A DNA stretch of 64,000 nucleotides from NCBI RefSeq assembly GCF_028858725.1, contig NC_084760.1, forward strand, positions 66,965,867 through 67,029,866. The letters are read 5' to 3'. Each line of letters starts with the position of its first letter. The stretch's first letter is position 1. A model generated the notes under the pieces. That model ran no database searches and was not told the DNA's origin. It saw only the letters and a list, made by a program, of their open reading frames with translations. Below, piece after piece: positions 1 through 64,000 of the stretch. This DNA is from Colius striatus (taxonomy: Eukaryota; Chordata; Aves; Coliiformes; Coliidae). The translations under genes and the position numbers were made by a program.

Positions 1-298
1 GCAAAGAGAACCTGACTATGAGTGTTTGCTTCTAATTTTTCATCTTTTAACACGGAGTAGATGAACTATGTTTCACTTAAAATTTAAAGATATAACAAAA
101 TAATTTGCTTAAACATCTGTTAATCAGACTTCTACTTCTCAGCTTGACATTTCTCACATTTGAAATGGCTCTTTTAATAAACTTCTAATGACAATATCGT
201 AAGACTTTCCAATAATGTGCTCCTTTATCTCCTTTATATGATACTACCTGGCTATTAAATTATCTTTAACTCACTTTTTTTTTTTTTCTCTTGCTTAG

Positions 299-378
299 GA
301 AGTAGATGCTGTTTGCAACTTGATCCTGTCCTTAGTTTATTACTTCTATAACTTAATGCCACTTTCAAGAGGATCTAG
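299..378 (+). CDS. TTC13: TTC13 coding exon (fourth from last)
   Basis: The acceptor is a long T tract ending in ttgcttag at 298 and the donor is GT at 379. The 80 bp give 26 codons plus two bases (AG), completed by the T that opens the next exon to make a Ser codon. The other two frames contain stops, so the frame is unambiguous. Confidence 0.8.
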
Positions 379-3300
379 GTTAGTGATTGTCATGCCTGTA
401 TTGGATGCGATGGTGTAAAATGAGTTGCAGTATTTTTAATATAGAAAAGCTAAAAAAGCTCTAGGTTGAGCTGTGTGTCCTGCACAGTCTCATTTTGTGC
501 TGCCATGACAATGGATACTGACTTAGTACTGTTTTAAAAGCTAGATTATAATTGCTGATTGTAACTATTTATAGCTGATGAGTTGTCTCTTTAGAGCCTT
601 CAGCTTACGGATTGAAGAGTGTCAATTTAAAAGCTGTACTGTTTGAGTTCCTAATGCATATTATGTTAACCACTCTAGCTTCATTCAAGAAACTTCACTG
701 AAACATGTATTTAAGATTTAAATATACTTTAAGATAACGTCAATATTATTTTATTTAGTTACTGCAACTGTTAGGGACATCACATGAAACCCTGTATTTC
801 AAAGGTCTCTTGAACCTAAATTCTAGTTGAATTCATGCTTGGCTCCATCTAAGATTACCATGAATCTCCGTTCCACAAAGCACTTAAAGATCTTAAGCTT
901 ATTATTAAACACAGTTCAGTGGAAAACAAAATTTAATACATCCTGAGACTTCATTTTTATAATCAGACTTTGCCTTTTTCTCAGTGTAAAAATTAACAGA
1001 AATTCTGAGTTAATTAAATTTGATAGTAATTGGACAGCTTTACAATGCCTCTAGTTCTGCTGCAACTCTTCTGGGCCACAGTTAAGCTTCTTGGGAACAA
1101 GAGTTTGCTTTCTTTTAAGCTCCCTGGAGTCTGTAAGAATTTGTAAGCCTTAAATTATGATTCTGTTCAGGAACGGTGCTCTTCAATAGTTAAACTCCAT
1201 AGCATCATAACTTCATGTCAGTGGTGTTGGAAAATAAGTGTTTTCACCTTTCAAGTGTTTGATTCTTGTTTCTGCTTATAACTAGAACAGTAATTTTTAC
1301 TAGTGTTCTGTGAAAAACAATACTATATTCTGTTAGTGGTTTAAAATAGCATTATGGAAAGACTTTATTTGGTTTGGTTTTTTTTTTCTTTTTGTTTTTC
1401 ATAGTGTGATAGCTTATTCAGTGGTCATGGGAGCACTAATGGCAAGTGGAAAAGAAGTAGCAGGAAAAATCCCTAAAGGCAAGGCAAGTATGAAAATAAC
1501 AGTAGTTTGGCTTCAATGGAGGAAGTAATACTTGTAAATGTGAGGAAGGAGCTGTAGAATAATGAGAAGTTGCACACTTGTATACAGCTAACATGTCTTC
1601 AGTAAACTATGAGGTCTTGCAGCCTGAGAGTTTTGAAAATTTCATTGCTGTTCTGGCAGCAAGTGAGGTATAGAGGTAGTATGTACAATAATTCTGTTAG
1701 TCATATTGTAGCAGGTTTTGTTCCATAGTAATTCCATATTTGTAACTGAAGCATTTCTAGTGTGCTGCGCTGGTCTTTCCAGCTTTCTTTTAAGAAGGAT
1801 TCAGAGAATCCTTGGGCAGAATTAATGGCTCTTCTGGCATCCAGCAGAAACTTTCCATGTTTGCTCTCAAAGTATTCTAGAGCATTTAGGGCTTGGTAAG
1901 TAGAAATAGATTTGCAACTTCTCTTGATTTCTCCTTTCCCTCAATATTCTGTTGAATTTAAAATAAGTCCTAGGTTTTAAGTGACTACATTTCAGCATTA
2001 TACCAATAATGAAAGGGAAACCCTTTATTAACTGTTGATCTGTTAGCTGTGGTACCTTTTCAGTAAGAAAGGAGTGACAGCAACCCTCTTCAATGTATTG
2101 GAAAAAGAATCAGTGAAATTCCAGTGAGAATCAAAGCTGTTGTAGAAAATATTCTGCATAGATAACAGAAGAGCAACTTTCTCTTTTGTTCTAGAAAGCT
2201 CTGAAAACAATGAAGTTTGTCCTTTCAGTACAATGAACTCCCAGTAGCTTTTAAGAGCAAACTGCACTTGCCTAGTAGCAAGAAAGCTTTCTTTTTGGTA
2301 TGCCATTAAGCTGGTATGTCACCATTCTGTGGGAGTTCAAGCTAAGCCAAAAGACTCATATGGGTTTTCTTATGCATCTTTGTAAGACTTTAACAGTGCA
2401 GTATATTTTGTTGACTGATTTTTATACAGGCAAACACAGTTTCAGGATTACTAAAAAGCAGGATTTCTGATTTAACAGGAAGCTTTGGGGACACATTTTG
2501 AGGGGTTTTCCCTGAAACAGAATACCTGAGTTGGAACAAACCATATGTTTTAGAAAAGTTTTCACCAATTGAAGCAAATTGTTTTCCCCAGTTGAATGAA
2601 ACAGCGATTTTTATTTTTGGGTTGTTTGGGTTTTTTTTGCCAGATTGCTTAGAAGGGCATTTCTAGTCCCAAGCTTATGATAGCATGCATTATAAAATTG
2701 TTGTGAAAACAAAGATGCTCAGTAGTCAAGAGTCCTGATAGTGTAAGGCAGTTAGTAGCCACAGCCCTTGTATCTTTCAGTATTGGTTGTGGTGGGATGT
2801 GCAAACCCACAGAGTGTTTTAGTGCCTGGCACGCATGCTGACTTCCACACTGGTAAAGAGTGATGAAGTATTCTGGGCACAGTAAGCATACTTGTTTCTT
2901 ACCAAGAATACAGGCAGCATTTTCTCAGAACCCCTCCTTGAATTCAGGCAAAGTTGCACACAGTTCTTGGCAATCTGTAGTCAAATTTGTCTGAAGACCC
3001 ACTGTGGAAAGAAGTAATACAGAACGTCTAAGAAGTCCAATATAAATCTACCTATCAGGTGATACAATAATTTGCAGAAGACAGTATGTAGAAATGAGAA
3101 CTGTCACCCTTTTATTTGGACATTGTAACAAAGGACTGAATACAATATTTTCTGATACTGACTCATTACTATAAACATCCTGTTAAGAGATAAAAAAATG
3201 GATAACTGGATGTTGTCACAAAAGGAAGGGATATGTTTTCAAAGTTGAATTTATATGTTAAGAATATTGGAGGATTAATTTCCTAAAAGTGGAGAATTTC

Positions 3301-6217
3301 AGTTTCAATAATTTCTTAAGATCTTTTTTATTTTGTTGCCTTTTCAGCTGGTTGATTTTGAAGCAATGACAGCACCAGGGTCTGAAGCTTTTAGCAAAAT
3401 AGCAAGGAGCTGGATGAATCTAAAAAGGTAAGTCTTTTTGTTGATCGGGGATGGGAAAATCAAACATTCAAGACTTTGTGTAAAATTTAAACTGTTATGA
3501 AAAGTGTTACTTAGAAATTATTAGTTGAGTATGATTCAGTGTTCTTTAGCACGGTTTAGGAATTGATAAGACAAGATTTGAACTTAGATGCACAGTAGTG
3601 TATTTCTAGTCCAACAGACTACCAGCATTTAGTTATGTGAGTGTTGTCCTCTGAGAAAATTAAATGGGTTACTATTTTCTTTCTTTGGTCCAGTTGTCAA
3701 ATCTGCCTTTTTATTGCTTTTTTAAAAATCATTAGTAAATCTGGTGATTGAGTGAACAAAGCAGAGGAAAATTTTAACTTGGTTGGTGAGGGATTTTTTT
3801 CCATTATTATAGATCTCTTCAAGCTATATATTTTGAGTCATTACTTACTCTTTAGTGCTATTTTAATTTGGAGAACATGTATTTCATAATATATTGAAGT
3901 TTTGAATATACAGGTTTATTACTTAGTATAATTGTGTAATTTTTGTGTAACATTTAAAAGTTTTGATTTTCATATTAGTTTATTTTTTAATACAAAACAT
4001 GTTAATTCCTCATCAATATTATTAATCTGGTGCATTTGTGTCCCTTAATGGTTATTCTCCATACAAAATTAAGAACTGGGCTAGAGACAAAGTCAGTTAT
4101 AGGATCCTTCAAGTCAGGATCAATAGACTTTAAAGGGTCCTGAGAGAACTGGCTGATGCCCTTACAAGGGCCGTCTGTAATCTCTGAAAGGTTGTACATC
4201 AGGGAACGTTCTTAGTGACTGCAGGAAAGGAAGTCTTGCATCCATCTTCAAGGCCAGAAGGACAACCCAGGGAAACTATTTTGGTATTTGGGAAAGTCAT
4301 GAAGTGAGTCCTCTAGGAATACATTTCAGGGTATATGGAGGAGGTGACTGGGGACAGTCAATGTGGGTTTAGCAAATGTTGCATGACCCAAGATGTTTGC
4401 TTTCTGTGATAAAATGACTAGATTTTGGGATGTAAAGACAGCAGTTGATGCTGTTTATTTTTACTGCAGCAAGGACTCCCACAGCTGCACAAGATGTTAC
4501 ATTATGGACAGATAGACGAGTAAAAAGCTGTTTGGGTAATCGGATTTAGGGGGTTACTCAGCACTTCAGACCATACCTAGATTACTGCATCCAGTTTAGG
4601 GGCAGCTGCCATAAAGACTATGATAAACTGAAGCAAATTCAGTAGCAAGCCACCAAGATGGTCAGGAGACTGGAGCATGTCCCTTTAACGGGAGCCTGGA
4701 GAAGAGAAGGCTTTAACCTAAGAGCAGCTTTGTAGCTCCTGTGAGTATTTCAAAAATAGAGCTGGGCAGTGGGAGGGTATAAGGCAACATGAGTTGACAC
4801 AAGGCTCATACTTAGCATAGTTTTTTCACCCTGAGGGTTATCAAACAGCACAGCAGGCTGCCCAGAGAGGCTGTGCAGGCTCCTTCCTTGCAGATTTTCA
4901 GGACCTGACAGGATAAAGGCCTGAAACCCTGGTTTGACTTTACAGTTGACCTTGCTTTGAGCAGAGTGTAAGATCACAGACCTCCGGAGGTCTGGTGCAA
5001 CCTGAGTTATTCTGAGATCCTGAGGAACTCTGCAGCAGTTGTTAGCGATTAGTATCTTATACTGATTAGTGTTGTTTAACTTCATTATCAGTGGTTCTCA
5101 GCCTGGCAAATTTCATTAGATTCTAAAATCTCTTCCTAAATGAAGAAGGCTATTAAGAAGACTCAAGGACATCTTTATTAGGCTAAAAATCTACATGTAA
5201 ATGCAGTCATATTCAGCATTTCTTAGAGTGACATTTTTAAACTAGTGTAGCACGTTGTGGCTTTTATTAAAAGTAGTCTGCACAAATACCGTGACTTGGT
5301 TGTCTTGGAAATATAAAATATTTATGGAACCCACAATTTTTAACTGTAAATATCCAGATTTACATACTCAGCTTACTTCTTAATCCTCTGCTCATGTCTT
5401 TCTTTTTTTTCCTTTAAGATATATCTTTACCAAAGGAATTTGCCAAGGGAATTCCTCTCTTGGGAGCAAAGTTAGCTTAAGCCTTTTCAACTCTACCTAT
5501 TTGTTTCTAACCCTTCTGTGTACTGTGGAAATTTGTGGGGATCCATAGCAGAGAAATCATTTGTGTTAAAAATAACCTTGCCAAAACCCAAACTAATTTT
5601 TTTAACTGAGACCGTGTTGTAGCAGAGTCCCACCAATAATACTGCTGGCTCAAATGAGAGATAAATAATGGGTGAGGAATGAGCCAGAGTGGAGAAGATG
5701 CTGAAGTTAGCGTTGCTTGATGAAGCAAGAGAAAAGTATCTGTAGAACCACAGCCTAAAGAACTTGTAACATCAAGGTGATTAACGGAAGCGGCTAATTT
5801 GTCTATGGTAGAATAATAATAGTGAGTAAGGTAAATAAGGCTTGAAGACTTAGAGCAATAAAATTTTGCTTTAACTTCAGCCCCTTCTGAAGGCTTTTTT
5901 AAGTAGTCATTATTTTCATTCTGTAAAGTGAGTGGGGAGTCATGAGAAGCAAGAACTGGTTGTAGGAAACAGATTCTTCAGTTCCCAAATTTTTGGGAGA
6001 ATTGGATGGAGAAGTAAAAGCTAATGTGTTAACTTCCAGGTAAATCATAAAACTCAGCAAAAGACAATTTTTCTTTGTTTTCTCCTCTTTCAGTATTTCA
6101 CCTGCTTACAAGAGCCTACCGTCAGTATCAGAGACTTTTCCAACGCTGAGAACAATGATTGAAGTACTAAATACAGACTCATCTCATTGTCTAAAAAAAA
6201 CTATAGTTGTTGTATAA
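299..6217 (+). CDS. TTC13: TTC13, 3' end: last four coding exons (partial gene)
   Basis: Coding exons at 299-378, 1405-1483, 3348-3427 and 6094-6217 join in one open frame of 120 codons that ends at TAA 6215-6217; the phases match (2 bases + 1, 0, 2 bases + 1). The product begins EVDAVCNLILSLVYYFYNLM and continues through SSVIAYSVVMGALMASGKEV and LVDFEAMTAPGSEAFSKIAR to SDSSHCLKK-like codons and a short Val-rich tail. No TPR motif falls in this part; the repeats would be in exons to the left of the window. I name it TTC13 because human TTC13 sits next to C1orf198 and CAPN9 in the same relative orientation and the C-terminal sequence looks compatible; the sequence alone would not settle the name. 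TTC13 is a poorly characterised tetratricopeptide-repeat protein. One intron uses a GC donor. The alternative is an unnamed gene at the same syntenic position. Confidence 0.78.
1405..1483 (+). CDS. TTC13: TTC13 coding exon with GC splice donor
   Basis: The acceptor is a T-rich tract ending in tttttcatag at 1404. The exon is one base plus 26 codons and ends in phase 0 with ...Pro-Lys-Gly-Lys. The donor is AAG|gcaagt, a GC donor at 1484-1485. The only nearby GT (1489) would shift the frame and meet a stop within a few codons of the next exon. Confidence 0.8.
3348..3427 (+). CDS. TTC13: TTC13 coding exon (penultimate)
   Basis: Acceptor ttgccttttcag at 3347, donor gtaagt at 3428. Twenty-six codons plus two bases encode LVDFEAMTAPGSEAFSKIAR followed by SWMNLK. 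Phase 2 matches the last exon. Confidence 0.82.
4545..5031 (+). mobile_element. Old, diverged CR1 LINE 3' fragment
   Basis: In + orientation the sequence follows CR1 landmarks: a degraded version of 'cctagattactgcatccagttt' (reverse-transcriptase end), 'gccaccaagatggtcaggag', 'ctggagaagagaaggct', 'ggctgcccagagaggctgtg' and 'gacctccggaggtctggtgc', ending 'ttattctgagatcctg' where younger copies have the 'attctgtg' octamers. It is much more diverged than the copies at 34.5 kb and 41.3 kb. Weaker similarity may extend upstream to about 4230. Confidence 0.7.
6094..6217 (+). CDS. TTC13: TTC13 last coding exon and stop codon
   Basis: Acceptor tcctctttcag at 6093. One base completes Ser, then 40 codons (ISPAYKSLPSVSETFPTLRT, then MIEVLNTDSSHCLKK and a Val-rich end) and TAA at 6215-6217. 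An AATAAA lies only 9 bases after the stop. Confidence 0.82.
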
Positions 6218-6225
6218 TTTATGTA

Positions 6226-6231
6226 AATAAA
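6226..6231 (+). promoter_or_regulatory. Polyadenylation signal of TTC13 (AATAAA)
   Basis: AATAAA lies 8 bases past the TTC13 stop codon, inside a run reading as overlapping AAATAAAA. If used, the 3'UTR would be only about 25-40 nt. A second AATAAA at 6335-6340 is a candidate for a slightly longer 3' end. Confidence 0.6.
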
Positions 6232-9200
6232 AGGCCAAGAGGTACTGCTTCATAAATTATTTTGAAGGGGAAGTTATGGTCAAAATGGTTTGGTTGGGAT
6301 TTTTTTTAAAACTTAATTGACTAGTTGTCATCAGAATAAACGGAATCTTTCAGTCACAAATATTATTGAAAAGGAAAAAAAAGCAGAACAGCTGATTTAT
6401 TATCTTGAGATATACTCTAACAGGAAATATAGGTGTTCAAAGGCCAAACCAAAGAGCATTAAGAAACCTGATTACAGTTATGATCTGAACATACTGCAAG
6501 TGAAAATTTATTTAAAAAAAAAAAAGAGAGAAAAGGTAATATGTATTGCAAATACCACTATGTTACTTCCCCTTTGTGGTTTTTTTTTTCAAAGCCTTTG
6601 TCTTCTGCCTGGAAAACTTCATAAGCTGTCCATGTGTGACTGATTGGTAAATACACAGGCATTTCATGTAATGCAATCCAATGAAGGAACAGATGTCAGC
6701 TTTAAAAAAGGAGTTTCAGGAAAATATCATTTGGAAAGAAAAACAAACGAGTGACATATTTGGAGTTTGGCTCCTGGTGAGTAAATGTTTGACGTGACAG
6801 ACTCACGCAGTGACTCTGCATCAGTCTTCTTTTCCAAATACCTCTTTGCAAAAGCTATCCACGGATTGACAGTATATTGGGAAGAGCCAGCTAGGGCTCC
6901 TTGGGCTGTTTTTGTTGAAGGGCCTGGCAGCATTCTGGAAAGACAGGGTATTGTTCCTGGTGAGACCTAGCTGAACTATACTGATTTGTTTAACCTTAGC
7001 TGTCAACTACAGGGGAAGACATCCTGCATACCCCAAGCACATGAGTAGCAATGGTGTGGTTGTTTTTCTCCGAGTGCAGCACAATTGTCTTCTTTTTTGA
7101 AGACGGAAGTACAGCAAAGCACCAGGAATATTGATACAGGTGACCTGCTGTAATAGTGGCACTGAAAACAGAGTGAATTTATTGAATGGAGGGTCTTTTC
7201 TTCATTATTCCCCACAAGTAATTATCAGATTCAAAGTGAACTCTGCATGCGTGTCTTTTAAGTTTGGGGGGTAGGGAAGTGCCACAAGGTAAGTTAGAAG
7301 CTGCTGCATATACTGACATCCATTATAAGAAAAGCCCTGTTGATTGAACGTTAGATTTCACTATTTATTACCTTGATCACTAGCAGAACAGGACAGCTGG
7401 GTAGCTAGAGACCCAAGTGTTTCTATATATGAAGGATTTTCAGAAGCACAGAAGATGAACCCCAGAAAGCAGATGCATACGATATCTACCTTAACAATCA
7501 GTGCATCCTCCCAGGATGAGTAGCTCACTTCCCACATTATACTCATTTCAGAGGTTTTACTTCTGTCTGCTTGTCTAGTTCATGAACTGGCCATTACTGT
7601 GTTTGGAGTGTGTGTTAGCAATGCATCTTCCAGTTTGGATGTCTTTTGGGTGCAACAACTTGTATTGTGAAACCTCTGTGCTGTGAACCACAATGTTGTA
7701 AGTGGTGAATATGAGCAGAGTCACTCCAACGGTGTGTTCCCAATTCAGATTAAGCCAGTGGTGCATACATATACCCATGGGAACTTTTTTTCATGAACTT
7801 TTTTTATATTCTAAGATTGTATGTTGAAAATTCATGGGTAGGGAAAGGATGTGCCTGCCTTCCATGGAATACCTTTTGCAATCTATTGCTGAAAAAACTG
7901 TTGCTGTCTGTGTCTTCCTCCCTAAGAAAAAAAGCTGTTAGTATAGCAAGAAGTCGGAATATTAACTTATGGTACTGTTACCAGACTTGTAAGCACAGCA
8001 GAAGTTATGTATGTACGAAAGCAGGGAAAAGAATAGGAAGCAGATCTTTTGTTGTTGTTAGATGCTTTAAGTCCTAATTCTGGTATGTCTGAGAGTAGGT
8101 TGAGAATCTGTTTCAATATTTGCATGGACTGTACTGGAGCTACAGTGATAACACGGTTAGATTTGATTAAAAAAAAAAGTGACCCAAGTGCCAGACCAGA
8201 GGAGAATGACCTATGTGTAATATTTTGAATGTAGTGAGCAATGTTTGTTTTGCAAATACCAGAAAGCAAATGGCATGCCCACTGCCTGGGCCTTTTTCCC
8301 TTAAAGCCAGTTTTTCTCTTTTGCTTGTTAGCAGGGTAAATTATGCAACAACTTCAGGTACATATGTCCAATCAGGGAATGCATAACAGATGAGTGCCCA
8401 AAGTGCAAGAAAATCTAGGAAGCTGGGGAAACACCTGTTTGGATTCCAAGTTGTTAGCCATTAGTGAGGACCAATACACTTTGTAATGTTGCTAAGCATT
8501 TGAAGGATAGTTAAGGTCATTCTAAGTACATACAATTCATCAGAAAAAAATAATTCTTTCATATACAGACCTAAGGTTCATTAACTTCATCATGAAGGCA
8601 AATTTGACCACCTGTCTGGCTGGTATGAACGAACATGCATTTTAAACTTTCTTGATCTGAATTTTTGTAAAGGATGAAAGCAGGCTTTGTTTCTTTCCAA
8701 GTAAGGATAAAGGAGGCTTGTGAGTTTTCATTGAAAGAATCAAGTTGCTGTCCGATTGCGACAAAGTTATTTTCCCACCATCCTCTTCCTTGAGTGCTTT
8801 TCCCTATCCCACTAGAAGGAAACATTATTTGCTTCTATGATGTCTTCTATTTAAAGCTTTACAAATTTTGCAAACCTCTACTAGATTTCAGTATTGAGCA
8901 AAGGAGTTGTTACTTTCTGCCTCCCTAATGGAGAGACAGGTACAGTAGCCAGGAGGAGATGCCTAACTTTTTATGCCTTAATTGTGTTCTAATATTATGA
9001 TCTTCCCTTTAAGCTTGTAAGTTTTGTCATACCTTGTATTATTTGCTGAGAAAGGGGAAACCGATTTTGGCACTGGCCAAGACCATTCTTGCAACTGTGA
9101 AATCAGAGGCTTCTTGTTGTAGGATTTAGATGAGGGGCAGTGAAGCAAGGGTGCTGGAGGAGAAGATTCCCTGGACAAACCAACCATATACAAACTGTCT

Positions 9201-10900
9201 GGATTTCATTCTCCTCATTTCTCTTACTCCTGTGACTGACTTCATGCCCATCCCCCTGCTGAGAGACAAAAAGATGTTACTCCTTCCCTCCCTTGATCTC
9301 CCATTAATATCATATATTGCATCTCTTTGAGAGTGTGTGTACATTTCAAAAGCTGCTTTCTCTGGGCGTGATACAGATGACTAAGAAAGCAAGCTCAAGT
9401 CGAATGCTCTCAAACAAGTTTAACAAACAAAACAGGATTATATAACTGGGCTGGTATGCGATGACTTGGAGAACTGCAATTACCTCCTAAGAACCAAATA
9501 TGTGGAGGAATCTAATTATCATTTTCCATCCTCTTCTCTGTCATCTGAGACAGCTGGTCTAGTGATACCATTTGAACTCAAATGGGAACATATATATATC
9601 GCAGCTCCAACCATTTTATCTATTCAGAATAATATTAAAGCAGAAAGCGAGGAAGAAATAGTCTAAGCCAAGAAAACCCATTAATCTGAGCCTTGATCTT
9701 TGTGTGTAATATATTTTTGAAGATAAAAATTCCCATGCGACTACCTAGGACAAAAGGCAAAACAGCTTTTGTCTCAGATAAATCTTCTGACATACTTACC
9801 TGTCCTTGGCAAAACTTGCTTTGTTTTGGGGGAAAGGAACTATGCTTTCCTCTCCCCACTCCGCCAGGAGGCTTTGGCAGTCTTTTGGGAATTTGGCAAA
9901 GAGTTTGCTGAGGTGTCACACAAAGTTAGGTCTTGATCTGGGAGAGGAGAGCGTTTGTATGGTGAAGGAGGAGTTATCTGGAAGGGAGAAACAAGGTGGT
10001 GGGCTGCCAGGCATGCTAAGGTTAGTGCAATTGTCAACAAAATTTGCAGGCTACGGAAGGTTTAGGTGTATACATGAGGCACAGAAAAGCAAGCAGGGAG
10101 AACTCAGCACTGGAAAGGGACAGAAATTACTTTATTGAATACAACTTCATCCCAAGTATCTTGTGATTTTCGAATACTGTGTGGCAAGTTTGGGTTGCAA
10201 CTAGTAACATTTGCTATGCTCAGGTGCCTGTGGAAAGGGCAGCTAGAAACCCTCACCTAGGCCTGAAGGGTAGTCTTAGTCAACGTTTTTTCAGGTGTTG
10301 CACAGCACTGTTGGGCTGATCTCTGCATTACTGCGGCGGGTGAGTTCTGACAACTCCAGCCACCCGTGGCCCATAAAGATGACTTTGGATAGCACCAGGC
10401 AAGAAGGGCCGAGAGAAGGAGCAGGGTTCTGGAGGGAAAGTTAATTTAATTTCTCCCTCTGCGTACATTAGTCAGAAAACTAAAGAAACTAATTAAGGCT
10501 GAAGTGAACCCAGCTCTGTGCCCAAGCTGGTCCTAAAGCTGGCGCCTTGATTTCAGGAAGCTGGTGTTAGCTGGTGAAGAATAATTGCAACTTACTTTCT
10601 CCTCCTCACTTTTGTAATGAAATGACCATTGCGAAGAAAACCTTCTCCTACAGCCCCCCTCCTACCTTTCTAAAGGCTGAAATAACTGTTTTACTACTGC
10701 ATGAACTTGTTACAGCACGGGTGCAATAGTTTCACTTTACCAAAATACAGAGCCCTTACATTTCCTCAGACACTGGTGTTTGGGACAGGCAGTCTCTTCT
10801 GCCAGGAGCTGACGGACCTTCTGACTCTGTTAAGAAACACTTATTTAGGAGTTAGGCAAGGCAGGCTCTGGGTTCCCGTGCTTCTCAACTAGCTCCAGGA
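6232..10900. other. Intergenic region between TTC13 and C1orf198
   Basis: About 4.7 kb between the TTC13 3' end and the C1orf198 promoter. All open frames here are short, overlap on both strands and lack recognisable domains. I see no repeat family I can name. A strong splice-donor-like string on the - strand near 9790-9800 is discussed as a finding. The last 500 bases become progressively GC-richer towards the CpG island. Confidence 0.65.
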
Positions 10901-10949
10901 CGTTCTTTTTGGTGCTTCTGGCCCCGGCTCCGTGGGGACAGTATTGCTT

Positions 10950-11930
10950 GCCTCTTCTGGGCAGGAGGGGAAGGGCTGAAGGAGGAGAGAGGAGCGGCAG
11001 GGACAGGGGTGCTGAGGGCCGCGGAGATGGCTATGGCTGCGTGGGTCGGCCGCACGCTACCCCCGGTGGCGACACCGAAGCGAAGGGGGGCGGCGGCCTC
11101 CCTCCCTCCCTCCTTCTCTCAGTAGCGGGTCCCAGACGCGGGGCGGCCGTCGCCTCCTCCAGCCCGAGAGCGGCGGGCGGCGCCGCGAGGGAGGCCGGCG
11201 GGGGCTGCGGCGGGCGCTGGGCGTGCGGGAGGCGGGGTGGCGGCTCCTTTATAGGGAGCGAGGGGAGGGAAGGGAAAGGAGGAGGGCGGAGAAGGCGGTT
11301 CCCATTCCCGCCGTGCGAGAGCGCCCAGCTCGGTGTGTGCGGGGCTGGCCGCGGCGGGGTGGCCATGGCCTCCATGGCGGCGGCAATCGCCGCCTCCCGT
11401 ACGGCGGTGATGAACGGCAACCGGCCGCTGGACGAGCGGGAGCGCAAGCGGTTCAGCTACTTCTCCTCGCTGAGCCCTATGGCACGGAAGATCATGGCGG
11501 AGAAGGAGCGGATCCGCGAGCGCTACGGCCCGGAGTGGGAGCGGCTGCCGCCCCGCCAGCAGGACGAGATCATCGACAAGTGCCTGGTGGAGCCGCACAT
11601 TCAGGCCCGCTACGCCGCCCACCGCGGTGCCTCCCGGCCCGCCGCGCCGCCCGCCTCCTACCCCAGCCTCCGCCTCAACACGGGACAGAAGGTGGTGCAC
11701 TTCGGCGACGAGGTACCGAGCGGCGGGGGTGCGGCCGGCTGAGGAGGCTCGGCCTAAAGGGGAGCCTGGGGGCGGCGGGCGCTTGCCGGCGCCGCCACCG
11801 CGCAGTCGGGGCGGGTGGGGTGGCCGTAGCCTTGCTCCGGCTTCGTGGCTGCTGCTTCTCGAGACGGTGCTCGACCGTGAAGAGTAGCGGGCGCGTCTAG
11901 ACGTTGGCAACAGGGCGGGGGGGGCGGGGG
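10950..11930 (+). promoter_or_regulatory. CpG island and promoter of C1orf198
   Basis: This kilobase is very GC- and CpG-rich, in contrast to the AT-rich flanks, and it covers the start codon and exon 1. It contains GC-box-like ggcggggtgg at 11231-11240 and a TATA-like TTTATAG at 11248-11254, about 110 bases before the start codon, plus a CCCT-repeat stretch around 11098-11115. This is a typical CpG-island promoter with possible TATA assistance. The exact transcription start cannot be read from the sequence. Confidence 0.8.
11365..11712 (+). CDS. C1orf198: C1orf198 coding exon 1
   Basis: 116 codons from ATG at 11365-11367 to the Glu codon before the donor gtaccg at 11713. It ends ...KVVHFGDE in phase 0. 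The exon lies in the CpG island and is Ala-, Arg- and Pro-rich. A second in-frame ATG three codons later could also be used. Confidence 0.93.
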
Positions 11931-14900
11931 CAGGAGTTGCCCTGGTGATGAGATTGATTTATTTCCCTCCGTGCGTGATCGTGCGGGGGGTTACGCTGTA
12001 AGCAAGAAGACCTGGTCAGAGCGTAAAAGTGGCAAAGGCACCAAGCGCATCTGCGTCTAGACATAGAGCTGAAGTAACTGGAGGGGATGCTGTAAAAAGG
12101 AGACTTACAGAAGTGGCCGGTAGCAGCTGCCCCTAAAAGTGAGGCATGGCTGTGGCTAGCTCTGGAAATAGCCCCTCGCTGAAAATAGGCTGTAGAGAAT
12201 GTTTACACTGCGTTAAATCTCTTCCTTTTGTTTCTATTTTTAGACACAGTTAAAAATAAAACACTGAAGACATTCCAGCTCCTGGTATTTTTGACACCTT
12301 AAAAAAATGCAGCCTGTTCTGTGTCACATGCCAGGAAAAACAAGGGTGTGGAAAGACAGATGTATAGATTTTTAAGCTACTGAGAGCTAGCTATCTAATG
12401 GCAAAGCATGACAGCCTTTGTAGAAATCCTTACGTATAAGGGTACCTGGTCCAGAGCAGTGGATCGTGTTACTGAGCGTGATCCCTTCAGAGGAAGGTCT
12501 AATGATGCTTTCAAAGACCTGATGGTGCTCTTCAGATATTGGATCACTCATTCCGTGTATGAAGTTTCCCTTTGTTTTGTTTTCTTTTATATCCTAGTGT
12601 GATTACAGAGCAGATAGCTTTTGCTGTGTTCATGTAATATCTTGAAGTTACCTATAACTGACTTATGTGGCTTCTACTGGAAAAAAAAAAAATCTGGTTC
12701 TGCATTTGTAGTCATCAATGCAATTTAGAGAGAACAGTGCTGCTTTTAGCCTCCTCACCAATACCCCACACAGTGGGATTTGTAAGAAGTATCTGAAGCA
12801 CATAGACACTCAGCATCATGGTTCCTGACCATCTTTGAGCTAGAGGACTGCCTGCCTGTGTCACACCTGTCAGGAAGGTGTGACCATATGCTGTGCACAG
12901 ATCTGTCTGGAGGTAGAAAACATATGGTCAAATTCAGTTTTGTTTAGTCTGTGATACCCTAAATTCTGGGTAAATATTTGCTACCAAAAGAGCTTAACTC
13001 CTGGTGGAAAAAGCGATATAGGAGGACGTAAGAGAGCAAATGTGCAAGCAGTCTGTAAGGAAACCTAAACCTGAAGTTGCAGAAGGATTTAGGTTAATGG
13101 CTGTGGAAAGTGAATGTGTTCAGCTTTACCAGTTTCAGACAGCTCTGCTGTGCTTTCTACTTTGAACTGTGTGGATCTAGAGGGAGAGCAAGCACATTGT
13201 AGGTTGTCGTGCTGTGCTGTGTGGAAATAATCATTTCCTACTCGACAAAACAGCTAGAGAGTCCATTTGAAATTTGGCAAGTTGTTTTCTTTCCCCTCTT
13301 CCCCCAAAATACAGCTATGATATAAATAATGTTGTCATTAGCATTTGTGTAGCCATTAACCCAAAAAAGCATGGTTCATCAAAATACTGATGCAAAGTGT
13401 TTAATTTTGGACGCATCTGCCTCACCTGACTTCCTCCTTGCCTTCCCCTCTGAAGTTAATATAAATTGTATTTTGAGGAAAAGTGATTCCACTCATTTTG
13501 GCATCCTGCATTTCCATTTTAGTTCTTCCAACTGCACTATAGAGCCTTGGAGTCTTTCCTGGCTCCCTATCTGATAGCTTCCTCTCCCTCCATTCCCTTG
13601 CTGGCATTCAACCTGATTCTTGGACACTTTCCCTGGCTCACTTAATTGTTTCTCCTTGTCCTGCTTTTACAGAGCCACTGACGCCAGTTTTTTTGCCATT
13701 TTGGTTCAACTTTCCAGACTTGCAAACGCTTTGCCTACAGAGCTTTATTGTCTTGCTGTCTTCTGGTCTGCCAGCTTACTGAGCTGTACTACTATTGCCT
13801 TTGTGAGACATGACTGCTGCACACACCATGGTCACCCAGCCCTTGCTCAGGGCAATAAGGTCGGTCCTGGCTGCTCTCCATCTCACAGTGTATGGTATCC
13901 TGAGTCAAGGAAACAGTAGTCTGCCTACCTCAGAAGTACTTGTTGATGTTGCAGCACTTCCAGTGTGAGTGTTTTGGTCTGATGATGTTCTTGCTGACAC
14001 CTGCTCCAAAAGCATCATGTTTCCAGCCACAGCTCATCTTCCCTGTTAGCTGATGTTGAAATCTGTAGTGATCTACCTGTGCTTAAGCATGGAAAGTTGA
14101 TCTCTTTCACCTCATGTTGCTTGGAGGACTTGAGAGAAAGCAAAACAAGGATGAATGTTGAAGGTACTGATTTACTTAGGCAGGACCCTCACGGTTTCAG
14201 TCCCACTTTCATGGATGTGACCACTTTGATAAGGTGATTGATCCAGAGGATATATATAATGCTCTTGTATTTCTGAGCAATTGGTTCCCTCCTTCTTACC
14301 CCCACAGTTTCCCAGATCTCTTTTCTAACACCAAACTCGTCTCCCAGACTTGTAGCCCAGGACTGTAAGTTCTCAAAGCATAAGCATCTAAAAACATTTT
14401 CAAAACACCTTTCAGTATGTTAGCTGTGTGGGAAGACTGTGACAGAAAGTAGATGTGCAGTAGCAGGACCATGGCATCCTGTAGCTGTCATTTCGTAGTG
14501 CTAGAGCACTGCAGCACCATGTGTGACTCTTAGCAAACGCCTGGAGTCAGCTGAGTGCCACTGCTCCTTCTCTTATCCTCACTGGAGCATTGCCAGACAT
14601 GGAGTTAATAACTAAAGCTGTACATGCACTGTGAATGCAGTTCCTAAAGAGGATCTGTGCCAGGATGTCAAGCTGCTTTTTTGATCTCCCATTTTGCTCT
14701 TAAAGAACTGAAGGTATTTTGAAAAGTCTCAAAAAGCTTGATGAAATAAGTGAAAGTATAGGGATCGAGCTCCTTGATTCCCCAAAACAGCATTTTTCTC
14801 TAGAAGCATGGAGTTGGGTTGGATGGCACCCAGCTCACTTGGCATCTAGCAGTGTGCCCCTCTGCTAGATGTCATGGTGAGGATGCACACAGCTGCTAAC

Positions 14901-17900
14901 ACCAACCATTCCATGTCCACTGTCAGCCTCACGGTGTCAAGTTGATTTTCTAGTTGGAACAGACTCCAAGGCTCAATAATCTTGATGATATCGTAAGCCT
15001 TGGTGTTTTCCAACACTTCCTTTTAGCAAAACTCAACATCTTTTGCCTCTCTTATCTTGTTCTGTTTTCTGAAGTTATGTGGTCTAGGTCACGCACATAT
15101 TTTTCATCTCTTCCCAGGCTAACAGGGCCCTTTAGCACCCACATGAAAGAAGTTTAGTCCTGTTTGCTGAAGATTGGCTAGTTATCATGGCACATGGACC
15201 CAGTACTATTTGTTGCTTCACCACCATTTTCTGTGTCTAGATAGCTTAGGCCATCTGGCTGAGGGCTTCTGGAGGCTTCAGCCTTCAAGCAGAGCTTTGT
15301 CTTTCCCAACAAGCCTCCAATTGCTGGCATTTCTCCATTTATGGCTAATGCTCGTAGTGGCAGAAAATAAGGTTAGTTGAGCAGAGGAAAATCTGGAAAC
15401 AGAATCCAAGATGTAATATAAAAGTAATATAAATGGTTTGGGGTTTTTTTTGGAATAGCCATAAATTGTGACCCATCATGAGGGGAATAGGTGGAAAGCC
15501 AGCAGTGCCTGAGAGGCTACCACCATTTGACCACTGTAGTGGTCAGCTCATGTTAAGCATCTGATTTGATGTTAATTGATGCCACTGGATACTCCTTGTT
15601 TGGTTCAACGAAAGATTGATATGAGGTTTTCAACAAGTTCTCATCTCTTAATACTGCCTTCTTTATCCACAAGTGTGTGACATAATGTGACATACACGTG
15701 GCATTAAGGGCTGATTTTTCTCCTTTTTTAGGTTCTTTTTATTCTTTTTTTAAGGTGTGTTGAGTATGTGAGTGGTAGTCAGCAGGTCAAAGAATTGGGC
15801 TTCAAGTAACTAAACTTTCCATTGAAGAAGAAGGCATGTGCTTTAGGAAGTGGTAAACATGTTATGTGGAGGAGAGACAGGTAAAAGAGGTCAGTTAGCT
15901 TCATTCATCATCTTTTAATAAGGAAGCTTGACTTACCTACCTGAAGCCACATGTGGTATTTAATTTGTTTAGCCTTAAGAACTTTGACACCAAGCCAAAG
16001 GTTCAACCCTTTTATCTCCTGCTTAAAAATGCTTTAAAGCAACGAATACTCTACAGCAGTAACTTTTACGTTGAGCCTGCTGCAGATTTGTGTTGTTTTA
16101 AAGAATGCAAAAGGCAGGGCAGCTTTTGAGTGCGGTTCAACCCCAGTAACCAGCAAGTCTTGTTCAGGTAACACTTCTGAGATGAATTTGTGACTGCCTG
16201 GGTACTTTCAGCTGCTCTGAGCAATGCCATTGTCAGATACTCTGGCATGTTTCTACCAGTGACTTCCATTTTGAAAGTCAGATGCTGTTTTGCATCAAGC
16301 TGCCTACATAAACCAAATGTAGTTTGTGGTTCTTTTTTTATGTATTCTGCAGCTGGTTGTTGATGGCCAGATTTTTGCCTCTTTTTTTCTTTTAGCTATG
16401 GAATATGTTGTGTGAGGCCTCGTTTCTTACAAATAGGTTCTTTAACTCTGGTGAACAAAAGTTTGTGTATTTGCCTTCTTTCTGGAAGAAGGCTTTGTTG
16501 TGTGCTGAAGACAAAAGCTGATCAGATATGGATCTCTTCTAGTCTGTGTTGATGATAAATAGCCTTGAAGCTTTTCTCTCTAGAATTTCCACTCATAACT
16601 TTTGTGAATGTTGAAATACTTGATGCTTTTGCTCCCGTTTTTTCAAGCGTGTGAGAACTTGTTTATTATCCAGAAAGCAGAGTTATATCTCAGATTTTGT
16701 CGGTGTTAAACGTGAATCAGGCACATCAGACAGGAAACTGTAGAACTGTGTTATTGTCCTGCTTCTCACTTGGTCCTCTGCACGTCGTCCGTGTGAGGGC
16801 ACAAGGGACTGGCTGAAGCCACAAACTTCCTTCCCTTCTCTGACAGCAAACAGAACCTGACAACTGTCTGCTTCATCTTGGATTCTAGTATACTTCAAAT
16901 AACCACAGGCATCAACTCCTTGAAGTTTTGTATCCTCAAACCACATCTTATCCCATTTTATCCTTTGATTGATCCCATGGGAGATCTCTTGAAACTTGAA
17001 GTCTGAAGGCAAAGCTCCTCAGACTTAACTGACTCTGAGGTTTGGTGAGCTCTGCAGCCTGAGATACCATGAGCCATCCTTTTAAGAAGAAAAAAATCTA
17101 TAGCCTTGTCTTTCAGGGAACTACTCTTGCCAAACAAGTGTCTACTAGTTTCATCTTTTGAAATCATCTATGAAAGGCTTAGATTTTGCCTCTGACAAGA
17201 ACTTTTTAATGACTGGCACCACATAATACCGTTAATTAATTTCATGAGCTTTTCGTGTGCCTGAGCTGGAGGTTGAAGTTACAGGTTGAGGTGTCAACAA
17301 GTGCAGTGGTGATTGTGGAGACATCAGATTCTACCAAGTGGGAAACTTAACTTGCTTTGTCTAGTAGGGAATGATGTATCCTGGTGCAAGACAACCTCAT
17401 ACCTTCACTCTGCCTTCCTCGTGACAGCTATACCTATGTGTCTGAAGCTTTAAAGTGCTGTGACAGCATGTAGGAGTGTTTCAGAGGGAAAGGATATGGT
17501 CCTAAAATGATTTTGAAATAATCTGACACTCACTTGCTGCGAGGCATCCCACCTAAGTGGTGTGGCATTCCCATGTGGTCAGCAGTGCTCCTCAGTGCAA
17601 ATACTGATAGAAGTACAGCAGATACTAAAAGGTACACTTTTACTCCCTTTGTTTCCTTTAAATGTTTATAAATAGGAGTATCAATTTCCTGCGATGAGGG
17701 AACCTGGTATTACACTTGTGTTCTTGGCAAAAGTTTACTGTACCACATTTCCTTTTTCTCTAGAATGTATGGTTCAGCAGAGCCCAGACTTTTCCTTTTA
17801 GATGGTCTCTGTCAGACCAGTTCTATCTCAGACCGTGGGATCACCCTCATGTATACCACAAATACTTTACTGCTAGAAACCATGTTTCACAGATGAGTAA

Positions 17901-20900
17901 TAGTTGCAGAATGACATGTTTTCATCTTTAGGAGATGGTTTCAGTAGTTGTGATTTCATAACCCTTGGCAAGCAAAATCTGCCTAGGGTTGAAACAAGAA
18001 ATGGCAGATTGGGACAATGCTATCAGATGCCTGAGAAAAGTATTTCTATAAAGGTGGAGGCCAGAAATAAGAGGAAAAGGGCAGTCGTAAGATGTGAAGT
18101 TCCTGTGTTAGGTAAACCCATGATTTAGTTCTGTTGTTCTTTGAACAGCAGGAGCGTGAGACGTGCTCTGGGCCTTGTGCTCTCCTTTCCTTCTCTGTTC
18201 ATGGTTACTCCTGGCCTTTCTCCTTCCACTCGCCTTTCTGACTACAGTTCCTCTCTGATACATTGGAGTCACCAAGCAGTGGGTTGGGATTTTACATCAT
18301 GTGGTTCTTTCAACAGCACTGTGTGCTTATTTCAGCCTGATGGTCACTGAAGTGGCAAAATGTTGTGTCTTGTCAGGGCTGGCTCCAGTCGTGGCTTGGC
18401 TCGATGGATGCCCAGCAGTTCCACTGCCACATGACTGCCTGGTGACACGTGTGCTCTTTGGTCTGTGGAGGGAAGGAAGTGAGACTTCGTTTCCCTAAGG
18501 CACTTGCTCCTCTTCTTGTTTCTGTCACTGTTGCTAGTGGCTACCAAAGAAAATGCCTACTAGAAAACTGAAAATATAACAAAAGTTAAAGCTCTGTATA
18601 GAAAAACTGTTTAAAGACGTTTAGATCAGGTTAAACCTTTATGTAATTTGTAGGTTAAATTGGTATACTAATTGATAATCTTCCCTTCAGAGGACTTGCT
18701 TTCAGTCAGCCTTAAAAAGTAATGAGTGCCATCTCTAAGTAGTCCTCTCACTTCTTAGCAAATCCTACAGTGGTAGTGGTTGTTATGCCTCCTGTGAGTG
18801 CAACATAATGTCACTTGTATGATACTCCTGTATCATGTCACCTGTATGATACTCCAGGTATCAAGCAGCTCTTCTGATTTTTAGTCATTTTTTAATTTTA
18901 TTTCAGGACATAACTTGGCAAGATGAACACTCGGCTCCGTTCTCCTGGGAAACAAAGGTAAATATGCAGCAATTCTATTTTTAATATTGGTTTGTCATTT
19001 TATACTCTTCCTAGTGCCTTGATATTTTCTTCATTTTGAGACGTGATAGACTAGCGTCACCTTTATTCTATGAGAGGACTGTAAAGTGACCGTCCTGCAA
19101 ATGAAATGGGACTGGTGTGCTTCGATTTACATCTCCAGAAGTACAAAATGTTCTGGCTTCAGGTGAAGGTGTAAAACTGATTCATTGCAAATCCTTTTTC
19201 ACTGTAAACTTTTAAAATCACTTTCCATGTTTAACAAGGTGAGTGTCTCAGATATTAGATAGACGTGAGTATATTTGACTTTTGAAGACAGGAGTAAAGT
19301 AGGTAGGAAATGGGGTGTGAAAGGTACAGATTTCTAGTAATCTCACTGAATTGTTTCTTAAAGCCTGTCTTATACTTTATTTTTTTGTTATGTACTAGAA
19401 TGTAATGAAATTTGTTAACCTGGGGCTATGCTAGAGCATTGTGTTATTTTATCTCCAAAAACCATCTCCTTCAAAAAAACCCATATTTTTCTGCGGTGGA
19501 TCGATTTTGAGTTGGGTTGGGTTTTTGCTGCACCTTACCTCTAGTATTTTGTTCAAGTGTTGCTTACAATGGGCTTCTCATGAGGCTAAAACAGAGCCAG
19601 AGCTCTGTTTAATTATCTTTATGATCTGCAACGTGAGGAAATACAGTTGCTCCATATTTGTGGTGGGAAATCAAGTTTAATTATTCATGTTGAAGAAAAT
19701 CTGGGAGCTAAAACATGGATGGTTGCCTTTCTCAACTGGGTACAGTGGGTACGTTAATTTAGTCACGTTTCAGATGTCCTGTTTTCAGGCTTTGTCTGCC
19801 AGAGAAAGCTGCTTCTCCCTGGTTTTGTCCATTTTTTGCCCTTGAACTATGGAGATACTCATGTATGAGCTTATGAATATAATCTTAGCCTAATGCCAAG
19901 TAATTATTTGGAAATGCCAGTGAATACTAAATTAATCTGGTTGACCTTAGACTTGTTGTCAGCCTACTCTGCTCAAGGTCACTGCCTGTAGCCAGAATCC
20001 CATCTGTGCTTTACAGATGCTGATTAACCTATAGCTTGATCTGACTCCTGAGTCCCTGCATCCTACAGTGCTTAAGAGAAACCTTTGCCTGTTTTCACTT
20101 TCTTAAACACCCCCTATAAGCTTCAGGATCCAGTGCAGGATTTCCTGCAGTGGAAGCCTGGTAGCTCAGACGAGCCCTCCTGTCTTTCAGCAGTCTCAGA
20201 AGAAGCCACTGGCTTTTAGTATGATACTAAAGTGACTTTTAGCATAATACTAAAGTGGCTTTTAGCATGGGTGTACTTGAGTGAAGCTGTCAAGAAAAGT
20301 AGCTACAAGAGTGTGGGCCTCATTGATGTTAAGACAAAATAAATCCTATGTTGGAGGCAACAGTGTTGTGTCTCCCCTATTTTTTGCTTCAAACCCTAAA
20401 GCTCAGTTTTGGGAACACGTAATTCTGTTTCTAAGCTCTGTCATGATAGGATTTTATAAATTCTGAATGCTTGAACTTTCTGGAGATAGTGCTTCATGTA
20501 GTGCACTGACTAGTGATCCATGATGAGATGCATCTGCACTCAAATGGATTTTTCTCTCTAACTGATAGTTGTCTTTTTTTTAAATCCTTGCATGTCTAGT
20601 GAAGTGATTTTTCAACCCAACCTGTGGTTTATGCCTTGCTGATTAAGATTAGAGCACTAAGGTTTTGCCTCAGAATTTTGCCTAACTAGTGTCTCAAAAT
20701 GAGGGACTGCAATGGATAGATGCTCTTGTTTCATGCTCTTCTGTAATGAATGGAGGATCATAGATATGGGGATACTCGTGTGACTGCTGAAGAAAAGTCA
20801 GGTGGGCAGGAAATTGCTTTACAAATTATTGTCTCAGCCAATCAAGCTGTGCTTTCCTCTTTGCTCCCTTCCCTTCTTGCTAACCAGAGATAAAAGCTAT

Positions 20901-23900
20901 ACCTCGGCTGTAGGTTGAAAAGTTGTGTGATATTTTCCATTAGCAGGACTCTGAAGAATCCCTGTTTTCCAGCTTTGCCAGATGTGAGTTGATTCATCTG
21001 TGTGAGTTCTTCCTTTTGGTTTTTCGACAGTGCCTCATGTTCTGTCAGCCTTTCGGCCAAATCCTTCAGCTGCTGAGTCTTCCATTTCTAAAGGTGGAGA
21101 TGTTACTTCGTGCTTACTCTTTAATCTCCTTCCTAACTCTTACTTTATTAAAGTACTGTTGGAAGGCAATTACTCCATGAGGTATTAGCTGAGGAATAAG
21201 TGTCCTTGCCCAGTCAATCCAGCGTGGGGAAACAATGAAGACACCTAAATGAGCTGTTTAATAAGGTTGACACGTTGTAATGCACGTTGAGTGTCTTGTG
21301 AGCCAGATCTGTTCTATTGTGATTTCAGACTGTCAGACTGTTTCCATTCCATGAGCTCTACCCCACAACGGGTTATTCTTTCCATAATATTCTTTTCCCT
21401 GATCTCCCTTCAATGCAGAGTTTTTGATTTGGTTTGGTTTTTTGTGTGTTACTGCTGTGATGAGGAAATTCCTTTGTTCTTTTGCAGCATTGCACGAATA
21501 GGCTGTGACTTACTGAAGGAAGGGGTTGTGGTGTTCACTTTCTGCTTTTGCAGAGAAGGAAGTAGTAGAGATGTAAATCGGTAAAACCCAATGGGATGGT
21601 GATTTGTAGGGTTTTTTTTTAACATTGAGACTGAGAAAAATAAAGCAGCAAAATCAGTATTTGTCTGTAACTAACTTCAGGAAAACTGAAAGGGTGGTAA
21701 GAAGAGTTGAAGGGAGGATGTATCTTCTGCAAGCTGGAGCATCTCTTAACTGTTTCAGTGATGCCAATGTTGATTCAGTTGATTAGGTATGGACAAGTTT
21801 TTTCTCATGGTAGCTAGGGCAATGGATGCCCTAATTCCATGGCTGCCAAACTTACCCAGAGAACAGTGCACTGAATTGCTGTCGTTTTGGGCAGAACACT
21901 GTTGAAAGGCTTGATAACCTCACCTCTATCAGAAGGGAGCTGCCTGCCTTCCTGTATTTAACACAAACATGTGATATGGCTGAAATCACTCACATCGCAC
22001 CAAACACTTGCATGAATCTCTCAACCATTATAGCTGTTTGAAGTATATTTAGAATTCTTCTCTCACCCCTTTATTTTTAAACTCTCGAGCAAGGCAAACA
22101 ATGCAAAGTACAGTGTAAATCACAGTTAGCTGTTAGCATTTAAAATGCCAATATTTTTGATAGAAAACCGTAGGAAGAAAACCTGCTCAAGAAGCAACAA
22201 GTTCTCATGGCACTGCAAATAAGCTGACATTTTAAAACCAGAGATTAAATTAGAGGGAATGACTTGTGCCATGGGTGGAGCCCTCATGAATATAACACAT
22301 CCTGAAGCATGAGTTACGTTTTTAACTGGAGCTAAAGCCAGGTTTACGAATTCAGGGCATTCTATTTATGGCTTCAGGTTTAAGTGAGATGAAAGCTGAT
22401 ATTTTGGCTGAGTTAGCCTTTGAGGTTTCTTGGTTTGTTTGAAGAACAAATTCAGGGAATCTCAGCACGGACCTTGAGATATAAACGGAAAACAAGAATC
22501 ATGACTGGGTTTGGAAATGAAATTTCCCTGCAACTCCTCCTGAACTCAGAACTTTGTGGTTTTGGTGTGGGTTTGGTTTTAGTTCTTGGTGGTTTTGGTT
22601 TTTTTTTTAAATTAATTTTGTAGTGGGCAGAAAACACAGGGCAGCATGGAAATAGATTGGAATCTGTTTCGAATTCATTCTGTTAACTAAAACATGTCTT
22701 AATCCAAATGCTTTAAATTGACACATGCTTATCTAAAAATCTTCATACAGGTAGAACAGTTGTGAAGGTAGCTTTGATTTTTCCTTTTTCTACTTTTTTT
22801 ATCTTTTCAACAAATATCTGAGGACTTGATGGAAGCAGGAGAGAGCTGAAGGAGGAAAAAGCCAGGAGTTAAAAAGAAGCTTTTGAGGTGTGCTTAAAAA
22901 CAAGTCCTCAAAAAACAAAAAGCAAAACTGTTGAGATTCAATCCTTTCAACAGTCATATTGCTGCCTCCTTGTCTGAATTCCTTAGTTATACTGCTACAG
23001 AAGTGATCTAATCCCAGCTATGATTTAGAAAGAAAATAATATTGCATTTAAAACATGTGGTTTGTGAACTGTTTCCTTTATCTAAAAGTAAAAGAAGAGT
23101 CATCAATATCCTTCTTTGTACAAGTCCTAGTTGTGGTGGTGGTTTATTAAAATAGGAAGAAAGTGGCAGCAAAGCCTTCTCCTTGCTTAGCAGCCTGGTA
23201 CTAGAATTATTTGTTAGAAACTATTTCAGTGTGATTGTTCTCATCAAGCTAGCAGAAACGGCAGTGCTTCCTTGGAAGGAAAGAAGAGCCATGCCTGAGG
23301 GTTTGGGTTTTCCCTTCCCATTTTCATCTAGGCTACAGATGTTTAAAACACAGTGCTGTAAGACTACTGTTAACTATTAGTTGTTCAGAAAAAACCCCTC
23401 AAGTTGTACCAGTACTTGTGTTCAAGTTTTATTTTAATCTGTATGGTCAGATGTTCCCAGCTAAGGATTCATCAGCTAAGGATGCGTCAATCTTTAGACA
23501 GCTGGTTTTGAGTGTAAAACCATGCACATACCGGATACTGTCAGTGTGAGTTTGCTCAGGCTAACCAGTAACTCTGGCAAACTGAAATGGTGTTCATACA
23601 CCAAAAAGTAACTTGGGAAATTTCCTCTGGAGCTCCAAGCTATGTATCTCTTTGGCATTGTCTTTCTGCATGGACCGGGATGACTTAGGTTGTGTATGAG
23701 TGCTTGGCTCTAATTTTGCCCTTCCAATTGGTCTCTGCTGACCTAAGGGTTTCTTTCTAACTCTGAAAGCATCCTGAAAACACTCCACAGTGTGCACAGG
23801 AAACAAAGCAAAAACTGCAGCTACTTTGGGGCCCATATTTATTTTGAGTTTGTCCATTCAGCAAAGCAAAGTCATCTTCTAAATCATTTTAAACTTGGCT

Positions 23901-26900
23901 TTCTTACCTCTGCATATATCAGTCCGGGCTTAAAACAAGTTGCTTTTGACATTGTTTTTGCAATCTTTGTCTCAACAATTTAGATTTTTTTAGACTGCCA
24001 AGCAAAACAATTTGTTTTGGCTGTGTTTGCTTGACTGTTTAGTAAAATACTACACATTCCTGATGAGTGAATAAGATGCTTTAAAAAAAACCAAACGAGG
24101 TTCTTTTGTGGTCATCTTGTTTTTAATACAGACTTATGGACTGAGACCAGATTTCTATACAGTATTGTTAAGTTTAATACATTGTTTTCCATGGGTACCT
24201 ACAGCCAGTAGTATGATTCCCTGTATTATCCCTTTCTTAAGACTCAATTTAGTCTAAATTTTTTAACCCAATAAATAAAACTCCTAAATACCTTAATGTT
24301 GTGTTTTTATGGAAAGATGGTCACACAACTTCCTTAAACCTGCAATTTTAGATGTTCCTTGTATTAGATAGAAAGATGAGACCTAGTCCTCCTGTATTTT
24401 AACCCTTGCAGTGGTTTGGAACCAGAGGGATAAGACTGAAAAGAACAGAGACTTGTAAGTTTGCTACTGCTGTGTGCCTGCTTTCACATGCTTTCTCTGC
24501 ACCTACCCCTGCTTAATGTGTTGACAATGATTGTTCCTGGAATACCTTGAAAATACTACTGCTGTTGATAGCTTTTATTTGAATCCTGACAACTTCTAGA
24601 AATTGCAGTTGAGACTGTACTAGTCTGTAAACCTTCTGTCTGAGGCTTTTATGGGCTGAACAGTTCCCAGAAATACAATTTGGCCAAATTATAGGAAAAA
24701 GAAAGTGGTTTTATTTTAGTCCTTTAGATAGGGAATTGAAGGTACAGAACCTACACTTCCTTCAAAGTCATGCAAAGTCTATGAAAGCAGCTGGGGACTG
24801 GAACCCTATCTCTAGAATCCCAAACTGTGCCTAAATGGCAATTCACTTTGGACTGTCCTATCCTACTTCCACGTTCAGTGTTTCCTTCCCTGAGACAACA
24901 GCCTGTGGAGTGCCTCAAGTGTGGTCCTGCTGCTGAATGCCCAAGTGCATGACTGCAGCTCATGGCAGCTTTGCCTCATCCTGAGGAACGTGAGCACACA
25001 CTGCTGCCTGGTGTGCATCAAGGTATTCTCATGGCTGACAAATATAAAGGAAAAGGAAATGCTTTGAGGGGGGAATAATTCTCTTTTAACTGTAGTTTTC
25101 TTCTCTCTCCTGCTGATCCAATCAATTGCCAATTTGCAAACTGATGTAAGAAATTGAGAGGAGATCACTAATAAAACTCACATTTCTAGTGTCTAATGAC
25201 TTATCAAAACTTACTTGTCGTCATGGAATGTTCCACGCATCTTCCATCTTCATGTAAAATTGTCTGCCTGCTTACACTGCTGCTCTGTTGAGGTTTTTTT
25301 CAGGATGAGGGGTGGGGAGAGGGTTTGTAGTATTTTATTGACAATTTTGTGACTTGAAAGATATTGCTTAGGAATCATTTTTTTCACGAGCTCCATAGCT
25401 TAGGAGTTCAGATGTCTCAAGTAACCTTGAAACTCAAATAGAAGCATTATATATTTCAAGGAAAAGAGAGTAACTTGTGACTGGTCTACAGAAGTTCTTG
25501 ACTTCTTGAGCTAAATGCCAGAAGCAGAATCTGGCCTCTTGGGGCTGTGTTTACATCATGCTAAGATGAAGTGCTTTCAGAACCTGTCAGGGTACTCTTA
25601 TCTTCTTTGCCTTCTCAAGTGGAGTAAGCAAACTCCTGAAGAAGAATTTTCATTCTGATTATTTAATGTCAGATTATGAACTGTTTGATCTCCAAGGCAT
25701 ACCATGATACAAATATGTAATCATAAATGTCAGATAGTCATGTCTACTGAAATGGAAAGGTACACTTCATGGTCTCTGTCCTAAAAGGACAAAGAGGGCG
25801 TCCTCTCCAGCACATACACCCACGAGTGGGTTGGAAAGGGTTCGACTGCCTGAAGTTGTACTGCAGTGCCACGCTCTTCTCTGCATTAGAAGCAGTTTGC
25901 TTCTTCCACGCCAGAACCAGTTGATAGTTGGACTCACGCAAAAGAACAGGACCACAGCAGTAGCTTTTGCTCCACAGCAGAAGAACTTCCCAGGAAGCCT
26001 GGCTTTGCTTGTCTGTCTTGGTGCCATTGAAAGGCAGAGCCATCTTGTTAGTTTTCCTTTTTCTAACCTTTGTTCTAACAGACCCCTGCTTCCCTTCAAT
26101 CAGTATTTGTCCTGGATTTTGTTTCCAACAGTGTTCTGGTGGATCTAGGGCTGTGATGGCCCTTCTGGGCACTGACCTTCCCTCTCTCTTGGGCTGGAGG
26201 GTAAAGGAATCATTTCACTGAAACTGACTTCTACTGTGTGGTGGCCTTTAGCTACTGTCATCTCTAGTGTGAGCCCTGGGACAGGCTACTCAGAAGATGG
26301 AAGAATACTGAAGGATAGAAAGTAGTAGTGTTTTAATTCCTACATGAGAAGTTACTGAAGTCTTCCAAAATGGAATTTTTCTTTCTTCTTCCCCTTTCCC
26401 CCTGGGATATTGGGGAAGAGCAGGTCTATTTTATATTGTGTTGTGGATTTTTTAATCAGGGATTTTACCAGTTCTTAAAGCATCTTAACCTTGAGGGTGG
26501 TAAATCTCTATTCAGGTATTGCCAAATGAGCTTAGGGAAATAAATCCCTGTATTTTAATATAGGGATTGGCAGTCACTAAATAATCCTTAACACTGTTGC
26601 CTCTATAGTTAGTTTATTCAGAATCTATTAAAGGAAAAATCTCCTGCTCTTAACTTTATGTCATGACTTTTGGTTGGTTTTAAAAAAAACAACACCCAAA
26701 TTGGAGCACTAAGGTTTTGCCTTAGATTTGTACAGGCAAGGTGGGATGTTGAGCTGTTTGGTAAGAGTTGCTTGTATCCTTGCACTCACCTTATTCCAGC
26801 TGAGCTCTGATTACTTACGCGGTGTTTATATTCTCTTCTCTGTCTTTGGATAACACAGAATATTCGTAAGGAAAACACGGAACTTGGTGCTTACTAGCAC

Positions 26901-29900
26901 ATGACCTTGGGAAAATATCTAATCTTTAATAAATATCTAATCTTTAGAAAGGCCAGGTGTTAGTCCATGAATCAAATTCTGTGTAGTCAGCTGCTAACTG
27001 TTTTATAAATATAAAAGTTTATATATGTGGGAAAGCTTTATAAATAATCAGTTGCTGAGTTAACATTTGCACTTTGATGAGAAGCATCTGCATATTAAAT
27101 ACCAGGCATGCGAGACCTCCTAGATCTAGAGTCCCTTTGAACTTAACATGCTCAATAATGTGGGATTCAAGATCAAACACTTCTGGTGAAGATGAAATGC
27201 AAGTAGGATATGGTTTACGCTCAGGCCCGCAGATGCTGTTGCACTTTTATTCAGGAAAGGCCAGGTAATGAAGTGGAATGGGGAAAACATCACCAATCTG
27301 TAACGCACTTCAAAGGTATCTATTAACTTCTTGTGGCAAATGCTGGCATTTGAAATGTCCTTGGAAGTCTTTCAGAACTAATCAGGCCCAACGTGTTGAC
27401 AGCAGAGCTCTAACAGGAGAGACAGTTTTAAAATTATTGTTGTTGTTTGTTCTATTTTACAAACAAAAGTCTAGACATTCGGTTGTTGTTTTCTGACACT
27501 TGATATGGTGCTGTGCTCCTACATAACATAACACTTCTGTGTTCCTCAAAGGGAAGTAAGGCTTAACTTTAAACTGAGAGAGGGTAGATTTAGGTTAGGT
27601 ATTAGAAGTTCTTCCGTGTGAGGGTGGTGAGGCACAGGTTGTCCAGAGGAGTTGTGGATGCCTCATCCTTGGAAGTGTTCAAGGCCAGGCTGGATGGGAC
27701 ATTGAGCAACCTGCTCTAGAGGAAGATGGCCCTCTCCGTGGCAAAGGGATTGGAACTAGGCAATCTTTAAAGGTCCCTTCCAACCCAAACCATTCTGTGA
27801 TTCTATAATTTCATTAGCCCAGAAGTGTCCAGCTCATTGACAATCAAGATGACTGAAGTGGTGGTAAGTAAAATGAACGTTTTGAAGTACTGTTGACTTT
27901 TGGATGGCTTTCACAAGATCTGTGTTATGCTTTAACTGGTGACTTGCTTCCTTGACCCACTGCTACTTCTCAGAAATAAGAGCTATCTGCATTGCAAGGG
28001 AAAACAAAACAAGGCTCTGGGGTAAGTGAAGACACGGGCCTGCTGGAGTTGCTTCCCTTCCTTCAGAGAAGGGCCATTAGAGTTGCAAAAAGCACTTATC
28101 TATGCATACCCATTACATCTAATCCTTTATCTTGGAAGCAGAATTCCAAAGACTCTAATGGAAGGTTGCCTTTTAAACTGCACTGTAAAACTGTTTTTAT
28201 TGCTTTATATTTTCATGGAAAACATCTATGGATTACAAAATGTGTCTACTGTTCTAATGTTTCAGTGCTGTGTGTGCTGTGCATTGCCATCTTGGATGGC
28301 ACTGAGTAACTCAAATACAATGGCTTTCTCTGACTCTTCTGCAGCAGGTCTGGGTCTCTTAGGTTTGCTTGCAGTTCAGCCTTTTAAAATGTATTATTTT
28401 TATGTAGCTACAAAGATGACAGATATTTTTAGAGCAAATGTGAGCTTAGCTGTGGTATCTGCTGTCAGGGAGGTGCCTAGCCTTGGGCAGAGGCATTATC
28501 TATGTGCATCAAGATCCAAAGTTCAAAACTGTGTCTTTGTGAAGGGGTTTGAAATCCTGTTTTTCTTTAACCCCGAACAGAGTCAGATGGAGTTCAGCGT
28601 TGCATCTCTATCCATACAAGAGCAAGGTGGTGCCCAGTTGCAAAATGAACAGAGGCAGCCTGTTAAAGCAGCATCTGGTATCCAAGTCCCTAAATCTTCT
28701 CAGGCCAATAAGAACCCCATCTCAGATGGGTTGATAGCATCCAGAAAGGAAGAGGAGTCCTCTTTCTGGAAGATAAATGCAGAGCGCTCAAAGTTTGAAG
28801 GAGACAAGTCTGAGTTCCAGTCCCTGACCCCCAGCCAGATCAAGTCCATGGAGAAAGGAGAGAAACCCCTTCCCTCCTTTTACAGACAAGAGTCTACTCC
28901 AAAGGAGATGGCAAAAGCTGAGAAGCCCAGCGTAACTAAACCAGAGAAGTCTGTTACCCCCAGCCTACCTGCTGTATCTCTCGAATGGGAGAAACCTCGA
29001 CCCACTCAACTCCCTGCTAGTTCTCTAGATGAATTCTTTCTTCCTGATCCATCACAGGACCTGGCATCTTCTAGGACAAACAAGGAAGATACCGATGGTA
29101 CTATACTTACAGATGCACAAATGCCTGGACAGGTAAGGACTGCGATATCCACTGTCCTTAGATTTAAAAACTATATGGCACGTTCAAATCTGACAAGGCT
29201 GCTCTGGAAGATTAGGAACTCCCTAAAGCATTAAGCCATAGCTCATGCAAATTTAAAGAAGTCTATTTAACCAACATGTTACCTGCTATTGTTTGTTTCA
29301 GTCAAGTGGTTTTGGATATAGTATAGTGTGTAGGATAAAGGCATAATTTAAATAGAGCACCAGAAACACCACTTCCCAGTGCTTTGTCCCAGGCAGCTGG
29401 GCTACTTTCGGATGTGTTTTTTCTTAAAAGTCCAAAATGGAAATGGAATGAGCTTCCAGAATTAGCCTTCTCAATGTTTTTATTTCATTAAAAAATCCAA
29501 ACAACCCAACGACAAAAAATAACCATAAGCAGTTCAGTAGCCAGTTGAGGCTATTTAAAAAGCAGATGCTGATCTGTGAGAAGAGAAAGGGAACAACAGG
29601 ATATGACATGGTGAGCGAAAGAAAAGGAAGAGATCTGAAAGCTGTGAAGTAGAGAAGAGGGTTTTTCTTCACACAGAGCTGTGCAGTTCTGTTTGGCATC
29701 TGTAGCATTGCTCTGGCATAACCCTGGTATTTTATGGTGTGCCTTGAGCACATCACACAGCTTTTTCTCTACCATATTTTCCCAACACTGACTGTTTTAA
29801 ATTTAAAAAAAAAAAATGATGTAAGATCAGAAGGATGCAGGATGAAGTAAATACTTGCAAGAGAAGTAAGTGGTAGCACTTAGGAGGAAACAGTTCTTAG

Positions 29901-30831
29901 GGCACTTCAGTATTTGGAGCCCCGTGTTCAGTTACTTTTTTTCTGAAGCTGAGACATAATGCTTCTTGAGCTGTTAAGCTACAAATTGTGAATGCAGTAG
30001 TCCTTCAGTTTTAGTTAAAGGCCTTATGTTTTCCTACAAATGAATAGCTTGTTACAATTTTAATTCCATTGTGAATATTTTCTGGCTAACTGAAGCAGTT
30101 TGAAAAATCTGATTTTTCTCTCAGTGGAGAAACAAGCCTCCCACATCAAATTGTCAACACAGCCTCAGAGGAAATAGTATGATAGGATTTTTTTGTGTCC
30201 TCTTTTCTGGAGAAGGGAACTGTGCTCCAGGAAAATAATGCAGAGACTCAGCTGTGTCCCTTGGCTAGTCTTTCTGAACACTAAAATCACCTTAAAACAT
30301 CCTGACTAGAGGGGCAGCACTGTGGGAGTGAGACTGTTCTTGACACCCTAGTAAATAACTCGTCAACAAAGTCTAAAACTATGTAGTTGTCTGCAAACAG
30401 CTGACTGTCATTGCAACAGCCAGTCGATTGAATCAGTGATGCTCACATTCTGTTTCATTCTCTGCAACTCTCACCTCAGTCTAAAACTTGACCTTTATGA
30501 TGGGGAAAAAAAAAAAGAGAACATTTTGCCTGCAGAACACTGCAAGACTTTTCTTTTTTATCTGGAGCTGTCTTTTTGGCCATTGTGAGTATTTCTTCAT
30601 GTCTAGCTTTTCCTGGGATTGCTTCTTCAGTATCCTAGAGGGAAGGTGAAGAACTTGAAACATTGGCAGACAAGATTTTAAACTTTCTTTGTGTAGCTAT
30701 ACAGTCAGTTACTGAGTCTGTAATACTATAATTCACAACCACATGACATCTTATTTCTTTCTTTATCCTTGCAGACGAGTACAAGCAACATTATCTTGAA
30801 GACTGGGTTTGATTTTCTAGACAACTGGTAA
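11365..30831 (+). CDS. C1orf198: C1orf198 orthologue (DUF4706-type protein), complete, four coding exons
   Basis: Exons 11365-11712, 18907-18957, 28581-29132 and 30775-30828 plus stop 30829-30831 join in frame (116 + 17 + 184 + 18 codons = 335 aa; the human protein is 327 aa). The N-terminus [20 protein letters not shown], the block [20 protein letters not shown], the exon-2 peptide [17 protein letters not shown], the exon-3 block [20 protein letters not shown] and the C-terminus [12 protein letters not shown] all match human C1orf198 closely as I recall it. The middle of exon 3 is low-complexity, rich in Ser, Pro, Lys and Glu, and probably disordered. No signal peptide or membrane segment is visible. 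I know of no established biochemical function; a domain of unknown function (DUF4706) covers the family. The first ATG is chosen because it has a strong context (GCCATGG) and matches the human start, although the frame stays open for 456 bases upstream without another ATG. Confidence 0.95.
14838..14876. repeat. Strong inverted repeat (hairpin) in C1orf198 intron 1
   Basis: Arms CATCTAGCAG (14843-14852) and CTGCTAGATG (14862-14871) are perfect reverse complements around a 9-base loop. The stem can be extended by three pairs, one of them a wobble in RNA. Function unknown. Confidence 0.75.
18811..18863. repeat. 27-bp tandem duplication, each unit a hairpin, just before C1orf198 exon 2
   Basis: Two units begin TCACTTGTATGATACTCC and TCACCTGTATGATACTCC. 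Unit 1 contains ATGATAC-tcct-GTATCAT, unit 2 TGATAC-tccag-GTATCA. The second unit ends 43 bases before exon 2. Confidence 0.8.
18907..18957 (+). CDS. C1orf198: C1orf198 coding exon 2 (51 bp)
   Basis: Acceptor ttttatttcag at 18906, donor gtaaat at 18958. The 17 codons read [17 protein letters not shown], a peptide highly conserved with the human protein. Both ends are phase 0. Confidence 0.93.
20211..20270. repeat. 23-bp tandem repeat, 2.6 copies
   Basis: Units at 20211-20233, 20234-20256 and a partial third at 20257-20270 share the pattern GRCTTTTAGYATRATACTAA. The first unit contains TTTAGTA-tga-TACTAAA, so each unit is itself nearly palindromic. Confidence 0.85.
22553..22612 (+). repeat. 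G/T-rich low-complexity tract
   Basis: About 60 bases of GGTTT/GGTTTT-like words (gtggttttggtgtgggtttg ... gtggttttggttttttttt) on the + strand, ending in a T run. No strict unit. Confidence 0.65.
23458..23487 (+). repeat. 15-bp direct duplication
   Basis: CAGCTAAGGATTCAT is followed immediately by CAGCTAAGGATGCGT. Confidence 0.75.
26913..26948 (+). repeat. 18-bp direct duplication
   Basis: AAATATCTAATCTTTAAT is followed immediately by AAATATCTAATCTTTAGA; 17 of 18 bases are identical. Confidence 0.85.
27571..27810 (+). mobile_element. CR1 LINE, 5'-truncated 3' end
   Basis: In + orientation: 'ggtattagaagttcttccgt', 'gaggcacaggttgtccagag', 'ggaagtgttcaaggccaggc', 'ggatgggacattgagcaacc', 'aaaggtcccttccaacccaa' and the terminal 'cattctgtgattctataatt'. 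This is the standard avian CR1 3' region of about 240 bp; everything 5' of it is missing, as usual for this family. Confidence 0.92.
28581..29132 (+). CDS. C1orf198: C1orf198 coding exon 3 (main exon)
   Basis: Acceptor ccccgaacag at 28580, donor gtaagg at 29133. The 184 codons start [20 protein letters not shown]. They contain the conserved [18 protein letters not shown]-like and [20 protein letters not shown] segments (about residues 205-245 of the protein) and end TDAQMPGQ. The frame is open upstream of the acceptor for 185 more codons, but that part has no resemblance to the human protein. Confidence 0.93.
29133..30774 (+). other. C1orf198 intron 3
   Basis: 1.6 kb of AT-rich DNA. The exon-3 frame continues 33 codons into it before a stop at about 29232. 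No repeat or other gene is recognisable. Confidence 0.7.
30775..30831 (+). CDS. C1orf198: C1orf198 coding exon 4 and stop codon
   Basis: Acceptor ctttatccttgcag at 30774. Eighteen codons, [18 protein letters not shown], then TAA at 30829-30831. The C-terminal GFDFLDNW is identical to the human protein as I recall it. Confidence 0.93.
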
Positions 30832-33265
30832 AAGATACTTCACAACAGAGCAAACCAATTTTGGGGAAGGAGTGGAATTACCTTTTCTCCTTGTATGTTA
30901 ATTTACTAGCATTTGTGTCTTTTCTAGAAGTAACTTTCAGACTCTTAAATGTTGCCTTTGTATAAACTTTTGTAATACTGTAAGTGGTTTTGGTTTTTAA
31001 ACAGTGATAGAAGTGTGGTTTCATTTGGGTATTTCTTTTAATATCTGTTAACATTTTTGGTAGCTACTGTATCAAGAGGGTGGGAGAAATTACCATACAT
31101 GTGTGAAATTAAAAACAAAGGAGAGTCTCCATATCCTAGAAATGGAACCTACTGGACCAGGTTGCTATTCTCAACTGAAACCTTGCTAGCATGGCTTGTA
31201 AGAAATAGCATTGCACATGCAATGGTTCCAAGTAAGCAAATAGTTCCTTCCTTCAGATAACTAGCAAAAAAACAGTATGGAAAATATGCATACAGAAGAA
31301 TTCCATTGATTTCTGTGTTTCATTTAGTTTGACAGTAACTTTTGTACCACTTATTCGAAAACACTGTTCTTTTGAAGAGGGCAAAGGCATTGCCAAAATG
31401 ATGGATCCAGAGAAGCACTTGTGTTTGTATCCTACAAATCTGCTAAAATAACCTGAGAGCGTTAGAAAAAGGACCTGGGGAATTTACAAGTATTTCTGGT
31501 CTTTGGATTAAAGACTTGGGGGTGTGTGGAGGAGAATGGGCCAACACCTCATGAATGGGAGAAACCGTCTTCAGGGAACACAAGCCTAAGGATTTCACTG
31601 CCTCCATAACTCTTCATAGTAGCAGTGCTGGAAGTACAGCACTGGGAATTGCTGGAGTATGGATCACCTCTCTCAGGAAACCACTATGTTCATGAGAGGT
31701 CACAGCAGTGTAAGGCTTCTTTGATTTTTAAAGCAGCTTATCGTCTCAAGGACTCATCAACTTTGGTGCTTTTTTCTCCTCCTTGGTGGGTACGTTCTTT
31801 TCGGTGTTCAGCATCTGGGTTACGTTTGTTCCCGAGGTGCAGAGAGGCATCTCAAGGTGGCCCTCAGCAGACCTGCTTCTCATTCTGCTTTCGAATGACC
31901 TTTGTTTGGTGTTTAAAATGTAGAGAACAAGAGTAGCTGTCGTTTGAACCTGTCGTCTCTGAAATGCAGCATGATTTACACACTGACTCTCACTGTGTTT
32001 ACCTCACCTTGAAGCCTTAACTCCCCCTACACGCAGCCAGTGGCTGCTCTACTCCAATGCCAAAGGTTTGACCTTTCCCTTTACCTCAGCAATAGTCCCA
32101 TAGCATTTGTTTGGGGTAGAAGGCAAAACGTAGGGCTCTAATGGGTCTAAAGGGTCCCAGCCAAGGCTGTAAGAAGGTCACCATCTCCTAGGCCGTAACT
32201 GTGCTAGGCTTCTCATGGATCAGCACTTGACATTTGGTTCAGTGCCAGGGGCAGTTCAATGTGCAGAACTGGATGCTGCAGGATTTTCCTCTCCTGTCAC
32301 AGGAAGAGCTGGGAGTTGTCCCAGAAGAACCCCTGACTATCTAATTAGTGTGATGCTTGCAGGGGATGCTGACAGAGCATTAAAACTTCTTTCCCTTTCA
32401 AGGGAAACGCTTGTAAGCTGCCCCCTTCCCCCCACCTCCAAGTGTGCTACAAAAAATAGAACCACCAAGCCCTAAACCTCCAGTTTTTCTAGCATTTTCT
32501 TAAAAGTTTTCTTAGCTAAAGGAGAAGATTGCCAGAGTGCAAGTCATTGTGTAGCCTTATTTATAGACTTCTGAAAGCTTCTTTGTAAGCTTCCTGAGAT
32601 GTACAAACTCCTGCAGTTTGTGGATATTGTCTCTGCATTCAGCACTTCAGAAAATAGTTGGTTTTTCTACCAGCTTGGACTTTACTGCTAGTTTTTTTCT
32701 TAGCTGACCTTTTTTAGCATTTGCTCCAGGCATCCAGCAGTAATACAGCTTAGAACAACTTGAGCACAAATTCTTCAGGTGTAGAATTAGTATTGACTTG
32801 CACCTTCTTTCCAAAGCTGACAAATGTTAACCCTGGGTGCTACAGTCCCCAGTGAATCTAATTTTCTGTACATCCAGCTGCTGAAAAGTTACAAATCCAG
32901 TGTGAAGTTGCACTTTCTAATCTTACTTTGATATGGGGAGATCTGAAAGCAAAGTCTCCTACTGTTGAGGAGTGTTATTTTAAACCTCTGCTAAATACCT
33001 TAAAGCTTCTTAGGGAAGAACCTGGGCTGCCTGTCTCTTCCATCAGCTAACTCGACCCTAGTACACATTGGGACCAGCTGGTAGAACATGCTGCAGAACT
33101 TTTTACTTATCCTGGTAGGTTTTTTCTGTGCTTTGACAAGAGTTGATGCTCCTTCTTTCTTTAATATGTTTTTATTAAACATTCTTACAGGAAAAAAAAA
33201 AATTGTACTTGGCCACATTTTATATTAACAATGTTTTAATAAAGTCACTTTAAATACAACGTTCA
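30832..33265 (+). other. C1orf198 3' untranslated region
   Basis: About 2.4 kb of T-rich sequence with no coding frame of note runs from the stop codon to an AATAAA at 33238. The human mRNA also has a long 3'UTR. The end point is inferred from the signal and the T/G-rich downstream sequence, not seen directly. Confidence 0.6.
33238..33243 (+). promoter_or_regulatory. Polyadenylation signal of C1orf198 (AATAAA)
   Basis: AATAAA is followed within about 35 bases by a GT-rich element (gctttgtgtagtgtcc), the usual arrangement of a cleavage site. A variant ATTAAA at 33176-33181 lies 60 bases upstream and could serve as an alternative. Confidence 0.6.
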
Positions 33266-34460
33266 ATGCCGCTTTGTGTAGTGTCCTTTATACCCTTTTT
33301 TCCTCAGTGCCTTTGGAGTTGTTTGGAGCATCCTGCATCTCCCTGAGAGGCAGCCAAGAATGATCTGGTCTACAATCAATATCTGCAGGTAATTCAAAGC
33401 AGTATCTGGATCAATATTGGAAAGCTGCCTGTCAGGATTTAAGCCCAGCCAGCAAGGAATGTGAGGTGGGAGATGATCACAAGATTTGTTTGCATCCCTA
33501 ATCCAGCACTTTCCCAGGGGTACTGAACTCTACCTGAAGGATGCTGATCCTTTTTTTTATTCCATTCCAATGGAGCAGAGAAGGAAATCTCACAATTAGC
33601 TCATCTCTCTCCTTCAATACACCCCAGGATCCTCTCCCCAGGGGTGTTGCTCCTTCCTGTTCTCCTCACTGCTCTTTGAGCAGAAGACGCTAAGGGACAG
33701 GCTGCAGTTTATCCTGCTCCTCAGCAGCCTGATGATCTCACCAGCACAAGTTCATGTGTTCAGCACAATAAAAGCACCTTCTCTTAGGGCTGCTGCTAGG
33801 GTGGACATCCACCTGTTACCCCAGAGCTGGGTGGGGCTGAAGCCTGGCAGCTCTGTCTCTGCTCATCTGCAGCCCAACACATTACTTTTAAAGCTTACCA
33901 TTTTTCTGTAAGCATCACTGTGGATTTTCACTCTGAATGTCTTTTGGGGACAAAAAAAATATATTAGGCAACCTCTAAATCATAGCATTTATCAGCTCTG
34001 CTGCCTAATGGCTGCAAAATTTGGACCAAGCTACAGGCCTAAATGCACTTGGCAGATCAGGATTTTACTGGGATGCTAACAGATCAAAAAACATGTAGCT
34101 GCCCTGAAAATAGCTTACTGCAATTTTCCTATAATGCTTGTCTCCAAAACGAATGAGGGAATGAAAAAAAAATGGTGGAGGAGGAAGAGAGTTTTGTGGG
34201 TTTTGGATCTTTTGATGATTTCAATGACCAACCAGTGGTTTACACAAGGGCCTGACCTCGGCCTTAGCTTCCCTCCTTACCAAAAGTAGCAAGAGTGCCA
34301 GTGACCTTGAAGTTCAGCAGCCATCCATCTCTTGGGCTTATTCTCTCAAGTCCACCAACCAGAGTGAAGGCAGCCTTGGGAAATAGCCTGCTTGTAGCTA
34401 GATACAAAGTGTGTTACAAGGATTGGTTTTGTTGCTGTAAAATACCAGCTGCTATGGAAA

Positions 34461-35342
34461 GAGGCAGATGACACAAAGCTGGGAGGACTGGCTGATTCCC
34501 CAGAAGGCTGTGCTGCCATCCAGCAGGATCTCGACCGGCTTGAGAATTGGGCACAGAGGAACCTCATGAGGTTAAGCAAGGGCAATCACAGAGTCCTGCA
34601 CCTGGGGAGGAACAACCCCATGCACCAGTACAGGCTGGGGATTGACTTGCTGGAGAGCAGCTCTGCAGAGAGACCTGGGAGTGCTGGTTGATAATAAGCT
34701 AAACATGAGCCAGCAATGTGCCCTCGTGGCCAAGAAGGCCAATGGCATCCTGGGATGCATCAAGAATGTGGGCAACAGGTCAAGGGAGGTTCTGCTTCCC
34801 CTCTACTCTGCCCTGGTGAGGCCTCATCTGGAGCCCTGTGTCCAGTTCTGGGCTCCTCAGCTCAAGAGGGACAGAGAACTTCTGGAGAGAGTCCAGCACA
34901 GGGCCACCAAGATGATCAGGGGACTGGAACATCTTTCAAACGAGAAAAGGCTGCGGGAACTGGGGCTGTTTAGTCTGGAGAAGGGGAGACTGAGGGGAGA
35001 TCCTATTAACATTTATAAATATCAAATGGTGGGTGTCAGGAGGTTGGGGCATCCCTTTTTCCTGTTGTCCTTAGTGACAGGACAAGGGGTAATGGAAAGA
35101 AGCTGAAACACAAAAAGTTCCACTCTAAACATAAGGAAAAACTATTTCACTGTTCAGGTGAGGGAGCCCTGGCACAGGCTGCACAGGGAGGGTGTGGAGT
35201 CTCCTTCTCTGGAGGTTTCCAAACCCACCTGCACACGTTCCTGTGTGACCTGATGGAGGGGAACCTGCTTTAGCAGGAAGGTTGGACTGAATGATCTCTA
35301 GAGGTCCCTTCCAACTCCTACCATTCTGTGATTCTGTGATTT
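34461..35342 (+). mobile_element. CR1 LINE, 0.88-kb 3' fragment with reverse-transcriptase end
   Basis: This is the longest and best preserved CR1 copy here. It encodes the C-terminal reverse-transcriptase region: first ADDTKLGGLADSPEGCAAIQ..., then, after a frameshift near 34665, [20 protein letters not shown]... and [20 protein letters not shown]... to about 35106, followed by the CR1 3'UTR and the end 'accattctgtgattctgtga'. The frameshift appears to be a 2-base loss in a 'gagaga' run. It is a 5'-truncated dead copy. Confidence 0.95.
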
Positions 35343-35529
35343 ATGCATTGCAACTGAGATAGGAGAGGAAAGAAAGGCAACAGAAGAAGGAACAAAGTTC
35401 AAATGAGAGGAAAAGATTCATGGCGTGGGCCCTCTCCACCCTCACATTTCCGAGCTACATGAAGTCAAGCACTGGCTCCACTTAGCTCAGTGGCAAATTT
35501 TACTTGGACTTGTGGGAAGACCAGACTTT

Positions 35530-35547
35530 GTTACAGCTGTTACAGCT
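35530..35547 (+). repeat. 9-bp direct duplication
   Basis: GTTACAGCT occurs twice in tandem followed by GTT, about 190 bases after the end of the CR1 copy. Confidence 0.7.
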
Positions 35548-36480
35548 GTTTTTTAATTAAAGGATTGACTGAACATCTTGCTCTCCTTGCCACATTTTTT
35601 TCAGAGCTTATATCTGCCAAAAAGGAAAATTTTGGTGTGTGCCTACAAGCTTATGTTTAAGAAACTGCTCTGACCCACACATTGTACCCAGCTCTTTGGC
35701 TTTCACCCCTATTTGGCTACAGCGCAGTCCCTCTAGAGCACAGAATGCTGCAAACGCTTGTGGCCAGTAATTACAACTTTATTTTTACCTCTCTCTCCTG
35801 GAGAAACTGAGATGCTGCTGGTGATTCAGGGCAAGCTGGGATCTCCTGCCAGGCTGGCAGCAGTGCAAGCAGGACTGGCGGTGGTGGAAAGGGCTGCACA
35901 GCTGCCTCTGAGACCTGCAGTCTGAGACACACTGAGCTGCCTCCAGAAACTGAGTCTGCCCAAAGTCACAGCAAAAATACCAATAGATGAGAGTTTCTTG
36001 GCCCCCTGCCCTGCCAACATAGGGGTACTGCTTATTGCTTGTCCTCTATCATGTGCTCTCTGGCTCTCATTTCACTGAGAGAGTGGTCTTTTTGTCACTG
36101 AAGTTAGGCAGTGTCATCTTAGCAAGAAGATGTAAAGTTGCAAGATACTTTAATAACATAGCTAGGTGTCAGGTACTTGCTTTCACTGACACACTCCTGG
36201 TGTATTAAATTTCATGCAGATCCTGGCTGTGTTTCCTCCAGAAACTGCTAAAAGGAGTTGAGGAAGGAGGAAAAGAAGTCCCAGATAAACCATTTTCAGT
36301 GCCCAATCTTTGGTCAAGTAAAACCGTATCTCTCCCACTGGCCTTGACTCAGCTTTAGGTCAACCCTTTAATTGTGGTATCTGCTCAACTGACTGTGTGG
36401 AAGTCCCAAAACAGCCCCAGGGAAGCTTCTTATCACTAAGTTTTGCACAAGCACGGATGATAATGATCCAGCTTAGCAAA

Positions 36481-36510
36481 GAGGGACCATACACTCTTGT
36501 ATGGTCCTTC
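36481..36510. repeat. 12-bp hairpin in the convergent intergenic region
   Basis: GAGGGACCATAC (36481-36492) and GTATGGTCCTTC (36499-36510) pair over 12 positions with a single G-T wobble around a 6-base loop. Function unknown. Confidence 0.75.
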
Positions 36511-39500
36511 CACTATCTGGTTCAAAACCTATGCTGGCTGGGAGCAAGCAAAGCTTGCTTATGACCTAAATGAATCAGCTTCTGCCCTGTAGACCCATTT
36601 GGTCCCTCATCACTGATGTGTCCAGCGTCTTTTTGCTCCCCCCATTCCCAGCATGGCACAAACTTGCCCAAGCACCAAGCCAGATTCCTCAGTCCTACAA
36701 CTGTGCTCCAGTGACTGAGATCTCTCCCTGCCCAGACAGTCACTGGTTTTGGTCACTTCTAGCAGGCAACCCAGCTGCCTGGGCTCTCCAGGGCTCATGG
36801 GGGAGTGTTGGTGTTGACGGAGCAGAAACTGGGAGTTAGCAAGGTGGGCTCTAGCTTGTCGTCCTCCAGCCCAGCCTACTCCAGCACTGGGCTTGCCCTT
36901 TTAAAAGGCAGGTTTGCCCTCCTGGGCTGCCAGCTTGCTCCCCAGCAGCATGGTTTGTTAGTGCAGAAGCAGCTTAGTGAAAGGCCCTGTGCCAGGCCTG
37001 GACGCTCTCCCTTTGAGGCACTTCACTCTCATGTAAGCCAGAGCCTGTTTTCAGCCCACCTCATGACCCTCAGTGCAGAAAAGCACTTCGTCTTGAGCTG
37101 TTATCCACTTCCCAATTTTCTTTCTGCTGAAGCCCCCATCCCTGCAGCAATTACCTTGGTGGCCAGGCTACAGGAAGGCTTCACCAGTCACAGTAGAGTC
37201 TCCTAGAACACTCAGTTTAAAACTCCCTGTGCAAACCTCTCACACATGCCTGGAAAATCAAACACAGAAGTATTTGCAAAGCATGGCCATTATGAAACCG
37301 CTGGATTTTTGTGGGCATTCTTTAAACGTGTTATTTTTGTCTCAGTCAAGATCACTTTTTCCACCCTAAAAGGTGCAGGGCCCTGAAATGTGCAGAGCCA
37401 GCCCTTGGTCCCTTTGCTGGCATCAGCCCAGAAGTGGACATTAGGGAGCTCAAGGTCACCAGCCTCCCACTGCCCTTTCTGTCTGCCAGAGCTCAGCTCC
37501 ATCATCGCTCCTTGAAGTCAAACGACTTTCACCAGTGTAGAGCCAGAAAAGCAGATGGAAAAACTGGGTTGTGATGGCCATGTCCTAGCAAGGGAAGTTA
37601 TGCCATGATAAGCAACAGAATCAGAGGTGGCTTCTGAATGTGGTCTCACAGGTTTTACCCAGCAGTCGGTAACCGCAGTTACAGACGACTCCAACTGACA
37701 GGATAAAAATCCAAATCCCAACTCCTTTCAACCATACAGATTCAGTTAAGACCCATAAAAGCAGCAACACTGAGTCCTTCTTAGTTCATTTGCAATGAGT
37801 CCCCTAGGACATTACTTTTGCTAGAAATGCCATTAGCGTTTACTGTTCAGTTCACAGGGAGGCACTTCTGGTTTTAATTATATAGGCCTTATAATGCTTC
37901 CTCTGGCGCTCTCTTAGGATGGAAAAAATGAGCATAGGATGTGGACAGATAAAAAAAGCCATTAATTCCAGAACTTACAATGCCAGATCAGTACAGTTAC
38001 AAACAGATTTGACTTGGTAACCCAGCCCAAAACAGCTGGCTTTCCGTGTTCAGACAGGAATGCACCAAATATGACAAAAATGTCTTTATCTGGAGAAGCT
38101 AATTTTAGACACCATTTTTGGCCAGGCAGTAGAAATACTTAGGGAAGAAATTATTAAACTTCCAATTAAAACCCATGTTTTTGTAGCACATTGCACTCAG
38201 CATTTCAGGAGCCATCTCCCATCTATGTTCAGCATGGGGAGACTCTGGAGCAGCTGCTGGGCCATGCTGCCACACACAACCAGCAGTGCCTGTCCATCCC
38301 ATCCCCTCTGCAGCTTTTCCCTGCGTCAGTAACACCACCTGGAGCTTTGGCTCTTTGAACACTCCTAGGACATACAGCCCAACCTGACCAGCACTTGACA
38401 GAAACACACAGGGTCCAGTGGCTCTCACAAGGCTGGGAGAGGTGATTGCCAGCACCCATGGTGCCTCAGCCTCCAGGACAGCAGCATACCCACCCCACAT
38501 CCTCATCTACCTGGAGAGATCAAGATGGGTGTAGCACAGTCTATCTCATCACTTTGGGTCTAAGGATATTATGGGTGCCTGTCCTGAAAGCCCTGCTAAA
38601 ATCAAGGTGAAGGACAGCAGCTGCTTCCCCTTTTCCTATCTGCTACACCCTTTTCTTTCAGCTTTGGAATAAGGCCCATCTGAAAAATAAGGGGTAAACT
38701 AACATCAGAAGTAAGCAGATGTGAAGGTGGAGGATTATATGATCCCTGGTAATGTTTTTTTTAATCTATTATACTGCTCCTGTGGGTGACTGAGTGAGTG
38801 AGAGACATTTGACTTCACAGGCCCATCCAAATATGATAGTCCTCCTCACCACTGCATCCACTCAATGTTTGAGCGGGAGGGCAACTCAGTGACCAGGAGC
38901 AGGGTTTTGGGCTTGCTGGTCTGCTTTTAATCAAAGATCTTGAATTTAAAGCTGGACCTTGCTGTCTTCTCTGACATGAGATGTAGATATATTTGCCTCT
39001 GTATTATTACAGGAGCTCTAGTCAATCACAGTGCTCTGAAAGCTGTGTGAGTGGTACACTCCCTGTTGTGCTACACACAGGTCTTGTTAGCAAGAACTGG
39101 CTTATGCTGGGAGCCTGTCAGCTAATAGCGATGTTAATGTGGAACATGGGAGGCATTTTTCGTAATTATACCTCTGGAAACAAAAAACCACAAACCTCTT
39201 AGCTGCGATCTGTCTGTGCTCTCCCACCCCATTACAGAACCCAAAATCACTCTCTGAAACCTGCTGCCGAAGCCTTAAGCCAGATGTTAGCAGGGAATGG
39301 CTGCTGCCCTGGTGTTGATGGTGTCTCCTCTGTGTCCTCTCAGCAGCCTCAGCTCCCCAAGATGTTAGGCAGTGCTCAGTGCTGAGTTTAAAGGAACAAA
39401 TCAACTCAAGGAGTCAGCCTTTTGAGAGCCTGAGGTTTTCAATTGGTCCCAAGCTCAGCCACCTCCACCAACCTGATGTTAGATTTGGCAATGGCATTTT

Positions 39501-41331
39501 CCTTGTCATGAAGAAAATTTCCCTCCCAACATGTTGCTGAGACCAGAAGGGATATAATCAGGGAAAACTACCCTGAACAACTGCCATCAAAACTTCAAGA
39601 AATTGAAAAATAATGAAATTGCATTCTGCCATTTCTCAGTGTGAACAGAGACAGAAACTGTCAGTAAACATTTTGAGCACAAATGTGGCCAGAAGTATCT
39701 CATGCTTCTTCAAAAAGCTCCTTGAGAGTGGCTCAGCAATGCTGAGTCTTCAACAGCAAGACTTACCTCAGACAATAGTTATTTTTTTTCTTTTTTTCCC
39801 CACAGGCCTATTTTAATCCTCACTAGACTTTTGGGGAGGCCCACAGACTCGTGTGTCAGCATAGGGGGTGCATGAGGCATTGTAGGGGTAGAGAAAGGGA
39901 GAAAGGAAAAAAAGTGTAGTGTAGCCGCCCTGCTGCTGACAAAGCCCCCATATTGAGGTGCTGTGGCATCAGGCAGGGGAGATGCTTCCAGTGATGTGGC
40001 ATTTCACCCCATTTATAACAGCTGTAGTTGCTTTCACATGAAAATTAAATACTTGTGAATAGATACCAAGTTATCAGAAACATTTTCATTTCAACTGCAT
40101 CATCTCCCCACTTCTCCCCCGGAATATCCGAGCCTTCGTGCTTTCTGTCTTGTGGCAGCATCTGTTTTGGAAGCACATCAGAGTGCTGAGGGCAGTTCAT
40201 AGTGTTCCCAGCGAGGCTGGAACTTCAACATTTAAAAAATTAATTACAAATACTTGCTGATTGAGGTAAACACACAAGCTGTCAGCAATTGCCAACAACT
40301 GTCCTTTGCACGTCAGCCACTTATAAGGGCAAGTGTGTTACAAACTGCTCTCCTAAAAGCTCTAATTTATTTTCATCCCTTGCCCTTTGTGTGGTTCAAA
40401 CAGGGCAAGGGCAGCAGCAGGCACCAGCTACACGCTTGTTCTTCTTCCAGACCAATTCATAGATAGCCATAGCTCTTCAGTATCATTTTAAATTTGGTTT
40501 TTATTTAACGAGCTCTGAACTGAAGTAAGTCAGTGTATTCATCTCCACCTTCCCCCAAAACAGTCAGGAATGGTGAACATTTTCATTTTCAGATCTTTCA
40601 TGAGAATACTCCAAGTGCAATTTTTTTCCCCTGGTCTTTCAGAGAGGAAGAAGCACTTTTCCACTCAGATCCAACAAGGTACGGTGATCAGGAGTGTCCG
40701 TGTTCCATCTGCTCCCTGGGGCAGGAAGGAGCTGCCTCCATACCTTGCTTGCAGTGGTAAGGAGGGCACTGCCAGCATTTGGTGACAATTTTATCCAGTT
40801 GCTAAGCAGCTGGGTCACAGGGACACAAATATAGTGAAAACAAACTGTCCCAAGGGAAAAGGACTGCACTGCTTTGGGAGGCCACTCCCTGCTTCCAACA
40901 CCGTGTCTTCTGTGCTGGGGTCTGTCCCAGGACCCGAGCAAGGCTGATGGCATGTGCAAGGCTTTGGGAAGGGGCTTTGGCACTCAGGATCCAAACTGAG
41001 CTGTCTTCTCTGCTCAAGGGGTTGCCTGCAGAACGCTGAGGACACAGACCTGGTTCTTCCAGCCTTCCTGTCTCACTGTGGCTGTGCCTGACCAGGGCAG
41101 CATTAAGCAATGCTAGGGCCAGAGGGCAAAGCTGTGTCCAACTCTCCAGCCCAGCACTCACAGCACCCACTGCTGGGATGCTGCTTCTGCTCCTCTCGAT
41201 GGTTAGTGCTTCACAGGACCAGAAAATCATAAATACTTACGTACTTCACCATCCCTGACCTCTCAAAGGACTACTTTGTTTTAGTGCAAAGGGAGCTGAA
41301 AAGACCCCTACATCATACCACAATGTCTCAT

Positions 41332-41590
41332 ATCACAGAATCATAAAATCACAGAATGGTAGGGGTTGGAAGGGACCTCCAGAGTTCATCTAGTCCAATC
41401 CCCCTGCTAAAGCAGGTTCCCCTCCATCAGGTCACACAGGAACATGTCCAGGCAGGTTTGGAAACCTCCAGAGGAGGAGACTCCACACCCTCCTTGGGCA
41501 GCCTGTACCAGGGCTCCCTCACCTCAACACCAAAGAAGTTTTTCCTTGTGTTTAAGTGCAACTTTTTGTGTTCCAGCTTATGCCCATTTT
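41332..41590 (-). mobile_element. CR1 LINE 3' end, inverted
   Basis: Read on the + strand it starts with octamer remains 'atcacagaatcataaaatca', then 'ggttggaagggacctccaga', 'ccatcaggtcacacaggaac' and 'ccctcacctcaacaccaaag', the reverse complement of the CR1 3' end. It stops near the 'cagcttatgccca' stretch. Confidence 0.93.
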
Positions 41591-44520
41591 TTATGACAAT
41601 GGTTAGAGCAGAAACAGGAGGTCTGAGCTCTAAACCCTTGAGCAATTCAAATAACATTTACCTTTTTCTCATGTCCTCTAGTTGTCAGACATTCGGCCTT
41701 TCTGCATCAGTTTAATACCCAAATCAAAGGCTGTCAACCATCCAGGAATTCATCTGTGGGATCTTTAGAAAGATGCAGCCTCTCTCTGTGCAAGATGCAA
41801 GAGTGGGATGTGCCCTGCCTCAGAGGACATTTGAGCAGGCAATAATGTGTAGCAAAACCATATATTGTACAAGGGAGCACCAACCCCTTTAGAGATGCAG
41901 ACACAACCCCTTTAGTCATCTAGCAGCAAGCTGCCAGGATGGGAGCCTCAGCATCTGCTCCAGCTTGAAAACGGATTATCTGGTGCTGCAGAGAGTGGAT
42001 TTATCATGACCACTGCCATTCATTTCCTAGAGGACGTGCCAAGGGATTGAAATAGAAATGGGGTCAGCAATTAACAGGGTAGCTCTCAGCCACTGTCACC
42101 GTATGTTGATATGATGATGGCTGGTTTACATATTTACCTGATAAATAGCTTACTGAAAGTTTTAGCAGGACACAGGTCAAGGAGAGTGGAGATAAAACTC
42201 AAGGGGCTGTTGTGTAGAAACTACCACCCTCACAGATTTCTTCTCCAGTGTGACAACATGCAAAACCACTTCTCTTGTGTCAGAGAGGGTTTCTTCATGT
42301 CATGGGAGAAAGGGGAGTGAGTGAATCGTAATCAGGTACAGCCTCAGCTCAGTTTTCAGCTCCACCAGGCTCAGATGAAGGGTGTCTGCCTTTGTTCCTC
42401 ACAAGGACATCATATATGCTGTATTTCATTTTCTGGAACTGCGGTAGGCAAACATTTGAGCACAACACACAGAGGTTGAGAAGTGTCTTTATGAATAAGG
42501 TGCTACAGTGGCAGTGACCCAAGCTATGTCCTACGCCGGAGCCAAGAGCTCTGGGTCAACTTTAGTACTGATACCACAAGGGTTTCTTCAATTTCAGATC
42601 CTTTTAAGTGCAACTTTCTCTGCAGCTCATGGGTAACGACTTGTCAATGGAACCATTGGAGCTCTTTCAGCAAGGTGTTATTCCTTCCTGAGGCAGGAAA
42701 CTTCAAGCTTGTCAAAGCACTTTTCTGAGCCAACAAGAGCTACAGTAGAAAAATTTTGATGGAAAACAGGTGCACAGCTGGCTGACTAGCTGAGAAAAAG
42801 AGTCACAGTGCTTTTTGCATAACCCCTGGGGCAATGGCACGTGCTCTATGTGAGGAAAAGCCTATAAGTGGTTGTGTGACATGGCGAGCCTGTGAGGAGC
42901 TGGGGAGCTGTGGCTCCATCAGCAGCTCACATAGTGGTCCACAGACATGTCATTTCGAGTCTGGCTTAACTGGGTGGCAGTCCAGTTTGCCTGCTAAGGA
43001 GTAGATGTGCTGCTCCCTTCTGCCAGTGCAATGAAAGTGAGCTATAAACAGCCACAACAGTGGATCTTGGGAACAAGAAGCAAAGGCTCTATCCCCCACC
43101 CTGTAGGGCCTGAGGAAAAGGAATCTGTTTGTCAGGGGAACTGAGGGTCTTACAGAGCCCATGGACATTGAGGAACCACAGATGGGAAGAGTCCTCCTGG
43201 GAAAAGGAGAGGCTTTATGCAGTTGCTGAGGATGGGACACTTGTCTGTTATTTTAGCCTATAAAGATCTCCAGTAAAACCATTTAACATGAATAATCAAA
43301 CACATAAGGACAGCACTGGAAAGAAATTTTCCCAGTTGTGTGTACATTTTGCATTCAAGCTGACCTCACGCTCTCCCAGGCATATCCTAGAGGGCAGTCA
43401 TCTAACTTCTGCACTACCTAGAACCAAATGCCTATCTGGGAGTAAAAAAAATCCCTCTCATGATGTCCAAGACCATTTGAAGAGCTGTGCACACAGAGCA
43501 GCTTTGCAGCCAGGTTGCACCTCGAAGGCCGCGATGGCATTGTCAGGAGGGGCCAGATAGGCAGTGGCTGGGCCTCTCTGCTGTGGGAAGACACAGGGAT
43601 GAACCCACAATATATGCAGGGACACTACACCTGTGTAAGGCAAACATATCCCTGTTCTTATCTCCCTTCAGAGACCACAGGAAATCTCTCCAACAAAGTA
43701 CCATTGCCACACAACACCTGGGACCTAAAACAGGTCAGGAGGCACCAGACAAGGCACTTCCCTGTCTTGGTTGAGGTAGGAGGACATGGCTCGTCTTATG
43801 GGCTCACTGAAAAGATGCTCTGTGCCTCATGTGGGGTGGAAATCACTCCACTGTTGCTCAGAATGTCAATCTGCATGAGAAAGGCACCTTCCCTGCTGTC
43901 AGCCTTTACTGCTGCACTGTTGGTGTCACAGAATTTCACATTCTCCAGAAGCCTCTGAGAAAGTGAGAACTGCCAGCTTTTTGACTGGAAGTTTCAGCTT
44001 TTATGATTACAGAGAATATGTAGAAAATGACATTTGAGCAGGCCTTGGAAGTTCAGAAACCAGCATACAAATAAAGATCAACCCCAATTTATTATTTCTT
44101 TTAAGTCTAAACCCTGTGGATAATTTTAGCGGCCCTAACTCTTGGCTTGTGAATGTCTGGATGTGTTGTTCCTGCTCCTGACATGAAATAACCCTATGCT
44201 GGCTTTGTTTACAGGCAGGGATTTCCTTCCCTAATAAATGATTGAAAGTGTTCAGATAATTAAGTCTCCAGAGTTGTTAATTTAGTAGTTTCCCTGATCA
44301 CTAACAAACAGCTCTTGAAAAACATTAACACCAAACTACCGCAAGAGCAAGAATTAGTGGTTTAAAGACCTTTGAAGACTTAACATCATTTTTCTAATGC
44401 TGCATTGTTCAACTAAGCAGTATTCCTTTACTTCCCATAGCCTCTATGTTCTTGAGCATCTCTGAGATGCCCAAAAAAGGGAGATGTAGAAAAACACCAT
44501 TTCAGAGGCATATTAATATG

Positions 44521-44600
44521 TAGATTGTTACGTGTATATATTTTTATATACAATATGTAAAATATATAATGATTCTTTTATAGATATTCATATAGGACAG
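44521..44600. repeat. AT-rich low-complexity patch
   Basis: A run dominated by TATA/ATAT words (tgtatatatttttatataca and aaatatataatg) in otherwise mixed intergenic DNA. There is no regular repeat unit. Confidence 0.6.
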
Positions 44601-47005
44601 CTTGTGTACTAGGCTTCTGTAACAACTGTTGGTGTAGCAGTGGATCCCCTGAAGGTACTGACAGACAGCTTTTGATTTGCCATGCATGGATTGGCCAGTT
44701 TCACAGTTAACTGGGAAAGAGTATCAAAGACCTAAGCCTGCTCTGTACAGACAATTGCCTATGACCACAGACCCACCTCTGTCCCAGGGGAAGAGTTGAG
44801 TTTCTCCAGACAGTAACATCTTGAGCTTGAAAAGCCAACAAAAATACTCCATGTGTTTCATGGATCCCTGAAGGGAAAGATGTAGGCACATACAGCCTAC
44901 ATGGGGAACTTGGACATGGTGGCTATGAAGGGGAGCCCATTGTGGCCTGTGCCTACGGCAAGTGGGGAGCTGGATGTTGTGGGTATTCTCCATCAACAAA
45001 CCCCTTTATTCTAAAGGCCCTATCAAACTTACATCACCTCTTTGGCCTCTAAATGTGAGCCAGCCTTTGAAACTCTAAATATTGGCCAAGTGGCTTGGGC
45101 AAGCAGGCAATAGCAAACACAGAACTTAGAGCAAAAATGCCTCTTTTTTTTTTTTTCCAGTTGGACACCTGTGTAGTTTGATGAAAACTCTACAATGTGC
45201 TTGGCCTTCCTGGAACAAGGAACCAGCTGCCTCTGGTGCCCATCCATAGACCTGAAGGGTGCTTATTTCCATGCTTCTAGCTTTCATCTTGCCTATACAT
45301 TGTGTGTGCAGATATATCCTCAGATTTGCATTAGACAGCAAAACAAAAATGCTGCAGGCATATTTGCCTCTTCTTTCTATCTCCCTTGATTCCCAGTCCC
45401 TCAGACACCCTGTGTAACTTGCAGATGCCTTCAGCTTCAGTAAAAATTGTGTTTAAAATTCAGCATTTAGCTTTTCCCATCTGAGAGCCAGCTTTAGGCT
45501 GAATAGCGTCCATTGAGGTGACTTATCACGGGATGTTGTGACTCAAGAGGGCTTTCAGTGCTCCTCAGGGTGCCAGCTGTGTCTCGACATTGGCAGTGCT
45601 TGGTGCCCTCCTCTGCTCCAGCTGGCCCCTCCAGCTGTCACACCGGAGCGGGATGCTTGGCTGGGAGGTGACTCCCAGAGCCCAGCAGTGCCCCTTGAAT
45701 TAAGTGGGTCTGCCCTGCAAGTGACCTGGGAAGCCACAAAACTAGCCTTCGGTGGGACATCATCAGCGAAGAAGCCTCATGCCCCTCTCTGGGGATGGAG
45801 GTGGGATATTTAGCTACATTTCCAAAAGAAGTGAAAAATGAAACCAACAAAAAGCTGTAGATCCATGAACAGAAAGTGCATTCCAAACCAGCTCTAAGGC
45901 TGTCCCCAGGCGTGCACTGTGGCAGGCATTTGGTAAGTGCTGCATCCTCCTGTCAGCCATCAGCATGAGCACAGATGAAACATGGTGTCTGCCTTCCTGT
46001 GGTCCAAGGGCAGGATCTCAGAGCAGCAGCCACCTGCCAGGAACACCATGCACAGAAATACCAGCAAGAGAAGCTCCCTGTTGCTGCCCTTGCTGAGAGT
46101 CAGGAAGCTCACATACGCACAGCTGGGATGTGTCCCATCCCCCATCAATCCTGTTCCGGTTATGTGTGAGTGTCCTGAAACACCTGTGGGCTGCAGAACG
46201 CTCCTTTCCAGGCATGTTTGGCAATGGAGAAGGTGTTTTCTGTTTGTTAATGTATTTTGAACTTAAGTTTCTCCAGAAACTGCACTGGGAATTACTTGCT
46301 CCAGCAAACACTGTTGTGTACTGGTGGGTGCCACCTCTGCAGGACACCTCAGCATAGGAAACCCTTATGGATTGCTGGTGGTAAACTGTCTGGCTGCAAC
46401 ACTGTCCCATGGCAGCATCCCTGTGAAGGCCCCACCATGAAGCCTATCAAAGTGTGGGACCATTTACTCCACTGCTAGCCCATGCCTTTGGCAAGTGGAC
46501 ACACTGACGTCTTTGCCAACATCTCAAGTGACTTACGTAGATCTGTTTCTTGCACTTCTCACCATGATGCTGCTTCCAAGTGACTTCAGCTGATGCTTTT
46601 TGCAGCTTTTCAGGAGGTTAAAATGATGCTTTGAGCTGTGTGCTCACATTCTATGATTCCATGATTCAACCTGAGGTGAATGACACCACTTGATACCATG
46701 ATCAGAGCCTCCTGCTTCCATTGGAAGTCTCAGAACAGGAGTCTCAATGTACTTCCTGTTATCAAGAGAATATCCTCAGTGTAGAAAAGCTCTTTGGAAT
46801 AACTTAAACACTGAACAAGATGATGTCCTGTAATAACAAGATTTGTGAGTTCTTTCATTGGGTTACAGCTCACACAGTTAACAGAGAAAGGGGCGCTCTT
46901 CATGGTAAAGAACTGTGGGCTGCGAGTAATTTGGAAAGGGAAAATGCCATTATCACCAGTCTCACTGAGGCTGAGGTGGGCCATGAGGGACATGAGCAAT
47001 ACCTA

Positions 47006-47163
47006 TCATAGAATCATAGCATCATAGAATGGTAGGGGTTGGAAGGGACCTTTAGAGATCATTTAGTCCAACACCCCTGCAGAAGCAGGTCCACCTAGAT
47101 CAGGTCGCATAGGAACGTGTCCAGGCAGGTCTTGAAGACCTCCAAGGAAGGAGATTCCACAAC
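47006..47163 (-). mobile_element. CR1 LINE 3' end, inverted, short
   Basis: Reverse complement of the CR1 3' region: 'tcatagaatcatagcatcat', 'ggttggaagggacctttaga', 'ggaacgtgtccaggcaggtc', ending abruptly after 'ggagattccacaac'. About 158 bp, clearly related to the copy at 41332. Confidence 0.92.
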
Positions 47164-49517
47164 TAATAATGATTATTTCCAACTCCTTTGGGCAGGAAGT
47201 TTTCATTTTCTATTTCCATTTGCTATTTCATATGCAAACTCACCCATGGTCTTCATCTAGCGGGTCCTCAGAAGATGACATGAAATGTCAACTGTCCTTA
47301 GGCTCATATGTGCTCTACACACAAGAGGACCGGTATCCTCGCAGGACAACCCATGAGGGCATCTCGAGGTGAAGCGAGTGATCTGAGGTCACACTGAGTT
47401 TGCAGGCAAAGCCTTGAGGAGAGGTATCCCTCAGCAATGCCTCAACTGCTGCAGCTTGGCTGTCTGCCTCTCGCATCCCAGCTCACCCTTTTGGCAGTGG
47501 AGCAGGAGGAAGCGCTTCAGGGTGGAAGCTGAGCCCTGCTGCCAAAAGGCCTGTGCTGCAGTCTGTTCTGGAAACAACGTGACAGATGGAGCTGGCCTAG
47601 ACCCTCAGAGTTTTGTAGAAAGGGGAAACACTGGCAGATTTCCAGTGTTTCAACTGCTGTTACCAAGGGTGAGCTTTTCTAAGCCCCAATTTCTTGAATT
47701 TAAAACAAAATACATATCTATTTGTTTGCATCCAGCCAACCCTTGCTGCCCTTGAGGACCACGAACACCCTTTCCCTACAACCACCACTGATTCTGAACC
47801 CTGCTGTCTCCTTCAGTGACTACGCATGGGAAGAAACCATGTGCCACACAAAAATGGAGCAGCTGTAGGTAAAAGGGCTTTGGAACTGAGCACTGGTTGC
47901 AAGTGCTGAGGCTGTTGAACTCAAAAGAGATTTTAAATGTGCAGAAGTAACTTGAAGTCTGCAAATTTTTAAAAAGCAGAGCTCTGGATCAGGTAAAAAT
48001 CTTTCAGTGCACCTCTCCAGTAACAACTTGTTTATGTGCCACGTGCTTTCCCTCGCTCTTTAATTGGGTAACAGTTATTCTGCTTACAATGCTATGTGTG
48101 GTGAATGCCCTTGCAGGTCTTTACTCACTCTTCTCAAGTCCATCTGGCAGCTCAGATTTGGTTCTCCCTCATCTCAGAAAAGTCCGTGCCCTCACTGGCG
48201 ATGGTTTGTAGCTGCTCAGACCCACACAAGTGGCTCAATTGTGTGAACAGAGCAGGGAATTGGGCCACATGTGTGCCAGGAGGATGCCAGAGATGTGGGA
48301 TTCTGCCTGGCTTTTGCTGCCTTTAAAAAAACAAATGACTGTGAATATCTTGGCCTCATCTTGAGGCAGTGGGAAGCTCTGAAATGATGAATTTTCACTG
48401 TGTGGGGCTTGGTATTCCACCAGCTGCAGTGCTATGTACAGATTTTTGTCTACTTAATCCTCCTTACATGCACCTTTGCTCTGGCTATGGGTGTCGTGTA
48501 AACCCCAAGGTGAGATGGGGACGTGGCCCTCTGCAGCAAGTTGGCTGGCTGGGAAAGTGCCTTGGTTTGTAAAGGTCTCTGATGCCGGCTCTCTGATTCC
48601 TTGTGATACAGACAGCAGGTAACTGCCTCGAGTGGGCACAGAACACCTCAGCGTGGGTTTTTTTTATTAAATATAGAGATTTTTACCTGTGCTCCATTGC
48701 TCCCACCTCAATATTTATCACTTTCTTATATTGATCCCGATTCCACCAAGACATTCCCAGCTCTGTGCAGAGGAACAGAAAGCTACACTGGCAATACCAG
48801 GCTTTGAGACATCCCTTCTTTCCCTCTTCACGGCTTCTGAACAGTGCCATATTACAACCAACCCGTGTCCACATCGAAGCTCACACAATGAACCAATTAA
48901 GGATTTGTGATTTTTTTGGTTGTTATTCCAAGTATGAGGCCAAACATTTCGAGGATAGAAGAGATTTTCATCCAAACTTTCAGAAATTTAGACAGCTGCC
49001 TCCAGTGATGTCAGAAGGGCAGACAAACAGCACATCTGAAAATCAATACACCTCAAGGGGCCGAGTACCTCGGTTAATCAAATACTGCAACCGTTAGCTC
49101 AGCTCCCAGATAGCACCAGAGCATTTTCTACAGAGTTACAACATTATAATTGTTAGGGAAAAAAGAAAAATGATATTTTAAACAGCACAACCCCTGTGGG
49201 TTTTTTTTCATTTTTCAAGTTCACCTTTAGTGCAGCTTGTTTTTCCTTCCAGAATTGTTCATTTAGGTCTAAATCTAGAGAAAACTAAGCCCTGGCTGTC
49301 TCAGTGATCCCAGAGAGTACAGGATGCAAAGCTACTCTGAGGCCATCTGTTTTGCTGCAAGAAAAGTTTTAGAACACAAATCCAGACAGTTGATTCATTA
49401 TACAATAGACATAAGTTATGAAGATAATCACGGAAACAAATCCTATCAAGACCTCTTAAATCCCTGGCTGCTATTACTGGTATTTTTTAAGTCAGCAGTG
49501 GCTACCCATGTCACATG

Positions 49518-49546
49518 AATCACAGAATGGTAGGGGCTGGAAAGGA
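49518..49546 (-). mobile_element. CR1 extreme 3' end remnant
   Basis: 'atcacagaatggtaggggct' followed by 'ggaaaggag' matches the last 30 bases of the inverted CR1 consensus seen at 41332 and 47006, then the similarity ends. Confidence 0.6.
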
Positions 49547-50495
49547 GTAAGTAAATCACAGACTCAAAATAGCAATAGCTGCAGAGATCAGGGTCTTACC
49601 AATGGGTACATTTAATTAAGCTAAAATGATTACCATTGCTCTTCTGGTGTGGGACATGATGTCAGACTGCCTGGAGGAAAATGGCCCCACACAAGGGTTT
49701 GCTGTCTCCGAGGCCAACGTGTTTCTCTGAAGAGGAAGGCAAGCTATGTGCAGCTCCACAGAGATTGGTGTGTGGGACATGCTCTGGCCACAGAGCAAAG
49801 TGTGTTGCAAAAAAACTTTGCTGGTAGCAGAGAAAAGACTAAGGCAAGGTGAGATGCAACACTTTTCCCCTAAATTAAATCTGTGATGAATGTCAAATCT
49901 TAATTTAAGCATCCTTCTAAGGAAACCAAGACCAAGGACCTCTGTCATTCAAGGATGAATTTTCTTGTATACATTCCCTAGTCTTCCTTTGTTTGCAATC
50001 CACCAGACTGCAATTCATGTGGCTACAACAGGGCACTTGTTACGTAGCTGCACAGCATGCCTGGAAATAAATTCCAAACCAAACAAAGTTGGATGTAATC
50101 TTATATTTTCCAAAGCACCTTACAGTAAACTGTAGCCAAGCAGCAGAAGAGATTTTTAACGTCTATAAGTCTGTGCTGTGCAGAAAGTAAACACAATCCT
50201 ATTTCACAAAAACCTGTGGTCATCCAGGCACGTGAGTTTTGGTCTGCTCGAGAGGCATGTGTGTCCCATCCAAACTCCTCTCACAGTAACAAACCCACTA
50301 CCAAAACCAAAACCAAAATGTGATCTGATTGCTGAACTCATCAACATGGCTGGAAACCAGAAAGGGTGGGTTGCTTGCATGTTCCTCCACACAAAATCTC
50401 TTGTAAAATTTACAGGTGAAAAGGACCTCAGCTATTGGGGCAAAAGTCTTGGCAGCAATGTCACAAGGAACTCCCGGCATCCAAGTCAGATTTCT

Positions 50496-50522
50496 TCAGA
50501 TGTTCATTGCCAGGTTGATAAA
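50496..50522 (-). CDS. CAPN9: CAPN9 last coding exon (27 bp with stop)
   Basis: Acceptor ctgatactag on the - strand at 50523-50524, then FINLAMNI and TGA (50498-50496). The human C-terminus is FIHLTMNI. Calpains characteristically encode their last eight or so residues in a separate terminal exon. The short length makes this call rest on the splice site, the phase and the 6 of 8 residue match. Confidence 0.85.
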   Translation of the reverse strand, partial: FINLAMNI

Positions 50523-53500
50523 CTAGTATCAGGAGAAAGATCAACTTTTCAATAAATTATTTCAGGCCCTTCTCGCTCCCCCCCCCTCTCCCCAAATGAA
50601 AGAGAGAGATGTTCAAAAGCCGTGCCTTGCTCTGAATTGACCCCATGCAGGGAAGATGACCTTTGCTCACTTGGCTTTTATGTCTTGTCACTAAGGAGAG
50701 ACCTCTGCCAGCATTTGCTTCTGTGCTTGGAGGAAAGGAGGCAGAGCTCTCCAAGCATCAAATACTGATAACAGTGATGATTTTGTTTTCATCCCAGCAG
50801 TCAATATGGGCTCTCACATTTGCTGAGCCTGGGAATTCATCATGCCTTGCCCTCGGACGCTTTGGGTTAGTGTGAAATGAGAGACAAACCACATATGCAA
50901 CAAGGAGGGAAAGAGAACAGAAGAAAATAAGAAGTCTGTGCTGAGTAGTGTGAGGAGCAGATGATGAACATGCATAGGAGAGGTTGATGTGACCTCCTGG
51001 GGGATTCAGAGATAGTGAAAGACCCCTCTCCTTGTCTGGTGCTTCCCCTTTTGCCCATTGAGAGCTAGTATCTGAGGATGGAAAAAGCAGAGAATCTAGA
51101 AAGGGAGATGGGAACATCAGGACACAGGAACACAGAGCAAAGAAGGAAGGAAACAGTATGGAGGAGATGTAATCTGTGCATGCACTATAAAATCCCAGCC
51201 CTACCAAAACTTACGGCAGATGCCCCCCCGTCTACTCTCATGGACATAAGTGTCTTGCAGAAATATTCCAGTTCTTACAAGAGGACAAAGCTCTAGAGAA
51301 GCCCCATCATTGTCAGTGTTTACAAAGCTGCGCTCATACCTCGCCTATATTCAGGTTAATGAACCCCTTGCTTTTCACACTCAGTGCTTGGAACACTCCT
51401 GAAACGAAAAACAGGACACCGGCACTATAAATACGCTTCATTCAAATTCATACATGAACTCCTCATCCCACAAGGACTGCTGGCTGTGCCAGGGAGAGGG
51501 AGGGCCTGGTACAAAGGTGGACTGCTTGATGGTGCTTGCTGCTCTGACAAAGAAGAAGACGTTTTGCTGACTTGAGGCCTTTGTGCAAGCCTCATTTCAG
51601 GATTGTCTGATTGGGAGAGAGAGTCTTGAATGTGGCTAAACAGTCAGATTTGGATGATACTCTAAAATTAAGTCAAGTAATTTGCATTTTCTTTATATAG
51701 CTTGTTTAACTTTTCTCTCTCAGTAGATTAGTACTTCTACTGCCACAGATAGAACCAGAAAGGAAAGAACTAAACAAACAAAAACCTCAGGCAGGAAAGT
51801 TAATTTTGCTTCTTGTTTAGTGAGTTGCATTTGATTTGAATTTGGAGCCACACTAATGATCACTTCAGCATTTATCTAGGCATTTTACTTATCTCTACTA
51901 CCGCTGCTCTGAAAGGAGAGTAATACCACATGTAAATGATCTGAGATCTAGGGAATCGAGTCTTGAGCCAGAAGTGGACAAGTTATGTGAAAGGTACAGG
52001 AGATAGCTTCCTGAGCACAAGCCAATTACTTCTTTGCATGAGGCAGATGCAATATTTGAACCTTGAACTTCTGTGATCCCAAATCAAGCTCACAGTTGAG
52101 CCACTGAAAGGCTGTAACACGGACTTTGCCAGCATTCCTCACATGCCTGCTACATTGCTGCAGAATTTATGAAGCAGGCACTACTTGCAAGCAGAAATTT
52201 TCCATTAGTAGCAGAAAATGTTTCACTCTGCAGAAGAGCCACCCAGAAAGCAAATGCTAAACACAGATCCTTTCTGTTAGCCATGTACACGTTCTCAGAT
52301 CTTGTGCCATTTGCTCAGCAACATTTTCCCCCCCTTTTTTTTTTGTCAAAGGGGAAGGAATTCCAGAGGAAGAAGATACTCACGACTTGCATTCTCTAAG
52401 CGAATCAGGCAGTTCAGAAAATCATCAAATTCGATCTGGAACCTTTCGTCAGAGTATCGGAGGACAATCAGTTGCAGCAGGTAGTTGTTGAGCTGGTATC
52501 CTGCCCAGAGACATGGGTGTGCAAAAGAAAAGTGAGCAGCCTCCCAGGCCAGGGGGGAATCTGCACATCTCTGCTAACTAAGCTTGAAAACTAATTAATG
52601 GGTGGATGCTCTGTGGCACACGTCCATCCAGAAATGCAATCTGACCACAAAGTTCTTTAAGCTTGTAAGGAATAATAAACTCTGAGCAAGAAATTTTGCA
52701 GTCACTGCAGTTCGTGGTGCATGCACTTTCTGAAGTATGAGAGACCATCCTGTCTCCTGGAAATTTGGAGGGATTTCTGCACTGCTAAGTGCTTCAATAA
52801 AAATAATTTCTGCTGAAATACAAATGCACTGAATGCTCTTCATAACAGTTTACTCACTGTTCCCTCAGCCCTTGTGTGGAGATGGACTCTGAAGTGGTTT
52901 GTTTCAGGATCTAGTTCTGCATATGTGCAGCCCTGGTGAGTTTAACAGAGCTCAATAAAAATGTAAAGATATCTCTGTCTAGAGTGCCTTTCAGGGCTGG
53001 GGATACCTGGGGCGAAACTAGTCCACTCAGTGTCCTCTCTAGATGGTCCTGTCTGGGTTTTAGTAATCTCTGTTCTGGGAGACCTAGCCTGTGTAGTTGG
53101 TTTCGGCCCTCTTTACCCACAGCCCATCTGCCCCACAGGTTTGCCAGATAAAACGCCACGCTTGTCTTACCTGCAGCTTTAAGAGCACTGCGAAGCTCAT
53201 AGGAGGACATGGAGCCAGATTTATCAAAGTCAAATTGAAGGAAGATATTCTGTTAGAAAAGGAGCACGTGGAAAGTTCAGAATTTGCAGATGAAAGGGAG
53301 CAGGGATAGAAAGGCAAGGTGTTTAACCATGTAGTGAAGCATTTAAGAAAGTCAACAGGACTTTGGTCAAGATCTAATCTGATTTTGTAACTGAGGAGTA
53401 AATCTGGGTCCCAATTCTCTTTGTTATATGAATAGGTTGTTGGGAAACTAAAAGAAGTACTGTCAAATTCCAGCATTCAAAACCAGTGAGTTACTCTTGA

Positions 53501-56500
53501 TAAAAAATTCCACGATTTTTAAAAAAAAGGGATTTTATCTGTGAAGGACTTATTACTCTTTGTCTTTTAACTCTTAACTGGCACATCCCCTTAATCTCTG
53601 TCTATGTTTTTTCTCTATAATTCTGAAGGCTAGACAAGTTTATGAAGAGGTTATAATCATCACTTAATCCTTTGCTTCTAGGTATAAGAGGTCTAAACAG
53701 CCACATTCGTGGTACAACCAAAAGAACTGGTACAAAGGGTTTGAATTTTAACATAAATATTAAATAATTATTCAACTGGAGTTACATTCTATCCTTTCAA
53801 CGAGACAACAAACAAGACATTCCCTTGGAATATGAGTTATTTAGAGCTGTTGCCACATCCAGCTTAAAATTTTCCAGGAAATACACATAAAAATCTTCCT
53901 GGAGGATACAAGGGTTTCTCAGGCCCCCTCGTGAAAACACAATGTGTTCTTTGTTGAGAGAGATGTGGCATCAGAAGAAGAGTTAGCCATTTCTGATGGG
54001 CTAGACAAGAAGCAGAGAGCTGCATATTTTGAATGCTTGGGTGAGGCACGAATTCAGAGGAGGCTATTGACGACCATGAGGAAACAATTATGATGTCTTT
54101 ATTTAAATATTCCATCTGTGGCCTGATTCTGCGAGCCTGCTGGTTCTGACTGCCATATACAGTGGCAGGGAAACGTGTTTAAAATTAGAACCAACACTTT
54201 CCCAGACTTCAGTACAGTTGACTCCTGAGAGATCAATAATGGAAACGCAGTGACTTAGGAAATGATTGCTTCCTACTAGTCATGAATCATCACTTTCCTC
54301 CTCTGTACAACAGCAGTAATGGAAAGTCCTTATGTTTCATTTCAATTGGCTTGCTTATTAGTGCCCCTTGCATTCTTTATCCCAAACATAGTTGATTTGC
54401 TCACAAAAATCTCTGTTATTTCCAGAAAACCGTTACAGTTTAGCATCACGGAAAGTGAAGAACGTCTTTGCCTATGCAAACAAGCCCCTGTATTTTAAAA
54501 CATATGTTTTGAGTTTAAATTGTTTCTTGTAACACCCTCGTCTCCATTTTTGTCTGTGCATGCATAATAAAATATGCAGGAAATAACTAATGAAATGTAG
54601 AAACAAATGCAATTAATAATGCCACCTACTAGCCATTTCTTCATTTTTTCCCAGAAAACTTTGAACTCACTAAATTCCAGTTTCCCATTGCCATTGGTCT
54701 GGTAACCTGAATTAAGGAAAATCATTGAACTGAGGTTCAAATTCTGTTTGAATTTTTCAGTGTTGTTCCTTTAAGCAGAAACTGTTAAGTTGCCTGAAAA
54801 GCCTATGGTGTTCCTGAAACTGATACTGGGATTTCTCACGAGGTGCAGCTAGAGCAGTAACAGTCTTAGCTGTGCCTGTGATACTTGGGGAACATTATGT
54901 GATATACAAACACAGCTGAGCAATACAGGCTTCACAGGAGAAAGACAGATTATATTATCTTAAGGGAAGAACAGCTTTGGATGTAAATGGGATATAAATG
55001 ATTCAGAGTATGAAATCACCTGATTAAACTAAATTGCTACTATACTTGAAGGAGTTAGTCAACCAATGTGCTATTCAGGATTTTTATCTAGAGGTCAGGC
55101 CCCGTTGTGGTGGCTCAACGAAAAATTAATGGGAGGTGTGAGGCAAGGCTGGCAAAATCTGATCCTTATGGTCTGGAAAATCTGCCTGTATAGCAGTCCT
55201 GAGGGGTAGTGATCAGATTTCCCTGGCTGTCACCTTACCTGAAGTGTGAGGGTCTTAATCTGTATTTTACTGAGTTACTGATGTCGCCCATGTTGCAGGA
55301 TAGGGCACTTGTTTTGAAATGCTGAATAAGGGATAGGGCCCAATCCCCTTTCCCTTTCCATCTTTACTTGCCAGGATAAAGCCTTTGCTCAGATAGACAC
55401 CAGCTCAGCAAACATTCCCAAAGTTCAAAATGTGCCAAGTGGGGTCTTAGCTAGTGCCTGTTGGTATTTAAGCATCTACACTGGTGACATTATTGAGAGC
55501 ACTCACAGATCCCAAGGATGTAATCAGTCCTGCAAAAACTGTTTTCATTCATCCATGTTCTCCTTCCTGGCATCAGATGGAACTAAGTCTCCACTCCACG
55601 CCACCACACGGTGACTGTAGTCAGGGAATCTGGTGGCATATGACATGGAGGGGACTCTGCCAGTGTTGACTCAGGTTCATACTGGTGTAATTTTGCTCCT
55701 CCATTGCACTCCAAATACTGTGTCCAGAGTGGGATGATTGTGTCTACCTTCCTTGTGCTTCCAAAGCAGAAAAAGAGATGTCTCCCCATTTATTCAAAAC
55801 TATGCAGAGATTTGCTTGGAAGCATTGCAAATCACGGAAACTATTTAGTTATATCCTAAATAGTAATCCTAGGACTGCTGCCATGCTCCTGGGTCAAGTG
55901 CAGACCCTGGCTCTGTCCCAATACCATGTAAGGATGAGATGTGAACATGGACCAGCTCCCAACTAAAGTTTGGTTTTTAAGGGAGGATGCTTAGGACTGG
56001 TCCTCCATTTCTCCTTGCTTATGCATGGTGACTGATCTGCACTGAATTTCAACACTATGGACATGGCTTTAACAGAATAACATCGTGTTGGTTTTGTCTG
56101 TTTTCTCTTAGAAGCACTGGAGAGGACATTACCTCTGCCATGGATTGGAGCAACAAAAATAGAAGATAAGAACTTCTCAGCTGAACAAGCAAGACATAAA
56201 CCAAACGTTGGATAGCTGCCTTGTTAGGATTGTATCTGTTTTGTCTCATGTGGAACAAAATGGTCTATCAGGAAAGCATACTGCACAAAACAGCTCTGAG
56301 GAGAAGACATGCTAAGTGAACTCAACAAGCACCAGAACGTTGCAAAGGATGAATCTGGTGGGGAAGTACATCACCTGATTCCTGGGCAGTCATTTTGCAT
56401 CCCTTCTAGTTAGGCATGATCCAGAACATGCATAATTATCTATAAAGGAAGTCTAGAAAGCTAGCTTAGATGTACACATCTACACACCTACACCACAAAT

Positions 56501-59500
56501 GCCTAAATTTGGGCAGACAAGTCTCGCCCACACGTCTGCTTCCTGGAGTTCCAGGATCTAGCTGAAAGATCAGATTTTCCAACTCTAAATCTAATTGTTA
56601 AAAACCTCTGCAGCTTTGATATCAGTAATTTTCAACATTCCGTTGATCCTTATTTTCTGACCTTAATTTCCTTTCATTCTCTGATGAAATTAACCCTCCA
56701 GACAACAGATTTTCTTGAGTTATCTCTTCTAGGACTTTTTCAAGTAAACCACAGCTTGAAAAATGCACTGTTCTATACAAGAAGTAATCTGAGATTTACT
56801 TTTGGAAGTGCACTCAAGCACTCAAGCAAAAGGATACGTCCATAAGGGAAATGATATTTCGGCATGAAATGATACTTAAGTTCTTGAATTTGATGTTCTT
56901 TGCTGAAAAAGGACAACAATAAAAAAAAGAAGTTATTGGGCAAACCTGCCTTTTATAAACTGAAAGTAGAAAATAGGATTTCATTAAGCAGAGATGGCTG
57001 GCTCTTAGTCCTCGTTGTGGGATGGTCTGTGCACTGGGAGATGAAGGCAGCCCTCACTATAGAGTAATCACAGCCCAGACAGAAGAGGTATTTACAGAAG
57101 ACATGGCAGGAAGATACTGTCCTTGTTTCATAAACCAGGAGATAGGGTTCAGAGAGCAACAGGTTTCCCATTGTATAAAAGGCCTGTAGCAGGCTCATAA
57201 ACTGTTCTTCTAAGTCCCAGCTCAGTGCCTGTCCCTCCACAGCAGAGCAGCAGTGCAATGGAGAGCTGGCCTTGCTGAGCTGAACTGACATGGATCATGC
57301 CAGAGGCCGGGCAAGCTCAGTGGTTAGATCATAGACCAGGTGTTTTCCTGGCTCTGCCCTGGTTGGCTAGAAGACACTAAATGAACTTAATGTCAGCTCT
57401 AAGTTCTTTACAGCCTTTAACTTAGAGTTTACCAGCACTTACTTCTTTTTAATACAGCATTCAGAACATATTGGAGTTCTTCTGCAGACATCTCCATGTC
57501 CTACAGTAAAAAAAGAAGTGTAGCATCTATTACTTGAATGTTTCTGTAATCAGACAAACGGCAAAATATGGAGGTGCTGCTGTGCATAAGGCTGCCTGAA
57601 GGACATCTCAAATGGGAAACATTGGTTTAAAGAAAAATAAACTGTAGCTGGACACAGATCCAAGTAGGTTCACTCAGAGCTTAAGTTCTAGCTTTGGTCC
57701 TCCTGCTTGCTCTCCGAAGACTGCACCCTGCTCCATCTAGACACAAGACATGGTGACATCTGGTGCTCAAACAACGCACTACAATTCAGCTCACTCCTCT
57801 CAAAAGACATAATTTTTGTTTCACCTGGCCCTGGGTGGGAGCAGAAGCATCACTTCTCTTTCTAAATGTTGCTATGACCCACAAGGGTTTTGCACTCACC
57901 TTTCCTGAAATCTGCTCAAAAAGCTCCCGAAACTGCTTTTCTTCTTCAGTTTCTTGAGGGCTTGGGGTTGGGTTTAGAGGCTGCAACATTGACCACATAA
58001 ATCATTATAAGTGTTGTAAAACATGACATTTCTCCTGCACATAGTCCCTCTGTGCATCAGGGGACCACAGTTCATCTTAAAATAAGAATATACATACTCC
58101 TGAACTTTGCCAGACCTGAAGCCTTCCAATCATGTAGCTGCACAAGGGGAGTCTCACCCCCTCATTTTCTTCACCTGGGCAATGGCACAGTGTGCCATTG
58201 CCTCGGCTGTGTCAAAACCAAGAGCACTCATCCTGGAAAACACCTCTCCTCTCCTGCACCATTCAACTTCCCTGGTCCTCCAACAACCACAGTTCTACTG
58301 AGCTCTTTCCAGGGGCACCACCCAGAGATTTCTCACCCTTCTTGACAGTACCAGCCAGAGGTGATTGCACTTGGACACATTACCCAGCACCATCCTGAGC
58401 CTGGAAGCACTTCTAGCTGCCTGTCAGCTGTGTGCCTCAGTGCAGACACAGGGCTGCAGTATCTGGGCTTTGGTCAATGCTGATGAGCAAAGAGATGCAG
58501 CAGAGTAGAGCCACTAGTGTAGTTGGGGATGGCCATGTAAGCAGGGAGGAGTTCTTGGGCCAAAAAAAAAATGGGGAAAAGAAGGCAAGAGCACAGCACA
58601 GGAAGTAAAGAATCAGGCTTTGTTTCTTTGACCCACAGAAGATACAATATAGATGCTATTTATTGTACTGTCACCAGCAGTGACACTGCTTGGCCACTCA
58701 CACCATTTTTGACCATACGCATGTTCCTCACTTCCTTCTGCTCAGGTTTGGATGCAGTATCTTAATGATATAGGGACAGGTAAATAGATTTACTTTGCTA
58801 TTGAATATGGCCCCAAGATCCCAGAATTAGAGATGTACTTGTTAACTGGTCCCTGGAGGATCATTTTTACTAAAGAGGAACATGGGAGACCTTGGCTTAG
58901 CTTGTTTTCATGGGAAGGCACACCATAATCAATGCCTTGTTTGCAGGGATACAGTTAAATAGGAGCTGACTCAGACTCAGCTGCAATTAGTGCTCAGGAA
59001 GCACACCAGGTGATTCAGGGAAAAAAGAACTTAATCATTTCAGTAGGCACACACATGCATAGAGATTTCCTTCCCAAGCCCTGTAGACATTGATAAGTAA
59101 AACAAAGATGTCTGCATGCAAAATGAATGTAGGTCTGTGGACATTCTCTTGCCTCTTATTTTTTTCATAATAAATAAAATGTTAAGAGCTGTGAAGGGCC
59201 ACGTGCCTCCCTGGTGCTCTTCCATGGTGGCTGACACGCGCCTCTGGTGCTAGCTGACTCTGACTGCCTTCAAGCAGATGCAGAAGGATAGCCATTCTGA
59301 TTTGGATTGTTACAGCTCTTTTACCATATTCAGCAGAACTGAACGTTTCAGTCACATACACAAAGCTGGCAATTGTGCAGCATTCCTGTGAAATGAATGT
59401 GTTTTAGCCAAAGACAGCAACAGCAGCGTGCGCCAGCTTCCGCTGACCTACTCTCTTGCTATTTTAACTCTGTAGACTTACCTCAGGGAGATCAATGGCA

Positions 59501-62500
59501 ACGTTCTCATCTAGATCCCTGAAGAAAACAAAAGCTTATTCATTATCTGAAGATATTCAGCTTGAGGTGGAAGTTTGCTTATGATGTTTTCCAGAGGTGA
59601 ATTAAAAAAATGGTTTTTACTGAACAGATTAAGTTTAGGTAAAATTCATCAGACAATCAGGTTTTTGCACTGTTTAAATTTGGCTATAAGCCCTTAAAGC
59701 GGATTTAATTGGGACTCAGGGAGAGCACACCTGTGCATGGTGTCTGCTAAAGACTTAATTTCATTCTTTATTCATTGTGCACAGGCTCAATATCCTTTTA
59801 GAATATAAAACTCATTTGAACAAACTTTAGGAGGAAACAAACACTGCTGCACTCCTGGATTCCCAAACAATATCAGGCAGCTAGCAACTCTTCCTTGTCA
59901 ATCTTTCAGCAGATTCAGTGGCAAACACTATTTCCCCCTCCTAAACTCCTCACAAAAAAAAAACCCAAAACAACCCAGGTTTAGAAAAAATGAACAAATG
60001 AAAAAAAAAAAAACCACAACGGGAATTTTCCACGCCAGGGCTCTGCTATAGGGTACCCAGGAGACAGGCTCTCTCAAGCAGCCACCAGCCCCATGCACAG
60101 GCGAGTACCAGAGGGCTCAGGGCTCTCTGCTCACTTACTCAGTGATGGCCTTCTTCTCAGAAAAAATCCTCAGGCAGAAATCTGCCTCCTGGTGTGGCTC
60201 AAATGTGGTTGGAACAAGAATGTAATCGCCCGGCGGCAGCTTGAACCGGTTAGAGACTTCCCTCAAATTAATGTAGGTTTTGCTTCTGGCCTTGGAGGGG
60301 TGATACCTGAAGAAGTCTTTGCCCAAGTGTCCATCTCTGCCAGGGCTCTAGGAGGGGAAATGAAAGCAGTGCTCCATTGGCTATGGTGTGCTGGGGCCCA
60401 TCCTTACCCACTTTGCAATCACAGAGCCAAACTACCTGGCATAAGCTTCTCCCCTCGCTGTGACTCTGACTCTCATTCCTTCCCCAAGGTGCTCACAGCA
60501 ACCTACTACCTTATGGGAGACACCCATGACCAGTGGTCCTTTCCCGCCCAGAAGACAGCCTAAGAGGGCTCTGGGACATTGTCTTTCTGCTTAAACATTC
60601 TCTGCCTTTAAATATTACTATCCCAGGAGGGATGTCACAGAGCAGTGACAAGATATTTGCCAATTCCAGCTCACTAAGGGACAGGCATCCTTATGTTTGA
60701 TACACCCCGAGGGGCTTGTAAGAAGCAACATCCCCTCTCCGGGAGCCAGGCAGGGGATGAGAGAATCGTGGGGCTGAGGAGTCTATCCTGGGAACCCATG
60801 GCCCTGAAGGGACTCCTAAATCTTCCTCTGAGAGGACTCCATCTCAATCGCATCAAAATCCTCTGCGGGGCTTGATGTAACTCAGAGCAAGGGCTCTAAA
60901 AATACATGATGACTGGCAGGGGTACAAACCCAGGGAAAGATGCTAATGCTAATAGTGTGGCTACTGCACTGTAAAAGCAAAAGAGTACCTCATAAATAGA
61001 GTAGCCAATGGTCAGCATTTCAGCACCAAACTTCTTGAGTTTACGGCGATCCTTTTGCATCAGTGCTGCTATGAATGTGCAGCCATCTTGTCCATCGTCT
61101 TTTTCTGTCAAATGTAGCTTGATTTGTGGATTTGTCCAGAAAGTCTCTGCCAACATAAAGAATATCAGAGAGTTTCTTGCCTCAGAATAATAATACCACC
61201 ACTACTAATACTGAATAGAAAAAAAAAGAAGACAAAAAGGACAATTAAGCTGAGGTTTTGCCCAAATTTAGTTTTTCCATGAGCTGTCAAGCTTCTTTCC
61301 ACTAAGTTCTGCAGAAAATAAGTCAAATCCCAAAGTCCTTCATGGAACTAGGTGTAGAAAAGATTTTAGGTTTGATATTTTATTAAATTATGATGGTTTA
61401 AATAAAGTTGTCAGATGGGATTTCGTTAAAAGTAGATGGTTACAATGATCCCATAGTGCTAGTGCCAGCCTGGAGTAACATGGCTCAGATCCATGATGAC
61501 ACTTCAGAGCCATATAAACATGCTGGCTGAGATGGATTTTTGCCTCATTTTACACTTACTGCAGCAGTTTAAATGACTTATTTGGAGCTGGTCCTGCTCA
61601 TGCAAATGTAAATGAGAGGCAAATCAGATCCAGCAAACCCAAGAGCAAAGAAAGCAGCTCTTGTACTGCGAAGTCTCCAGTGGGACCATACGAACATTTG
61701 ACCCTTCGGCTGGTTCCTGCTAGCTGTACTTGGTGCTGGTGAGGACACACCTTGAGTACTTTGTTTGCTTTCAGGCCCCTCACTACAAGAAAGACACTGA
61801 GGTGCTGGAGTGTGTCCAGAGTTGGGCAAAGAAGCTGGTGAAGGATCTGAAGCACAAGTCTGATGAGAAGTGGCTTGAGGGAACTGGGAGTGTTCAGTCT
61901 GAAGAAGAGGAAGCTGAGGGGAAACGTGATCACTTTCTGTAACTACCTGACTGGAGGTTGTAGTGAGATGGGAGTCAGCCTCTTCCCAGTAATGAATGAC
62001 AAGACATGAGGAAATGAGATCAAGTTGCACCAGTCCAGATGTAGACTGGACATTAGAAAGAACTTTTTCGCTGAGAGGGTCAAGCATTGGAATAGGCTGC
62101 CCAGGGAGGTGGGTGGAGTCCCCATCCCTGGAGATATTTAACAGCCCTGTATGTGAATGCCATGTCTATTTTTAGGTGAGGTGCTGAGGGACATGGGTTA
62201 GTGGTGCGCTTAGCAGTGTGAGGTTAGTGGTTGGATTCAATAATCTTAAAGGTCTTTTCCAACCAAAACGATTCTATGACCCGTCCTGGTCTGCACTCAC
62301 AATCCTGGTAACAGGAAAGGTGGCTGAGGGCAGGTAGAAATTTCAGTGCCTGCTTCTCATTTTCAAAGCAGTATCTGTTTACCTAGGTAATTTCTACATC
62401 CTCCTGCAGTGGATCCCCGGACCCAGCTTCCTTGGTGGATGGTCACCTCCCACTTGTGGGCAGTGCTGTCTTCCAGGGCATCTGGAGTCAGGTTGCAGAT

Positions 62501-62543
62501 CTCAACTTTATCAAAATGCACTTTGAAGTCTTCAAATTTCATC
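50496..62543 (-). CDS. CAPN9: CAPN9 (calpain-9), 3' part: twelve coding exons, partial gene
   Basis: Twelve - strand exons join without a frame break (phases agree at all eleven junctions) to about 372 codons ending at TGA 50498-50496. The product matches human CAPN9 almost block by block: [100 protein letters not shown], then the penta-EF-hand domain. This part covers the C2-like domain III (exons 62543 to 59482) and EF-hands 1-5 (57980 to 50496). EF2 (loop [12 protein letters not shown]) and EF3 ([12 protein letters not shown]) keep canonical calcium ligands. The protease core with catalytic Cys, His and Asn lies beyond 64000. Calpain-9 is a cytosolic Ca2+-dependent cysteine protease of the digestive tract, reported to pair with calpain-8. 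The intron at 54699-56837 is probably U12-type. Confidence 0.96.
51340..51398 (-). CDS. CAPN9: CAPN9 penultimate coding exon, EF-hand 5
   Basis: Acceptor tttcgtttcag, donor gtatga. The first two bases complete Arg, then [19 protein letters not shown]. Human: RVFQALSTKNKEFIHLNINE. EF5 is the dimerisation hand in calpains. 59 bp, ends in phase 0. Confidence 0.92.
52384..52500 (-). CDS. CAPN9: CAPN9 exon, EF-hand 4
   Basis: Acceptor ctgggcag, donor gtgagt. 117 bp: [20 protein letters not shown], then [18 protein letters not shown]. Human: [20 protein letters not shown] and so on. Confidence 0.95.
53171..53249 (-). CDS. CAPN9: CAPN9 exon, EF-hand 3
   Basis: Acceptor ttctaacag, donor gtaaga. 26 codons plus one base: [20 protein letters not shown], then SALKAA. 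It contains a canonical calcium loop [12 protein letters not shown]. Confidence 0.95.
54630..54698 (-). CDS. CAPN9: CAPN9 exon, EF-hand 2 loop
   Basis: Acceptor gttaccag (no pyrimidine tract), donor gtaggt. 23 codons: [20 protein letters not shown], then KWL. With the Asp of the previous exon it completes a canonical EF-hand loop. Human: TSGNGKLEFDEFKVFWDKLKQW. Confidence 0.94.
54699..56837 (-). other. CAPN9 intron with U12-type (minor spliceosome) signals
   Basis: The donor GTATCCTTTT (56837-56828) equals the U12 consensus RTATCCTTT. Near the 3' end TTCCTTAAT (54719-54711) differs from the U12 branch consensus TTCCTTAAC only in the last base, and its branch A is about 14 bases from the exon. 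There is no polypyrimidine tract before the acceptor ttaccag. The intron is 2139 bp, phase 0, and otherwise featureless AT-rich DNA. All other introns in the window have ordinary U2-type ends. Confidence 0.88.
56838..56902 (-). CDS. CAPN9: CAPN9 exon ending at a U12-type donor
   Basis: Acceptor ctttttcag at 56903-56904. Two bases plus 21 codons: (T)[21 protein letters not shown]. The last Asp is the first ligand of the EF-hand 2 loop. The donor reads gtatccttttg, an exact U12-type 5' splice site. This exon has no long ORF of its own and was found by the protein match. Confidence 0.93.
57443..57500 (-). CDS. CAPN9: CAPN9 exon, EF-hand 1
   Basis: Acceptor tactgtag, donor gtaagt. Nineteen codons plus one base: [19 protein letters not shown]. 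It corresponds to human DMEVTAEELEYVLNAVLQKK. Confidence 0.94.
57900..57980 (-). CDS. CAPN9: CAPN9 exon, linker and EF-hand 1 start
   Basis: Acceptor atgttgcag, donor gtgagt. 27 codons: [20 protein letters not shown], then FEQISGK. Both ends are phase 0. A Pro-rich linker leads into the first helix of the penta-EF-hand domain. Confidence 0.95.
59482..59518 (-). CDS. CAPN9: CAPN9 37-bp micro-exon, linker between domain III and EF-hands
   Basis: Acceptor tttcttcag, donor gtaagt. One base plus 12 codons, [12 protein letters not shown], matching human RDMDGNVDIDLPE. It is too short for ORF detection but fixed by both splice sites, the phase and the match. Confidence 0.93.
60139..60347 (-). CDS. 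CAPN9: CAPN9 exon, C-terminal part of domain III
   Basis: Acceptor cctcctag, donor gtaagt. It encodes [20 protein letters not shown], then [20 protein letters not shown] and [20 protein letters not shown]. 209 bp, ends with two bases (GA) of a Glu codon completed by the next exon. Confidence 0.96.
60989..61146 (-). CDS. CAPN9: CAPN9 exon, domain III
   Basis: Acceptor ttggcag, donor gtactc. It encodes [20 protein letters not shown] through [20 protein letters not shown] to YSIYE. 158 bp, ends in phase 0. Confidence 0.95.
61735..62280 (+). mobile_element. CR1 LINE 3' fragment inside a CAPN9 intron (antisense to the gene)
   Basis: In + orientation: 'ggtgaggacacaccttgagt' (reverse-transcriptase end), 'ggtgctggagtgtgtccaga', 'ctgcccagggaggtgggtgg', 'ggtcttttccaaccaaaacg', ending 'attctatgac'. 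The end differs from the 'attctgtg' copies, so it probably belongs to another CR1 subfamily. It lies within the intron between the exons at 62383 and 61146. Confidence 0.9.
62383..62543 (-). CDS. CAPN9: CAPN9 exon: end of protease core and start of domain III
   Basis: Acceptor cactcag on the - strand at 62544-62545, donor gtaaac at 62382. The first G completes the Trp of the conserved EFW-MAF motif from an exon outside the window. It encodes [20 protein letters not shown] through GGCRNYL. 161 bp. Confidence 0.94.
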
Positions 62544-64000
62544 CTGAGTGACAGACACACAAGGGAACAGGCAGTTATTCATCCTTCAGTGAAGGATGCC
62601 CAGCAGAAGTACATACTCCCCAGAATCCCAGGGACAGAGCAGCTCGTTCCTGTTCTGCCTAGGATGAAATCTAACACAAGACATGAGAACAAACAGACCT
62701 ATTTATTCTTCCTCTTCTTCTCTTTCATTTAACAGAAATGAGCCTGTGTAGGAGAAATAACCGTTGCTTTGTGTGCAATGTGCCCATGACACATGATTTG
62801 GAATAAGCTGGGGCCAAAACCTGCAGCAGAGTTGCAGAAGCTGTTCATGAGTGAATAGCACATTTCCTGGGCTCCGTTTCAGCTTCCAGACACATTAAGA
62901 AATGACATACAAAGAGTTCACTGACTGTAAAACTTACTATAAAGTCTACTTCAGTAGAAGCTAGTAGTGTGATGGGTTCACCTCTTTCCTCCTCTGACTA
63001 TTTTAATGTCCTTGGGGATATACTCCATTATTGCTCATGCAAAATCTGTATGTGAAGCCTGATGGGGAAACCAGCAAGTTGTGGTTTAGAGAGGGCAAAG
63101 GGGCAAACACTCCTTAGAGAAATATACAGAAGTCAAAAGGCATTAGGGAAAATAAGTCTGATGGACTGGGCGGAGGGTTTAGCTGGTATCAAACTTGCCT
63201 GACTGATTTGGAAGCATTTCTTTTTTCCTGCATAAGACTTTTGTCCACTTCACCCCTTCAGCAGAAATTTCGGTCTCAACAGCTTTTGTTTCTGCTCTAA
63301 ATGGCTGAGATGCTGGATGAGGAATGTCAACATTTGTCTGGGTATGTTCAACCTCATTAATTTTTATTGGCCTTCCAAGAACTTACTTAACTACCAGCTT
63401 AGCTCTGTTGGGACAGACAACTTTGAATTTCATTGCTCATTTGATGCCTACTTGCACACTTGTACCTCTAAATACACAAGTCAAGCTTCAAGTAATTCTC
63501 TGTATTGAGAGACTTGTTGGAGTTACTTGGGTTCCAGATAAAGTCTTTGCCTCCTTTCATTCACCCCATAAGCTCCAGCTGTAGCCAAGTCAAAAACAGA
63601 CAAAAAAAAAGCCCCACAAAAGCTTTTTGGAAAAACTAGAAATGCCCTACTGCATTTGCAATGTCAACAGTAAATGAACTCAAAATATCTTATGTAAACA
63701 TACTGAAGTAATGCATCAGCCACTGGACCTGCTTCCCTCCAGAGCTATCAAATTTTGAGATAAGTCATTTTATGTGACTCAATGTGCTGCATTGTCTATC
63801 TCAAATCTCTTTTCAGGCCTGAAGCTGAGCTTTGGTTTAACCTGCAGGAAAAATCTTGTATAACCTCACTGCATACCTCACTAGATTTACCCCTCTGTAA
63901 AAGAGATAAGCATCTGGCCCTAGAAAGTGTGACCAGGCATGCTGTCAGTAGTGCACAGCATGGTTGATGTAGGGGGGGAATCATGTGCAAGTCAGCCATC
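62544..64000 (-). other. CAPN9 intron running off the right edge
   Basis: 1.46 kb without an exon: I searched both the expected peptide (…DGEFW before the exon at 62543) and splice sites and found none. The next CAPN9 exon upstream must lie beyond the window. A short A run (63603-63609) is the only low-complexity element. Confidence 0.7.

Follow-up and report, generated by a model that had tools for sequence, protein, structure and literature searches.

A probable U12-type GT-AG intron directly after the first Ca2+-ligand codon of EF-hand 2 in Colius striatus CAPN9, with counterparts in other calpain genes and sorcin

Calpains have been named among the minor-intron gene families, and a minor intron of rat Capn2 was retained upon knock-down of U6atac, according to the accessible part of PMC8767276. 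For human genes, calpain EF-hand exons have been described as split after codon 1 of the loop (PMC9177970), and the main text of that paper, as far as available, mentions neither U12 nor 'minor intron'. The human-wide fraction of U12-type introns was reported to be 3.5% at Ca2+-site exons versus 0.2% at Zn2+-site exons (PMC10853796), the available main text naming neither calpain nor CAPN. Minor introns have also spread via gene-family duplication, for example in the SCN and CACNA1 channels (PMC2831892, PMC6865273); these papers deal with different genes, and the accessible portions of their main texts mention no calpain, CAPN, sorcin or SRI.

The intron described here, from bird CAPN9, is like the 'intron 14' of rat Capn2 in being a minor intron within a classical calpain, although PMC8767276, in the part seen, concerns another gene and the rat. 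It is like the introns of PMC10853796 in adjoining exons for Ca2+ ligands, and like those of SCN and CACNA1 in that a single ancestral U12 intron appears to have been preserved through duplications. A literature search pairing CAPN9 with 'minor intron' or 'U12-type' found none, and, for calpain with U12-type introns or the minor spliceosome, PMC8767276 alone among the papers examined treated calpain as a minor-intron gene. The original prediction left undecided whether such an intron is catalogued for CAPN9 or other calpains; for calpains, both the minor-intron status (PMC8767276) and the split (PMC9177970) are published. The CAPN9 intron is a well-supported addition to a kind already known.

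The window, i.e. the whole 64,000-nucleotide stretch analysed, contains the C-terminal half of CAPN9. The features are given below; U12 and U2 scores here and throughout are counts of consensus matches rather than weight-matrix scores.

50496..62543, minus strand: C-terminal half of CAPN9, 12 exons, single open frame of 372 residues followed by a stop
57500-57443, minus strand: exon f, carrying EF1
56838..56902, minus strand: exon g, 65 nt, ending in SLMD, with the incoming helix of EF2 and the first ligand Asp
54699..56837, minus strand: predicted U12-type GT-AG intron, 2139 bp, phase 0, between exons g and h
56828..56837, minus strand: 5' splice site GTATCCTTTT, U12 consensus 10/10, preceded by codon GAC (Asp1 of the EF2 loop)
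54711..54719, minus strand: branch-point motif TTCCTTAAT, presumed branch A at 54712, 14 nt from exon base 54698
54699..54710, minus strand: 3' end of the intron TCAGGTTACCAG, acceptor AG at 54700-54699
54630..54698, minus strand: exon h, 69 nt, 23 residues, remainder of EF2

The assignment of the gene to CAPN9, as originally proposed, was supported by comparison with calpains of solved structure. The highest score was obtained for 1ziv (human calpain 9; 224.2 bits), with 216.7 bits for 2p0r (calpain 9), versus 188.2 bits for 7x79 (calpain 1) and 159.9 bits for 2nqa (calpain 8). The junction LMD/TNGNGKL (slash, intron) aligned without a gap to LMDRDGNGKL (calpain 1), LMDTDGSGKL (calpain 3) and MLDSDGSGKL (calpain 2). 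This alignment upholds the prediction that, in the penta-EF-hand domain, the intron follows immediately on the codon for the first Asp of the EF2 loop. The limits of the intron were exact (first base 56837, last base 54699): when GT/GC-AG pairs within 30 nt of the junction were tried, a gapless protein was obtained from 54699..56837 alone, and all alternative junctions in that range were rejected.

The donor, predicted to be identical to the U12 consensus, was indeed so, carrying the GT-AG-subtype U12 5' site GTATCCTTT with 10/10 matches to GTATCCTTTT. Its U2 score was 4/9. The 10 further CAPN9 introns that were read had donors scoring 5-8/9 for U2 and 2-8/10 for U12. The branch motif TTCCTTAAT matched TTCCTTRAY at 9/9 and TTCCTTAAC at 8/9, and the branch A was at the predicted distance of about 14 bases from the exon. 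The 12 nt between motif and exon may be compared with the optimum of 11-13 nt given for U12 branch motif-acceptor spacing in the accessible part of PMC6717393. At the 11 other CAPN9 acceptors, the branch motif reached 6/9 at most, and the 10 other introns read look U2-type. A second U12 intron in CAPN9 was considered for donor b GTACTCTTTT (8/10), but the exon c acceptor had a 6/9 motif and a pyrimidine fraction of 0.85, and this donor was therefore taken as a weak U2 donor.

The predicted absence of a polypyrimidine tract held only in part. Base composition is mixed over the final 12 nt (TCAGGTTACCAG), and the pyrimidines upstream of the acceptor lie mostly within the branch motif; however, their fraction at −23..−4 was 0.70, within the range of 0.50-0.85 found over CAPN9 acceptors. 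An extra AG at 54708-54707 (minus strand) lies between the branch A and the acceptor; as an acceptor it was rejected because the 8 added nt would shift the frame.

Donor and branch motifs by themselves were not decisive. A 10/10 donor was found at 1 of the 6690 GT sites on both strands of the window, with 2 further sites at 9/10, and a 9/9 branch motif with its A 9-21 nt upstream was found at 2 of 9825 AG sites. When the rule was relaxed to an 8-base donor core with AT starts permitted, 114 kb yielded three donor/branch pairs, namely the CAPN9 intron and two on the opposite strand with one common branch motif. In 40 runs of a Markov-1 simulation of one strand of the 114 kb, full donors averaged 0.17 and strict pairs 0.025 per run. 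The weight of the U12 call comes from the coincidence of the motifs with exon ends set by homology. That the donor and branch motifs arose by chance and have no role is suggested by the two additional loose pairs; given the exact fit at both exon ends and its repetition in 7 further genes, the probability of this is negligible. Together, the donor (10/10), the branch motif (9/9) and the exon ends confirm the intron as predicted. As a separate observation, four GTATCCT cores occur on the minus strand in the next 50 kb upstream of the window, as sequence cores without exon placement.

The comparison with paralogues was made in one genome, that of Colius striatus. In 8/8 intron-bearing calpain/sorcin genes read (CAPN9 and 7 paralogues), D/GTATCCTY was present at the identical codon and in phase 0, so the refuting condition named with the original prediction, U2 signals in homologous introns, did not hold among these paralogues. 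Calpain-type matches on C1, C7, C14 and C15 were left out of this count, and a calpain-3 segment match was not found nearby. The donors of the homologous introns scored 8-10/10 for U12 and 4/9 for U2 in each gene. Ten control donors from 6 of the 7 paralogues scored 2-6/10 for U12 and 5-8/9 for U2, each being the GT with the best U2 score near an exon end, a choice that favours U2. Some copies had a poorer branch motif, at 7/9 in CAPN3 and in both divergent calpains and at 5/9 in sorcin, and one divergent calpain and sorcin had equal-scoring motifs at other distances. That related genes carry introns of the same class at this codon points to an old family trait rather than a peculiarity of CAPN9, and the intron class looks common to the calpain/sorcin family.

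It was also considered that U12-type introns might have originated separately, by insertion or otherwise, at this one codon in several calpain and sorcin genes. In favour of this, the introns of ALG-2 and a peflin-like gene are U2-like and lie 11 nt upstream of the calpain/sorcin position, from which it follows that intron positions in the penta-EF-hand domain vary between branches. Against such repeated insertion, codon, phase and donor class are identical in 8/8 genes, and vertebrate U12 evolution was described as dominated by type conversion and loss, not gain (PMC2831892, in the part available); we consider it very improbable. A calpain-small-subunit-like gene had no intron at the CAPN9-type EF2 position, and no grancalcin-like gene distinct from sorcin was seen among 7 matches in the genome. 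Eight EF-hand loci were also translated and none was used. Calmodulin-like frames came from L003 and from the single place covered by L001 and L004, and EF-hand-like frames of other kinds from L007 and L008; in L002 no frame exceeded 60 residues, and the orientation read showed no clear EF-hand frame for L005 or L006.

The homologous intron of bird CAPN2 belongs to the U12 type by its donor. A further U12 intron in this gene was looked for as a possible counterpart of rat 'intron 14'; three U12-like donor cores were present at this locus (L039), one at exon g and two farther downstream without exon placement, and GTGTGAGTG follows directly after the end of exon e. Capn2 has 21 exons. Counting from the 3' end would make the homologous intron number 16, which disagrees with the 'intron 14' of rat Capn2 in the accessible part of PMC8767276, and the two may not be the same intron.

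From the signals, the exon fit, the position, phase and donor class shared by 8 genes, and a U6atac family in the genome (6 matches, top 136.5 bits), we infer removal by the minor spliceosome and common ancestry of the introns. Following the established roles of the minor snRNPs, U11/U12 would recognise GTATCCTTTT and TTCCTTAAT, and U6atac, U4atac and U5 would then splice to the AG 14 nt beyond the branch A, bypassing the nearer AG and joining the first Ca2+-ligand Asp to the remainder of the EF2 loop. The intron would be ancestral to the calpain/sorcin branch of penta-EF-hand genes, older than their split, with its U12 class retained in every intron-bearing copy read. We hold this reading, a minor-class intron inherited from before the genes split, to be very probably correct. 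The points noted against it are the weak branch motifs in some copies, the average pyrimidines, the AG between branch and acceptor and the Capn2 numbering mismatch. Splicing chiefly by the major (U2) spliceosome, or by both machines, with only a likeness to U12, would fit the average pyrimidines and weak branch motifs, and certain sites are reported as spliced by both machines (PMC10853781, in the part seen). It is extremely unlikely given the donor core preserved in 8/8 genes and the U2 donor score of 4/9 in 8/8 copies, which is under every one of 20 control donors (5-8/9).

The destruction of EF2 foreseen upon retention or skipping would follow from retention and needs qualification otherwise. 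Translation into the retained intron would run for 7 intron codons before a stop, so the predicted loss is wider than claimed and takes in EF2 to EF5, everything beyond Asp1 of EF2. Skipping of exon h would keep the frame and delete 23 residues, and skipping of exon g would shift the frame. If the minor-class assignment is right, several calpains and sorcin in this genome need minor splicing at one and the same codon to make their Ca2+-binding half, and a minor-splicing lesion could thereby reduce the complete forms of many calpains together.

The family also offers a natural set for the resistance of phase-0 U12 introns to U2 conversion, with 8 class-keeping paralogues, 2 genes with U2-like introns 11 nt away and 1 gene intronless there. 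EF-loop position 1 is an invariant Asp (GAC/GAT), and the homologous introns come right after the wobble base of its codon, so a −1 G is impossible without loss of Asp. Since the U12 to U2 route proposed for phase-0 introns passes via a −1 G (PMC7367187, available in part), the Ca2+-ligand constraint at Asp1 might itself fix the intron class as U12. Such a lock, if true, would account for 8/8 copies remaining U12-type despite the under-representation of phase-0 U12 introns, and could add to the U12 excess at Ca2+-site exons reported in the accessible part of PMC10853796. We consider it rather doubtful: the −1 G was absent in 8/20 U2-like control donors of calpain/sorcin genes (script-placed), so U2 splicing does not require it, which counts against the lock.

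The calpain gene that carries the intron lies on the minus strand at 62543 to 50496, where 12 exons form a single open frame of 372 residues followed by a stop. This frame matched calpain 1 (7x79) over 370 residues (E 2.4e-118), and its best match was the mu-like calpain 1qxp (E 2.5e-163). The first exon in the window was also joined to catalytic-domain segments of the neighboring 10 kb and scored against calpains; human calpain 9 was best at 224.2 bits, above calpain 1 (188.2 bits) and calpain 8 (159.9 bits). On this similarity the gene was taken to be CAPN9, as originally predicted. Elsewhere in the window, long frames were seen at 10849-11739 and 28026-29231 (plus strand), which we take to resemble C1orf198, a CAPN9 neighbor in human. 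The segments at about 62280-61600 (minus strand) and 34576-35103 (plus strand) are presumably CR1-type LINE remnants, one of them within a CAPN9 intron.

The intron and its branch motif were placed as follows.

56837-54699, minus strand: intron of 2139 bp, phase 0, from exon g (ends ISLMD) to exon h (TNGNGKLEF...)
54719-54711, minus strand: branch motif TTCCTTAAT; the branch A precedes exon h by 14 nt

The protein across the junction of exons g and h aligned with calpains 1, 2, and 3 without a gap; therefore, the Asp ending exon g was deduced to be position 1 of the loop of the second EF-hand (EF2), bearing out the prediction that the intron directly follows this first ligand. The donor, GAC/GTATCCTTTT, matched the U12 consensus (as the original prediction gives it) at 10/10 positions, as had been claimed, and was unique among 6690 GT sites on both window strands. 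A 9/9 branch motif within range occurred at 2 of 9825 AG sites, and TTCCTTAAT places the branch A at the predicted distance of about 14 bases. The donors of the 10 other CAPN9 introns read in the window scored 2 to 8/10 for U12 and 5 to 8/9 for U2, while the 11 other acceptors reached 6/9 at most for the branch motif. The proposed lack of a polypyrimidine tract was supported only in part: pyrimidine content upstream of the acceptor (0.70) was average for the gene (0.50 to 0.85), but most of the pyrimidines belonged to the branch motif, and the final 12 nt of the intron were mixed. These include, ahead of the acceptor in use, a nearer AG (54708-54707, minus strand). Splicing to this AG would begin the exon only 6 nt beyond the branch A, adding 8 nt and shifting the frame; it is a possible cause of mis-splicing. 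The exon b donor, GAG/GTACTCTTTT (60989-60980, minus strand), scored 8/10 for U12 and 5/9 for U2; the paired acceptor is pyrimidine-rich with a branch motif of 6/9, and the donor is probably of the U2 type, though weak.

In 40 runs of a Markov-1 simulation, full donors averaged 0.17 and strict pairs 0.025 per 114-kb strand. At looser settings, two further donor/branch pairs appeared in the 114 kb; these lie on the opposite strand and have one branch motif in common. The U12 assignment, made from sequence, rests on the motifs coinciding with exon ends set by protein homology.

Paralogues were sought in the same genome through the calpain C2-like family (24 matches) and the calpain-3 penta-EF-hand segment (22 matches). 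Besides CAPN9, seven loci were read at the homologous intron; calpain-type matches on contigs C1, C7, C14, and C15 lie outside this set.

L038: CAPN8-like gene, adjoining CAPN2 on the opposite strand
L039: CAPN2
L040: CAPN3
L041: CAPN1- or CAPN11-like gene
L042 and L043: two divergent calpains on contig C3
L050: sorcin

The names of L038 to L041 were assigned from exon similarity and neighborhood, and L050 scored 191.6 bits for sorcin versus 142.1 for grancalcin. L042 and L043 may be CAPN13/14, a guess from location, although calpain 3 (71.8 and 69.6 bits, respectively) and calpain 1 (69.1 and 70.1) outscored calpain 13 (59.6 and 63.9). With CAPN9 included, all eight introns share one codon position and phase 0 and start D/GTATCCTY (U12 8 to 10/10, U2 4/9), and none had a U2-type donor, in line with the original prediction. 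The branch-like motif scored 9/9 in CAPN9, 8/9 in L038, L039, and L041, and 7/9 in L040, L042, and L043; L050 was lowest at 5/9. The branch A lies 10 to 16 nt before the exon; in L043 and L050, an equal score also occurred at a different distance. Ten control donors from six paralogues scored 2 to 6/10 for U12 and 5 to 8/9 for U2; in each case the GT with the highest U2 score close to the exon end was taken, a choice that favors U2. The simplest reading is that an ancestral U12-type intron, older than the split of sorcin and these calpains, would have been passed on through gene duplications and would be removed from CAPN9 by the minor spliceosome.

Related genes differed at this site. In ALG-2 (L049 and L069; 138.2 bits to ALG-2) and in L057, presumably a peflin-like gene, the intron is in phase 1, has a GTGAGT donor and a pyrimidine-rich acceptor, and lies 11 nt upstream of where the calpain and sorcin genes carry the U12 intron; this is a second, U2-like intron site within the same EF-hand. 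One further locus was found.

L044, G000:C16:5145230-5145550, minus strand: calpain-small-subunit-like frame of 300 codons

Behind the two-domain 1qxp entry, L044 was best matched by calpain small subunit 1 (217.4 bits). It has no intron at the site or across the penta-EF-hand region and is perhaps a retrocopy.

Phase-0 U12 introns are under-represented, and conversion to U2 via a −1 G at the wobble base has been proposed (PMC7367187). Since the EF2-loop Asp codon must stay GAC or GAT for the first Ca2+ ligand, a −1 G is barred; the −1 base was C or T, and the U12 donor kept, in 8/8 copies. That this constraint blocks conversion and so maintains the intron class is nevertheless unlikely, as 8 of 20 U2-like control donors, placed by script, also lacked a −1 G.

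No paper in the literature searched paired CAPN9 with "minor intron" or "U12-type," but minor-intron catalogues may well list it. "Calpain" and "CAPN" were absent from the main text of PMC7367187, PMC2831892, PMC6865273, PMC6717393, and PMC10639083, as were "sorcin" and "SRI" from that of PMC10639083, PMC6865273, PMC2831892, and PMC8767276. PMC8767276 names calpains among minor-intron families and reports the nearest experiment, in which U6atac knock-down in rat cardiomyocytes raised retention of a Capn2 minor intron. That intron is given as 14, whereas the homologous one was counted as 16 (taking 21 exons for Capn2); either the numbering differs or Capn2 has another minor intron. Calpain EF loops are described as split directly after the first codon (PMC9177970), and U12 introns are given as 3.5% for Ca2+-site exons versus 0.2% for Zn2+-site exons (PMC10853796).

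U6atac was found in the Colius striatus genome (136.5 bits), and we infer that splicing of the CAPN9 intron depends on the minor spliceosome. Skipping exon h would keep the frame with 23 residues lost, and skipping exon g would break it. Upon retention, translation would gain VSFCLSA and then stop; EF-hands 2 to 5 would be lost, and a human CAPN9 frameshift listed in PMC2912385 is described as having the same effect on these four EF-hands.
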